From: Maribacter sp.
GTDB taxonomy: Bacteria > Bacteroidota > Bacteroidia > Flavobacteriales > Flavobacteriaceae
Assembly: GCA_024228355.1 (NCBI GenBank)
Contig: JAAETN010000495.1
Span: 1 to 52,260, forward strand
Length of the DNA: 52,260 nt
Direction: 5' to 3'
Shown piece after piece: positions 1-52,260 of this stretch (positions within the stretch are counted from its first letter, which is position 1; each line of letters opens with the position of its first letter). Below the pieces are notes generated by a model. The model was not told the origin of the DNA. It saw only the letters and a list, made by a program, of their open reading frames with translations, and did no database searches. Position numbers and translations under genes: made by a program.

Positions 1-269
1 CGAAGGCCCTGCTTTAGACTCACCCGATTGAAGGTCAGTCCCAATTCCTTCCAGGACTGTCCGCGTAGTTTTAGACTCGTCCAAACCATTACTAACATAA
101 GGAGATTTGCAACCCAAACAATACTATAGCTACGAATAAGGTCTTCACCTACCCAGGAACTTGTAAATTTTATAAACAAGAAGGCTGGAAGAAATACCAA
201 CAACATTTCGCCAAGGCAGTATATCCAATTCTGCTGGTCGTCTTGTACATTTTCCATTTTAGTTTCCAT
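1..269 (-). CDS. CPBP-type intramembrane protease, N-terminal part (cut by window edge)
   Basis: The minus strand is open from an ATG at 267-269 to the window edge, giving about 89 residues; the C-terminal part is outside. Two hydrophobic stretches are visible, followed by the segment WKELGLTF, which is typical of the N-terminal part of CPBP (CAAX-protease/bacteriocin-processing) membrane proteins. A second ATG twelve bases downstream is an alternative start. The conserved glutamates and histidines of the family would lie beyond the edge, so activity cannot be judged. It lies downstream of, and in the same direction as, the AraC-type regulator, 114 bases away. The family call rests on this short segment only. 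Confidence 0.55.
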   Translation of the reverse strand, partial: METKMENVQDDQQNWIYCLGEMLLVFLPAFLFIKFTSSWVGEDLIRSYSIVWVANLLMLVMVWTSLKLRGQSWKELGLTFNRVSLKQGL

Positions 270-382
270 ATTATTTGAATTTTAAGTTAGATTCAAAACT
301 ATTGTAGAGAGAAATGGAAATCGACCGTCTTCAGGAAAACGGACGAATTAAATGCGACTATTCCCGAAAAATTTAAGTTTAA

Positions 383-1513
383 CTAGGTTTGGGACAGACT
401 TTTTTTAAATTCGGATGGAGTTTGACCGGTCAGTTTTTTGAATTCCTTATTGAAGGAAGATTTGGAATTAAATCCGGCCTGAAACATGGCTTCAATTATG
501 GTCATTTTCTTATCAGGGCCTTGTAGAATTGTTTTTACCTCTTCACAACGAAAGGTATTTATGAAATCATAGAAGTTTTGATCGAATCCCTGATTTATTA
601 CCTGGGAAAGCGTTTTACCACTTACGCCTAATTCCTCGGCTAAATCTTTGCTGTTCAGATCTGGATTCAGGTATAGTTGATCTGTCAGCATCAAATTGGT
701 TAGCTGATTTTTGTAATTACTAATATCAACCGGACTAAGATTAGACATTGCATACTTTTCAGTTTCTTTTTTAGTAATACCAGAAAATATAGCAGGTTGA
801 TTTAGTGCTTTTACCAATATCAGATTTATGAAGTAGAAAGTTACAAGAAGTAATACTGTAACCGAAACATATAGAAATATCTTATTACTGAAAATAGGTG
901 TCAGGTTATGAATCATTGCAACAATAGTGATTACAGTAAAGGCCCGTAGCATAAAATTGAGCCAGTCTAGTTTAATCCCGTCTATACTGGAATACTTATC
1001 TTTTATTACTGCATGATATGTTTTGATTGTGCGCCAGGATAACCACAAATAGTATAATATATGCAAATATGTAAACAGACTAATGACATAGACCCAGGCT
1101 GGAAAATCCGCGGTGGTAATTTTTAAGGCAATTTCCGGACCAGACTCCTTGTCCAAGGAAACAATCAAAAATAGCACAAAGCATGTATATATGGCATAAG
1201 GTACTAAATGCCATGCATCTCTCTTTTTAAAGGCAAAGTCATGGAATACCACAGCACGGCAATAGAAAAACAGAATAGGGCCATACAATAAAAAAAAGGC
1301 ATCATCCAACAGGTGAACCATTGGGTTGGGAAATATGAGCCCGCTAACTCGGGCTGCAAAATCCATCAGATTAATAGCGAACAAAAAAAACAGCAAGGCC
1401 AGCAGACTATTGTTTCTTTTAATTCCTTTTTTGTGCGTAAACAAGTAGAGCGTCAAGAATAAAAATTGAAAAGCCACTAGGATAGAAAGCAATGCGCCCA
1501 GGTTGTATTTCAT
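383..1513 (-). CDS. Membrane-bound AraC-family transcriptional regulator
   Basis: The product is a 376-residue protein with about seven hydrophobic helices in the first two thirds, followed by a C-terminal AraC-type DNA-binding domain. The domain shows the first helix-turn-helix (SKDLAEELGVSGKTLSQVIN) and the AraC signature ending AGFNSKSSFNKEFKKLTGQTPSEFK. I chose the ATG at 1511-1513 because the open frame upstream of it (MMSSSFIEI...) is poorly hydrophobic and the family normally starts just before helix 1. Such membrane AraC proteins are common in Flavobacteriia; their ligands are mostly unknown. The neighbour downstream is the partial CPBP protease. Upstream begins the yifB-remnant region, so this gene may be an original flank of that hot spot. 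Confidence 0.85.
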   Translation of the reverse strand: MKYNLGALLSILVAFQFLFLTLYLFTHKKGIKRNNSLLALLFFLFAINLMDFAARVSGLIFPNPMVHLLDDAFFLLYGPILFFYCRAVVFHDFAFKKRDAWHLVPYAIYTCFVLFLIVSLDKESGPEIALKITTADFPAWVYVISLFTYLHILYYLWLSWRTIKTYHAVIKDKYSSIDGIKLDWLNFMLRAFTVITIVAMIHNLTPIFSNKIFLYVSVTVLLLVTFYFINLILVKALNQPAIFSGITKKETEKYAMSNLSPVDISNYKNQLTNLMLTDQLYLNPDLNSKDLAEELGVSGKTLSQVINQGFDQNFYDFINTFRCEEVKTILQGPDKKMTIIEAMFQAGFNSKSSFNKEFKKLTGQTPSEFKKSLSQT

Positions 1514-1585
1514 AACAATTAAATATAAGCAAATCTCTATAAAGGAAGAGGACATCAATAGTCATCGATACGTATTTACTGAAAT

Positions 1586-1735
1586 TTACCCCAACCAGCC
1601 TTCACGATCCAAACTCCGATATTGTTTAGATTCGGCAATACGATTGCCAATCAAGGACTCGGTATGTTCCAGATCAGCAATAGTCGTTTTACTTTTAATA
1701 TATGGATAGGTACGTGCAGAGAGTTTCTCCGCTAG
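1586..1735 (-). pseudogene. yifB/comM 3'-end remnant (copy B)
   Basis: The last 49 codons encode a diverged version of the C-terminus of the intact YifB at 8599-10155. Both end in QYRSLDREGWLG before the stop, and both share TIADLE and a form of LSAR-Y upstream. The frame stays open to 1783, but the residues upstream of about 1735 no longer resemble YifB. There is no ATPase part, so it cannot be functional. Its stop codon is the exact left limit of similarity. The TIR gene ends 14 bases beyond the right end of the open frame. Confidence 0.85.
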
Positions 1736-1799
1736 CACCAAGTCGCTCCTTATCCCATACAGTTGCAGGCAGACTTGCGGCATTACGCATTTCGGTCAG

Positions 1800-3149
1800 T
1801 TATCGGCTGAAGTCCCGAACCGCCCTAACTCGGAATTTTCGCTGTTCAACCGCTCTATTATAATGATATGATGCATTACCATCGCGAAATCTTAAAAGTC
1901 GTGCCTGATATTCATCGTAGGAGGTCGCACTCCAGTAAAGCTCATCGGTAAATTGACCGCTATTGGTTGCGCCCTGTCCAATAGTTTGGTGCATTGTTTT
2001 CAATTCATCTAAAGTTGGTAATCTCCATCCCTCACCCAATTGCTCATGAATTTTCATAGCGTTTTTCCATGACATCGGTCCAGCATCTCTCGGAGAAACG
2101 ATTTTACCGGTTTTACGATCGGAGCTAATTGAAAAAACAATACCACCATCATAGCTAGCACCAATACCAAGTTTTGATATAGATTCCTCCACTCCCACCG
2201 AATCAATTTCATTTTCGGATAATGCACTTGAGTCCCTTACATCAACTGGGTTCTCTTTTCGTAAAGGAGGTGTATTTTTCTCGGAATCGCTATTAAATAA
2301 TGAAAAAAACCATATTCCGACTATAGCGAATACCGCTATTAAGGACCCAACAACTACTCTTTTTTTAAGTTTTTTGTTTTTGTCCTCGTGCGTCTCTTCA
2401 TCTTTTCTGTTGGCTTCAATATGAATTTGTGGTCGATTCGCTTCTTCCTTTAGTTTGTTCTCCTCAGCTCTTCTTTTGGAGTCGACCGCTTCCCTAATTT
2501 TTTTCTCCTCCTCGACCTTTATTTGAGCTTCTGCTTCCTCTAAAATCCTATTCTCTTCCTCGGCTATGCTATCAGCTTCTCTTTCTTCGTTACTATTTAT
2601 TTCCATCCGATCCAGGCCGTCGGCATTCGCTGGCGATACTTCTATATTTTTTTCGGATTCCCCCTGATCCTTCTCATCTATTAATGACGCAATCACCGAA
2701 GCTACAGCGGCGGTAATGCTGTCCAAGACTTCATCAAGTGAAGCCCAATCCGCTATTGGTTTTTCCCGCTCCGGTAAAACCTGCAACTCCTTCAAATTGA
2801 AATTGTAGTCGTCGGATCTGAAATCAATATCCCATGGACAATTCTCAATAAGTATAGGTATAACCTTAGACTTACCTTCCTTATATCGGTCAATGACCCT
2901 TTTAAACTCTACCTGATTGATAAATTCAGAATGCATATAGGCATCACTTATCAAAAGAAGGAAGATATCGGCATCATTTAATCGGGATTCAATTTGGGGT
3001 TGCCATTGCTGCCCTGTATAAATGGGGTCATCATGCCAAATCGATACATCGTGGAGTTCTTTTAATGGTCGCAAATGACGCAATAGCCGAAGCATTATGT
3101 CATTGTCATCCGAAGTGTAAATTATAAATATATTTATATCCCGGTCCAT
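1800..3149 (-). CDS. TIR domain / coiled coil / transmembrane / DUF1566 protein
   Basis: The product is a 449-residue protein. Residues 1-155 form a TIR-like domain (FIIYTSDDN near the start, ADIFLLLISDAY around 60-71, then SEFINQVEFKRV, where E81 is the candidate catalytic glutamate of NAD-cleaving TIRs). Residues 185-262 are strongly charged and probably coiled coil. Residues 264-284 are one transmembrane helix. Residues 335-446 match the DUF1566 (Lcl C-terminal) pattern, with GWRLPTLDEL, YWSAT and the final VRAVR. The inferred topology is TIR inside and DUF1566 outside. TIR proteins of bacteria often act in anti-phage defence by degrading NAD; whether this one does is not shown. It sits alone between two yifB remnants, which argues for horizontal arrival. 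Its gene runs in the same direction as yifB. Confidence 0.8.
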   Translation of the reverse strand: MDRDINIFIIYTSDDNDIMLRLLRHLRPLKELHDVSIWHDDPIYTGQQWQPQIESRLNDADIFLLLISDAYMHSEFINQVEFKRVIDRYKEGKSKVIPILIENCPWDIDFRSDDYNFNLKELQVLPEREKPIADWASLDEVLDSITAAVASVIASLIDEKDQGESEKNIEVSPANADGLDRMEINSNEEREADSIAEEENRILEEAEAQIKVEEEKKIREAVDSKRRAEENKLKEEANRPQIHIEANRKDEETHEDKNKKLKKRVVVGSLIAVFAIVGIWFFSLFNSDSEKNTPPLRKENPVDVRDSSALSENEIDSVGVEESISKLGIGASYDGGIVFSISSDRKTGKIVSPRDAGPMSWKNAMKIHEQLGEGWRLPTLDELKTMHQTIGQGATNSGQFTDELYWSATSYDEYQARLLRFRDGNASYHYNRAVEQRKFRVRAVRDFSR

Positions 3150-3791
3150 TTCTTTAACAAATTACTAATTATCAGGACAGTCTAAAGTAGAGAATAATAT
3201 CATTAATGGGGATATTATGATCAAAATATTTCCAGTGCCTTGAAGAAGATTAGCCTGCTGCTCATGGCTTATATGGTGTCAGCAGAAAGATGCTCGCGCT
3301 AGCAGGGGCTTCAACTACCCCAACCACCCTTCCCGATCGAGAGAACGGTACTGTATCGCTTCCCCAATATGATTGCCATTTACTTCCTAAGAAATTTCGA
3401 GATCGGCGATGGTACGAGCAACTTTTAAAATACGGTCATAGGCCAGGGCAGATTGGTTTAGTCACTTCATGATGTTTTTAAGCTTCGCTTTGGAAGAATC
3501 ATCCAATTTGACAGATTATCAAATACTATATCATGACCAAGATCATTGACCATTTGGGGTAAAGCATCTAACTTGTACTTGAACTCAAATTCTATAGTAA
3601 CTAGTAACGAAATCAAGAAACTGCCTTATAGAATCTCAACTACACTAGTAGTATTGTCCACCCCGCATAAATCAATGAATGTTGAGTGCTCCTGTTTGCA
3701 GTGTTAAGAAACACTGGGAGTAATTTCAGGCTCACTAAGATAGGATAGGTACGCAACAAGAAAATAATTTATTAACCTAAAAAATATAATC
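3150..3791. other. Intergenic stretch holding a yifB remnant
   Basis: This 640-base stretch lies between the divergent TIR gene and the cyclase operon. The only recognisable content is the yifB remnant at 3315-3506. The short open frame on the plus strand at 3290-3472 is antisense to that remnant and is not a credible gene. From 3507 to 3791 I see no gene, and no promoter that I would name. Confidence 0.5.
3315..3506 (-). pseudogene. yifB/comM 3'-end remnant (copy C), two in-frame stops
   Basis: Reading the minus strand from about 3506 to the TAG at 3315-3317 gives 63 codons that follow the YifB C-terminus. The order is an LDDSSKAKLKNIMK-like start (the intact gene has MDEASKALLKNAME), then AYDRILKVARTIADLE, then HIGEAIQYRSLDREGWLG. 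Two in-frame stops interrupt it, a TGA after NIMK and a TAG after ADLEIS. It is therefore a decayed fragment. As in the other copies, similarity stops exactly at the stop codon on the left side. Confidence 0.88.
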
Positions 3792-4301
3792 ATGGGACTT
3801 GACCCAACAATTAACTTTACAGAAGAGAATCTAAATTTTGACAAGGAAATTCTAAAAGCTGAATTAAAGGAAATTCTAAAAGCTGAAGATCAAATTATTT
3901 CATTGATAGTAAAAGCCGAAGGTCTTTATAATTTGGAAAAAGAATACACACAGACCCAGGTTGACAAGTACAGTATACTTGAAGATAAACAACATAGTTC
4001 ACAACTTGCTCCTTTAAAAAATTTCATATCAGAAGTTTTCATTGGTCATAAGGTAAGTTGGAATGGACAATCAATTGACGACGGATATACTGTTTTAATA
4101 GAAAGTATTACATATAAACATGATTTTTTGGAAGAATCTCAACCCATTAGTGGAATTGAAGGAATGGTCACAACCAAGATAAAGAATGACAAAGAATTGG
4201 AGGACAAGATTTTTGAATACAAAATCAATTTCAGTATCTATAAAGAAGGCGCAGATCCTAAATATTTTATGATTGATCCAAAATTATGTGGTAATACCTA
4301 A
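3792..4301 (+). CDS. Protein of unknown function, partner of the cyclase gene
   Basis: The product is a 169-residue protein with no signal peptide or membrane helix and no family that I recognise. It is acidic and lysine-rich at the N-terminus, where an eight-residue unit (KEILKAEL, then KEILKAED) is repeated in tandem by a 24-base duplication. The C-terminal two thirds (about 70-169) looks like a small alternating beta-strand domain. The stop is only five bases before the TTG start of the adenylyl cyclase gene, so the two are almost certainly cotranscribed and may work together. The start ATG follows an AT-rich stretch without a clear Shine-Dalgarno sequence, as is normal in Bacteroidota. 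Confidence 0.75.
   Translation: MGLDPTINFTEENLNFDKEILKAELKEILKAEDQIISLIVKAEGLYNLEKEYTQTQVDKYSILEDKQHSSQLAPLKNFISEVFIGHKVSWNGQSIDDGYTVLIESITYKHDFLEESQPISGIEGMVTTKIKNDKELEDKIFEYKINFSIYKEGADPKYFMIDPKLCGNT
3843..3888 (+). repeat. In-frame 24-base tandem duplication
   Basis: Two copies of a unit beginning aaggaaattctaaaagctga lie side by side near the start of the unknown gene, duplicating eight codons. The copies are identical over about 21 bases, so the duplication is probably recent. Confidence 0.7.
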
Positions 4302-4306
4302 TTAAA

Positions 4307-6118
4307 TTGAAATCTTTCAACTATTTGGTAAAGGTATGTGTTGCCGTATGCTATTTGCATTTACCATGTGCAAGCAGTACTGCGCAGGACCAGAGAATTG
4401 CCGATAGTCTGGTGAAAATTTATCAGGAAGATACCTTGGAAGGTTTCAAAAAATTGGAATTACTGAGAAATTTGGCCTTTAACCAGGCGAATGATCTCGA
4501 ATTATCCTTAAAATATGCAGAAGAACTTATAGCCCTGTCCAAGTTAGAAGACAATGCTTTATACTTGTACAGGGGGTATCTTCAAAAAGGAAATAGCACA
4601 AGAAGACTTGGAGATTTGGAAATTGCGCTGGATGCTTTCTTCAAGAGTCTTGAGGCAGCTATTAAGGTAGAACATATTGCAGGTGAGGGAATGGCTTATA
4701 CCTCAATTGCTGATGTTTATTCTCAAATGGGAAACTCTAATAATGCCGAGGTGTATTATAACAAAGCCATTCCACTGTTAAGAAAGATCAATGATTCTGT
4801 ATCGCTAGCTATCGCCCTATTGAATGCAGGTGATCAATATTTGAAGGATAAGAAATATGAGTCTGCCATGGCCTATTTTGAGGAGGCCGGGCGTATCTCT
4901 GAAAATATAAATTTCCTAAGTGGCACTGTCTATTACCTGGGCAATATGGGAATGGTATATGCCGAGCAAGGAAAGGATGACTTGGCGAAGGCAAATATAA
5001 ATGCCGCTATTACGATCCTTGAGGAACTGCAGGATTATTCCCCAATTGTGGAATACCTTACTACAATGTCCTATATCTATTCAAAACAACAGAATTTTAC
5101 TACGGCATTCAGCTATTCGCAAAGAAGCCTGGAACTTGCTACTGCCCACAATTTAAAAGAGTCCATTGGTGCTGCAAATCTTCAGTTATCAGAACTGTAT
5201 GAACATACCGGAAACCCAAGTGAGGCTTTTAAATATTTCAAGAATCACATTGCATACCGGGACAGCGTCAAGAACATCGCAAGAGTCCAGCAAATGGCCG
5301 ATCTGCGTACAGATTTTGAGGTTTCTCAAAAACAGATTGAATTAGATCTGCTCAGCCAAAAAAAGGCGAATCAGCAGACCATTTTTATTGCCATGATTAT
5401 AATTGCAGGTCTTACAATCATTTTATTACTCACCTTGTATTGGTATTATAGATCTATTAAAAGGGAGAAAAAAATCTCTGAGAATCTCCTCCTGAATATC
5501 CTACCCTCTGAAACTGCTGAGGAATTAAAAAAAAGTGGTAAAGTACAAGCTGAAAAGTTTGATTCTGTGACCGTATTGTTTACCGATTTTAGGGGATTTA
5601 CACGGCTAGCAGGAAATTTATCTCCCGAAAAGCTGGTAGAAAGAGTTGATTATTATTTTTCAAAGTTTGACGAAATTATGGAAAAACACCACCTTGAAAA
5701 AATCAAAACCATAGGCGATTCGTATATGTGCGTTGGGGGTTTACACTCCCACAAAGCAGATCACCCTCTTAAAATGATGTTGGCTGCTTTTGAAATTTCC
5801 GCATTTGTTGGTGATTGCAAAAAACGAGGTTCAAAAAATGAAATTTGTTTTGATATGCGTATAGGAATTAATACGGGTCCGGTGGTTGCCGGAGTAGTAG
5901 GTAGGAAGAAATTTGCTTATGACATATGGGGAGATACTGTGAATATAGCCTCACGTATGCAAACCAATTCAGAGGCTGGAAAAATTAATGTATCGGAATA
6001 CACCTATGAGTTGATTAAAGATTCCTTTGTTTGTGAATATAGAGGTGAATTTGAAGTTAAAAATAAAGGGTTGATGAAAATGTACTATGTAAATAATACA
6101 AAGATCAAAACCATGTAA
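4307..6118 (+). CDS. TPR-transmembrane class III adenylyl cyclase
   Basis: The product is a 603-residue protein. Residues 1-26 are a signal peptide and about 45-320 are TPR-type helical repeats. Residues 358-381 are a transmembrane helix and 410-600 a class III nucleotide cyclase domain. The metal-binding aspartates D427 (LFTDFRGFT) and D471 (TIGDSYM) are present. The substrate-choosing residues are K467 (KIKTIGD) and D539 (AYDIWGD), the pair found in adenylyl rather than guanylyl cyclases. N546 and R550 (NIASRM) complete the site. So it should make cAMP in the cytoplasm in response to something bound by the periplasmic TPR part. The start is TTG at 4307, since no ATG lies in frame before the TPR region and the TTG start gives a good signal peptide. 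It is cotranscribed with the unknown gene upstream. Confidence 0.87.
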   Translation: MKSFNYLVKVCVAVCYLHLPCASSTAQDQRIADSLVKIYQEDTLEGFKKLELLRNLAFNQANDLELSLKYAEELIALSKLEDNALYLYRGYLQKGNSTRRLGDLEIALDAFFKSLEAAIKVEHIAGEGMAYTSIADVYSQMGNSNNAEVYYNKAIPLLRKINDSVSLAIALLNAGDQYLKDKKYESAMAYFEEAGRISENINFLSGTVYYLGNMGMVYAEQGKDDLAKANINAAITILEELQDYSPIVEYLTTMSYIYSKQQNFTTAFSYSQRSLELATAHNLKESIGAANLQLSELYEHTGNPSEAFKYFKNHIAYRDSVKNIARVQQMADLRTDFEVSQKQIELDLLSQKKANQQTIFIAMIIIAGLTIILLLTLYWYYRSIKREKKISENLLLNILPSETAEELKKSGKVQAEKFDSVTVLFTDFRGFTRLAGNLSPEKLVERVDYYFSKFDEIMEKHHLEKIKTIGDSYMCVGGLHSHKADHPLKMMLAAFEISAFVGDCKKRGSKNEICFDMRIGINTGPVVAGVVGRKKFAYDIWGDTVNIASRMQTNSEAGKINVSEYTYELIKDSFVCEYRGEFEVKNKGLMKMYYVNNTKIKTM

Positions 6119-6884
6119 ATTTGTTGTTTGTACAATGTAATCTTAAGTTTGAGCCATAATTATACCTACCCCAACCATCCTTCTCTATCTAGACTTCTAT
6201 ATTGGATGGCTTCTGCAATACACCCGAATGAGTAAGTATTTGTTTTGCGAATTGACTGATGCAAAGCTTACGAAGAGGGCCGCATCTGTGATTCTATCTA
6301 ATGTGGTGGTTTGTAAATTATGTGATTTTGGTCAAGCATTACAATGGGTTAAGGGATAAAATCTTAGTCTCTTAAAACCTGAATTTCTGGGACAAATAAA
6401 AAAGACCACTAATGGGACTCTTCAAGAAAAAGTAGCGTAATTTGTAATAGAAGTCCTATCAACCGGCCGTTTTACGGGACAGCCAATTCTTAATTCGATT
6501 GTTTTAAACTCAAGTTGAATAATCATTATAAAGTATATAATGAGAGTATGTTTGTTATCTGCTATATTTGGAGTATTACGAAATGGAGATATACGTGCCG
6601 GTACGCATATCCATACGTTTAATGTAGCAAAGAAGTACTAATAGTAAGCATTGACCAAATAATTTTGGATATGAGAACAAACCCAACAATACGTGGACGA
6701 GGTACGTTCTGTTAGCTCATAAAATGCAGATTAAGAGGCTTTTAAGTCTAGAGGCAAGGGGTGGAAAATATTTTTGACTGGAGTTGAACCAAATTGGCCA
6801 CGAAAAAATAGCTTTTGTCTTAATGCCGGCGCTAAAACCGGCTCAAAAAAAATCAATTTGGAATTTTAAATCTAATACAGAACT
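6119..6884. other. Intergenic stretch holding a yifB remnant
   Basis: This stretch of about 770 bases lies between the cyclase and the GH43 gene. The yifB remnant occupies 6166-6218. Near 6822-6842 there is a short GC-rich hairpin (GCCGG paired with CCGGC) upstream of the GH43 start. I recognise no other gene fragment on either strand. Confidence 0.5.
6166..6218 (-). pseudogene. yifB/comM 3'-end remnant (copy D), last 17 codons
   Basis: The minus strand encodes IAEAIQYRSLDREGWLG followed by TAG, identical in protein to the end of the intact YifB. Within the Q-Y-R-S-L-D-R codons it differs from the resident gene at seven bases, all of them synonymous. The fragment therefore comes from another yifB allele and is not a recent copy of the resident one. 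Similarity ends abruptly on the right at about 6218 and exactly at the stop codon on the left. Confidence 0.83.
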
Positions 6885-8393
6885 ATGAAAAAACTATTCA
6901 TAACCTTAGTAGTTCTCCCATTATGTATGCTGCAGGTAATTCAAGCTCAAGAGGTAGCAAAGGATTATCCAATAAAAGTGTTAACGTTTGGGAATTGGGC
7001 AGATCCTACAATAGTTAAATATGAAGATACTTATTATATGACATCTAATAATGACAATCATATCCCTTCTGCTATGCTTTTAAAGTCTAAAGACCTTTTT
7101 GATTGGGAACCAATAACATATACAAATCCCAATAGAGGTCAAGGTCCTGCTACAGATATAGCTAAATATGGAAACAAATTATACATATATGGAGGTGGGG
7201 GAAAAGATGTTTGGGTTCAGTATGCAGAATATCCATTTGAATCATGGTCAGAAAGAATAAATATGGATCCAATTGAACCACATGGGATTGATGCTGGACA
7301 TATTACAGATGAACGAGGTAACAGATATTTATATACGAATATGGGTAAAATGTTAAAAATATCAAAAGATGGACTTAAGGCTGAAACTGCTCCCCAGCTA
7401 AAATATGATGGCTGGGATATTCCAGATTCAATTGACATAGAATGTGTTTGTTTAGAAAGTCCAAAACTATTTAAGAAAGATGAGTATTATTTTTTGGTAA
7501 GTGCTGCTGGTGGAACTGTAGGGCCAGCTACAAGTCATATGGCAATTGTCGCCCGCTCAAAAACTGTTGAAGGCCCATGGGAAAACTCTCCGTATAATCC
7601 GATGATCTGGACAGAAAGTATGAATGAAAAATGGTGGTCTAAAGGACATGCGACCTTAATTGAAGGCCCAGATGGAAATTGGGCAGCTATCTATCATGGA
7701 TATCTTCAGCATCAAAGATCGCTTGGAAGGGCAACTCTTATGTCTCCAATTAATTGGACTGATGATGGCTGGCCAGTTGTTGCAGATGAGTGGCCTGAAG
7801 GATGGGATAAGGAGCCGGTTTTCAATTGGGAGTTGAGTGATTCCTTTGATAACCAAGAATTGGGAATTCAATGGCAAGCTTGGAATGACTTAAAGCCAGA
7901 AAGATTCTCTTTGTCTGATGGTGCACTTAAATTTAAAGGAATTAATACAGTAGATCCTGGATTATCTTTCCCAATCACAGTTAACCCTTTGCATTCAGGA
8001 TATGAAGTAGAAACTGAAGTTGAAATATCAAATGATGGTACAGCTGGTTTAATATTATTTTATAACAGCAATGCTTATGTCGGAATTGGATTATCTGGTG
8101 ATGGAAAAATTCAAAAATATTTAAAACTATCTGAAAGAATGGAAACTCCAAAGCCAAGGGACATTGTTGAGGTTGGAGTAGATAAGATTAAATTAAAAAT
8201 TAATAATGATAACCAAACAGTCTCCTACTATTATAAAATTGAGGGGACTGATTGGATAAAACTAGAAGCTTCTGAAGATATTTCCGGTTTTCAGGACAAT
8301 ATTTATGGAGGTTTTATTTCAGTAAGACCCGGATTATTTGTGCTAGGTAATTCAAAAGCTATATTTAATGAATTCAATTACTCAAAACTCTGA
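6885..8393 (+). CDS. Secreted GH43 glycoside hydrolase
   Basis: The product is a 502-residue protein with a signal peptide (about 1-21). It carries an N-terminal five-bladed GH43 propeller to about residue 305 and a C-terminal beta-sandwich (about 310-500), as in the GH43 enzymes that carry a second domain. The three expected catalytic residues are visible: D40 (NWADPTIVK, general base), D136 (GIDAGH, pKa modulator) and E191 (ESPKLFK, general acid). The likely substrates are beta-xylosides or alpha-arabinosides of plant or algal glycans; the exact specificity cannot be read. It lies between yifB remnants, with no TonB/SusD pair beside it, so it is not part of a canonical polysaccharide locus here. 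Confidence 0.88.
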   Translation: MKKLFITLVVLPLCMLQVIQAQEVAKDYPIKVLTFGNWADPTIVKYEDTYYMTSNNDNHIPSAMLLKSKDLFDWEPITYTNPNRGQGPATDIAKYGNKLYIYGGGGKDVWVQYAEYPFESWSERINMDPIEPHGIDAGHITDERGNRYLYTNMGKMLKISKDGLKAETAPQLKYDGWDIPDSIDIECVCLESPKLFKKDEYYFLVSAAGGTVGPATSHMAIVARSKTVEGPWENSPYNPMIWTESMNEKWWSKGHATLIEGPDGNWAAIYHGYLQHQRSLGRATLMSPINWTDDGWPVVADEWPEGWDKEPVFNWELSDSFDNQELGIQWQAWNDLKPERFSLSDGALKFKGINTVDPGLSFPITVNPLHSGYEVETEVEISNDGTAGLILFYNSNAYVGIGLSGDGKIQKYLKLSERMETPKPRDIVEVGVDKIKLKINNDNQTVSYYYKIEGTDWIKLEASEDISGFQDNIYGGFISVRPGLFVLGNSKAIFNEFNYSKL

Positions 8394-8494
8394 AAATAAT
8401 AGAAACATATTACTACAAAACGAGAACTTCACGTTTTCAAGAAAAACATACTATTCAAAAATTAGTGTATTAAACTTTAAAAAGAAAAAATAAG

Positions 8495-8598
8495 ATGAAT
8501 TTTTTTTATTATTTATAAGTATGATTGTTTTATCCGGAATTAATTCAGCCCAGACTAATAAATGGACTGAGGAGCATTATTTACTCCAGGATGACTAA
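8495..8598 (+). pseudogene. Decapitated secreted-protein gene: signal peptide plus a few residues
   Basis: Reading the frame of 8521 gives FFLLFISMIVLSGINSAQ followed by TNKWTEEHYLLQDD and a stop, which is a typical signal peptide and the beginning of a mature protein. The only good ATG (8495-8497) is out of frame with this by a slip in a run of eight T residues at 8500-8507. The reading ends where the yifB stop codon begins, so the rest of the gene was probably lost at that junction. The original family cannot be named from so few residues. Confidence 0.5.
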
Positions 8599-10155
8599 TT
8601 ACCCCAACCATCCTTCTCGATCCAAACTACGGTACTGGATGGCTTCTGCAATATGTTGGCCCAGAACCGCTTCGGCAGATTCCAGGTCGGCTATTGTTCT
8701 AGCAACCTTTAAAATACGGTCATAGGCACGTGCTGAAAGATTCAAACGTTCCATGGCATTTTTTAAAAGTGCTTTTGAAGCTTCATCCATCTTACAATGC
8801 TCGCGAATCTGTTTAGTGTTCATTTGGGCATTGTAATGTACAGCTTGCCTGCCACTTGGTAGGTTCTCCAATTCCTTAAATCGTTCTGTCTGAAGTTCCC
8901 GAGCTGCAGTGACCCTTTTCCTAATTTCAACACTGCCCTCCCCTTTTCGGTCTTCAGAGAGTTTCTCAAAGGGTACAGGAGTGACTTCGATATGAATATC
9001 GATCCGGTCCAATAAAGGTCCTGAGACCTTTCCTAAATAGCGTTGCATCTCGGTAGGAGTTGAAGTAACTGGCGCATCGGGATCGTTAAAATAACCACCA
9101 GGACTGGGGTTCATACTGGCTACCAACATAAAACTACTGGGATAGGTAACCGTAAACCGGGCTCTTGAAATCGTAACCTCCCGATCTTCCAAAGGTTGGC
9201 GCATCACTTCAAGTACCCCTCTTTTGAATTCTGGCAACTCATCCAAAAACAAAACTCCGTTGTGGGAAAGTGAGATTTCACCGGGCTGTGGATAAGCCCC
9301 GCCACCGACGAGGGCCACATCACTAATTGTATGATGGGGGCTTCTAAAAGGCCTTTGACTCATAAGCCCCATATTCTTGATCTTCCCTACAACGCTATGG
9401 ATTTTAGTTGTTTCCAAAGCTTCTTGAAGGGTCATTGGGGGCAATATCGATGGCAGGCGTTTGGCGAGCATGGTTTTACCTGCCCCTGGAGGGCCTATCA
9501 AAATAATGTTATGGCCTCCTGCAGCTGCAATTTCCATGCAACGCTTTATGCTTTCCTGTCCTTTTACATCCGAGAAATCAAACTCAGGAAAGTCAAGGTT
9601 CTTATAAAACTCTGCCCTAGTATCAACAATGGTCTGTTTCAGGGGTCTACCGGTATCAAAGAAGTCGATTACCTCTATGATATTCTCTATACCATATACC
9701 CTTAAATCGGAAACAATAGCTGCTTCCTTGGCATTATCCTTGGGTAAAATAAATCCTGTAAATCCTTCTTCCCTAGCCTTTATGGCGATTGGTAGGGCAC
9801 CCTTAATGGGTTGCAAACTCCCGTCCAATGAAAGTTCGCCCATAATAATGTACTGTTCTAAGTTATCAGATTTTATTTGACCTGACGCCGTCAATATTCC
9901 CAAGGCCAAGGTTAAATCATAGGCAGACCCTTCTTTGCGTAAATCTGCCGGTGCCATATTGATAGTGATTTTCTTACCTGGAATTTTATAGCCGTTGTTC
10001 AATAAGGCCGCGGCAATCCGGTAATTACTTTCCTTTATTGCATTATCAGGGAGACCAACCAAATGGTATCCCACTCCCTTGTCCACATTCACCTCTATTG
10101 TAATGGTAGTAGCCTCTACGCCAAATACCGCGCTGCCATAAACTTTGGTAAGCAT
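8599..10155 (-). CDS. yifB: YifB/ComM family AAA ATPase (Mg-chelatase-like), intact copy
   Basis: The product is a 518-residue protein of the ComM/YifB family, a hexameric helicase of the Mg-chelatase type that in naturally competent bacteria extends branch migration during uptake of foreign DNA. An N-terminal ChlI-like domain comes first (MLTKVYGSAVFGVEA...). The Walker A motif is at residues 221-228 (GPPGAGKT), Walker B is GVLFLDELPEF near 300, and the C-terminal domain ends EAIQYRSLDREGWLG. I chose the ATG at 10153-10155 because family members start at this MLxKxxGSA; the 15 upstream residues of the open frame are not family-like. An odd seven-residue insert (LPSGRQA) lies near the C-terminus. 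This is the only full copy among several remnants in the region. Confidence 0.92.
   Translation of the reverse strand: MLTKVYGSAVFGVEATTITIEVNVDKGVGYHLVGLPDNAIKESNYRIAAALLNNGYKIPGKKITINMAPADLRKEGSAYDLTLALGILTASGQIKSDNLEQYIIMGELSLDGSLQPIKGALPIAIKAREEGFTGFILPKDNAKEAAIVSDLRVYGIENIIEVIDFFDTGRPLKQTIVDTRAEFYKNLDFPEFDFSDVKGQESIKRCMEIAAAGGHNIILIGPPGAGKTMLAKRLPSILPPMTLQEALETTKIHSVVGKIKNMGLMSQRPFRSPHHTISDVALVGGGAYPQPGEISLSHNGVLFLDELPEFKRGVLEVMRQPLEDREVTISRARFTVTYPSSFMLVASMNPSPGGYFNDPDAPVTSTPTEMQRYLGKVSGPLLDRIDIHIEVTPVPFEKLSEDRKGEGSVEIRKRVTAARELQTERFKELENLPSGRQAVHYNAQMNTKQIREHCKMDEASKALLKNAMERLNLSARAYDRILKVARTIADLESAEAVLGQHIAEAIQYRSLDREGWLG
8842..8862 (-). repeat. Small palindromic insert inside yifB (encodes LPSGRQA)
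   Basis: Twenty-one bases encode LPSGRQA between FKELEN and VHYNAQMNT, where YifB proteins normally run on without a break. The DNA is imperfectly self-complementary (CCTACC ... GGCAGG). Short protein-coding palindromes with this peptide occur, as I recall, in other Bacteroidota and resemble a mobile mini-repeat. The call is from the sequence pattern only. Confidence 0.45.
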
Positions 10156-10440
10156 ATAATCCGGGTTTCTAGGGCTTAAATATAGGTTTTGACCCTGCAC
10201 AAATACTGCAGTGAAAGGTTTATAGGAAAATCATTTTTAAGATTTCATGAAATAGTTATTATGAGTTTGGTAGCATTTGGGAATCAGGTACAATTTAGTA
10301 AATTGCATTCTCTTAAAAATAGGGAGTTAATAAGTGCTGTATACCATTGGTAGTATAAGTGAATTGTTTACCTAATAGTTGATAAATATTGAAAACACGG
10401 CCATATTTTTGGTGATTTTTTAACTTGAACTAAAGGTGAC

Positions 10441-10989
10441 ATGATATTAAAATTTTCAATATTCTCTGTTATTTTTCTCCTGTTTGCTTATTTCGTTTTT
10501 CGTAAAGCTATCAAGAGGGATTACAAGTCCCTTATGAAACTCTCACCTATTTCTTATATGCTTGAAATCATGGTATTTGGCATTCACGCAAATTCTATTT
10601 ATTTAATCCTGCCCACACCATGGCCCAACATACCACAGCTGCCGGATAGTCAAGTTGTAAGGATTGTGTCAGCAATTATATTCACGATTGGGGTTGTCAT
10701 CCTTTTTGTTGCGTGGTTTGGTCTTGGCACCAAATCCAGCCTAGGAATGGACAAAAACAAGCTAAAAACAAACGGAGTATATAAATTTTCCAGAAATCCA
10801 CAATTGGTTGGATATGGAATAATGTTGGTTTCTTTTACAATTTTGTTTTTCTCATGGCTAACAATTATTTGGATTATACTTTACTTAATAGCATCATATT
10901 TTATGGTTAAATCGGAAGAAGAGTTCTTGGAGATAAAATACGGACAGGAATATAAAGAGTATTGTATTTCTGTGCCCAGAATTTTGTGA
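10441..10989 (+). CDS. Small membrane methyltransferase of the ICMT/PEMT type
   Basis: The product is a 182-residue protein with about five hydrophobic helices. The C-terminal half carries the NGVYKFSRNPQLVGY motif and the final EEEFLEIKYGQEYKEY, both characteristic of isoprenylcysteine/phospholipid methyltransferase-like proteins, which use S-adenosylmethionine at the membrane. The acceptor cannot be predicted in a bacterium. The start is the ATG at 10441, directly before a hydrophobic helix. It lies about 285 bases upstream of the yifB start and divergent from it. Shortly after its stop a CGCACAACAATG motif resembles the cassette borders described for the next genes, but I found no matching left border. 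Confidence 0.8.
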   Translation: MILKFSIFSVIFLLFAYFVFRKAIKRDYKSLMKLSPISYMLEIMVFGIHANSIYLILPTPWPNIPQLPDSQVVRIVSAIIFTIGVVILFVAWFGLGTKSSLGMDKNKLKTNGVYKFSRNPQLVGYGIMLVSFTILFFSWLTIIWIILYLIASYFMVKSEEEFLEIKYGQEYKEYCISVPRIL

Positions 10990-11330
10990 TGAATAACGAA
11001 AGAATAGAGAACACGAACGCACAACAATGAATCTGAAAAATATGCGGTTTAGTAGTAAACTCAACATTCGTAACATACTTCAACTTGAGTTCGACTTGAT
11101 AAGAAAGTACAACAAAATCTATCATCAAAGTCAATCTTACATTGTTCAACATCACTAAAACAGGGATAATTCTACTAAAAGTAGAGGTCGTATTTTAAAT
11201 GTACTGTACTTATAATATTTGTTGTAGTATATTAGTTTATATAAGTGGGATATCATCAATAACTATATCCCATTGTTAGCTGTTACTCAATAATTAAATA
11301 TCAAGCTAAAAGATTATAAAATATTTATAA
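10990..11330. other. Intergenic stretch with attC-like half-motifs
   Basis: These 341 bases hold no gene. They hold CGCACAACAATG at 11018-11029, ACATTGTTCAAC at 11139-11150, and a GGGATAT/ATATCCC hairpin (11247-11271) running directly into CATTGTTAGC (11271-11280). These motifs look like pieces of the palindromic borders described at 12597-12668. Confidence 0.45.
11247..11284 (+). repeat. attC-like left border of the ceramidase cassette
   Basis: A hairpin (GGGATAT paired with ATATCCC) is followed by CATTGTTAGCTG. The TTAGC at 11276-11280 is complementary to GCTAA at 12597-12601 on the far side of the ceramidase-like gene. In integron cassettes the left junction is complementary to the right arm of the same cassette in this way. 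Only five bases match, so alone it is weak. Confidence 0.4.
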
Positions 11331-12584
11331 ATGAAGCAATTAACATTACTACTTATCAGTCTATTATTCTTTGGTTGTAATCAAAAAAAAGATGAATATG
11401 GAGAATTAAGGGTGGGCGTTTCTTACCAATCGATCACACCTAAAATAGGTGCGTTTATTGCCGGTGACAAAAATAATCGTCGTTTTACAACTGTACATGA
11501 CTCTTTATATGTTAAAGCAATGGTTCTGTCTGATTCAAAGAATACAATGGCAATTGTTGTATACGACTGTATTGGGATGCTTCATCCCACACTAGTTAGA
11601 ATTAGAAAAGAAGTTTCATCTAGGATTTCAACTTCTGAATTTGATGCATCTCACATTGTTATGGCTTCCACTCATACCCATTCTGGCCCTGATGTTGTTG
11701 GTATTTGGGGCCCCGACCAGATGACATCGGGCGTTGACCCAGAATATATGGAAAAAATTGTTCAGAAATCGGCAGACGCAATAGATGCGGCATGGAAAAA
11801 CAGACAAGATGCAACAGCTGTATACGCAGAAACACAATTTGGAGAAGATTGGGTGTTTAATATTTCTGATTCTTTAAGTTTAGATCGCTCCCTAACAATC
11901 CTCCAATTTATGGATTATAAGGGAGAATCAATCGCAACCTTGAATAATTTTGCTTGTCACCCAACCATAATGGATGGTACCTCAAGTGCAGTTTCGGCGG
12001 ACTATGTATCCTCAATGTATACTGTTCTCGACAAAAAGATCGGGGGAGTAAATTTCTTTCTTCAAGGAGCTATTGGAGGCTGGGTACAACCCGAATACGA
12101 AACTAAATCCTTTGAAAATGTAGATAAAAGAGGACAAGAGTTAGGAAGAAAAATCACAACTGCTTTAAAAGATCCAATCAAATTGAACTCAGAATCTATT
12201 CAATTCAAAAGTAGAATATTCAAATTGCCCGTATCGAATGTCAATTTTCAGCAACTGGCTAAAATGGGAGTGATAAATCGATCGATAACAGATAGTGTAA
12301 GTACGGAAGTTGCCTGGTTTTCAATCGGTAATGCACAGTTTGTCACTCACCCTGGAGAAACTACTCCCACTCATTCATTGGAATCAAAAAGACTAATGAC
12401 CAAACAAGGTCCGAAGTTTGTGATCGGTTTGGGGATGGATGCTTTAGGGTATATTCTAACACCGGAATTTTACGAAGAAAATCCCAAAGTGAAACATTCA
12501 GAATACTTAACAGGGATGTCGATTGATGAAAAAGCTGGGGCAATTTTAATAGATAATTTAAACTCTTTGGCAAACAAAAAGTGA
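11331..12584 (+). CDS. Neutral ceramidase-like lipoprotein
   Basis: The product is a 417-residue lipoprotein: the signal peptide ends in the lipobox LLFFGC, with the lipidated Cys at about residue 16. The remainder resembles the N-terminal catalytic domain of neutral/alkaline ceramidases. The zinc-site motif is STHTHSGPD (H115, H117) and a further conserved segment is NNFACHPTIMDG. The full-length ceramidases are larger because they carry a C-terminal immunoglobulin-like domain, which is absent, so this is the short Bacteroidota version often found next to sugar enzymes. The true substrate may be an amide other than ceramide. It stands alone between palindromic borders and reads in the same direction as the next gene. 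Confidence 0.8.
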   Translation: MKQLTLLLISLLFFGCNQKKDEYGELRVGVSYQSITPKIGAFIAGDKNNRRFTTVHDSLYVKAMVLSDSKNTMAIVVYDCIGMLHPTLVRIRKEVSSRISTSEFDASHIVMASTHTHSGPDVVGIWGPDQMTSGVDPEYMEKIVQKSADAIDAAWKNRQDATAVYAETQFGEDWVFNISDSLSLDRSLTILQFMDYKGESIATLNNFACHPTIMDGTSSAVSADYVSSMYTVLDKKIGGVNFFLQGAIGGWVQPEYETKSFENVDKRGQELGRKITTALKDPIKLNSESIQFKSRIFKLPVSNVNFQQLAKMGVINRSITDSVSTEVAWFSIGNAQFVTHPGETTPTHSLESKRLMTKQGPKFVIGLGMDALGYILTPEFYEENPKVKHSEYLTGMSIDEKAGAILIDNLNSLANKK

Positions 12585-12596
12585 TAATACGAAACC

Positions 12597-12668
12597 GCTA
12601 ACAATGTATATGAAATCATAGCCGCCTAACGGCAGGCTACGCTTCATATACTCACCATTGTGCATAAT
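12597..12668 (+). repeat. attC-like palindromic cassette border
   Basis: The arms pair as follows: ACAATG (12601-12606) with CATTGT (12656-12661), TATATGAA (12607-12614) with TTCATATA (12643-12650), AGCC (12620-12623) with GGCT (12635-12638), and GCC with GGC around a four-base loop. There are unpaired bases on one arm only. A GCTAAC outer end, stepwise arms with one-sided bulges and about 60-70 bases of length are the plan of an integron attC site. The right end TTGTGCA (12658-12664) is the exact complement of TGCACAA at 13045-13051 beyond the next gene. It has no T-run, so a plain terminator is less likely. Confidence 0.6.
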
Positions 12669-13031
12669 ATGAAAAAAGTGACGATTCTAATTTTACTTTT
12701 GACTTTGATTTCCTGTAATCATGGCAAGAACTGAATTACAACAGAAATCAAAAATTCTTCTGACAAAACTATTAGGAATGTGACTTTCTCTTCTGATGTA
12801 AACACAAATCTGGAATTTGATAAAATTAAACCGAACGAAACCGTTAAGAAATTTCTCGATATGACAAATAATCAAAATGGAGATGGCGCTTATTTATTGA
12901 GATTTGAACGTGAAAACGGTAAAACGGAACAAACTGTTGGTGGATATTACACAAATGGCATGTCGCTAGATCGAAAGGTCTGGTGTGAAATTAAAAATGA
13001 CACAGTAATAATGAAGTTTAGTGGATTTTAA
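12669..13031 (+). pseudogene. Small lipoprotein gene broken by one in-frame stop
   Basis: The ATG at 12669 begins a clean lipoprotein signal peptide (MKKVTILILLLTLISC) but meets TGA at 12732 after 21 codons. The same frame then continues without another stop to 13031 with protein-like sequence (ITTEIKNSSDKTIRNVTFSS ... TVIMKFSGF). Restoring the one codon would give about 120 residues. The ORF that could start at a GTG (12780) lacks the signal peptide and is better seen as the tail of this gene. The family is not recognised; the beta-rich tail is typical of small Bacteroidota lipoproteins. It lies between two attC-like borders. Confidence 0.7.
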
Positions 13032-13044
13032 ATTTAAAATAATC

Positions 13045-13073
13045 TGCACAACAATGGCTATAATCCATTATTA
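13045..13073 (+). repeat. Truncated attC-like border
   Basis: TGCACAACAATGGCTATAAT is the left arm of a border like that at 12597-12668, and TGCACAA is the exact complement of TTGTGCA on the left of the broken lipoprotein gene. The right arm is missing, because the yifB 5' remnant begins within a few bases. The cassette run therefore ends at, or was cut by, the yifB fragment. Confidence 0.5.
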
Positions 13074-13074
13074 C

Positions 13075-13182
13075 CTATCTCCTACTCCATTCTATGCCAA
13101 GTAAGACCAATCTCTAATACAACGGTTATCGTAGAGGCCTCTACCCCAAAAGCAACACTTCCAAAAACCTTTGTAAGCACAT
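13075..13182 (-). pseudogene. yifB/comM 5'-end remnant (copy E)
   Basis: From the ATG at 13180-13182 the minus strand, after a two-base insertion, reads LTKVFGSVAFGVEASTITVV. The intact YifB has LTKVYGSAVFGVEATTITIE at the same place. Similarity fades after about 35 codons and a stop follows. The fragment has the same orientation as the intact gene and lies 3 kb upstream of its start, so it cannot be a promoter-proximal part of that gene. It is the head of another yifB allele. Confidence 0.8.
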
Positions 13183-13214
13183 ATTATTAAACTAATAAAT
13201 CAAAATATGTATTT

Positions 13215-15005
13215 CTACTCAACTAAAAATGTCGCACGACTAGAAATTGGTTTGCCATAGGTAGTAAATCCTTCTAATACAATTTCATATTCACCGGGAA
13301 CGTCAGAAGTGTAAAACTCAAAAGATACCTCACTTTTTTCAATGGAGAATTGTGGTTCCCAAAACAATTGATACCTAAAATCAGGTATTCGATTGTATTT
13401 TGACACTACCTCTTGGTCATATTGCTGCCTATAATAATTCTTGTTAGCAGCTGGAAATGATAAGGGAATACTCGCGATTTTACGCTCTGGAACTGATTCT
13501 AAAAAATTACCCTCAATTGTTTTTATAACAACCATGCCATGATATTCCTTCGACCCCAATACCAATGGATCTCTTAATACGCTCAGTTTTTCAATATTAT
13601 TTGCATTATAGTCCAATAGTTCATCATGATTTGAAATAAAAACGCCGTCTACCAAAACCAATGGTGGGTCTGCTGCATATTCATTGTCATAAGATTCCAA
13701 ATCCTCTCTCACCCAAAAAGTATATTTCCCATTATCAAGTTTCTTAATCCATACGTTTTCAACGATTTCAACCAAGGTCTCACGGAGTGTATTAAATCTT
13801 GTATACTGGTCAAGAATAAATACTTCGGGAGTGCCTCCATCAAATGGGTCTTTTTTATCGATAGAAATTATTGAATCAGGTTTTACGCCGTAAAAAGCAT
13901 TTTCAATTTGATTATGGATGCTTCTTTGAAGTATATGATTTTGAATTTCTTGGCTAATGGATAATCCTGAAAATTTAATTTCATCATAATCAATTGATGC
14001 TGATTGCGAAAACTGAATAGTATATGCTTCTTGATTATCGTCAAGGACTTGAGCAACTATATTAGGTGAGTCATACTCTTTTTGAATATACGTGTAGAAG
14101 TTTCCATCATTATCCGTGATTGCAGATTTTAATTGAAAATTTTCTCCGGGAATTGAAATAATTACTGTTTTACCTGCAGCTGCCGATTCATCTTTTCTGG
14201 TTCTAACATGTCCAAAAAACAATTCTCCCCGTTGTTCTGGTAAAAAAATTGAATCATTTACTTTGTTGGAAATATTTTTGGGCATATTGAAGAATGAACT
14301 TGCAAAGGTTTCTGCATTCAGTGGGTCATTATTAATTAATGCTTCCTTTAACCTTACACTTATAGAATAATTACCAAAACCCAAGGGTCCTTTAAAATTT
14401 TTGGAAGTAAGGGAAACTTGGTCCCTTTGGTTGTACCTTTTTTTATCAGTAATAAGTAAAATGGTCCCATCCTTTTTTATTTGGTTTTTAATTGAACCAT
14501 CTTCTTTACTTTCTAGTTTGTTAATTGAAATTGTTTGTTCATTATCCTCAAGTATATTTTCTTGATCAATTCTATATGGATTTACAATAATTATATCATC
14601 TTGAAACAAGTGATTTACTCCTTCGTTTTTCATCCAGTGGGTATAGCCAATTAATTTGTAATTACCTGATGGTATTGATACAGGAATGAAAAAATCACCT
14701 TGACCCCTACCTTTCCTTAATTGAACTTTTTGCTTAAAAACAGTACTTAAATCCTCCCCGACCAACTCAATATAGGCCATTCTGCTTATGTTACTCAATT
14801 TATTGGTTGCAGCGTTAAAACAATAAAGACTGTAATACAGATATTCCCCTGGGAACAGTACCCCTGTATTGTAATGTACATATACCTTTTCCAAAGGTAG
14901 TTGTTGTAATTGCACTAGTTCTTCTTGGCTTTTTATGACGTACTGTGCGCTAAGTAATCCGCATTGAACAAACAGCAATCCTAAAAGTATTAATCTCTTT
15001 ATCAT
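13215..15005 (-). CDS. Secreted MG2/carboxypeptidase-regulatory-like protein, third gene of the TonB receptor set
   Basis: The product is a 596-residue protein with a signal peptide (about 1-20). The mature part begins LPLEKVYVHYNTGVLFPGEY, the pattern of the macroglobulin-like MG2 domains found in Bacteroidota surface proteins. Further beta-sandwich segments follow, and a region with a TonB-plug-like VDGVFISNHDELLDYNANNI (about 450-480). There is no barrel. It lies ten bases after the DUF4249 gene, so it is the last gene of an operon with the TonB receptor. The role is unknown; secretion and the neighbours suggest it works at the cell surface with the receptor. Confidence 0.75.
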   Translation of the reverse strand: MIKRLILLGLLFVQCGLLSAQYVIKSQEELVQLQQLPLEKVYVHYNTGVLFPGEYLYYSLYCFNAATNKLSNISRMAYIELVGEDLSTVFKQKVQLRKGRGQGDFFIPVSIPSGNYKLIGYTHWMKNEGVNHLFQDDIIIVNPYRIDQENILEDNEQTISINKLESKEDGSIKNQIKKDGTILLITDKKRYNQRDQVSLTSKNFKGPLGFGNYSISVRLKEALINNDPLNAETFASSFFNMPKNISNKVNDSIFLPEQRGELFFGHVRTRKDESAAAGKTVIISIPGENFQLKSAITDNDGNFYTYIQKEYDSPNIVAQVLDDNQEAYTIQFSQSASIDYDEIKFSGLSISQEIQNHILQRSIHNQIENAFYGVKPDSIISIDKKDPFDGGTPEVFILDQYTRFNTLRETLVEIVENVWIKKLDNGKYTFWVREDLESYDNEYAADPPLVLVDGVFISNHDELLDYNANNIEKLSVLRDPLVLGSKEYHGMVVIKTIEGNFLESVPERKIASIPLSFPAANKNYYRQQYDQEVVSKYNRIPDFRYQLFWEPQFSIEKSEVSFEFYTSDVPGEYEIVLEGFTTYGKPISSRATFLVE

Positions 15006-15015
15006 CGTAATAAAT

Positions 15016-16338
15016 TTATTCTATCCAAAATTCCGGCACAACATTACTTCCCATAGTTGTGCAATCACCACAAATCGATTCCACATATATATATGGTCCT
15101 GGACAGGTACCAATATTCAGGGAATTATCACTTACATAGCTAATTAAATCCATGTTCACCATTTCAATAATAGACTGGGGGCATGAACTTCCGCCATCCA
15201 TTCCAGTAGCGCAATAGGAACGATGTGATTCCGGTGATGAATGCAAGCCGCAATTTTGTGGAAAGTCCGGTAGCGGTTCATTTGGATAAAAATCGGTATA
15301 ATTAAAGAACATTCGTTTTTTTGAAACAGAGGCCACATCAAATAAACCAATTACCGAACCTTGTACCCCATCGTTTGAAGTAATATTTCCCTCCAATAAA
15401 CCAGGTTGAACACGAGAAAAAACAGTCCCTGTTTGACTAAAACTATTTAATTGTTCGTAAAAACCATACGACTCTGATCCCGATACCAACTGGCTTATTT
15501 CAATGCTATAGCGATGTGATATGATGAAATTTTCCTTGCTAATGAATCTTACCATAAACTTTTCCAATCCGTGGCCAGAAGTGTTCAACTGGGTTTGGAT
15601 AATCGTGTTTGAAGTCACGGTAGCATAGCAAGTTTGCTGCTCTTCCTGACGTTCAACAATCTCTAAATTATATGTCGGTACAGGAAGGGCGCATGGGTCG
15701 TATTCAGTGAGTTTAAATTCATAAGGAGACCAGTTAGGTGCAATTACCTTGTAAGTTTCATTATAATTATATCTAAAATTCTGGGCATTTCCGACAACGG
15801 ACTCATTATCTATAAAAATTCCAATTCCCTCGACACCTGTATCGCTAATTGTTTTTTCAGCATATATATTTTTAACTTCCGAAGTGGCATTGATTGTCAT
15901 AGGTTTTGAAGAAAAACCGCTTCCGTCGGCAGTTGTGATTTCCAATTGGTAAGAATTGCCATTCTGTGCCCCGAATTGAACCACGGATTCATAAATACCC
16001 GGGCTTGATTCATTAAAAACATATTCAACGCCCGAAGCATCTACCACCGTTACTTGGGCATTTTCCTCATGATTAACAAAATCACGATCGATGTCACGAA
16101 CTGGAATAAAAGGACTGTAGATTGAATCAAGTTCCAAATCAAATAAGCTATCAATTCTGCTTAATCGAATTTGGTGGTTTTTCACCTCATTGGTCAAAGT
16201 GCCCTCAACAACTAAAATTTCTTTCAATTCACTAGACGAAACAGTGTCCAAGTCTATCTCGTCAATGCACGAAATAACACAAGCCAAAACGAAAACGAAG
16301 GCTATATAAATTGTACTATTTTTTAAAGAGACTTTCAT
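15016..16338 (-). CDS. DUF4249 surface lipoprotein
   Basis: The product is a 440-residue lipoprotein with the lipobox VLACVISC near residue 24 and the mature start IDEIDLD, as in DUF4249. The body is beta-rich, with cysteines near the C-terminus (CGLHS, SYCATG, CPGPYIYVESICGDCTT) that may form disulfides. I chose the ATG at 16336-16338, whose first base is shared with the last base of the TonB receptor stop, so translation is coupled. DUF4249 proteins are regular partners of TonB receptors of this type in Bacteroidota, probably as a surface lid or ligand-binding lipoprotein analogous to SusD, but unrelated in sequence. The ligand is unknown. Confidence 0.85.
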   Translation of the reverse strand: MKVSLKNSTIYIAFVFVLACVISCIDEIDLDTVSSSELKEILVVEGTLTNEVKNHQIRLSRIDSLFDLELDSIYSPFIPVRDIDRDFVNHEENAQVTVVDASGVEYVFNESSPGIYESVVQFGAQNGNSYQLEITTADGSGFSSKPMTINATSEVKNIYAEKTISDTGVEGIGIFIDNESVVGNAQNFRYNYNETYKVIAPNWSPYEFKLTEYDPCALPVPTYNLEIVERQEEQQTCYATVTSNTIIQTQLNTSGHGLEKFMVRFISKENFIISHRYSIEISQLVSGSESYGFYEQLNSFSQTGTVFSRVQPGLLEGNITSNDGVQGSVIGLFDVASVSKKRMFFNYTDFYPNEPLPDFPQNCGLHSSPESHRSYCATGMDGGSSCPQSIIEMVNMDLISYVSDNSLNIGTCPGPYIYVESICGDCTTMGSNVVPEFWIE

Positions 16339-19142
16339 CAAAACTTAAAATTATATGTTATTGAAGGTATTGGAACTGCAAAAATGGAGCTTTGCAAGGC
16401 CTTTACCTCACCATTTTCGGTAACAAAAAATACCGAATAAGGATTATTTCTACCTAATACATTATAAACAGAAATCGTCCAGAAACTATGGGCGAATTTT
16501 TTAATCTTATGATTGCCTTCAATATTAATCCCTAAATCGAGCCTGAAATAATCCGGTATTCTAAACTCATTGCGATTACTATAGGCTACGAAATCTGCGT
16601 TATTAAATCGAAATGTACCAATGGGGTAAGTGACAGGCCGGCCTGTTTGATATACAAAATTAGCCGAAGCACTATAACGCCGAGTGAATTTATAATTGGC
16701 TATTAGACTTAAATCATGTGGTTTGTCATAATTCGAAGGGAAAAATTCTCCATTATTTATGCGTTCTTCACTAAACTCGCTATCGAATTTTTGTAAAGAG
16801 CGGGAATAGGTATAGCTTAACCAACCATTTAGTCTTCCCCTGTTCTTTCTTGCCAAGAATTCAACTCCATATGCCTTCCCATCGCCCTGGAGTACTTCAG
16901 TTTCTATGGTTTCATTAAGCAAGAGCTTGGCACCCGTCTTAAAATCCAATACATTCTTGGCTGTTTTATAATAGCCCTCCAAGCTAATTTCAAATTCATT
17001 ATCCTTTAAATTCTGATATAGACCCAAGGAATACTGATTACCTTGCTGAGGTTTTATATTTGTATCCGAGAGCTTCCAGGTATCGATCGGAGAGACCGTG
17101 GTATTATTTGAAAGTGTATGGATAAATTGATAACCATTGTTGAAACTGGCTTTAATTGATAAATCAGGTTTCAAAAAATATCGTACTGAGGCCCTAAACT
17201 CTGGTCCCCCATATGTTTTGATAACCTCATTATTCCCATATTCCTTTGTGTCAATCTGAGTACTTTCACTTCTGGGAACCCCATTCTCGTAGATACGCTG
17301 AATAGATTTACCAAGAGCAGCATAAAATGAATAACGTAAACCCACATCCAATAATATCCGGTCATCTATCTTAAATTCATCTGCAATGAATAATGCGGAT
17401 TCCAGCGCTGATTCTTTAGGTATTGTTAATGGTTGTATAACTGATTCACTGCCTTCTGGGGAAATATTTCCTGGATTTACCCCATAGTACTTGCCAGATA
17501 AACCATAGGTCAAGTTATGCCGCTCATCCAATAAGTACTTTAGTTTAAGCTTGAGTTCGGTCTCATCAATTTTATAACCCAGCCCAAAATCATTATTAGC
17601 TTCTCCATCAAAATCAATATTAAACTTATATTGGCTATTGGCAATTATAAGACTCCCTGTATTTTTTTCATTGAATTTGCGATCCCAACGCAATGAAAAC
17701 CCGCGGTTACTATAGTTATAGATAGAATCTGAGGTAATGCTAAAAGCATCTCTACTATAATAGCCCGTAGCCCTTATATCATTATTTTCGTTAAGCTTAC
17801 TGTTATACTTAATAATACCATCATAAAATGAAGCGGTACTATTGTTCAATGATTCTTCATCCAAAGATCTCAATATCCAATCTGAATAAGCACCCCTTGC
17901 CCCTAACATCAAAGAAGATTTCTCTTTAACCAATGGGATTTCCAGAGCTAAATTGGAAGTCACCGGCCCAATTGAAGCTTCTCCAGAGAATTTATCTGTA
18001 TTACTATCCTTAGTAACAATATCAAATACAGAGGACAACCTTCCACCATATTCAGCTGGGATATTTCCTTTATAAATATTCACACCTTTGGTCGTAAACG
18101 GATTCAGGGCTTGAAAGATTCCGAAGAAATGGGAAGGGTTGTAAACAACTGCATTATCCAGTAGTATTAAATTCTGGTCTGTCTTACCCCCTCTTACGTT
18201 GAACCCAGAAGCACCCTCACCCGCGGTTGTAATACCTGGTAGTGTAGTTGCTATTTGAAGTATATCCCTTTCACCAAGTACCAACGGAATGTTTTTGGAT
18301 TCCTCTGTATCTATTTGGGTTGTCCCTGTAATAGCTTGTTCTACATTCCTAGCTGCATCAGCCTCAACCACGACTTCATCTAAAAGTTCAATACTTTCTG
18401 TCAATTCAAAATCAATACTTCCATCATTATAAATGACAACCTCCCTTTCGACATCTTGAATACCCATGGCTCTCGCCAACAATGTGTTTTGTCCGGTTGG
18501 CAAGTCGAGCTTATAATAACCATTTGCATCTGTAACTGTCCCTATTCCTTTAGCCTTCACCAAAATAGAGAGATCAGGAATGGGCTCGCCATTTTTCTTT
18601 CTAACATATCCCTGTAATAAATAACTCGGTCGATTATTTTCTTTATCAGCCTTGCCAATATGTACTGTTTCCAATTTGACGGAGCCTGAAATCCTTTTTG
18701 AGTTATAAAAAACTGGAGTTATTGGTTGTGCATTGGAAACAGTATTCTCTATTTCATTTGTCCTATTGTTAACATTGAAAAAACCATTGGGCAGTTGGTC
18801 ATAGATTATGTTATTCCTTGTAAGGATAATTTTTTCGTTAGTAAGCAAATAGAAGTTCAATTCTGTCTCTTTAAAAATATCCTCAAGGATTTTAGATACT
18901 CTTACCTTGGAATAATTGCCAGATACCAACCTATTATTAAACCAACTATCAACATAAAAGAACTTGAAACTGGTTGATTCCTCAATTTTGGTTAAGACAT
19001 CTTTTATATTGGTATTCTCAAAGGAAATGGAAAATAATTCAGTAGAGTCCGACGACTTTTCGGTTTGGCCATAAGTTGACAAAATCACTAAGAAAAACAC
19101 AGAAGAACATAATTTTTTAAAAAAAAAGTAATTATTCGTCAT
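16338..19142 (-). CDS. TonB-dependent outer membrane receptor with STN domain
   Basis: The product is a 934-residue protein. The domains in order are a signal peptide (MTNNYFFFKKLCSSVFFLV...), an STN-type domain (about 35-105), a carboxypeptidase-regulatory-like domain (about 170-255), a plug (about 270-390; FNVRGGKTDQNLILLDNAVV) and a 22-strand barrel ending in an aromatic YNFKF. I chose the ATG at 19140-19142 because the longer open frame has no export signal at its front. The STN domain often links such receptors to anti-sigma/sigma regulation, but no sigma/anti-sigma pair is beside it here. Transcription continues into the DUF4249 gene (one-base overlap) and the MG2-type gene. Confidence 0.92.
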   Translation of the reverse strand: MTNNYFFFKKLCSSVFFLVILSTYGQTEKSSDSTELFSISFENTNIKDVLTKIEESTSFKFFYVDSWFNNRLVSGNYSKVRVSKILEDIFKETELNFYLLTNEKIILTRNNIIYDQLPNGFFNVNNRTNEIENTVSNAQPITPVFYNSKRISGSVKLETVHIGKADKENNRPSYLLQGYVRKKNGEPIPDLSILVKAKGIGTVTDANGYYKLDLPTGQNTLLARAMGIQDVEREVVIYNDGSIDFELTESIELLDEVVVEADAARNVEQAITGTTQIDTEESKNIPLVLGERDILQIATTLPGITTAGEGASGFNVRGGKTDQNLILLDNAVVYNPSHFFGIFQALNPFTTKGVNIYKGNIPAEYGGRLSSVFDIVTKDSNTDKFSGEASIGPVTSNLALEIPLVKEKSSLMLGARGAYSDWILRSLDEESLNNSTASFYDGIIKYNSKLNENNDIRATGYYSRDAFSITSDSIYNYSNRGFSLRWDRKFNEKNTGSLIIANSQYKFNIDFDGEANNDFGLGYKIDETELKLKLKYLLDERHNLTYGLSGKYYGVNPGNISPEGSESVIQPLTIPKESALESALFIADEFKIDDRILLDVGLRYSFYAALGKSIQRIYENGVPRSESTQIDTKEYGNNEVIKTYGGPEFRASVRYFLKPDLSIKASFNNGYQFIHTLSNNTTVSPIDTWKLSDTNIKPQQGNQYSLGLYQNLKDNEFEISLEGYYKTAKNVLDFKTGAKLLLNETIETEVLQGDGKAYGVEFLARKNRGRLNGWLSYTYSRSLQKFDSEFSEERINNGEFFPSNYDKPHDLSLIANYKFTRRYSASANFVYQTGRPVTYPIGTFRFNNADFVAYSNRNEFRIPDYFRLDLGINIEGNHKIKKFAHSFWTISVYNVLGRNNPYSVFFVTENGEVKALQSSIFAVPIPSITYNFKF

Positions 19143-19320
19143 ATAAAAAACGCATGTATTAAAGAAAAGAGCATCTTCACTAAAAATACCATTTTTAAAT
19201 ATTAAAACTAAGTAAAGACTCTGAAGTCTCTTTAATGTAAGCACTTACCTTCTAGGCTGATGTCAACCAGACAAATTTCAATGAAAGTCAATCTTGAAAT
19301 TAAAACAAGTTCCTTTTGTA

Positions 19321-20001
19321 TTAGTGGGATTTAAGCTTAATTGAAATGACCCCATTACCGCCACCAGATCCATATCTGCTTGCTGCACTACCACTAAGTA
19401 TGCTGATATCCTCTACCTCAGACACAACAATACTCTTAAGTGAGCTAATATCTGAGAGCGCTCCATTGAGTACAATCAGAGCACCATTTTTCCCACCAGG
19501 TGTAATTGAATTAGATCCTCTTAATATGAATTCGTCGCCAATAACACTTATTTGTGGAAATTTACCTTTAATAAGGTCAATTATATTGGTATATCCAAAA
19601 CCATAGGAATTCTCGAAATTAAAATATTTAATGGCTTGAGCCCTATTGTTTTTACTAAGATGACCTTTGTCTATGGCCAGTGCAATATCGCTTTCAGATC
19701 CTGCGATAGCCAAATTTATAGTGAGAGACTCGTTCATTTTTTTCATTTTGACCGATTTTGTTTTGAACCCAATAGCACGCACAGTGAGTTTATCATTTGG
19801 TTCACATTCAATGGTGAAAAACCCCAATGAATCACTAAACACCTTATTTTTGGTTTTTTTAGCCGTAATTTCAGCCTGTTGAACACGAATGGTGTTAAAC
19901 GTCGTTATTTTACCTTTAACAACTTTTTTCTGTGCATGCATTGAAATAGTTGCACATAATAGGAAAGAAATAACCAATGCAAATCTTTTAAATGTTTTCA
20001 T
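19321..20001 (-). CDS. Exported mini-plug protein (regulatory-like domain plus TonB plug, no barrel)
   Basis: The product is a 226-residue protein with a signal peptide (about 1-23). It has a carboxypeptidase-regulatory-like beta-sandwich (about 25-100) and then a domain resembling the TonB-receptor plug (YTNIIDLIKGKFPQISV, then GGKNGALIVLNGALSD and VEDISILSGSAASRYGS). There is no barrel, so it cannot be a receptor by itself. Such mini-plug proteins recur in Flavobacteriia and their job is not established. It lies 178 bases upstream of the TonB receptor gene, in the same direction, so it could be the first gene of that operon or stand alone. Confidence 0.75.
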   Translation of the reverse strand: MKTFKRFALVISFLLCATISMHAQKKVVKGKITTFNTIRVQQAEITAKKTKNKVFSDSLGFFTIECEPNDKLTVRAIGFKTKSVKMKKMNESLTINLAIAGSESDIALAIDKGHLSKNNRAQAIKYFNFENSYGFGYTNIIDLIKGKFPQISVIGDEFILRGSNSITPGGKNGALIVLNGALSDISSLKSIVVSEVEDISILSGSAASRYGSGGGNGVISIKLKSH

Positions 20002-20054
20002 ATTATCTTGATAATGTAATCCGACCTAAAATTAAGCTTATTAACAGATAATAC

Positions 20055-22451
20055 CTATTCTTCTGGTTTAAAAATCAGCAAGGAATTAGAAGTCTTTTTG
20101 ATTTCTTTTTCATTCAATAGCATCTTTCTAAATTCACCATTTACATACATTTCGGCTTGGTCATCGTAATGCTCACTGAAAGGATTTCCCGATTGTCCGG
20201 TTGGAAGTATACTCATACTGTTCTCGATATCAGAAAAATCAATGACCCTACGGGTAGATGGGCCTACGGTTACTTTATACATGCCACTTTCGTCATAAGG
20301 GAACGCCAAATTATTGATGACCTCCCGGGTACCATGAACGGGGTACGGGCCAACATTGAAGAAAGTACGCAAAGCGGTAACTTGACCAATAGGATGTGGG
20401 TGCTCTATCGTATGTACCTTATCCCAGGTCCATGTATTCATATTCGATCCGAAGTCATTTTCCAAAGATTGCAATGCTTCTAAAAAAGACATATTTACTA
20501 TTTGTGCCTTGGTTTCCACAGCCTCTTTGGTATTTGAATTGTCCCACCAAACAGATTCAATTTTTGAGGCCATAGGTGCTATCATCCGCTTGTGTAAATG
20601 GGTCAACATTAACTGTTTGAACATGTCTTCTCCCAATTCATCAGCAAATGTGTTCTTTAGAAAATAGTAAATCCATCTATGATAAATTGAAGGTTCAACA
20701 TTGTCCAAATTATTTTCACCTTGCCATTCTAGCAGTTTTTCCAGAGCGGCCATGTGGGCATCGGATAATTCCTCGACATTGATAAATTTAATTAGTTCTC
20801 CTATGACCGTTGGATTCACGGACGAAGTTACATCGGTAATCATCTGACCAACAGCGTCTTTACTCCAGTCATTCTTAGGTTCTAAAAGATTCACAATGCG
20901 TTTGGCCCTATTTTCTGGCAAATAATATCCTGGGTAAACCATTCCCGCTATTGAATCGGGCTGATTATTTGCCGAATAGACATACTTCCAAGGTGGATTA
21001 ATGGCCTGCGGATTCTCTGAAAAATCGAGATAGTGCTCAGGAGCATTCAAGTCCGAACTATCGTTCATTACAAATTTAGTAGTATTGCTTTTCCCATTTT
21101 TATAAAGTTGGGCTGTTGCCCACCAAGCTATATTGCCTTCTGCGTCACCATACATGATATTCAGACCTGGTGCATGAATTTTAGGCAATTCAATTTTGAA
21201 CTCATCAATATTACCTGCATGTGAAATTCCATAGAGCGCATCCAGAATCTTATTCTCTTTCTGCGTATAAATCCACCACATGGATATTGGCTTTTCCCCA
21301 TTGATTTGATTGGCAATGCCATTCATTACAGGGCCATGTTCTGTCTTTTGATAAGTAAATTCATAGTCCGTGGAATCCTTGATCTTAATCTTTTTTATTA
21401 CCGTCTCATAATTTGACCAGCCTTCCTTCACTTTGTATTTATTCTTATCCGATGGATGTGTTTGCTCATAAAAAAAATCAACATCATCGTTCTCGAACAT
21501 GGTCATACCATAAGCCAACTTACGGTCATGTGCTAGCATGGGAAATGGGACTCCACCCAAATGATAGCCATATTTCTCATAAGTGGGGGTACTTATATGG
21601 GCTTCATACCAAACAGAAGGTTGTGAAAACCCAATATGCGGGTCGTTGGCGAAGATGACCTTTCCGTTCTTGGTTTTTTCAGGCGCTATGACCCAACTAT
21701 TACTCCCTTCGAATAAAGGCAATGACAGTTCGCCCAGGGCCTCGGAAACCATCGCGGTAATCGTATTTTGTATGGAATCCGATTTTTGTTTCTTGTGATT
21801 TTTTATCCATTCGGTATTTGGGTCCACCACTATTTCCAAATCAATTAAATATTCAGCACCAAGTTTATCCTTAATATTGGAAAGTAATGGATCGGTCTTA
21901 TGCGCCATGGCAAAACTAAAGGCCATATAACCGAGTGTATTATAAATATCCTCTAAATTAAAAGTTTCTTTTTCTAGGCCCGTAAGATAAAATTCAATAG
22001 GTGTAGGTCCTTCAGCAATAAATTGGTTAATTCCATCCAGATAAGCCTGTGATAGTCTTACCATTGGGCTGTTTTCATTCAGTTGTGCGATAGTTTTTTT
22101 CGTAGCCTCATCAATGCCAAGGGATAGAAAGAACCTGTCGGTATTCAACATCTTGCTTCCAAAAACTTCAGAAAGTCTTCCTGTACCAATTCTTCGTAAC
22201 ACCTCCATTTGCCATAAGCGATCTTGGGCATGAACATATCCTAAAGTTCGAAAGGCATCTTCCTCATTTTCGGCATAGATATGGGGTATGCCATAAGGGT
22301 CGAAGTAGACACTGGCCTCATTGGACAAATGGGCAAGTTCCTTTTGCCCATCGTAGGTAGGTGTTAGGGAATTTACCGATATACCAGCGGTAAAAGCTAT
22401 AATTACTAGTAAAACCAGTAAAATCAATCCTATCTTTTTAAGTTTTTTCAT
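20055..22451 (-). CDS. Penicillin acylase family N-terminal-nucleophile hydrolase
   Basis: The product is a 798-residue precursor of a two-chain Ntn hydrolase. An N-terminal membrane or signal segment (about 5-27) is followed by the alpha part (DPYGIPHIYAENEEDAFRTLGYVHAQDRLWQM). The autoprocessing site is LFEGSNSWVI, with S250 as the predicted nucleophile after cleavage behind G249, and FANDPHIGFSQPSVWYEAH follows. The length is as usual for the family. Members cleave amide side chains such as those of penicillins or acyl-homoserine lactones; the natural substrate here is unknown. The gene stands alone: dsbD upstream is closed by its own hairpin terminator at 22499-22526. Confidence 0.9.
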   Translation of the reverse strand: MKKLKKIGLILLVLLVIIAFTAGISVNSLTPTYDGQKELAHLSNEASVYFDPYGIPHIYAENEEDAFRTLGYVHAQDRLWQMEVLRRIGTGRLSEVFGSKMLNTDRFFLSLGIDEATKKTIAQLNENSPMVRLSQAYLDGINQFIAEGPTPIEFYLTGLEKETFNLEDIYNTLGYMAFSFAMAHKTDPLLSNIKDKLGAEYLIDLEIVVDPNTEWIKNHKKQKSDSIQNTITAMVSEALGELSLPLFEGSNSWVIAPEKTKNGKVIFANDPHIGFSQPSVWYEAHISTPTYEKYGYHLGGVPFPMLAHDRKLAYGMTMFENDDVDFFYEQTHPSDKNKYKVKEGWSNYETVIKKIKIKDSTDYEFTYQKTEHGPVMNGIANQINGEKPISMWWIYTQKENKILDALYGISHAGNIDEFKIELPKIHAPGLNIMYGDAEGNIAWWATAQLYKNGKSNTTKFVMNDSSDLNAPEHYLDFSENPQAINPPWKYVYSANNQPDSIAGMVYPGYYLPENRAKRIVNLLEPKNDWSKDAVGQMITDVTSSVNPTVIGELIKFINVEELSDAHMAALEKLLEWQGENNLDNVEPSIYHRWIYYFLKNTFADELGEDMFKQLMLTHLHKRMIAPMASKIESVWWDNSNTKEAVETKAQIVNMSFLEALQSLENDFGSNMNTWTWDKVHTIEHPHPIGQVTALRTFFNVGPYPVHGTREVINNLAFPYDESGMYKVTVGPSTRRVIDFSDIENSMSILPTGQSGNPFSEHYDDQAEMYVNGEFRKMLLNEKEIKKTSNSLLIFKPEE

Positions 22452-22498
22452 TCTTCCGGTTTTGGGTTCAGAACGAAAGATAGAATTATTTATGGGAT

Positions 22499-22526
22499 TA
22501 AAAAAGCACCGACTAATGGTGCTTTT
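22499..22526 (-). terminator. Hairpin terminator of dsbD
   Basis: A nine-base stem (AAAAGCACC with GGTGCTTTT, loop of seven) is followed on the minus strand by a T-run. It lies just downstream of the dsbD stop and before the penicillin-acylase-like gene. Confidence 0.75.
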
Positions 22527-22556
22527 GATTTATTTTCTTAAACTTTTATAAAAGTC

Positions 22557-24533
22557 CTATTTCACAGAATTCCCTTTAAAATTCTGTAACCCTTTTAACA
22601 ACCACTCGCGATACACATCACTATCAGCACTCTGAATAGCACTGTTGAGCAATTCCAAATCAGGTGAGAGCAACACATAATACGGTTGTGATGCAGAATT
22701 GAAATTAATAGTTTGGAAGGTACCCCACTTTTCCCCTATGGTTTTAATAGCCTTTACCCTGCCGGATTCGAATTTATAATCGAATTGTTCCTCGGATGGT
22801 AGTTCTTTACGGTCATCAATGTAGAGCGAAATCAATACATAATCCTCTTTTAGCAAGGGATATACATCAGATTCACTCCAAACATTTTCCTCCATTTTTC
22901 GGCAGTTGACACAGGCCCAACCAGTAAAATCCAATAGGATAGGTTTATTCACAGATTTGGCATAAGCTACTCCTTCCCCAAAATCCTTATAACAATCAAT
23001 GCCTAAGGGGCAATCACTTTCTTTTTCAAAAACACTGTAAAAATCAGGCGGTGGAAACCCACTCAATAACTTAAGATTGGCCATATTCACAAGACCCAAG
23101 ACTAAATAAACCGAGAACGCTAAACTTACCAATCCTGTTATTTTTCTACCTACAGACAATTTTTGCTTAGGTCCGTCATGTTTAAATCTAAATACTCCAA
23201 ATAGGTACAACGTCAATAAAACGAAGAGCAAAATCCATACTCCCAGGAATATTTCCCTTTTGAAAATACCCCAATTTCCTACCAGGTCGGCATTGGAAAG
23301 GAATTTGAATGCCAGTGCCAATTCCAAGAATCCCAGAACTACCTTAACGGTAGTCATCCATCCTCCTGATTTTGGGAGGGAATTCAACCATGCCGGAAAC
23401 ATTGCGAATAGCGCAAAGGGCAAGGCCAAAGCAACACCAAAACCGGTCATTCCGGCTGATAGGTTATAGGCCACATCACCTTCAGCTAAAGTGGTACTAC
23501 CCAATAACCCACCTAAAATAGGACCTGTGCAGGAAAACGAAACTATAGCTAAGGTTACGGCCATAAAGAATATTCCAATACCTCCCCCAACTTTTGTCGA
23601 GGCAGCATCCATTTTATTGGCCCATGAACTTGGCAATGTCAATTCGTAATAGCCAAAAAAGGAAAAAGCAAAAAAGACGAATATGACAAAAAAGAACAAG
23701 TTTAACCAAATATTGGTCGCGATAGTATTCAATATTTGCGAATCAACCGAGTCGAAAACATGGAAAGGGAGGCTCAATAGGAAGTAAATCAATACTATAA
23801 AGAATCCGTACAACATAGCATTTACGATGCCCTTAGATCTGCCTTGGGACTGTTTTGTAAAGAATGACACGGTCAAAGGGATCATCGGAAATACACAAGG
23901 GGTCAATAAAGCAATTAATCCACCTAAAAAACCGAATCCAAAAACCACCCACAAACCTGATTTCCCATGACTTTGGTCAGTGCCCTCATTTAACAGTTCT
24001 TTATTCTTTAAATCTAACTTGAGTGCCGTACTCATGGCTAAACTGCGGTCATCTACAGATTTTTCCAATATTGTGACCTCTCCCCCATCTAATGCGAAAT
24101 GAAAATCCTTGTCTACGGGAATACATACTTCTTTACATACTTGATAGAAGAGATTTACGTCTATTTGCCGTACTTCGGGATTTAATAATTTGATTTTCTG
24201 TGTAAAAACCGCCTCTTTTTTAAAGAATGTTTCATCAACTTCAAAAATATCGCTGTATTCGGTCAAGGTTTCACTTTCTTTGGTCCCACCAATCAATTCA
24301 TAATCCTCGCCTGCCTTTTCATAGGTGAATTCGCTTGGTAGGGAGCCCCCATCAGCAGTGAATTGGGAATATACATGCCAACCTTCGAATATCTTCCCCT
24401 TAATAATAAGTTCATATTCCGTATCAGATATTTTATTCCATTCCTTGGACCATAACACAGGATTGTCGTCATCCTGAGAAAATAATGATAAGCCACTGAA
24501 TATAAATAGTATAAATACGATTATATGTTTCAT
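22557..24533 (-). CDS. dsbD: Thiol:disulfide interchange protein DsbD
   Basis: The product is a 658-residue protein that carries electrons across the inner membrane to periplasmic thiols. A signal peptide comes first, followed by an alpha domain (about 25-170, with QVCKEVCIPVD holding the reactive cysteine pair). The transmembrane beta domain has about eight helices, including TPCVFPMIPLTV and SFSCTGPILGG with one redox cysteine each. The C-terminal thioredoxin-like gamma domain has the CVNC motif near residue 542. All redox cysteines are in place. The ATG at 24531-24533 overlaps the tilS stop by one base, so the two are cotranslated; this gene pair is common in the family. Confidence 0.92.
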   Translation of the reverse strand: MKHIIVFILFIFSGLSLFSQDDDNPVLWSKEWNKISDTEYELIIKGKIFEGWHVYSQFTADGGSLPSEFTYEKAGEDYELIGGTKESETLTEYSDIFEVDETFFKKEAVFTQKIKLLNPEVRQIDVNLFYQVCKEVCIPVDKDFHFALDGGEVTILEKSVDDRSLAMSTALKLDLKNKELLNEGTDQSHGKSGLWVVFGFGFLGGLIALLTPCVFPMIPLTVSFFTKQSQGRSKGIVNAMLYGFFIVLIYFLLSLPFHVFDSVDSQILNTIATNIWLNLFFFVIFVFFAFSFFGYYELTLPSSWANKMDAASTKVGGGIGIFFMAVTLAIVSFSCTGPILGGLLGSTTLAEGDVAYNLSAGMTGFGVALALPFALFAMFPAWLNSLPKSGGWMTTVKVVLGFLELALAFKFLSNADLVGNWGIFKREIFLGVWILLFVLLTLYLFGVFRFKHDGPKQKLSVGRKITGLVSLAFSVYLVLGLVNMANLKLLSGFPPPDFYSVFEKESDCPLGIDCYKDFGEGVAYAKSVNKPILLDFTGWACVNCRKMEENVWSESDVYPLLKEDYVLISLYIDDRKELPSEEQFDYKFESGRVKAIKTIGEKWGTFQTINFNSASQPYYVLLSPDLELLNSAIQSADSDVYREWLLKGLQNFKGNSVK

Positions 24534-25837
24534 TAATTCAATATTATTTTTAATATATTCTTGGTGCTATTTGTTACCTTAAACCGGTCATCGGCACGTT
24601 TCCCAACAACCCAAATAACATCATCCCCAGCGCATAATAACCATTGTTTTTCCTTGGCAAGAACATCTACCTTTTCATCCTTATAATACTTGGATATTTT
24701 CTTTCGACCCTTCATTCCCAAAGGATAAAAGTAGTCGCCTTTTTGCCATTTCCTTAACGTTAATGGATACTTTAACGTTTCTTTATCTACATATAGTACA
24801 TTGGGACCAGTTTCCTCAATTAGGTCAACATAGCGAATAGACAAGCTGATCGGATTTTCAATTTGGGCGCATGATTCCGAAATATTATACTGTGTTTCAA
24901 CTTTATTTGTAATACGGCTCAATAGAAGTAAGTCTCTATCCTTGACCAAACGGTGGGTCCTTGAATGTACTGCCTTTCCGCTCATAGCCGTTAAAAGGTT
25001 TTGTAAATCTTCCCATTCAGTAAATCCGTATTCGCTGAATAATGCATGAATGTAAGCCTCTAAGGGTGCTAGAGCTTGGATTGACTCAATTTTAATTCGA
25101 ATGACTTCCCCGTCTACTTTAAAAAGTTCCTCTTTTAATTGTCTAATGTGACTATCAGAAATAGTCGCAATTTGTTTAAGGTATTCTTGGGTAACTGCAA
25201 AATTGTCTAAAAATGTCGGATGTAATTCCTTTAATACAGGTACTATTTCGTGCCTGATCTTATTTCGCAGGTATTTGATTTCGGCATTACTTTGATCTTC
25301 GCGCCATGCAATCTTTTCGTTTTGTGCAAATTCCAAAATTCGTTTTCTTGAAAATGGCAATAATGGCCTCATGATATTATTTGTTCGAGAAGGAATACCT
25401 GTCAATCCTTTTATTCCCGTGCCACGAGAAAGGTTAATGATAAATGTTTCTAGATTGTCATCTGCATGATGCGCAGTCACCAGCGTTTTGATATGCTGTT
25501 CTTCCATCAATTGATTGAACCATTCATAGCGTAAATTCCTTGCGGCCATTTGTACGGAAACCTTTTGATTTCTGGCATATTTACTGGTTGCAAACTCCTT
25601 AACAAAAAAAGATTTGTTCAGCTTTTTTGCCAATTCCCGAACAAATTGCTCATCCTTGTTACTCTCAGCTGCCCGAAGCTTAAAATTGCAATGGGCCAAG
25701 GAAAACTCAAGCTTGCATTGCGAACAAAGTTGGGCCAGAACAACACTATCCAACCCACCACTACAGGCCAATAAAAATTTATGTTGAATTAGCTCGGGAA
25801 ACTGATCGTGAATATGTTTTTTAAATTCCTCTAACAC
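24533..25837 (-). CDS. tilS: tRNA(Ile)-lysidine synthase TilS
   Basis: The product is a 434-residue protein that converts C34 of the CAU-anticodon tRNA-Ile into lysidine, an essential modification for reading AUA. The PP-loop ATP-binding motif SGGLDS is at 26-31. The catalytic domain (to about 200) has AHHADDNLETFIINLSRGTG. The C-terminal substrate-binding domain is marked by LTLRKWQKGDYFYPLGMKGRKKISKYYKD, where the lysine and arginine residues hold the tRNA. The length is normal. The stop shares one base with the dsbD start. Confidence 0.95.
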   Translation of the reverse strand: MLEEFKKHIHDQFPELIQHKFLLACSGGLDSVVLAQLCSQCKLEFSLAHCNFKLRAAESNKDEQFVRELAKKLNKSFFVKEFATSKYARNQKVSVQMAARNLRYEWFNQLMEEQHIKTLVTAHHADDNLETFIINLSRGTGIKGLTGIPSRTNNIMRPLLPFSRKRILEFAQNEKIAWREDQSNAEIKYLRNKIRHEIVPVLKELHPTFLDNFAVTQEYLKQIATISDSHIRQLKEELFKVDGEVIRIKIESIQALAPLEAYIHALFSEYGFTEWEDLQNLLTAMSGKAVHSRTHRLVKDRDLLLLSRITNKVETQYNISESCAQIENPISLSIRYVDLIEETGPNVLYVDKETLKYPLTLRKWQKGDYFYPLGMKGRKKISKYYKDEKVDVLAKEKQWLLCAGDDVIWVVGKRADDRFKVTNSTKNILKIILN

Positions 25838-25850
25838 GCCGCAAAATTAC

Positions 25851-26675
25851 TTAAAGTTGCTTCCTTAGCCAATTCTGGATTATATTCAATACTTCTTCTT
25901 CGCAAATATCATGATGTAGTTCATGATAGCCACCTTCAATCAAGTTTAACGTAGTAGTATTACTATTTTCATAAAACTCTTCCGTTCCCTTAAAATCTAT
26001 AATGGGGTCTTCAGTTCCATGAATCAAAAGGGTTTCAACACTTAAGCTCGATGCATTGGCAATGGCCCATTCTCCTGCGTCCATAACTGGGAATGAGAAC
26101 ATAGGACTTACCAGGTCATGTATTAAGGGGTCCGAATTGTATTTTTCAACTTCCCCTGGAATTCTTGAAATCCCATTTGGATCTAAGCCCGAAGACAAGG
26201 TCAAAGATGGCCATATGTTCAACAGCGCCTTTCCTAGGACCATTTTCCATTTTGGAGGTTGAAAACCCAGACGTAAATATGGACTAGAAGCAATAACACC
26301 CCTTAATTGGGTTGTATTTCGTAGCGCATAATTCAAAACCAAATTTCCTCCCATGCTATGCCCATAAAGAAATTGAGGTGCTTTTGGAAATAAGAAACTT
26401 GCTTTTTCAATAACTTTTTCCAATAATCGTAATAAGGCATCATAACTAGGGCAATGTCCTTGCTTTCCGCCAGATTTTCCATGACCAAAATTATCATAAA
26501 ATACTACAGCCAATCCAGTACTTAGGAGCATAGGAATCACATTTTCCATATAGCGTCCCGAATGCTCCCCAGAGCCATGAACCAATACAACAACACCCTT
26601 AGTTTCCTTTGGTTCTATGTGGCCAGCGTAAATCTTGATATTATTCGATATTAAATTATGTTCTTGGAGCTGCAT
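25851..26675 (-). CDS. Alpha/beta hydrolase, monoacylglycerol-lipase-like
   Basis: The product is a 274-residue cytoplasmic serine hydrolase. The oxyanion region is LVHGSGEHSGRY and the nucleophile elbow GHSMGG has S107. The acid residue is in GTEDPIIDF (about 221) and the histidine in EGGYHELHHD (about 250). The HGxGEHSxRY start is typical of monoglyceride lipases and lysophospholipases. The gene lies between tilS and pabB on the same strand, 14 to 20 bases from each, so it belongs to that transcription unit. Confidence 0.85.
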   Translation of the reverse strand: MQLQEHNLISNNIKIYAGHIEPKETKGVVVLVHGSGEHSGRYMENVIPMLLSTGLAVVFYDNFGHGKSGGKQGHCPSYDALLRLLEKVIEKASFLFPKAPQFLYGHSMGGNLVLNYALRNTTQLRGVIASSPYLRLGFQPPKWKMVLGKALLNIWPSLTLSSGLDPNGISRIPGEVEKYNSDPLIHDLVSPMFSFPVMDAGEWAIANASSLSVETLLIHGTEDPIIDFKGTEEFYENSNTTTLNLIEGGYHELHHDICEEEVLNIIQNWLRKQL

Positions 26676-26693
26676 ATCATAAATTTAGGTTTT

Positions 26694-28013
26694 CTATTTG
26701 AAGTTTTCATTACTTGAACTCTCAAGAACCTCTCGCATAGCTTTCGCTTTTAATAGGCACTCTTCATATTCAAACTCAGGGGAAGCTTTGGCCGTTAAAG
26801 CACTCCCTACTGCATAAGACACATATTCATTGGTAGCATTATACAGAATACTCCGTATAACTACATTGAAATCAAAATCATTATCAGGTGTAAAATATCC
26901 AACAGTACCACTATAAAGTCCTCTTTTAAATGATTCCAACGCTTCAATAATTTTCATTGCGGAAACCTTGGGTGCTCCAGTCATACTTCCCATAGGAAAG
27001 GATTCTTTGATGATTTCAACAGGGTTTTTATTAGCTGAAACCTTGCTGGTTATTGTTGACACCATCTGATGCACCTGCGCATAGGAATATACCTCACATA
27101 GTTCCTTAACTTCAACAGAGCCTTTTACTGCACTTTTCGACAAATCATTTCTTACCAAATCAACGATCATGATATTCTCAGTCCTTTCTTTTGGATCTTT
27201 TTTCAATTTGTTCTTTAGGTCATTGTCCTCCTCAACATCAGGTGACCTTTTAGCAGTCCCTTTAATAGGTTGTGAGATGATTCTATTTCCTTCCTTTCTT
27301 AAAAATCTTTCCGGAGAGGCAGAAAGCAGGTATTTATCGTTCAATCTCAGGAAAGTAGAAAAAGGTGCTTTTGAAATTGAATTCAACCTTTCATAGGCCC
27401 GCACTGGATCAATACTTGTGTTTTCAGCATAAAACTCTTGGCAAAAATTTGCTTCATAAATATCCCCCCGATGAATATGCCGCAACATTTCCTGTGCACC
27501 CTTAAAATATTCATCCTTAAAAACACGAAGTTTAATCCGTATATCCTCTGTAGTTTCATTAACATTTTTTAGGTCTCGAACATAAGCTTTGATAGCATTG
27601 AAGTCTTCTTCTATCTCGTCATTGACCATATTCAAATAGTTGAATTCTATCTCATCTCCCTTAATCTTAATGATTTTTTTAGGCTGAAAGAAAAAAAGCT
27701 CGGGAAACTGCTGTTTATCATAGTTGCTGGATGATAAACTTTCCACATCATTCTTTAAATCATAGGAGAGATAGCCAAAAATCCAATCCTTGGTTTGCAA
27801 TTGGTACTCTTTGAGGTTTTCAAAAGCGTTTTGGGAATCAGTCTCTAGGACGGTGAGCGCGTCAACAGCTAAAATTGCATCAAATGAACTATATGCATCT
27901 ATATGAGAATTACTGTCCAGCCATACTATTTCATAAAATTGCTGCGACCATTGGAGTAGTCGTTCTTGAAAATCAAGAACATCTGTTACTTTAAAAGAAC
28001 GTTTTATGCGCAA
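26694..28013 (-). CDS. pabB: Para-aminobenzoate synthase component I (chorismate-binding)
   Basis: The product is a 439-residue protein. It adds the amino group to chorismate to give 4-amino-4-deoxychorismate for folate synthesis. The chorismate-binding domain covers the C-terminal 270 residues: GDIYEANFCQEFYAE, PIKGTAKR, DLVRNDLSKSA, and SFPMGSMTGAPKVSAMKIIEALE with the conserved Gly-Ala-Pro-Lys. The best start is TTG at 28011-28013, four bases after the FMN-reductase stop, since the next in-frame ATG is far inside. Anthranilate synthase is the alternative, but the GSMTGAPK pattern and the absence of a trp cluster favour PabB. Confidence 0.85.
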   Translation of the reverse strand: MRIKRSFKVTDVLDFQERLLQWSQQFYEIVWLDSNSHIDAYSSFDAILAVDALTVLETDSQNAFENLKEYQLQTKDWIFGYLSYDLKNDVESLSSSNYDKQQFPELFFFQPKKIIKIKGDEIEFNYLNMVNDEIEEDFNAIKAYVRDLKNVNETTEDIRIKLRVFKDEYFKGAQEMLRHIHRGDIYEANFCQEFYAENTSIDPVRAYERLNSISKAPFSTFLRLNDKYLLSASPERFLRKEGNRIISQPIKGTAKRSPDVEEDNDLKNKLKKDPKERTENIMIVDLVRNDLSKSAVKGSVEVKELCEVYSYAQVHQMVSTITSKVSANKNPVEIIKESFPMGSMTGAPKVSAMKIIEALESFKRGLYSGTVGYFTPDNDFDFNVVIRSILYNATNEYVSYAVGSALTAKASPEFEYEECLLKAKAMREVLESSSNENFK

Positions 28014-28017
28014 CTTA

Positions 28018-28551
28018 CTATAATTCAGAGATAAAGTTTTCCTTTGCTCTTTCGTGTGCTTTGCTCAGTTCAGCATCAATAACACCCTGTTCCTCATTAA
28101 AATTAGAGTAAAAAGAGGGAAGCGAAAATGTGGAGACCACAACTGCCCCGACCCTGGGCAAAGCGTTTTTAATGTATTCATGAGCTCCAATGGCTCCTCG
28201 TTTTCCTGGCGAAGTCGACATCAAAAACACTTTTTTATTTTCCAAATAGTTACCATTAGCTCTCGATAACCAATCCAGTACATTTTTAAAATAGGCTGAC
28301 GGACCACTATTATGTTCATTAACCGAAATAATTAAGGCATCTGCCTTTTCAATTTTTTCTTTGAGCTGCAGAAGAGCTTCAGCGAACCCTAATTGTTTTT
28401 CCCGATCTTCACTGTACATAGGGAATGTAATACTTGCCATATTCAACAATTCCAAGTCATGATCATTAAGATGTGAAGTAGTATATTTTACCAATTTGAA
28501 ATTTACCGATGTTGAGGAATTGCTTCCTGCAAATGCCAATATCGAAGCCAT
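28018..28551 (-). CDS. NADPH-dependent FMN reductase
   Basis: The product is a 177-residue flavodoxin-fold protein. It has the FMN phosphate-binding loop FAGSNSSTSVNFKLV near the N-terminus, the second FMN loop SVNEHNSGPSAYFKNVLDWLSR (around 97-118) and STSPGKRGA. The family reduces free FMN or quinones with NAD(P)H; the acceptor is unknown. The gene is the first of a minus-strand unit with pabB, the hydrolase, tilS and dsbD, with gaps of at most 20 bases. Confidence 0.85.
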   Translation of the reverse strand: MASILAFAGSNSSTSVNFKLVKYTTSHLNDHDLELLNMASITFPMYSEDREKQLGFAEALLQLKEKIEKADALIISVNEHNSGPSAYFKNVLDWLSRANGNYLENKKVFLMSTSPGKRGAIGAHEYIKNALPRVGAVVVSTFSLPSFYSNFNEEQGVIDAELSKAHERAKENFISEL

Positions 28552-28715
28552 AATTGAGTTTATATGGTTGATTTTGACGAAAATACCGCAAATTACTACG
28601 TTATGCGAGTATTTTATATAATTTTGCAGCTCGAAACATCCAAATGTATTGTAATTCAGGTATATAGATAAGATTGAGTTACAAAAAACATAGAGTTACC
28701 TTATAATTATTTTCA

Positions 28716-29900
28716 TTGGAAAAGAAGACAGCCAGATTATATTTTATTGACGCCATGCGGGCATGGGCTATTCTCATGATGCTGCAAGGACATTTTATTG
28801 ATGGCCTTTTGGATACAGTTTTCAGGGACAATACAGATCTTACCTATAACATCTGGAAATACTTTAGGGGTATTACTGCGCCTGTTTTCTTTACGGTTTC
28901 AGGTTTCATTTTCACCTACCTACTTATTCGTGTACCCCAAAAGGGTATGCAAAACCCTAGGATACAAAAAGGGTTAAAACGTGGACTACAGCTTATTTTT
29001 ATTGGTTATTTACTGCGTACCAACCTTTTCGGAATACTTGATGGACATATTTACGATGCTTTTTATTTAGTGGATGTACTACATTGCATTGGCCTTTCAC
29101 TGTTGGGTATTATCGGAATTTACCTAATATCACAAAAAGGCAATAAATCATTACTCCCTTTATTGCTTATAGGGGTTACGGCAGTATTATTTCTTTTTGA
29201 GCCTATTTACAAGGAGTGGTCCTTCGGTCTATTACCACAAGCATTGGCCAATTATTTCACGAAAGCCAATGGCTCGGTATTTACAATAATCCCATGGTTT
29301 GGTTATACCACTTTTGGGGCGTTCATGTCTGTTTTATTTACGAGGTATAAGAGTTATAGGTATTTATACGAATACGCCATAACATCATGTCTATTAGTAG
29401 GACTGGGTTTAATTTTCTTTTCTTCGGATTTTTTATCGGGACTTTCAGAATTAACAGGGGTTTCAGTTTTCAAACAGATAGCAATGAATAACTACCTTTT
29501 TATTCGACTGGGTGATGTGTTCTTGGTTTTTGCTGTTTTTATGCTTTTCAGAAGTCTCATGACCAATTCAACCGTTTTGAAGATTGGTCAAAGTACGCTA
29601 TCAATCTACATAATTCATTTTATCATTCTTTATGGTAGCTTTACAGGTTTAGGCCTGTATCGTTTCTTTCGTCATGAATTAAGTCCTGTTATTGCACTTA
29701 CAGGTGCAATACTATTTATGGTTATTTGTGCTTTTACCGCATTGCAATATGAAAAACACAAGGCAACCATAAAAATGAATGTCCGATCTTCAATCCGCTT
29801 TGTTTTTCTGAAGTTTGAACCTTGGTATACTTATGTCCAAAAACTTATTAAAGTCAATTTATACAAATTGCTTAAGTCTTTTGGACTTATTAAGAACTGA
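28716..29900 (+). CDS. DUF1624-type multi-helix acyltransferase-like membrane protein
   Basis: The product is a 394-residue protein with about ten transmembrane helices. The N-terminus RLYFIDAMRAWAILMMLQGHFIDGL resembles the catalytic start of heparan-alpha-glucosaminide N-acetyltransferase-like proteins and of acyltransferase 3, with the conserved R and H. The start appears to be TTG at 28716; the first in-frame ATG would delete the conserved FIDAMR segment. It probably acetylates or acylates a sugar, but the substrate is not known. It is convergent with the aldo/keto reductase and divergent from the FMN reductase. Confidence 0.75.
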   Translation: MEKKTARLYFIDAMRAWAILMMLQGHFIDGLLDTVFRDNTDLTYNIWKYFRGITAPVFFTVSGFIFTYLLIRVPQKGMQNPRIQKGLKRGLQLIFIGYLLRTNLFGILDGHIYDAFYLVDVLHCIGLSLLGIIGIYLISQKGNKSLLPLLLIGVTAVLFLFEPIYKEWSFGLLPQALANYFTKANGSVFTIIPWFGYTTFGAFMSVLFTRYKSYRYLYEYAITSCLLVGLGLIFFSSDFLSGLSELTGVSVFKQIAMNNYLFIRLGDVFLVFAVFMLFRSLMTNSTVLKIGQSTLSIYIIHFIILYGSFTGLGLYRFFRHELSPVIALTGAILFMVICAFTALQYEKHKATIKMNVRSSIRFVFLKFEPWYTYVQKLIKVNLYKLLKSFGLIKN

Positions 29901-29927
29901 AAATCTCTACGAAGCACCCTCTAAGAA

Positions 29928-30938
29928 TTAAGAGTTCTTATCGATTAGTTTTAATTCCTCATCTGAAAATTGCAATTGATCCAAAGCTGCGATATTCTCT
30001 TTAAGTTGATTTGGAGAACTCGCCCCAATTAATACCGATGCCACATTAGGTCTATTCAATAACCAAGCTATGGCCATCTGGGATAATTTCTGCCCCCTTT
30101 GGGAAGCAATACCTGCCAGATTCTTTATTTTTTCCAAGTTTTTGTTTACTGTCTCCTTATCCAAGTATGTAAAATTTTTGGCTGCCCTTGAATTTTCTGG
30201 AATTCCATTAACATATTTATTGGTAAGCATACCTTGAGCCAATGGGGAAAATGCGATACAGGCCAATCCTTCAGTCCCAAGAGTCTCTAACAAACCATCT
30301 TCAACCCAACGATCGAAAATTGAATAGCGTGCCTGATGCAAAATGAAGGGAACTTTCAACTCTCTCAATAAATTACTTGCCTCCACTGTTTCTTTGGGTT
30401 GATAATTCGAAATACCCACATATAATGCCTTTCCTTGACGTACAATATCCGCTAGTGCAACCATGGTCTCTTCAAGTGGAGTTTCGGTATCTGGTCGATG
30501 GTGATAAAAAATATCAACATAGTCCAACCCCATTCTTTTTAAACTTTGGTCCAAGCTTGAAATCAGATACTTCCTAGAACCATTATCTCCATAAGGACCG
30601 GGCCACATATCAAAACCTGCTTTAGTAGCAATGAACAGTTCATCACGATATGGTTTAAAATCCTTTTTAAAAAGCTGCCCAAAATTTTCTTCAGCAGATC
30701 CGTATGGAGGGCCATAATTATTTGCTAAATCAAAATGGGTGATACCCAAATCAAACGCACATCGCAATATATCCCTTGCATTCTGTGTGCTGTCAACAAA
30801 ACCGAAATTATGCCATAAACCCAAAGAAATTGCGGGTAACAATACGCCACTTTTACCCGTACGGTTATATTTCATGGTTTCATACCGCTCTGATGCAGCA
30901 TGATATTCCTTTACACCGGTCTTATCATTTATTTGCAT
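29928..30938 (-). CDS. Aldo/keto reductase of the YghZ (glyceraldehyde-3-phosphate reductase) type
   Basis: The product is a 336-residue (alpha/beta)8 oxidoreductase using NADPH. The N-terminus RYETMKYNRTGKSGVLLPAISLGLWHN follows E. coli YghZ closely. The catalytic tetrad is D70 and Y75 (FDLANNYGPPYG), K106 (ATKAG) and H147 (YHHRPD). The C-terminal cofactor segment is VLIGASSPNQLKENI. YghZ reduces L-glyceraldehyde 3-phosphate and methylglyoxal, so a detoxifying role is likely. The length is normal and the gene is monocistronic. Confidence 0.88.
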   Translation of the reverse strand: MQINDKTGVKEYHAASERYETMKYNRTGKSGVLLPAISLGLWHNFGFVDSTQNARDILRCAFDLGITHFDLANNYGPPYGSAEENFGQLFKKDFKPYRDELFIATKAGFDMWPGPYGDNGSRKYLISSLDQSLKRMGLDYVDIFYHHRPDTETPLEETMVALADIVRQGKALYVGISNYQPKETVEASNLLRELKVPFILHQARYSIFDRWVEDGLLETLGTEGLACIAFSPLAQGMLTNKYVNGIPENSRAAKNFTYLDKETVNKNLEKIKNLAGIASQRGQKLSQMAIAWLLNRPNVASVLIGASSPNQLKENIAALDQLQFSDEELKLIDKNS

Positions 30939-31029
30939 AATTAAAACTATTTTTTATTTAACCCTTGGCATGAAGAATGCAACTTTTTACCTCGAAAAGT
31001 AATGTCATAAACACCTATAAAGCCTTTAT

Positions 31030-32436
31030 TTAAACATGCAGTGCCCTATCTTCCGTTGCTGCGAGAGCAGCCTCTTTTATTGCCTCGGAATATGTTGGGT
31101 GTGCATGGCTCATTCTTGCGATATCCTCTGCGGATGCCCTAAATTCCATTGCTGTAACAGCTTCACTTATTAAATCAGCACAACGCGCACCAATCATATG
31201 TACGCCAAGCACTTCATCAGTAGTCGCATCAGCAAGTATCTTCACAAACCCATCAACATCCATACTGGCACGGGAACGTCCCAATGCGCGCATAGGAAAC
31301 TGTCCAACCTTATATGCAATCCCTGTTTCTTTCAGTTCTTCCTCAGTTTTACCAACAGCTGCAACTTCTGGCCAAGTATAAACCACACCTGGTATCAAGT
31401 TGTAATCGATATGGGGCTTTTGCCCCGCCATTAATTCGGCCACCATGGTACCTTCTTCCTCAGCTTTATGTGCCAACATGGCTCCGCGTACGACATCACC
31501 AATGGCATAGATATTAGGTATATTGGTCTGTAAATGCCCATTGACGACTACTCTGCCACTTTCGTCTAATTTAACTCCGGCGGCCTCAGTATTCAAGCCA
31601 TCGGTATAGGGCCTACGCCCAACTGAAACCAAGCAATAATCACCGGTAAAAGTAACTTCCTGGCCTTTTTTATCATCTGCTTTTACAATGACCTCCTTGC
31701 CCTTTCTTTCAACAGATTTTACTTTATGCGAAAGGTAGAACTTCACCTTTTGCTTTTTCATTGTTTTCATCAGTTCCTTTGACAAACCTGCATCCATGGT
31801 AGGTATAATTCGGTCCATATATTCAACAACTGAGACATCGGCCCCTAGACGTTTATAAACCTGCCCCAACTCCAAACCAATAACCCCGCCACCTATAATG
31901 ATCATATGGTTTGGAATCTCTTTAAGTTTTAAAGCTTCTGTAGACGTTATAACCCTTTCTTTATCCAATTCTATAAAGGGCAATGAGGATGGTTTTGAAC
32001 CTGTTGCAATAATAGAATTCCTTGCCTCAATGGTTTCAACCTTTCCATTGTTTTTTGTAATATTCAAATGCGTTGCATCTTTAAAACTACCAACACCTTC
32101 GTAAACATCTATTTTATTTTTATCCATCAAGAATTGAATCCCTTTGGTAGTCATGTCAACTACACCTTGTTTACGGGCAATCATTTTTTCTAGATTGACT
32201 TTTATTTCTCCTGGAATTTCAATGCCGTGTTCCTCAAAATGTTTTACCGCATCTTCATAATGGTGTGAAGAATCCAATAAAGCTTTGGACGGAATACAGC
32301 CTACATTTAGGCATGTACCTCCCAAAGTGCTGTATTTTTCAATGATTGCTGTTTTCATTCCAAGTTGGGCACAGCGAATAGCAGCAACATATCCGCCTGG
32401 TCCAGAGCCTATAATAGCTACATCATATTGGGTCAT
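31030..32436 (-). CDS. lpdA: Dihydrolipoyl dehydrogenase
   Basis: The product is a 468-residue flavoprotein, the E3 subunit of the 2-oxoacid dehydrogenase complexes. The FAD-binding site is GSGPGG (10-15), the redox disulfide GGTCLNVGCIPSK uses C42 and C47, the NAD site is IGGGVIGLELG, and the C-terminal active-site base lies in HAHPTYSE. All are intact. The E1 and E2 genes are not adjacent, as is usual in this group. It ends 92 bases from the aldo/keto reductase start. Confidence 0.95.
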   Translation of the reverse strand: MTQYDVAIIGSGPGGYVAAIRCAQLGMKTAIIEKYSTLGGTCLNVGCIPSKALLDSSHHYEDAVKHFEEHGIEIPGEIKVNLEKMIARKQGVVDMTTKGIQFLMDKNKIDVYEGVGSFKDATHLNITKNNGKVETIEARNSIIATGSKPSSLPFIELDKERVITSTEALKLKEIPNHMIIIGGGVIGLELGQVYKRLGADVSVVEYMDRIIPTMDAGLSKELMKTMKKQKVKFYLSHKVKSVERKGKEVIVKADDKKGQEVTFTGDYCLVSVGRRPYTDGLNTEAAGVKLDESGRVVVNGHLQTNIPNIYAIGDVVRGAMLAHKAEEEGTMVAELMAGQKPHIDYNLIPGVVYTWPEVAAVGKTEEELKETGIAYKVGQFPMRALGRSRASMDVDGFVKILADATTDEVLGVHMIGARCADLISEAVTAMEFRASAEDIARMSHAHPTYSEAIKEAALAATEDRALHV

Positions 32437-32485
32437 AGTTCTAATTGATTTTATCGACCAACAAAATTAGTATTATTTTCCGGTT

Positions 32486-32944
32486 TTATAGTGGTATTCT
32501 GGTAGTATGCTTTACTTCACTTATGACAAAAGAACTTTGTGTACTTCCAATATGATTTAGAGCTGTTAATTTGGTAACCATAAAGTCCCTATAGGCCTCC
32601 ATATTACGCACATAAATCTTTAAGATATAATCATAATCACCACTAGTGTGATAGCATTCTACCACTTCTTGTAACTGTTGAACTTCCCTCTCGAATTGCA
32701 GTACATAATCCTTGGCATGCTGAATCAACTTTACGTGACAAAGTACGACGAAGTCCTTATCGACTTTCTTCTTGTCAATTAGAGCCACATATTTGGTAAC
32801 TATACCTGATTTTTCCAATCGTTTGATCCGCTCATATACAGCAGTTACCGAAAGGTTAAGTCGGTTTGCATATTCCTTTGTGGCCTTCTTGCAATCCTCC
32901 TGCAAAAGAGCAAGTAGTTTTATGTCTAATTCATCAAATTTCAT
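32486..32944 (-). CDS. Lrp/AsnC family transcriptional regulator
   Basis: The product is a 152-residue protein. The N-terminal winged helix-turn-helix is about 3-60 (LDIKLLALLQEDCKKATKEYANRL, then VTAVYERIKRLEKSGIV). The C-terminal RAM ligand-binding domain is about 70-150 and includes the HTSGDYDYILKIYVRNM segment. Such regulators bind amino acids. It is divergent from the methionine gamma-lyase-like gene, from which it is separated by 154 bases, and is therefore the obvious candidate controller of that gene, likely with methionine or a related amino acid as effector. It is read on the opposite strand from nhaC as well. Confidence 0.9.
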   Translation of the reverse strand: MKFDELDIKLLALLQEDCKKATKEYANRLNLSVTAVYERIKRLEKSGIVTKYVALIDKKKVDKDFVVLCHVKLIQHAKDYVLQFEREVQQLQEVVECYHTSGDYDYILKIYVRNMEAYRDFMVTKLTALNHIGSTQSSFVISEVKHTTRIPL

Positions 32945-32971
32945 ACTGAATATTTTTCCTTGTCAAAGGGC

Positions 32972-32984
32972 ATTTAATTTAAAT
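32972..32984. promoter_or_regulatory. Candidate operator between lrp-type and lyase genes
   Basis: ATTTAATTTAAAT is a 13-base perfect palindrome in the divergent promoter region. AT-rich dyads of this size are typical of Lrp/AsnC sites. The length and position fit, but AT-rich palindromes are common by chance in this genome. Confidence 0.3.
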
Positions 32985-33098
32985 AACAATAAAAATATCT
33001 ATAATATTGCAATTATATAGTTTTATTTTCTATTTTTTCAACTATACCTTGATTTTGAAACAGTTTAAACTTAATTTTATGGTATAAAAACAACTATT

Positions 33099-34319
33099 AT
33101 GGATACTAAAGCAGCGGATAATCTACAGGATCTTCAATATTTTGGTGAGTACGGAGGTGTGAATCCGTCTATTTCAGACTCCTCGACCTATACCTTTTTA
33201 TCAGCAAAAACCATGTTCGATACCTTTGAGGGTAATACGGAAGGATGCTACTTATATACCAGACATTCTTCCCCTTCAAATCTTTATTTAGGTGAAGCCC
33301 TGGCCGCACTGGAAGGCACAGAAAGTGCAAATGTTACAGCCAGTGGAATGGGAGCCATTACTGCGGTCATTATGCAATTGTGTAATACAGGGGACCATAT
33401 CGTCAGCAGCCGAACCATCTACGGGGGAACTTATGCTTTTATGAAGAATTTCTTGAAGAAATTCAATATCAAAACCTCTTTTGTGGATATCACTTCTATT
33501 GAAGCTGTCGAAAATGCCATTACCCCAAAAACAAAAATGATCTATTGCGAATCGGTCAGTAATCCACTTTTGGAGATTGCCGACATTAAAGCCTTATCTG
33601 TTCTGGCAAAAAAGTATGGGATTCCATTGGTTGTAGACAATACATTTTCGCCTTTATCAATTTCACCGGCAAAACTTGGGGCAGAAATCGTAATACATAG
33701 CTTAACCAAATTCATTAATGGTACTAGCGATTGTGTTGCTGGAGTCGTTTGTGGAACTACAGATTTTTGTCTCGCACTGAAAGATGTAAATGACGGTGCT
33801 GGAATGCTCTTGGGAAGCACTTTAGATAGCCTAAGAGCCGCATCTATTCTTAAAAATATGCGAACACTACATATTCGCATGAAAAAACACAGTGAAAATG
33901 CACAATATCTGGCCCAGAATTTTGAAAAGGATGGACTCAAAGTTGTTTATCCAGGTCTAAAGTCACACAAAGGTCATGGAAAAATAAAAGAGCTTATGAA
34001 CCATGAATATGGTTTCGGGGGAATTATGACCATAAATGTTGGCTCTTTGGAAAAGGCTAATGCCTTGATGGAACTCATGCAAAAGAAAAAATTGGGCTAT
34101 TTGGCCGTTAGCCTTGGTTTTTACAAAACGCTTTTCAGTGCGCCAGGAACTTCAACCTCTTCCGAAATTCCGCTCGAGGAACAAAAAGAAATGGGCTTAT
34201 CTGATGGTTTGATACGTTTTTCAATTGGTTTGGACAATGATATTCATAGAACCTATGAAATCATGCGTGACTGTATGGAACAGTTGAATATTTTAAGTTC
34301 AAAGGCATCAATGGTTTAA
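33099..34319 (+). CDS. Cys/Met-metabolism PLP enzyme, probably methionine gamma-lyase
   Basis: The product is a 406-residue PLP enzyme of the cystathionine gamma-synthase superfamily. The phosphate-binding segment is SGMGAI (82-87), the PLP ring aspartate is in VVDNTFSP, and the Schiff-base lysine is K204 in HSLTKFINGTSD. YLYTRHSSPS carries the active-site tyrosine and arginine. The sequence is closest in pattern to methionine gamma-lyases, but cystathionine gamma-lyase or O-acetylhomoserine sulfhydrylase cannot be excluded without an alignment. The divergent Lrp regulator and the following NhaC antiporter suggest amino-acid breakdown with release of 2-oxobutyrate and ammonia. Confidence 0.82.
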   Translation: MDTKAADNLQDLQYFGEYGGVNPSISDSSTYTFLSAKTMFDTFEGNTEGCYLYTRHSSPSNLYLGEALAALEGTESANVTASGMGAITAVIMQLCNTGDHIVSSRTIYGGTYAFMKNFLKKFNIKTSFVDITSIEAVENAITPKTKMIYCESVSNPLLEIADIKALSVLAKKYGIPLVVDNTFSPLSISPAKLGAEIVIHSLTKFINGTSDCVAGVVCGTTDFCLALKDVNDGAGMLLGSTLDSLRAASILKNMRTLHIRMKKHSENAQYLAQNFEKDGLKVVYPGLKSHKGHGKIKELMNHEYGFGGIMTINVGSLEKANALMELMQKKKLGYLAVSLGFYKTLFSAPGTSTSSEIPLEEQKEMGLSDGLIRFSIGLDNDIHRTYEIMRDCMEQLNILSSKASMV

Positions 34320-34391
34320 TTGCTAAATTAATCATGGTTTGGAGAAGAGTTGGTAAAATTGTAATATTACGAACAAACCAATTCCTTTCCA

Positions 34392-35888
34392 ATGCCAAAA
34401 ATAAAGCCCAAAAAGTATAGACAAGACGAACACATAGTTGATAACATTGAACTGAATATTTGGGAAGCACTGATCCCAGTAGTCGCATTGGTGGGAATGC
34501 TTGCGTATAATGTATATGTTTTTGGTGATGAGGCTGTTGGAGGTTCTAATCAGTTTATACTTTTAATGGGTGGCGCAGTAGCTGCCATTGTTGGTTTTTT
34601 CAATAAAGTTTCTTACAAACAAATGCTCGCTGAGGTTGCAGAGAACGTAAAATCGACCACAGGAGCTTTACTTATTCTATTAATGGTCGGTGCATTAGCC
34701 GGTACTTGGCTGATAAGTGGTATTATACCAGCTATGATTTATTATGGATTGCAAATATTGAATCCCACAATATTCTTGGCAGCTTGTGTAATTATTTCGG
34801 CCATAATTTCAATTGCAACAGGAAGTAGCTGGACAACCGCTGCCACAGTAGGTATAGCAATGGTAGGTATAGGCGAAGCTTTGGGAATTTCATTAGGAAT
34901 GACCGCTGGAGCAGTACTTTCAGGAGCCTACTTTGGCGATAAAATGTCTCCCCTAAGTGATACTACCAACTTAGCACCTGCCATGGCAGGAGGCGACCTG
35001 TTTGATCATATTAAATATATGACAATTACAACCGTTCCTACCATTTTAGTGACATTAGTAGTATTTATAATATTGGGATTCACTATTGACACAACAGGTT
35101 CTGCCGATACTGAATCCATATTGAATTCTATTGATGCAACATTGAACATAAATGGATGGTTATTTATTGTACCTGCTGTCGTCATATTTTTAATTGTAAA
35201 GAAAACACCGCCTTTGGCGGCCCTGCTAATAGGTACCTTATTAGGTGCAGTATTCGCTCTTATTTTTCAACCGGACATAGTAGCTAGTATAACTGATGCC
35301 AAAGAATTGACTTTTGAATCTGCTTATAAAGGCATTTTAAGAGCCATTACCGTAAAAACTAGTATTGCAACAGATAATGCTGCACTTAATGATTTGTTTT
35401 CGGCTAAGGGAATGGCTGGAATGCTAGGTACCATTTGGCTTATTGTTTGCGCCATGGTTTTTGGAGGTGTAATGGATGGTATCGGAGCGCTATCAAGAAT
35501 TACAAAATCGCTCTTAAGTATGGCCAAGAGCACTTTGGGACTTTTTGCGAGTACGGTAGGTAGTTGCTTGGCATTGAATGTGACTGCTTCTGACCAGTAT
35601 TTGGCCATTGTTGTACCCGGTAAAATGTTTGCCCAAGCTTATGCCGATAGAGGTCTTGCCCCGGAAAACTTGAGCCGTACCCTTGAGGATTCAGGAACGG
35701 TAACATCGGTTTTGATACCTTGGAACACTTGTGGTGCATACCATAGTGGCGTTTTAGGAGTAAGTGTGGCGGATTATTTTCTGTATGCAATTTTCAATTG
35801 GTTGAGTCCGTTTATGACTTTATTGTTTGCGGCACTGAATATTAAAATAAAGCAATTGACTGCTTCAACCATAAAACAAGACGCTTAA
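34392..35888 (+). CDS. nhaC: Na+/H+ antiporter NhaC family
   Basis: The product is a 498-residue integral membrane protein with about 11 to 12 helices, exchanging sodium for protons. The family pattern GSSWTTAATVGIAMVGIG (about 141-158), GDKMSPLSDTTNLAPA (near 180) and the late EDSGTVTSVLIPWNTCGAYHSG are present. It starts 72 bases after the lyase gene and shares its direction, so cotranscription is possible. In amino-acid-degrading Flavobacteriia an antiporter of this type often sits beside the degrading enzyme, where it may in fact carry an amino-acid-linked exchange. Confidence 0.88.
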   Translation: MPKIKPKKYRQDEHIVDNIELNIWEALIPVVALVGMLAYNVYVFGDEAVGGSNQFILLMGGAVAAIVGFFNKVSYKQMLAEVAENVKSTTGALLILLMVGALAGTWLISGIIPAMIYYGLQILNPTIFLAACVIISAIISIATGSSWTTAATVGIAMVGIGEALGISLGMTAGAVLSGAYFGDKMSPLSDTTNLAPAMAGGDLFDHIKYMTITTVPTILVTLVVFIILGFTIDTTGSADTESILNSIDATLNINGWLFIVPAVVIFLIVKKTPPLAALLIGTLLGAVFALIFQPDIVASITDAKELTFESAYKGILRAITVKTSIATDNAALNDLFSAKGMAGMLGTIWLIVCAMVFGGVMDGIGALSRITKSLLSMAKSTLGLFASTVGSCLALNVTASDQYLAIVVPGKMFAQAYADRGLAPENLSRTLEDSGTVTSVLIPWNTCGAYHSGVLGVSVADYFLYAIFNWLSPFMTLLFAALNIKIKQLTASTIKQDA

Positions 35889-36005
35889 GGTCTTCCAAAA
35901 TCTGGTATTTTATCTTGAAAGAAATCTTCTCATAAAATTACTGTCAATTACTTATATTTCATCTTAATATTTTTTAATTTCACAGTTCATTCAAAATAGA
36001 ATATT

Positions 36006-36512
36006 ATGGCTACAGTAACACTAAAAGGAAATGAAATACATACTTTGGGTAGTTTACCAGCTATTGGAAGCTCCACTCCTGATTTTAACCTGACAATGAC
36101 AGACTTGTCATCAAGATCTTTGTCAGAATATGAGGGAAGAAGACTAGTTCTCAATATCTTTCCTAGCATTGATACGGGTACTTGTGCCGCATCTGTGAGA
36201 CAATTCAATCAAGAAGCTGCTGAATTGGAAAATACAATTGTCCTTTGTATATCAAAAGATTTACCTTTTGCGCAAACCCGTTTTTGTGGTGCTGAAGGTA
36301 TTGAAAATGTGGTCATGCTTTCTGATTATAAAAATGGAGGTTTTGGCAAGTCATATCAAGTTGAATTTACCGATGGGCCTTTGCAAGGTTTACTGTCAAG
36401 ATCTGTAGTTGTTGTAAATGAAAATGGGAATGTGGTCTATACGGAACAAGTACCTGAAACTGTTGATGAGCCAAATTACAAAGCAGCCCTAGAAGCATTA
36501 ATGGATGCCTAA
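36006..36512 (+). CDS. tpx: Thiol peroxidase Tpx
   Basis: The product is a 168-residue atypical two-cysteine peroxiredoxin that reduces hydroperoxides using thioredoxin. The peroxidatic cysteine is C60 in NIFPSIDTGTCAASVR and the resolving cysteine is C94 in TRFCGAEGIENV; both are intact. The length is normal. The stop overlaps the dgkA start by eight bases, so the two are translated together. Upstream lies a 117-base spacer after nhaC. Confidence 0.95.
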   Translation: MATVTLKGNEIHTLGSLPAIGSSTPDFNLTMTDLSSRSLSEYEGRRLVLNIFPSIDTGTCAASVRQFNQEAAELENTIVLCISKDLPFAQTRFCGAEGIENVVMLSDYKNGGFGKSYQVEFTDGPLQGLLSRSVVVVNENGNVVYTEQVPETVDEPNYKAALEALMDA

Positions 36513-36870
36513 GGAATCTTTTATACAAAATAGAATCCGTGGAATAGGTTATGCCCTAAAAGGTGCGATCCTTTTAATAAGGACCGAAGCGAGTATAAAA
36601 GCACAGATTTTTATTGCATTGGTTGTTACCGCTGGCGGATTCTATTTTGATATATCAACTACGGAATGGATTCTTCAAATACTTGCTATTGCCCTTGTTC
36701 TAGGTATAGAAGGCTTGAATACTGCTATAGAAAAGCTTTCTGATTTTGTACATCCCGAGTTCGATGCAAAGATTGGATTCATTAAGGACATTTCTGCAGG
36801 GGCCGTTATGCTGGTCTCAATAGCAGCTAGTATTATTGGACTCATCATTTATCTACCTAAGATTTTTTAA
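36505..36870 (+). CDS. dgkA: Diacylglycerol kinase / undecaprenol kinase, DgkA family
   Basis: The product is a 121-residue membrane protein with three helices. The first amphipathic region contains the conserved RIRGIGYALKGAILLIRTEASIKAQI, and the family signature LGIEGLNTAIEKLSDFV carries the catalytic glutamates. It phosphorylates diacylglycerol or undecaprenol. The ATG at 36505 lies inside the end of tpx, and ftsK follows after 62 bases with its own promoter. Confidence 0.92.
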   Translation: MPKESFIQNRIRGIGYALKGAILLIRTEASIKAQIFIALVVTAGGFYFDISTTEWILQILAIALVLGIEGLNTAIEKLSDFVHPEFDAKIGFIKDISAGAVMLVSIAASIIGLIIYLPKIF

Positions 36871-36882
36871 AACAATCTTGAC

Positions 36883-36912
36883 TTTGGCTTAGATAGTAAA
36901 TTTGTATTTTTG
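36883..36912 (+). promoter_or_regulatory. Bacteroidota-type promoter before ftsK
   Basis: TTTG at 36883-36886 and TATTTTTG at 36905-36912 match the -33 (TTTG) and -7 (TAnnTTTG) elements with 18 bases between. The ftsK ATG at 36933 is 20 bases downstream, giving a short leader. It lies just after the dgkA stop. Confidence 0.55.
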
Positions 36913-36932
36913 CCCCTAGAACTAATCTATTA

Positions 36933-39308
36933 ATGGCAAAAAAACGGAGAAAGTCAAAGCCTAAGACCCCAAAGAAGGGCTCATCTTTAAAGTTATCCAA
37001 GCAAAATAAAATAATATTGGGAAGCTTATTAATGCTTTTCAGTATTGCCTTGTTTTTTTCATTTATATCCTTCTATTTTACATGGCAATATGATCAAAGT
37101 CTATTGTCAGAATTTGCCAACCGAAATGAGCAGGCCCAAAATCTTTTAAATAAGTTTGGTGCAAGTGTAAGTCACTTTTTTATGTACAAGGGATTTGGGT
37201 TGGCCGCTTTGATCTTACCATTTCTATTGTTCTATACCGGCCTTTATATGTTCCTCAGTTTAACCAAACGTGGGCTATTGAAAAAATGGATCTGGGGATT
37301 GGTGTTTGTTATCTGGATATCGATTACGCTGGGTTTCTTTGCAGCAGAAAAACCTTTATTAGGTGGACTAGTGGGTTATGAAATGAACGACTTTCTACAG
37401 GATTACACCGGTAAGATCGGAGTTCTACTGCTTTTGCTATTTGGTCTGGTTTTTATTTTGGTTCGGTTATTTAAGTTTACGCCTGATGCCATTTTTAAGT
37501 ATTTTAAAGCCAAAAAAGAATCGATCGCCTCTGAATTCAAAAAAAATCCGACCGTAGTAGGTTCTACAATCGAATTTGACAAAGAAAATGATTCTCCTGT
37601 AATTGTTGATACATATACCCACAAAGAAGATATTCCTCCTCTTGAAAAAGAAAAGATCACAAAGGAATTAGAAGTAACCCAACCAAAGGAAGAAGATGTT
37701 GAAGAGGAAGTTTTGGCCATGGAAGTTGAAAAGATAGTTGTTGAGAAAGAGGAGAAAGACAATATTGCCGATAAATTGGTTGATGATTTTGGTGAATTTG
37801 ACCCAACCCTGGAATTAGGCAATTACAAATTTCCGACTATTGATTTATTAGAGGTGCATGGCACTTCAGGTGGAATTACCATCAATCAGGAAGAACTTGA
37901 GGAAAATAAGAACAAAATTGTTGAGACGCTCAAGAACTATAAAATTGGGATTGCCCAGATCAAGGCAACTATTGGCCCTACAGTAACGCTTTATGAAATA
38001 GTGCCAGAGGCTGGAGTTCGTATATCTAAAATCAAGAACCTTGAAGATGATATCGCCCTTTCATTGGCTGCCTTGGGTATTCGAATTATAGCCCCTATTC
38101 CCGGTAAAGGCACTATTGGTATCGAAGTTCCGAACAAGAAACCAACTGTGGTTTCTATGCGTTCCGTAATTGCTTCAAGCAAGTTTCAAAAAGCAGAAAT
38201 GCAATTACCAATAGCTTTTGGCAAGACCATTAGTAACGAAACCTTTGTGGTAGATCTTGTAAAAATGCCTCACTTGCTGATGGCAGGTGCAACCGGACAA
38301 GGGAAATCGGTCGGATTAAATGCGGTCATCACTTCCCTCCTCTATAAAAAGCACCCTGCAGAGGTTAAATTTATTCTTGTAGACCCTAAAAAAGTTGAGC
38401 TAACACTATACAATAAAATTGAAAGGCATTTCCTGGCCAAGCTTCCAGACTCCGAAGAAGCGATCATCACGGATAACACCAAGGTCATCAATACACTGAA
38501 TTCGCTCTGTATCGAAATGGACAACAGGTATGAATTATTGAAGTTGGCCATGGTTCGTAACATAAAGGAGTATAATACCAAGTTCAAAGCGCGTAAATTG
38601 AATCCGCATGACGGGCATAAATTTCTTCCCTACATTGTTTTGATTATAGATGAGTTTGCCGATTTGATTATGACTACCGGAAAAGAGGTGGAAACCCCAA
38701 TTGCGAGATTGGCACAATTGGCACGAGCTATAGGTATTCACTTGATTATTGCCACCCAGAGACCATCGGTCAATGTAATTACTGGTATTATCAAGGCGAA
38801 CTTTCCTGCACGTATTGCCTTTAGGGTAACTTCAAAAATAGATTCCAGGACAATTCTGGATGCCCAAGGTGCTGATCAATTGATAGGTCGCGGCGATATG
38901 CTTTTCACCCAAGGTAATGAAGTAACCCGCTTGCAATGTGCCTTCGTTGATACTCCCGAGGTAGAAAAAATAACAGAATATATTGGCTCACAGAGAGCTT
39001 ATCCACAGGCTCATGAGCTACCAGAGTATGTTGGCGACGATTCTGGCACAAGTATTGATTATGAAATTAGTGAAAGGGACGCTATGTTCAGGGATGCTGC
39101 TGAGGTTATTGTCATAGCACAGCAAGGATCAGCTTCTTTGTTACAGCGAAAACTCAAATTAGGCTACAATCGTGCAGGTCGAATTATTGACCAATTAGAG
39201 GCCGCAGGAATTGTAGGTCCTTTTGAAGGCAGTAAAGCCAGACAGGTTTTGGTATCAGACATGATCGCTTTAGATCAATTATTAAATAACGAGTCAAATA
39301 GGATATAA
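36933..39308 (+). CDS. ftsK: DNA translocase FtsK/SpoIIIE
   Basis: The product is a 791-residue protein that pumps chromosomal DNA through the division septum. An N-terminal membrane domain of four helices (about 25-180) is followed by an acidic linker (about 190-300). The ATPase motor has Walker A GATGQGKSV (about 451-459) and Walker B VLIIDEFADL (about 567-576). The gamma winged-helix domain (about 720-791; SASLLQRKLKLGYNRAGRIIDQLEAAGIVGP) reads the KOPS-type DNA signals. The linker is short compared with E. coli. The last base of its stop is the first base of the lolA ATG. Confidence 0.95.
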   Translation: MAKKRRKSKPKTPKKGSSLKLSKQNKIILGSLLMLFSIALFFSFISFYFTWQYDQSLLSEFANRNEQAQNLLNKFGASVSHFFMYKGFGLAALILPFLLFYTGLYMFLSLTKRGLLKKWIWGLVFVIWISITLGFFAAEKPLLGGLVGYEMNDFLQDYTGKIGVLLLLLFGLVFILVRLFKFTPDAIFKYFKAKKESIASEFKKNPTVVGSTIEFDKENDSPVIVDTYTHKEDIPPLEKEKITKELEVTQPKEEDVEEEVLAMEVEKIVVEKEEKDNIADKLVDDFGEFDPTLELGNYKFPTIDLLEVHGTSGGITINQEELEENKNKIVETLKNYKIGIAQIKATIGPTVTLYEIVPEAGVRISKIKNLEDDIALSLAALGIRIIAPIPGKGTIGIEVPNKKPTVVSMRSVIASSKFQKAEMQLPIAFGKTISNETFVVDLVKMPHLLMAGATGQGKSVGLNAVITSLLYKKHPAEVKFILVDPKKVELTLYNKIERHFLAKLPDSEEAIITDNTKVINTLNSLCIEMDNRYELLKLAMVRNIKEYNTKFKARKLNPHDGHKFLPYIVLIIDEFADLIMTTGKEVETPIARLAQLARAIGIHLIIATQRPSVNVITGIIKANFPARIAFRVTSKIDSRTILDAQGADQLIGRGDMLFTQGNEVTRLQCAFVDTPEVEKITEYIGSQRAYPQAHELPEYVGDDSGTSIDYEISERDAMFRDAAEVIVIAQQGSASLLQRKLKLGYNRAGRIIDQLEAAGIVGPFEGSKARQVLVSDMIALDQLLNNESNRI

Positions 39309-39952
39309 TGAAAAAGATAATTTTTATCGCCATTGCACTTTTATCAGTTAGTATAAGTACCGCTCAGAATTCCGATAAAGCAGAATCATTATTAGATGAT
39401 GTTTATAATAAGGTTAAGGGATATGACAATATTTTTGTTGATTTTAAATTTGTGCTTAACAATCAAGAAGCAGACATCAATGATGAAACAAGGGGCGATG
39501 TTACCATGCAGGGCGATAAGTATGTAGCGAACTTTTTTGGAGCACAACAGTTGTATGACGGCAGTAAAGTTTACACCATAGTTCCTGAAAATGAAGAAGT
39601 TACGATTGAGGATAAATCTGATGATGAAAACACTATTACCCCGTCCAAAATGCTTACTTTTTACAGGCAAGGACATACTTACATATGGGATATTCTACAA
39701 AATATTCAAGGCAGAAAAATACAGTTCATCAAACTGACCCCTATTGATACCAATACAGAATATGAATCTATATTATTAGGAATTGATGCTGAGACCAAAC
39801 ACATATATAAAGTGATTGAAACCGGCAAAAACGGCACATTGACCACCATTACTGTTAATTCTTTTAAAACAAACCAACCTTTATCAAAAACCTTATTTAC
39901 TTTTGATGAGAACAAGTACAAGGATGAAGGGTACTACATCATAAGAAATTAG
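39308..39952 (+). CDS. lolA: Outer-membrane lipoprotein carrier LolA-like
   Basis: The product is a 214-residue periplasmic protein with a signal peptide (about 1-19). The body is a LolA-type beta-sheet cup (FVDFKFVLNNQEADINDETRGDVTMQGDKYVANF, then GSKVYTIVPENEEVTIED). The LolA role is to carry lipoproteins from the LolCDE exporter to the outer membrane. In flavobacteria the family is diverse, so the exact cargo is not proven. The ATG overlaps the ftsK stop by one base, and lptG follows four bases after its stop. Confidence 0.88.
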   Translation: MKKIIFIAIALLSVSISTAQNSDKAESLLDDVYNKVKGYDNIFVDFKFVLNNQEADINDETRGDVTMQGDKYVANFFGAQQLYDGSKVYTIVPENEEVTIEDKSDDENTITPSKMLTFYRQGHTYIWDILQNIQGRKIQFIKLTPIDTNTEYESILLGIDAETKHIYKVIETGKNGTLTTITVNSFKTNQPLSKTLFTFDENKYKDEGYYIIRN

Positions 39953-39956
39953 ACCA

Positions 39957-41474
39957 TTGAGAATTCTAGACCGGTATATCTTATCGAGATTCCTATTTAA
40001 CTTTTTCAGCTCGTTTGTAATATTGATGTTTATCTTCATATTTCAAACGATTTGGCTTTTTATTGATGATTTGGCGGGTAGAGAGCTGGATATTATTATT
40101 ATTGGAAAATTTCTATTATATCTAATGCCCAATCTTACTGAAAAGGTGTTGCCCCTTACAGTACTTTTGTCATCTATACTTACTTTTGGAACATTTGCGG
40201 AAAACTACGAGTTTGCTGCAATGAAAGCTTCGGGAATATCATTGCAGAGGGCAATGCTTACCCAAATTGTGTTTTCAATAATCCTCGGTGTGGTTACCTT
40301 TTATTTTGCCAATAGTGTGATACCGGCTTCAGAACAAAAAATTTACAACCTTCGCAGAAATATTGCCAAGGTCAAACCTGCCCTTGCAATTACTGAAGGC
40401 GTTTTTAGCGATATCGAAGGTGCTGATATGAATATTAAGGTAGATAAGAAATATGGGGAAAATGACCGTTTTCTAGAAAATGTGACCATTCATTTGAAAA
40501 CCAAAACCAAGGTAAACTCTACGGTTATCAAAGCAAAAACAGGAGAACTTAAGAGCAGTGAATCTTCAGATATTTTGCAATTGGTATTGTATGATGGCCA
40601 CTATTATCGCGATTTGCAAAAGAGCTCAAACAAAGCCAAAAATAAATATCCGTTTGCTAATGCGGAATTTGAAACCTATACCATGAACATTGACCTTTCG
40701 GAATTCAACAATGTTGACATGGATGAAGAAAGAGACATTAGTACAGAGAAAATGAAAAATGTCTTTCGGCTCACTAAGGATATTGACTCTTTAAAAAAAG
40801 ACAACCTAAGAATTGTAGAGGCTTTTTCGAAGAATATCCAGGGAAGAATGGGGGCTTTCGTACCACTACCAAAGGAAGATTCAACAGTTGTCGCAAAGAA
40901 AATGGCTATGAACGCCAAACTTTCCAAAAAAGAAATTACTACCAAGGACACAATGGCTATTGCCAACGTTAATTCGGTCAAGGATATTTTAAATCTTTAT
41001 CAGGATTGGCAGCAAATACAGATAGCAAATGCTGCAAAAAATGCCGCTTCAAATGTTTTGACCTCTATTCAAGGGAAAAGAAATGAGTTGGAAAAACGAT
41101 ATGAAATCTATAATAGACATATTTTATCTTTACATAAAAAATATGCCTTGGCTTTGTCATGTGTTATATTATTCTTTGTTGGAGCACCATTAGGGGCAAT
41201 TATCCGTAAAGGTGGAATTGGACTGCCAATGGTCATTGCCATTCTCTTGTTCCTAACATACTATTTTATTGGGGTCTTTGCAGAGAACTATGCCAAGAAA
41301 AACGAAATTCACCCAATTTTTGGAGCATGGTTATCTACTATGATAATGTTACCTTTAAGCGTCATTTTAACAAAAAAGGCAACAGCTGATAGAGGTTTAA
41401 TGAATTTAGACGGAGTCGTTGAATTTTTTAATAAAATTTTCAAAAAGAAAGTAAAAGAAACTACTACAGCATGA
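39957..41474 (+). CDS. lptG: LptF/LptG (YjgP/YjgQ) family lipopolysaccharide permease
   Basis: The product is a 505-residue inner membrane component of the lipopolysaccharide export machine, with three helices near each end and a large periplasmic jellyroll (about 130-380). It opens [28 protein letters not shown], and the coupling segment [16 protein letters not shown] is in the C-terminal half. The start is TTG at 39957, four bases after lolA. The long, charged periplasmic insert (about 240-330) is larger than in E. coli LptF/G. Whether it stands for LptF or LptG cannot be told from the sequence. The stop overlaps the ribB ATG as ATGA. Confidence 0.87.
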
Positions 41475-42613
41475 TAACTAGCATGGAAAAAAGTATACAA
41501 TTAAATACGATTGAAGAAGCGATTGAAGATGTTCGTAAAGGCAAGGTAATCATTGTTGTTGATGATGAAAACCGCGAAAATGAAGGAGATTTCATCGCCG
41601 CTGCCGAAATGGTTACACCAGAAATGATAAATTTCATGGCGAAACATGGACGAGGATTGATCTGTGCCCCTTTAACTGAAGATCGTTGTAAGGAATTGGA
41701 TCTGGGGATGATGGTGCAGAACAATACCGTTTTGCATCAAACCCAATTCACTGTTTCTGTTGACCTGATTGGTAATGGATGTACCACAGGCATTTCTGTT
41801 CATGACCGCTCAAAAACCATATTGTCATTGGTTGATGATACCACAAAACCCCATGATTTAGGGCGTCCGGGACATATCTTTCCTTTAAGGGCGAAGAATG
41901 GTGGTGTCTTGCGACGAACAGGTCACACAGAGGCCGCTATAGATATTGCTAGACTTGCCGGTTTTAAACCAGCAGGTATTTTGGTTGAAATATTAAATGA
42001 AGATGGAACAATGGCCAGGTTACCACAGTTAGGCGATGTTGCCAAAAAGTTCGATTTAAAGGTAATTTCCATTGAGGATTTGGTTGCCTACCGGATGGAA
42101 CATGACAGCCTCATCGAAAAGAAAGAAGATTTTGAAATCACAACTCGGTTTGGAAAGTTCAGATTGCGTGCCTACCAACAAACTACAAATAATCAAGTAC
42201 ATATTGCATTGACCAAAGGGAACTGGAAACAAGACGACCCTGTATTAACACGAATCAATGCAACACTGGTTAACAACGATATTCTTGGCACCCTAACCAA
42301 TAATCCGGACAAGAAACTGGAAGATATGTTCAATGCCATAAATAAAGAGGAAAACGGTGCCTTTGTATTTATAAACCAAGAATCACAATCCTTAAATCTA
42401 TTGAATAGATTAACCGAGTTGAAAACATTACAATCAAAGGGAGTTTTTAAAGCGCCAAAAATTGATATGGACGCAAGGGATTTTGGTGTTGGTGCTCAGA
42501 TATTGCATGATTTGAATATTACTAAAATACGTCTACTGACGAATACTTTGCAGTCTAAAAGAGTAGGTATTGTTGGTTATGGTCTTAAGATTGTGGAATA
42601 TGTTACCTATTAA
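41471..42613 (+). CDS. ribB: 3,4-dihydroxy-2-butanone-4-phosphate synthase with a decayed GTP cyclohydrolase II domain
   Basis: The product is a 380-residue protein in riboflavin synthesis. The N-terminal DHBP synthase part (about 5-210) is intact: [41 protein letters not shown] and [16 protein letters not shown]. The C-terminal part (about 205-380) has the fold of GTP cyclohydrolase II but lacks its zinc cysteines; the position of the usual GSLRCDC reads [13 protein letters not shown]. The RGIGL loop is also absent, while the tail [23 protein letters not shown] is conserved. So it should make only the butanone phosphate, and a separate ribA activity is needed. The ATGA overlap couples it to lptG. 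Confidence 0.9.
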
Positions 42614-42618
42614 GTCCT

Positions 42619-43812
42619 TTATAAGATTTTATTAAGCACCACAACCATTTTTCCGGCACGTTCGTTTACCTCCGCTTCGGACCAACTCAATTTTATCAAA
42701 CAAGAAATATTGCGACCTACCCAGTAATCTGATTTTGAGAAATCAGCCTTTTTAAAATCAGGTAATTGTTTAATGACTTCATTTGGTAACTTACCCAAGG
42801 AATCCCTATTTATCAAATGCTCCCATTTGCGGTAATAGTGCCAATTATTGTCATACCAATAAAAACAACCATCTATTCCTGCTTCCGTAAGTGCGATTTG
42901 CGCTACCTTGGCTTTTTCTTCATCAGGGAGGAAAAAACTTAGGAAGGAATAATTCTCAATTCCGCCCGCTGGAACTTTTCTGAAAACTAAACCTTCAATG
43001 GGCTCCAAAGCATTTCTTAAAATAGAATAATTATGTTCTTGAATTGACAGGAATTCGTCCAATCTTTTAAATTGAGCAAGACCAACAGCAGCATTCAATT
43101 CAGAAATTCTATAGTTATAGCCAAGAAAGGGGTGGCCTTCCGCTCCCCTATCCTTACCTACATGATCGTGGCCGTGGTCGCTATAGTGATCCGCATTTAT
43201 ATAGTACTTCTTATTATTTGTTATTAAAGCTCCGCCCTCACCGCATGTAATGGTTTTTACGGCATCAAAAGAAAAACAGCCCAAATCACCATAACTACCC
43301 ACCGGTTTTCCCTCATAACTTGCGCCAATAGCCTGACAAGCATCCTCCAACAATAGGAGCCCATGTTCATCACAAATAGTCTTCAATGCCAGTAAATCTG
43401 CCATCGAACCGCACATATGCACGGGCATTACAACTTTAGTGTTTTTGGTTATCGCTTGTTTTACTGCTACTGGATCCAATGTTAGTGTATCATTGATATC
43501 AACTAATATTGGTACGGCACCTATCGCCAGAATTGATTCAAAACTTGCAACAAAAGTAAAAGTTGGTATGATTACTTCGTCCCCTGCTCCAATACCAGCA
43601 CTTGCCAGGGCAACCGTCAATGCAGCAGTTCCACTACTTAATAATTGTGCGTGTTTTGTTTGCATTCGTCTTGTGATAGCCGCTTCCAATTCTTTTGTCT
43701 TCCAGTGACCATTACGCATATTATCAAAGCCATAGCGCATCAAGACCCCTGAATCCAAAACATCTTGTACTTCTTTCTTTTCTTGTTCACCAAAAAGTTC
43801 AAATCCTGGCAT
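42619..43812 (-). CDS. DegT/DnrJ/EryC1/StrS family PLP aminotransferase
   Basis: The product is a 397-residue sugar or small-molecule aminotransferase of the ArnB fold. The N-terminal glycine-poor phosphate site is SSGTAALTVALASAGIGAGDEV, the PLP aspartate is in LLEDACQAIGA, and the Schiff-base lysine is K186 in FSFDAVKTITCGEGGALIT. The tail is normal. No sugar-biosynthesis cluster surrounds it, so the substrate is open. It is convergent with ribB, with five bases between the two stops. Confidence 0.88.
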   Translation of the reverse strand: MPGFELFGEQEKKEVQDVLDSGVLMRYGFDNMRNGHWKTKELEAAITRRMQTKHAQLLSSGTAALTVALASAGIGAGDEVIIPTFTFVASFESILAIGAVPILVDINDTLTLDPVAVKQAITKNTKVVMPVHMCGSMADLLALKTICDEHGLLLLEDACQAIGASYEGKPVGSYGDLGCFSFDAVKTITCGEGGALITNNKKYYINADHYSDHGHDHVGKDRGAEGHPFLGYNYRISELNAAVGLAQFKRLDEFLSIQEHNYSILRNALEPIEGLVFRKVPAGGIENYSFLSFFLPDEEKAKVAQIALTEAGIDGCFYWYDNNWHYYRKWEHLINRDSLGKLPNEVIKQLPDFKKADFSKSDYWVGRNISCLIKLSWSEAEVNERAGKMVVVLNKIL

Positions 43813-43834
43813 TCTGATATCTATTTATTGTTTT

Positions 43835-44470
43835 TTAAAATATTTCGATAACACTATCATCAACATTTTTTCTCACTTTCTTCATCTTGGAAAACATATC
43901 ATCTTTGGCCCTATAACCAACAGGGAGCACCAATACCGAAGTCAGTCCATTCTCACTTAGATTCAAAAGCTTATCATATTCCTTGGGTATGAATCCTTCC
44001 ATTGGGCACGAATCTATTTCTTCCATTGCGCAAAATGACAATAGATTGCCCAATGCCAAATACGCTTGATTAGTGGCCCAAACCTTTACTTCTTTGGCTT
44101 CCTTCTTGGAAAAATCCGCAACCAGTGAATCCTTAAAGGGTTTTAAAACAGCATCACTGGTTCCCCTTATGCTTTTAACCCTATTAAAATATTGGGTGAT
44201 AAAATCCTTATCAATCTTCTTTTCAATACAAAGCACAAGAACATGCGAAGCATTCTCTACCTGACTTTGACCATATGAACAAGGCACCAATTGCTTTTGA
44301 ATTTCTTTGTTCTGTACTACGAGCATTTTTATGGGCTGCAATCCGTAAGAAGTTGCCGTAAGATTAAAGGCTTGTTTTAAGCCTTCAACCTTTTCCTTGG
44401 ACAAAACCCGTTTTGAATCGAATTTTTTCACGGCGTAACGCCATTTTAGATGTTCAATCTTCTTTTCCAT
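43835..44470 (-). CDS. NAD(P)H-dependent nitroreductase
   Basis: The product is a 211-residue FMN-dependent homodimeric oxidoreductase. It has the KWRYAVKKFDSKRVLSKEKVEGLKQAFNLTATSYGLQPIKMLVV start (FMN-binding basic residues), LGNLLSFCAMEEIDSCPMEGFIPKEYDKLL in the centre, and VLPVGYRAKDDMFSKMKKVRK at the end. This is the NfsB/YdgI pattern. It lies 20 bases after the TSUP permease gene, in the same direction, so it may be cotranscribed. Substrates may be quinones or nitro compounds. Confidence 0.88.
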   Translation of the reverse strand: MEKKIEHLKWRYAVKKFDSKRVLSKEKVEGLKQAFNLTATSYGLQPIKMLVVQNKEIQKQLVPCSYGQSQVENASHVLVLCIEKKIDKDFITQYFNRVKSIRGTSDAVLKPFKDSLVADFSKKEAKEVKVWATNQAYLALGNLLSFCAMEEIDSCPMEGFIPKEYDKLLNLSENGLTSVLVLPVGYRAKDDMFSKMKKVRKNVDDSVIEIF

Positions 44471-44490
44471 TTTTAATCAATTCAATATTG

Positions 44491-45249
44491 TTATAAATCA
44501 AAAAACCAAAGTTTTATGGCCATTAGGACTACCATTACGACCAAAAAGGTCTTTATGAAACCATCTCCTCTTTTAACCGACACCCGACTTGAAACCCATG
44601 CCCCTAGTCCATTCCCCAAGGCTAAAATAGCACCCACTTTCCAATTGACCTTGTCATTCAGGGCAAAAACGACTAAAGCGGAAAGGGTATAGATAAATAC
44701 CAAAGCTACTTTAGTGGCATTTACCCGCACTAAGTTCATGCGATTAAAATAATGAAGGAATAGAATAATGATAAAACCTATTCCTGCATTGATAAACCCA
44801 CCATATATGCCAATAAAGAAAAACACCAATATTGATATCCACAAATATTTTCCTGTTGTGCGTTCCCCAAGCTCAGATAGACTTATTTTGGGTTTAAAGA
44901 TTATGATCAAAACTACGACAATCATAATAATGGCCAGTATCTTATTAAAGGTCTCCCCTTTAATGTCAACAGCCAACTGAGCCCCAATTATTGCACCTAT
45001 TAAGGCCGATATACCCAAATAGATATTAAAAGGAAATGTCGAGACACCTTTGCTCTTGAATCCTGCTGTGGCTATTGCGGTTTGAAAAACAATGGCAACT
45101 CTATTAGTACCATTGGCCACGCTTGGGGGCAACCCTAAAAATATCAATACCGGCAACGATATCAGTGATGCTCCCCCAGCGATGGTATTGATAAAACCAA
45201 CTACAAAACCAACAGCAATCAAAAGAGGATAATGGTACCATTCTTCCAT
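44491..45249 (-). CDS. TSUP (TauE/SafE) family permease
   Basis: The product is a 252-residue membrane protein with about eight helices. The first repeat is GFVVGFINTIAGGASLISLPVLIFLGLPPSVANGTNR and the second GGFINAGIGFIIILFLHYFNRMNLVRVNATKV, the two conserved pore motifs of the family. The cargo is usually a sulfur-containing anion (sulfite, sulfoacetate, taurine) but cannot be predicted. It is divergent from tRNA-Ser and upstream of the nitroreductase. Confidence 0.85.
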   Translation of the reverse strand: MEEWYHYPLLIAVGFVVGFINTIAGGASLISLPVLIFLGLPPSVANGTNRVAIVFQTAIATAGFKSKGVSTFPFNIYLGISALIGAIIGAQLAVDIKGETFNKILAIIMIVVVLIIIFKPKISLSELGERTTGKYLWISILVFFFIGIYGGFINAGIGFIIILFLHYFNRMNLVRVNATKVALVFIYTLSALVVFALNDKVNWKVGAILALGNGLGAWVSSRVSVKRGDGFIKTFLVVMVVLMAIKLWFFDL

Positions 45250-45317
45250 TTAACAAAAATAGCCTCTTGAAAAGAATAATACTGATTTTGATGAAAAATA
45301 ATAATGAGTTTTCCCTT

Positions 45318-45346
45318 TTTGGAAATGAAAAAGGTTTCTATATTTG
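45318..45346 (+). promoter_or_regulatory. Bacteroidota-type promoter of tRNA-Ser
   Basis: TTTG at 45318-45321 and TATATTTG at 45339-45346 match the -33 and -7 elements with 17 bases between. The tRNA begins ten bases after the -7 element, which is a normal distance to the transcription start. Confidence 0.65.
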
Positions 45347-45356
45347 CATCCGCAAT

Positions 45357-45441
45357 GGAGAAATGGCAGAGTGGTCGAATGCGGCAGTCTTGAAAACTGT
45401 TGAGGGTCACACCTCCGGGGGTTCGAATCCCTCTTTCTCCG
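45357..45441 (+). tRNA. tRNA-Ser (anticodon UGA)
   Basis: The tRNA is 85 bases long. The acceptor stem is GGAGAAA with TTTCTCC (45357-45363, 45434-45440) and G is the discriminator. The anticodon stem-loop CAGTCTTGAAAACTG has TGA as anticodon, there is a long serine-type variable arm (GAGGGTCACACCTC), and the T-loop is GGTTCGAATCC. CCA is not encoded. It stands alone, with a promoter before it and a terminator after it. tRNA-Ser genes are often island targets, but I found no duplicated 3' end in the window. Confidence 0.96.
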
Positions 45442-45476
45442 CGATCAAGCGCAACTTTATTGTAGCTTGAAATAAG

Positions 45477-45510
45477 AAAATCCCATCAAGCAAGCTTGAA
45501 TGGGATTTTT
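45477..45510 (+). terminator. Hairpin terminator after tRNA-Ser
   Basis: The stem AAAATCCCATCAAG pairs with CTTG and ATGGGATTTT around a CAAG loop, with one bulged A and a T-run at the end. It lies 36 bases after the tRNA. Confidence 0.8.
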
Positions 45511-45910
45511 GTTTTAAGATACCCATCCTAAAAGGATGGAAAGTTGCATTTGCAGTATGGGAGATTGGGGGAACATTGAAAATAATCCCTTTTCCTCCAC
45601 ATAAATCCTTGTAATCTTTTGATTTATAGGTCTTTTTAAATTAAGTTGGCAATTTAGTTGACAATACCTCTTCTACAGTTAAAATTTTTTCATATTAAGC
45701 TCACCATTTTTATTAAAGAAAATCCAATGGGCTTTTAACATTTTTTATTGATTTCGTGGTAACATGTGACAGTTCATCAAATTTTTGAAAAGTATCTTTA
45801 TCCAACATTTTGGAAGTTATCTTAAAATATTAACAATACTAACTACTATATGATTATACGGCTAATATTAGAAATTATAATATGAAAAATTAAAGAATTA
45901 ACTTTATCAC
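45511..45910. other. Gene-free stretch
   Basis: These 400 bases are AT-rich. I see no gene or gene fragment on either strand, and no clear promoter. A weak AACAATAC motif near 45831-45838 could be a decayed arm of the border motif found at 45911. Confidence 0.35.
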
Positions 45911-45923
45911 AACGTTGGCATTA
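45911..45923 (+). repeat. Left border of the oxidoreductase cassette
   Basis: The motif is AACGTTGGCATTA. The nine bases TTGGCATTA (45915-45923) are the exact complement of TAATGCCAA at 46679-46687, just past the gene. The G immediately before TT corresponds to the integron cassette junction G/TT. Confidence 0.55.
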
Positions 45924-45960
45924 ATAGGAGCGGAAACAAGATGTGTGAAGTAAAAATATC

Positions 45961-46647
45961 ATGAAAAGAGTTTGTATTATCGGAGCATCAGGTAAACTCG
46001 GAAAATACATGGTAAGGTATGCTCTCGATAAAGGCTATGAAGTAGTTGGGGTATGTCGTGAAAAAAGTGTCAAGAAGCTAGATGAGTTCAAAGAAAGAAT
46101 CTCTGTTGTTCCTGGAGCAACAAACGATAGTGAAGTTATAAAAAAGGCTATTGCAGGGTGTGATGGTGTTCTCACAGTGCTTGTTCCTTGGGGAGTTCAC
46201 CAATATTCATCTGGAACTGCACAAGCTGTACTCGATAATGCTCTAGAAGAGGCGCGGCTAATTTTCTCTTGCGGATGGCATATTACCCAAGATGGTAAGG
46301 ATGTTTATTCAAAATCCTTCAAAAGGATGTTGAGGTTCGTTAGTTGGATTGGGAAGCTATTTCGTCTCGTAGAAATTAAAGATCAGGAAAAAGCATGTGA
46401 GTTAATATTTGCAAGTGACACAAAATGGACTGTCGTTAGAGGAAGTGGCCTTGAAGAAGGTGAAAGTCAGGGATTACCACTGTGGAGTGATCATGTTGGA
46501 GATTCTATACTCGCGAGTAATATGACTCGAAGAATTGACTTTGCATTGTTTATGCTGGAGGCTTTGGAAAATGATGAACTTATTCATAAATCACCAGCGA
46601 TAGTAGGATGCCAAACCCCCTCAGCTCTCGCACACACCCCCAATTGA
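45961..46647 (+). CDS. NAD(P)-binding oxidoreductase, atypical SDR
   Basis: The product is a 228-residue Rossmann-fold protein with the glycine motif IIGASGKLGKYMV (6-18), as in NmrA-like and atypical short-chain dehydrogenases. RYALDKGYEVVGVCRE follows as the cofactor-selecting region, and GCDGVLTVLVPWG is around 70-82. No catalytic YxxxK is visible, and many members of this type bind NADP without known catalysis. The ATG at 45961 is chosen by the family start. It lies between the two halves of an inverted motif (45915-45923 and 46679-46687) and is read in the same direction as the GH3 gene, so both look like cassette genes. Confidence 0.75.
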   Translation: MKRVCIIGASGKLGKYMVRYALDKGYEVVGVCREKSVKKLDEFKERISVVPGATNDSEVIKKAIAGCDGVLTVLVPWGVHQYSSGTAQAVLDNALEEARLIFSCGWHITQDGKDVYSKSFKRMLRFVSWIGKLFRLVEIKDQEKACELIFASDTKWTVVRGSGLEEGESQGLPLWSDHVGDSILASNMTRRIDFALFMLEALENDELIHKSPAIVGCQTPSALAHTPN

Positions 46648-46678
46648 AATGAAAAAAATTGAAACATTTTAAATATAC

Positions 46679-46740
46679 TAATGCCAACAATGCATATAAG
46701 CCATTATAACGGCTCATTTACGAGACCGTTGCCTGCAACT
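46679..46740 (+). repeat. attC-like border between the oxidoreductase and GH3
   Basis: TAATGCCAACAATG begins the border, a small AGCC/GGCT stem (46699-46702, 46711-46714) is in the middle, and ACCGTTGCCTGC ends it. TTGCCTGC (46729-46736) is the exact complement of GCAGGCAA at 49229-49236, past the GH3 gene. So its two ends belong to two different cassettes, which is the layout of an attC site between cassettes. Confidence 0.55.
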
Positions 46741-46748
46741 AAAAGACA

Positions 46749-49205
46749 ATGGATATTGAAATAATGAATACGGAAAAGAACAAAAAAACAAAAAAGGTAT
46801 TAAGGGTTTCTTTAAAAATACTAGGCGCAATCGTCCTATTAGCAGTTCTTGCCGGACTAGGTGGTTGGTGGTATATAAGTTCTACCTTCCTTTCTTTTGA
46901 AAAGAACTATGCTGAAAAAACCGAAATCAAGGAATTGACCATTGATGGCTACACCTTTCTGGATAGAAATGGAAATGGTGAACTTGATATTTACGAAGAC
47001 GATAGAAAATCTATAGATGAACGAGTCGAGGACTTGTTATCCCAAATGACTTTGGAAGAAAAAATCCACATACTCAAGGGCTCAGGAATAGGTTCTGCTA
47101 TAGGTAAAGGCAATACGGCCGTTCCCGGCGCTGTTGGTACAATTGTACCAACACCTCGTTTGGGCATTCCAACTATTTATTTGTCTGACGGCCCTGCAGG
47201 ATTGAGAATCGCACCGAAACGAGAAGGTGAAGACCGTATGTATTACTGCACAGCTTTTCCGATTGGCACCTTGTTATCTTCTACTTGGAATACTGAGTTG
47301 GTGAACGAAGTTGGTATAGCAATGGGAAATGAAGCAAGCGAATATGGAATAGATGTGATTTTAGGACCAGGTGCAAATATTCATCGACACCCGCTCTGTG
47401 GTCGAAATTTTGAATACTACTCAGAAGACCCTGTTTTGACAGGTTTTATTGGTGCCGCAATGGTAAACGGTATTGAATCGCAAGGTATAGGAACTTCTAT
47501 CAAACACTTTGTGGCAAATAATCAGGAAACCGACCGCAATTTTAACAATGTCATTGTTTCGGATAGAGCGATGCGGGAAATTTACCTTAAAGGTTTTGAA
47601 ATCATTGTAGAAAAATCACAGCCATGGACAATCATGTCTTCATACAACAAGGTCAATGGCACCTATGTACCCGAAAGAAAAAACCTCCTGACGTATATAC
47701 TTCGAGACGATTGGAAATATAAAGGATTGGTAATGACTGATTGGTTTGGAGGTGATAAAGCAACAGCAATGATAGCTGCAGGAAATGACCTTTTGGAACC
47801 CGGCACCAAAAAACAATGGAAAGCCCTAGAAGAAGCTGCTGAAAAAGGTGAACTTTCTGAAGAAGAGATCAATACTTCTGCCAGACGCATTTTGAGATTG
47901 ATGGTTCAATCTAAAAAGATGAAGAATTATCAATATGGTAATAATCCCGACCTTAAAGCTCACTCTAAAATCGCACGTAAGTCGGCAACTGAGGGAATGG
48001 TTTTATTGAAAAATGAACAATCATTGCCTATTCAAAATGCTAAAAATATAGCATTACTGGGCGTGACTTCTTTCGATTTTATAGCTGGTGGTACGGGTTC
48101 TGGTGATGTAAACGAAGCATACACCGTTTCATTAGAAGAAGGTTTGAAAAATGCAGGTTATATAATTAATGAAGAAGCAAAGCGAATATTTGAAACCCAT
48201 AAAGCCAACAACGAAGAAGAATTTATAAAACCAGAAGGTTTTAGTGCATTGACCACACCTTATTTTCCTCCAAGAATGACTTATTCTGAAAAGGAATTGA
48301 ATAAAATTGTAAAAAGTTCGGATTTAGGCATTATCACGATTGGGCGAAACAGTGGTGAGGGTGGTGATAGAATCGAAAAAGATGATTTCTTATTATCGGA
48401 AAAAGAGCAAAAGATGATTACCGATGTTTGCAAAGCTTTTCACACTACTGGTAAAAAAGTTGTGGTTGTGATGAATATTGGTGGTGTAATCGAAACGGCT
48501 TCATGGAAGTTTAAGCCCGATGCCATTCTATTAGCATGGCAAGGTGGGCAAGAAGGGGGTAATTCTGTGGTGGATATTCTTAGTGGCAAGGTCAATCCAA
48601 GTGGAAAATTACCTATGACTTTCCCTGTAAACTTAAATGACCATGCCTCTAATGCCAATTTTCCATTGGAAGGTGGAACGCTTGATATTATTGAGTTGAT
48701 TTTTTCTAGTCGTGAAGAAAAACCAGAGAATGAAAAGGTCAAAAATAAAGACTATACCAATTATGAAGAAGGTATTTATGTCGGTTACAGACATTTTGAT
48801 AAGGAGGAATTAGAAGTTTCTTATCCTTTCGGGTATGGCTTGTCCTACACTACATTCGATTATAGTGATTTAAATGTGGTTTTGCAAAATGACACCATCA
48901 ACGTAACTGTTACTTTAACCAATTCTAACATTCAAGCAGGAAAAGAAGTTGTTCAAGTTTATACTTATAAGCCAGATACCAAGATAGACCGACCTGTAAA
49001 AGAATTAAGAACTTTTATCAAAACCCAAAACCTACAGCCAGGCGAAGCAACAACAGTAACTTTGCAAATTCCAGTTTCAGAATTGAGTTATTGGTCGGAA
49101 GATGCCTCAAAGTGGGAACTCGAAAAAGGGACTTATTCTATTCAAATTGGTGCTTCATCGAGGGATATAAAACTTTCTGAGAACATTGAGATTATTAAAC
49201 AATGA
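46749..49205 (+). CDS. Membrane-anchored GH3 beta-glucosidase-like enzyme
   Basis: The product is an 818-residue protein. An N-terminal helix (about 20-45) anchors it and is followed by a DxNxNGxxDxxE calcium-loop motif (LDRNGNGELDIYEDD, about 72-86). The GH3 (alpha/beta)8 domain has SIKHFVANNQETDR and the nucleophile aspartate in VMTDWFGGD (about 330). The alpha/beta sandwich has the acid/base glutamate in SGEGGDR (about 537), and a fibronectin III-like domain ends it. ATG 46749 and ATG 46764 are both possible starts. It hydrolyses beta-glucosides or xylosides at the cell surface or in the periplasm. The gene is framed by complementary cassette borders. Confidence 0.9.
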   Translation: MDIEIMNTEKNKKTKKVLRVSLKILGAIVLLAVLAGLGGWWYISSTFLSFEKNYAEKTEIKELTIDGYTFLDRNGNGELDIYEDDRKSIDERVEDLLSQMTLEEKIHILKGSGIGSAIGKGNTAVPGAVGTIVPTPRLGIPTIYLSDGPAGLRIAPKREGEDRMYYCTAFPIGTLLSSTWNTELVNEVGIAMGNEASEYGIDVILGPGANIHRHPLCGRNFEYYSEDPVLTGFIGAAMVNGIESQGIGTSIKHFVANNQETDRNFNNVIVSDRAMREIYLKGFEIIVEKSQPWTIMSSYNKVNGTYVPERKNLLTYILRDDWKYKGLVMTDWFGGDKATAMIAAGNDLLEPGTKKQWKALEEAAEKGELSEEEINTSARRILRLMVQSKKMKNYQYGNNPDLKAHSKIARKSATEGMVLLKNEQSLPIQNAKNIALLGVTSFDFIAGGTGSGDVNEAYTVSLEEGLKNAGYIINEEAKRIFETHKANNEEEFIKPEGFSALTTPYFPPRMTYSEKELNKIVKSSDLGIITIGRNSGEGGDRIEKDDFLLSEKEQKMITDVCKAFHTTGKKVVVVMNIGGVIETASWKFKPDAILLAWQGGQEGGNSVVDILSGKVNPSGKLPMTFPVNLNDHASNANFPLEGGTLDIIELIFSSREEKPENEKVKNKDYTNYEEGIYVGYRHFDKEELEVSYPFGYGLSYTTFDYSDLNVVLQNDTINVTVTLTNSNIQAGKEVVQVYTYKPDTKIDRPVKELRTFIKTQNLQPGEATTVTLQIPVSELSYWSEDASKWELEKGTYSIQIGASSRDIKLSENIEIIKQ

Positions 49206-49228
49206 AACCCTTGAAATCATGAAAAGCA

Positions 49229-49310
49229 GCAGGCAACAAAGGCTAAAACGTTCATTGCGCTATGCGCCGCTACGCCTTTTGGCCAAACCGTTACATCACA
49301 TATCCGGACT
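49229..49310 (+). repeat. attC-like border after GH3
   Basis: GCAGGCAACAAAGG opens the border, an AACG ... GCGC / GCGC ... inner stem follows, and CCAAACCGTTACATC closes it. The first eight bases (GCAGGCAA) complement the left border of the GH3 cassette exactly. The rest of the pairing is weaker than in the site at 12597-12668. Confidence 0.45.
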
Positions 49311-49453
49311 ATTCCAATTTAAGAAATAGAATCATTTAAATTATGTGTTAATATAGTGTCTATTTTTGAAGGTATTGAATACCCTTCTGGATTCAACATA
49401 GTTAATCCCTTACATTCTCACATAATACTTGCAGTATATACAATTCCCATGTT

Positions 49454-50947
49454 TTAGATAGACATTTCAGGTAGACTCCAACCATTGTTATAGGTATGTT
49501 CAATATATTCGTTGGCAGATTCCAATGCATTGAGTTCAACGTATTCAACGTTCCATTTTGGCCTACTTTTCACCATTTCGAATCCAAAGGTTTCTACCAC
49601 TTTCATCTTATCATTCGGGGCTATATTTTTGAATTTCATGTTTTCGCCATCCCATTTCAATATTTTGTTCAATCCCTGGAGACGTATTGCCAGCACTCCC
49701 AATAAAACCATCTCATTAAAGGGACCGGAATAATCGAAACTGGCAGAACCCTCTATCCTATTTTCGGGAGACTCCTTACATGCCCTGATCCAATCTTGTT
49801 CATGGGGGCCGTTACTATAATCCACTGATCCTGGCACCCTTCGTAAATAAGGGGTAACTTCGGGGATTCTACCGGAGAGCAGTCTTGGGTTGAATCCACC
49901 ACAATCACAAATTAAGGTGTCCTTGGTACCAACCAGTAAGCATCCGCCGAGTCCATCGTTTATTAATGGTATTCCGTCTGCAAGTAGTTCGGGACGATCC
50001 GGCAAGAATCCGCCATCGTACCAATGTACTTTAACTGCGGGCATTTTTATTTTATCCATATTTTCCCTAGCCGGGAAATCGAATTGTACTTTTTCAGCAT
50101 TGGGCGCACTTTCTGTATTAGCAGTAGTTGAACTCCCTGATATAGCTTCCGGATACTTCAATTTCAACGCCCTGTAAATGGGATCAATGACGTGACAGGC
50201 CATGTCTCCAAAAGCGCCCGTCCCAAAATCCCAAAAACCACGCCAGTTCCATGGCGTATAACTTTCATGATATGGACGCATGGGCGCAGGGCCAACAAAC
50301 AACTCCCAATTAAAATTTTTTGGTATATCCATGGCCTCAGTAGGACGCTCCAGACCTTGCGGCCAGATTGGCCGGTCTGTCCAGGCATGGGCCTCTACAA
50401 CGTCCCCTATTTCTCCGTTCCATACCCATTCGCATAGGAGGCGGACCCCGTCGCCGGAATTTCCCTGGTTGCCCATTTGAGTTGCAACAGGATATACTTC
50501 GGCCAATTTCGTCAATAACCTGGATTCATATACTGAATGGGTCAAAGGTTTTTGGCAATATACATGCTTGTTCATGGTCATAGCCATAGCAGCAATGGCC
50601 GCATGCGTATGATCTGCGGTGGCTACCATCACAGCATCCATTGAATTACCCAATTCATCGAACATCTTGCGCCAATCGTAGTACTTTTTAGCCTTGGGAA
50701 ATGTGTCAAAGCACCTTTGGCTATAGTTCCAGTCTATATCACAAAGACCAATTATGTTCTCCGTATTCATTGCGGTCAAATTGCCATGACCCTTGCCGCC
50801 AACACCTATTCCCACTATGTTTAATTTATCGCTCGGTGCCTTATGGCCGAGTCCACTTACAGCAAAGCTTGGAACGATTGTAATGCCAGCCCCAGCTGTC
50901 ATTGACTTTTTAATGAACGTTCTCCGAGAGTTGGTTTTCTGTTTCAT
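49454..50947 (-). CDS. Tat-exported Gfo/Idh/MocA family oxidoreductase
   Basis: The product is a 497-residue protein. A twin-arginine signal is at the N-terminus (SRRTFIKKSMTAGAGITIVPSFAVSG), so it is folded with its cofactor before export to the periplasm. The Rossmann motif is VGIGVGGKGHGNL, the CQKPLTHSVYESRLL segment replaces the usual EKP, and the catalytic region GDMACHVIDPIYRALKL has the D and H. Relatives act on sugars and sugar acids or, when exported, may hydrolyse glycosides by a redox mechanism. The substrate is unknown. The spacer between this gene and the GH3 border has no other gene. Confidence 0.88.
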   Translation of the reverse strand: MKQKTNSRRTFIKKSMTAGAGITIVPSFAVSGLGHKAPSDKLNIVGIGVGGKGHGNLTAMNTENIIGLCDIDWNYSQRCFDTFPKAKKYYDWRKMFDELGNSMDAVMVATADHTHAAIAAMAMTMNKHVYCQKPLTHSVYESRLLTKLAEVYPVATQMGNQGNSGDGVRLLCEWVWNGEIGDVVEAHAWTDRPIWPQGLERPTEAMDIPKNFNWELFVGPAPMRPYHESYTPWNWRGFWDFGTGAFGDMACHVIDPIYRALKLKYPEAISGSSTTANTESAPNAEKVQFDFPARENMDKIKMPAVKVHWYDGGFLPDRPELLADGIPLINDGLGGCLLVGTKDTLICDCGGFNPRLLSGRIPEVTPYLRRVPGSVDYSNGPHEQDWIRACKESPENRIEGSASFDYSGPFNEMVLLGVLAIRLQGLNKILKWDGENMKFKNIAPNDKMKVVETFGFEMVKSRPKWNVEYVELNALESANEYIEHTYNNGWSLPEMSI

Positions 50948-51101
50948 TAGAATAAGATAGTAAAAAATACAGATTATTTATACCCTATGTTCTTTATCCT
51001 GCTCCAGATTCTGAAGTTCCAGCTTTTTCTTTGAAATTGATTTTCACAATTTTGTGCTTATTGGGTTCTCCTAACTATGGTAATTCCCAATTTTCGACAA
51101 C

Positions 51102-51127
51102 AAAAAACCCTGACGATAGCGTCAGGG
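51102..51127 (-). terminator. Terminator of the small lipoprotein gene
   Basis: The perfect eight-base stem CCCTGACG/CGTCAGGG has a four-base loop and is followed on the minus strand by six Ts. It lies 38 bases downstream of the lipoprotein stop and before the start region of the Gfo/Idh/MocA gene. Confidence 0.85.
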
Positions 51128-51164
51128 TAATTTTTCCAATAATTAAAATAGCAATCAATTTGAG

Positions 51165-51635
51165 CTATCTTTCATAGACCATACTCATGAAACCTGGAAG
51201 ATTATTACCTTCAGTTAATGTAAGTCGGTCAGCGTCCTTGACAAAAATAAAGTTTCTTGCACCATCATAAATCGTGACTTGATTATTATCAATATTCCAA
51301 GACCCGGATCTTCTGGTAGTTGAAGAAGTGCAGGTGAGGCTAAATGTCCCGCCGGTAATACTAGTGACATTTATTTCGATGAAATTCCAAATCCAATTAC
51401 CATCACTGCGCAATTCCAGTGTCCCTGTTGCACAGGGTAATTCAGACACTGCATTAGAAGTAGTATTACCATCATTATTGATATCGACCCCAGGATTAAT
51501 ATTCAATTCCACTAAATTATAGGTACCAGACGCCATGGCTAACTCGTCATTGGAATCTCCGTCATCATCATTCGAACACGCCCCTAATAGTATAATAAAA
51601 GTGCATACTGATAAAATGTATCTGATATTTCCCAT
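51165..51635 (-). CDS. Small lipocalin-like lipoprotein
   Basis: The product is a 156-residue lipoprotein. The lipobox is LLGACS (lipidated Cys near residue 19), followed by an acidic SNDDDGDSNDE tether that is typical of surface-exposed Bacteroidota lipoproteins. The mature part is beta-rich, with SGTYNLVELNINPG, TLELRSDGNWIWNF, SGSWNIDNNQVTIYD and FIFVKDADRLTL, the layout of the lipocalin-like DUFs. I chose the ATG at 51633-51635, because the twelve upstream codons do not fit a signal peptide. The ligand is unknown. The stop is followed by a strong terminator. Confidence 0.78.
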   Translation of the reverse strand: MGNIRYILSVCTFIILLGACSNDDDGDSNDELAMASGTYNLVELNINPGVDINNDGNTTSNAVSELPCATGTLELRSDGNWIWNFIEINVTSITGGTFSLTCTSSTTRRSGSWNIDNNQVTIYDGARNFIFVKDADRLTLTEGNNLPGFMSMVYER

Positions 51636-51795
51636 AGTATATTTTTTGTTTATGTAAAAGTATGGCATTCGTTCAATTATCCAAAATGGATCAATGTCGA
51701 AAAGGTAAATAATTCGGTATAAAAAATGTCCTCACAAATAGAACATCCTAGGTTAATCCAAATACATAATTGTATTTATTTCCTAAATTGCCTTG

Positions 51796-52260
51796 ATGAA
51801 ACAACCGCTAGTAAGCATCCTCATTCCCTTTAAGAATACCGAAGACTATCTAGTGGAATGCCTTGATTCCGTTCAACAACAATCATATAAGAATTGGGAA
51901 GTCTTGGCAGTTGACGATTCATCTACGGATAACAGTAGGAAAATAGTTTCGCAATATGCCGAAAACGATCCAAGGTTTAGGCCTATGAATAACATAGGCA
52001 ATGGAATTATTGAGGCACTACGTACTGCCTATGGTCATTGTAATGGCGATTTAATAACAAGAATGGATTCTGATGATATTATGGCTCCTGATAAAATCAA
52101 CACAATGATAAATGCATTGGCCAATAAGGGACGTGGTCATGTAGCCATAGGTCAGGTGAAATATTTTTCAAGTCGAGGAATCAGTGACGGCTATGCACGT
52201 TACGAGGCTTGGCTAAACGGACTTACAAAGAAAGGGACAAACTATTCAGAAATTTATAAG
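51796..52260 (+). CDS. Family 2 glycosyltransferase, N-terminal part (cut by window edge)
   Basis: The ATG at 51796-51798 starts a frame open to the window end, 155 residues. It opens MKQPLVSILIPFKNTEDYLVECLDSV, the GT2 start, then LAVDDSSTDNS (nucleotide-binding aspartates) and TRMDSDDIMAPDK, the DxD motif for the metal. The family transfers sugars from nucleotide donors into polysaccharide or lipopolysaccharide. The acceptor part lies beyond the edge. Confidence 0.9.
   Translation, partial: MKQPLVSILIPFKNTEDYLVECLDSVQQQSYKNWEVLAVDDSSTDNSRKIVSQYAENDPRFRPMNNIGNGIIEALRTAYGHCNGDLITRMDSDDIMAPDKINTMINALANKGRGHVAIGQVKYFSSRGISDGYARYEAWLNGLTKKGTNYSEIYK

Follow-up and report, generated by a model that had tools for sequence, protein, structure and literature searches.

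Downstream of an intact yifB gene, the window (the whole 52,260-nucleotide stretch of Maribacter sp. DNA analysed here) carried three decayed yifB 3' ends in the same orientation, with unrelated passenger genes between them. We put the probability at a little better than even (about 55%) that the three fragments are yifB 3' ends displaced by successive insertions of mobile elements, with the gene mended afterwards. The array is probably a set of relics of a known kind of targeting, in an arrangement that we found undescribed.

The yifB array of the window

A DNA profile of yifB 3' ends gave exactly four matches in positions 1-14000 of the window, all on the minus strand, and confirmed the four same-orientation ends reported by the first-pass annotation; the part of the resident gene matched by the profile was 9465-8600, and the other three matches spanned 6220-6167 (remnant C), 3512-3316 (remnant B), and 1727-1587 (remnant A). 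All four copies were terminated by a stop codon, and the following 27 bases differed among the four by eye, so the statement that the copies end at the stop codon with unrelated bases beyond was also correct. Remnant C and the resident encoded the same last 17 residues with seven synonymous differences, as had been noticed before, and with one further difference in the stop codon. The coordinates of all features are listed in Table 1.

Table 1 Features of the yifB region in the window, in order of position
Feature	Position	Strand	Evidence
AraC-type regulator, beyond the last remnant	383..1558	-	PF12833
Remnant A: yifB codons ~473-518	1586..1727	-	nhmmer E 4.7e-24, tblastn
Passenger: TIR + Lcl_C protein	1800..3149	-	PF13676, PF07603
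Remnant B: yifB codons ~455-518, with in-frame stop	3315..3512	-	nhmmer E 2.7e-41, tblastn
Passenger: 169-aa protein, partner of the TPR-cyclase	3792..4301	+	no Pfam match
Passenger: TPR protein with guanylate/adenylate cyclase domain	4307..6118	+	PF00211
Remnant C: final 17 codons + stop, foreign yifB allele	6166..6219	-	nhmmer E 6e-12; tblastn codons 502-518, 100%
Non-yifB junction, codon-502 type, TTACTCATTCGGGTG form	6220..6236	-	same motif beside yifB ends in G003, G008, G011, G128, G256, G062, G328 and in named Eudoraea, Muriicola, Pricia records
Passenger: GH43 protein	6885..8393	+	PF04616, PF17851
Intact resident yifB (ComM/YifB family, Mg chelatase-like), 518 aa	8599..10155	-	PF13541, PF01078, PF13335
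yifB codons 272-280, counterpart of the serine-integrase attachment site in split yifB of relatives; intact here	9316..9342	-	element left/right junctions; coordinates computed from the gene start

The identity of remnants A, B, and C to their own resident was 73, 70, and 85%, and among 61 residents compared the own resident ranked only 7th, 20th, and 3rd, respectively, so the window remnants are not fresh local copies, which supports the earlier view that they are no local duplicates. Local duplication of the yifB end with subsequent decay is largely disfavoured for the window, and we consider it very improbable, because the remnants are no nearer to their own resident than to other genera, the inserts carry unrelated passengers, and the same non-yifB junctions recur. 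What speaks for it comes from other genomes, in which remnants resemble their own residents (identity 99-100% in G035 and 87-97% in G024), and these copies indeed look more like local duplication or conversion. Contig C469 of the same genome as the window carried a further yifB remnant (E 7.7e-14).

The cargo between the ends was as first described, that is, a GH43 protein, a TPR-cyclase with its 169-aa partner, and a TIR/Lcl_C protein, as judged by Pfam. TIR homologues of the same cluster adjoined yifB remnants in G128, G154, and G214. Homologues of the AraC regulator (cluster c22) were present near yifB in both G256 and G328, which makes this regulator probably an older neighbour of yifB. 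We recognised no recombinase among the open reading frames (ORFs) listed for the stretch, seven of which were scanned against Pfam, or in a motif scan of the whole window, in agreement with the first-pass annotation, and large serine integrases of the kind described below (G328 and G044 integrase queries) gave 0 matches in the window's own genome. An integron cassette array was rejected, as a motif scan found no tyrosine-integrase (IntI) motif in the scanned loci.

Extra yifB ends and inserts in relatives

A first set of 40 genomes (own genome included) contained 7 with multiple yifB-end matches. Among 397 Flavobacteriaceae genomes, 350 had a yifB-end match and 39 (own included) had at least two, although a few of the second matches reflected a broken contig or a weak homologue (G060, G119), were on a different contig (G187), or were distant (G252). 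Where an intact gene and a further piece occurred together (34 fetched stretches), 47 of the 48 extra pieces lay downstream on the same strand; the exception was a piece of codons 252-289 upstream of yifB in G256. Genomes that lacked a normal yifB 3' end were searched for truncated copies of the gene, which returned mostly contig ends.

Comparison of flanks across relatives showed an insert. The order in G024 is yifB, a 136-aa gene, and a remnant; the DNA past this remnant matched the DNA past yifB in G269 (88.8% over 490 bp), while no such match was found past the G024 resident. Thus, in G024 an insert separates yifB from its former neighbour, and G269 has the empty site. Two genomes of one genus, G126 and G326, shared the flank past the remnant (78.6% over 416 bp) and did not share the DNA past the resident, which means the same flank with a different insert. 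G169 and G353 shared the DNA past the resident as well (93.8%), and comparison of G252 with G406 revealed an insertion of about 1.09 kb no more than 25 bp from the stop, where no remnant was recognised.

The two edges of the remnants

The first-pass annotation had taken the stop-codon limit of similarity as the mark of site-specific insertion. This does not hold: non-coding DNA diverges freely, so any diverged coding fragment would end there, the stop-codon edge is uninformative, and we rejected it as an insertion point.

At the other edge, relic pieces began at codons 272-278 at 12 loci (G214, G220, G263, G154, G273, G328, G402, G003 twice, G401, G011, and G044), a count that includes G328 despite its being a live element's right end, takes the second G328 row as the same place, and excludes the G088 row because it represents the right half of a split yifB. 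At 10 of the 12 loci, a form of RACCNCCACATTR could be recognised by eye immediately before codon 276, with a different junction sequence at the same codon in G220 and G273. An intact yifB was on the same contig at eight of the 12 loci. Many remnants begin at other codons. Part of the half-site resembles the yifB bases that it replaces (by eye, no statistics).

A strict half-site pattern (at most 3 mismatches) matched 4 of 294 genomes and no control, namely two live elements (G180, G088), one relic (G214), and a single position in the genome to which the window belongs; the half-site is therefore recognisable and loosely conserved. The own-genome copy had 3 mismatches and lay on another contig beside about 30 yifB-like bases, whose yifB similarity by itself is weak (E 0.054). 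The codon-276 attR half-site was absent from all three window remnants. A junction at codon 482 was also tried, which looked alike by eye in G003, G252, G374, and G331, but its pattern (at most 3 mismatches) was found in 0 of 294 genomes, a set that included G252 and left G003, G331, and G374 outside, so no conclusion rests on it.

Live serine-integrase elements inside yifB

The comparison with relatives did turn up an integrase at yifB: large serine integrases lay inside split yifB genes at codons 276-281 and 294-298. In G328, yifB extended as far as codon 280, where a serine integrase of 566 aa took over. yifB ran into an integrase likewise in G318, G180, G115, and G074, and in G088 the integrase was inside the element. 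Both yifB halves could be read in these six genomes, and the left half only in G213, G111, and G064, all near codons 276-288. The six elements were 10.5 to 25.8 kb long, and their left junctions left yifB just past codons 276-280. The right end of G180, CATACCACCACATTATATACTATCACAGATG, matched the relic half-sites in form, and so did those of G328, G074, and G088; those of G115 and G318 fitted the half-site less well. A second site at codons 294-298 was occupied by elements in G044 and G408 (11.3 and 28.4 kb). In total, integrase elements were found at codons 276-281 in nine genomes and at codons 294-298 in two. The edge of the relic pieces resembles the right end of these elements, which split yifB at the same codons and carry a large serine integrase; a recombinase thus does exist in Flavobacteriaceae, and its site is in the middle of the gene and not at the stop codon. 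A target duplication of the AbaR islands in Acinetobacter may lie in the same conserved codons as this site.

Resolvase, Recombinase, and zinc-ribbon domains were recognised in all eight integrases scanned, the zinc ribbon being about at or below the cut-off in G044 and, by a hair, in G408. A query with the G328 integrase gave matches in 16 of 299 genomes. The eight best matches (E below 1e-69) were all in yifB elements, seven of them directly after codon 280-288, and the elements of G213, G111, and G064 were newly found by this query. The G044 integrase, used as query on a set without G408, returned its own copy and five weak matches. In an integrase tree of 20 rows (19 different), yifB users needed 2 label changes versus 6.9 in shuffles; half of the inner branches were open, several end branches were long, and rows had been selected for their similarity to yifB users, so the only conclusion from the tree is that the integrases of the two sites belong to separate lineages.

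DUF6090-type genes adjoined the half-site both in the live element of G328 and in relics, namely those of G011 and G003 (contig C64). The repeats of G003 and G011 were rejected as recombination sites, as they are paralogous DUF6090-type genes instead (Pfam match on a G008 member).

The codon-502 junction

In the window, only remnant C had its 17 codons preceded by a TTACACATTCGGGTG-type motif, with one pattern mismatch; no junction could be read at remnants A and B. Close forms of TTACACATTCGGGTG before codon 502 were found at ten loci (the window, G003 and G008 with two each, G011, G128, G256, G062, and G328). The junction pattern matched 5 of 299 genomes and no control, and it was also found in four named records, two of Eudoraea, one of Muriicola (probably the same as G256), and one of Pricia. 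Imperfect direct repeats of exactly 53 bp flanked units of one gene (G128) and of two genes (G256). The pile-up of short remnants near codon 502 is partly a detection effect, as shorter pieces are undetectable.

Because the short 17-codon copies share this junction, a site near the 3' end is possible for them. Another recombinase might act near codon 502, close to the 3' end as the first-pass annotation had proposed, with an element that brings its own copy of the final 17 codons and thereby leaves the gene intact. The 53-bp repeats and the recurrence of the junction motif in genomes and named records argue for such an enzyme, but none was recognised beside the ten loci (by motif scan and by reading the ORFs of L156, L158, and L159), and remnants A and B are without this junction. 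An IS200-like transposase lay near the remnant at loci L053 and L159 and is at most a candidate for acting there. We regard an enzyme of this kind as an unlikely source of the window array.

Origin of the array

We favour displacement by integrase elements followed by repair of the gene. An element with a large serine integrase would recombine into yifB at codons 276-281 (or, for others, 294-298) and split the gene, so that the right end of the element and the 3' part of yifB would come to lie side by side (attR). At a later stage the gene would be made whole, with loss of the integrase end and with no left scar, while the right-end passengers, the attR half-site, and the displaced 3' part would remain downstream of the intact yifB. 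Repetition and decay could then give an array like that of the window. Integrase action alone would be insufficient, because the relic arrays have a complete gene with no scar on the left and have lost the integrase, yet passengers and half-site are kept; mending would thus involve homologous recombination with incoming yifB DNA, which would be favoured if the cell needs yifB. This model presumes that the integrase and the half-site act as their family implies. We infer an origin by such insertions for the window copies from analogy: two copies have no readable junction, the third is of the codon-502 type, and the own genome gave no match to such an integrase, so the window array is placed by its likeness to better preserved arrays.

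The first-pass idea of repeated insertion at yifB is supported by the extra ends in 39 of 397 genomes, their position downstream on the same strand (47 of 48), the G024/G269 insert, the cross-genus junctions, and the integrase elements inside yifB. The stop-codon end as the target is not supported: the best documented site is at codons 276-281 and a second one is at codons 294-298.

Exchange between yifB copies also has to be considered. The remnant and resident of G401 form a mosaic, with an identity of 93-98% near codon 276 that falls to 78% at the end, and together with the near-identical copies of G035 this suggests that exchange between copies happens. Old yifB ends decay, sometimes through internal deletion, as codons 275-299 adjoin codons 501-518 in G402 and codons 278-362 adjoin codons 491-518 in G044. 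Passengers framed by yifB 3' ends could in principle move by homologous recombination alone, where a fragment recombines with the yifB of the recipient and leaves an intact gene, a passenger, and a second end, and no recombinase is needed after the first capture. The G401 mosaic, the G035 and G024 copies that are near-identical to their residents, the different inserts at the same place within one genus (G126, G326), and the failure of the motif scan to find a recombinase in arrays with an intact gene would all fit, but neither the cross-genus non-yifB junctions at codons 276 and 502 nor the live integrase elements at codon 276 would be predicted, and as the whole explanation we hold it to be unlikely.

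A further, likewise improbable combination is that yifB anchors a cassette system. Integrases, with two or three target positions in the gene at the least, would first capture passengers framed by yifB 3' ends, and these would then be spread between species by homologous recombination through yifB, always leaving yifB intact. As ComM-type proteins act in natural transformation, the anchor might then help its own passengers to spread.

Relation to known systems

In one study, magnesium chelatase (yifB/comM) homologues are reported to be the target of 12.4% of predicted site-specific serine integrases, including distantly related ones (PMC10083194). The enzyme class and the gene family are the same as in the Flavobacteriaceae elements; the study's passage on this target concerns integrated elements, whereas most of the Flavobacteriaceae loci are relics beside an intact gene and without an integrase. 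The sr1WO group of Wolbachia phage WO has a serine recombinase and integrates inside a magnesium chelatase gene, the halves of which flank the element (PMC9203015, PMC5447182). It is thus similar in its recombinase and in the split gene flanking the element, but it is a prophage of another phylum, and the comparison is at the level of the gene. AbaR/Tn6022 islands interrupt comM of Acinetobacter, as PMC8767349 describes in passages that name no codon; repeated insertion into the same gene is shared, but these are transposons that interrupt comM. For dusA-associated islands, PMC4482086 reports a conserved target gene which island-borne sequence may restore. A conserved gene is likewise targeted there and the restoring sequence is possibly supplied by the island, but these islands use tyrosine recombinases and the 5' end of another gene.

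In the open-licence literature searched, we saw no account of yifB relics stacked next to a whole gene, and narrow searches on yifB with a serine integrase, on a yifB integration site, or on large serine integrases and their attB in Flavobacteria returned no paper. Known, then, is yifB as a favoured target of elements; unusual is that the gene is whole again, with scars and passengers piled beside it.

Serine integrases that target yifB/comM-type genes are common. The stacked scars may preserve, like fossils, a history of insertions and repairs at one gene, and with them one can ask whether selection acts on cells to restore yifB. For new integrases, natural attachment sites are available from the live elements. 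The scars also mark a hotspot of passenger genes in Flavobacteriaceae: the window has a TIR protein, and passengers elsewhere included a HigB-type toxin pair (G397), an OLD-like ATPase (G035), DNA methylases in live elements (G328, G074), and DUF6090 arrays.

Resident yifB and its surroundings in the window

The intact yifB gene (8599-10155, minus strand) carried 21 extra bases in frame at about 8842-8863, which add about seven residues (LPSGRQA-like), and this addition was absent from the other residents in the yifB 3′-end DNA profile. On the opposite side of the gene from the remnants, and on the same strand as yifB, the stretch 13094-13180 showed similarity to yifB codons 1-31 (51% identity, E 2e-4), and is possibly a 5′ fragment. 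Within the 169-aa passenger gene, an exact 21-base repeat with a spacing of 24 was found at 3843-3887.

Genes and junctions near yifB ends in other loci

DUF6090-type passenger genes stood in tandem arrays around yifB ends in four stretches (L064, L051, L158, and L037), and the genome G328 had at least 10 of them in tandem; the open-licence literature searched contained no paper on DUF6090 by name. Comparison of L069 (G252) with L092 (G406) indicated a 1.09-kb insert at most 25 bp from the yifB stop, and no yifB remnant was recognised in this comparison. Contig C8 of G003 (L039, 9860 bases) started and ended with the same 141 bases, both within yifB; either the molecule is circular, or identical yifB copies produced an artefact in the assembly. 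A copy, with 3 mismatches, of the codon-276 half-site junction (the type in which, at relic loci, non-yifB sequence right before codon 276 resembles the right end of serine-integrase elements) was present in the genome of the window (G000) at contig C477:21708-21740 (L161). IS200-like transposase genes also lay close to yifB ends.

Positions of the IS200-like (Y1) transposase genes found near ends of yifB
Stretch	Coordinates	Genome
L053	3750-4352	G062
L063	3906-4556	G326
L061	9620-10189	G273
L159	5714-6205	Pricia MAG
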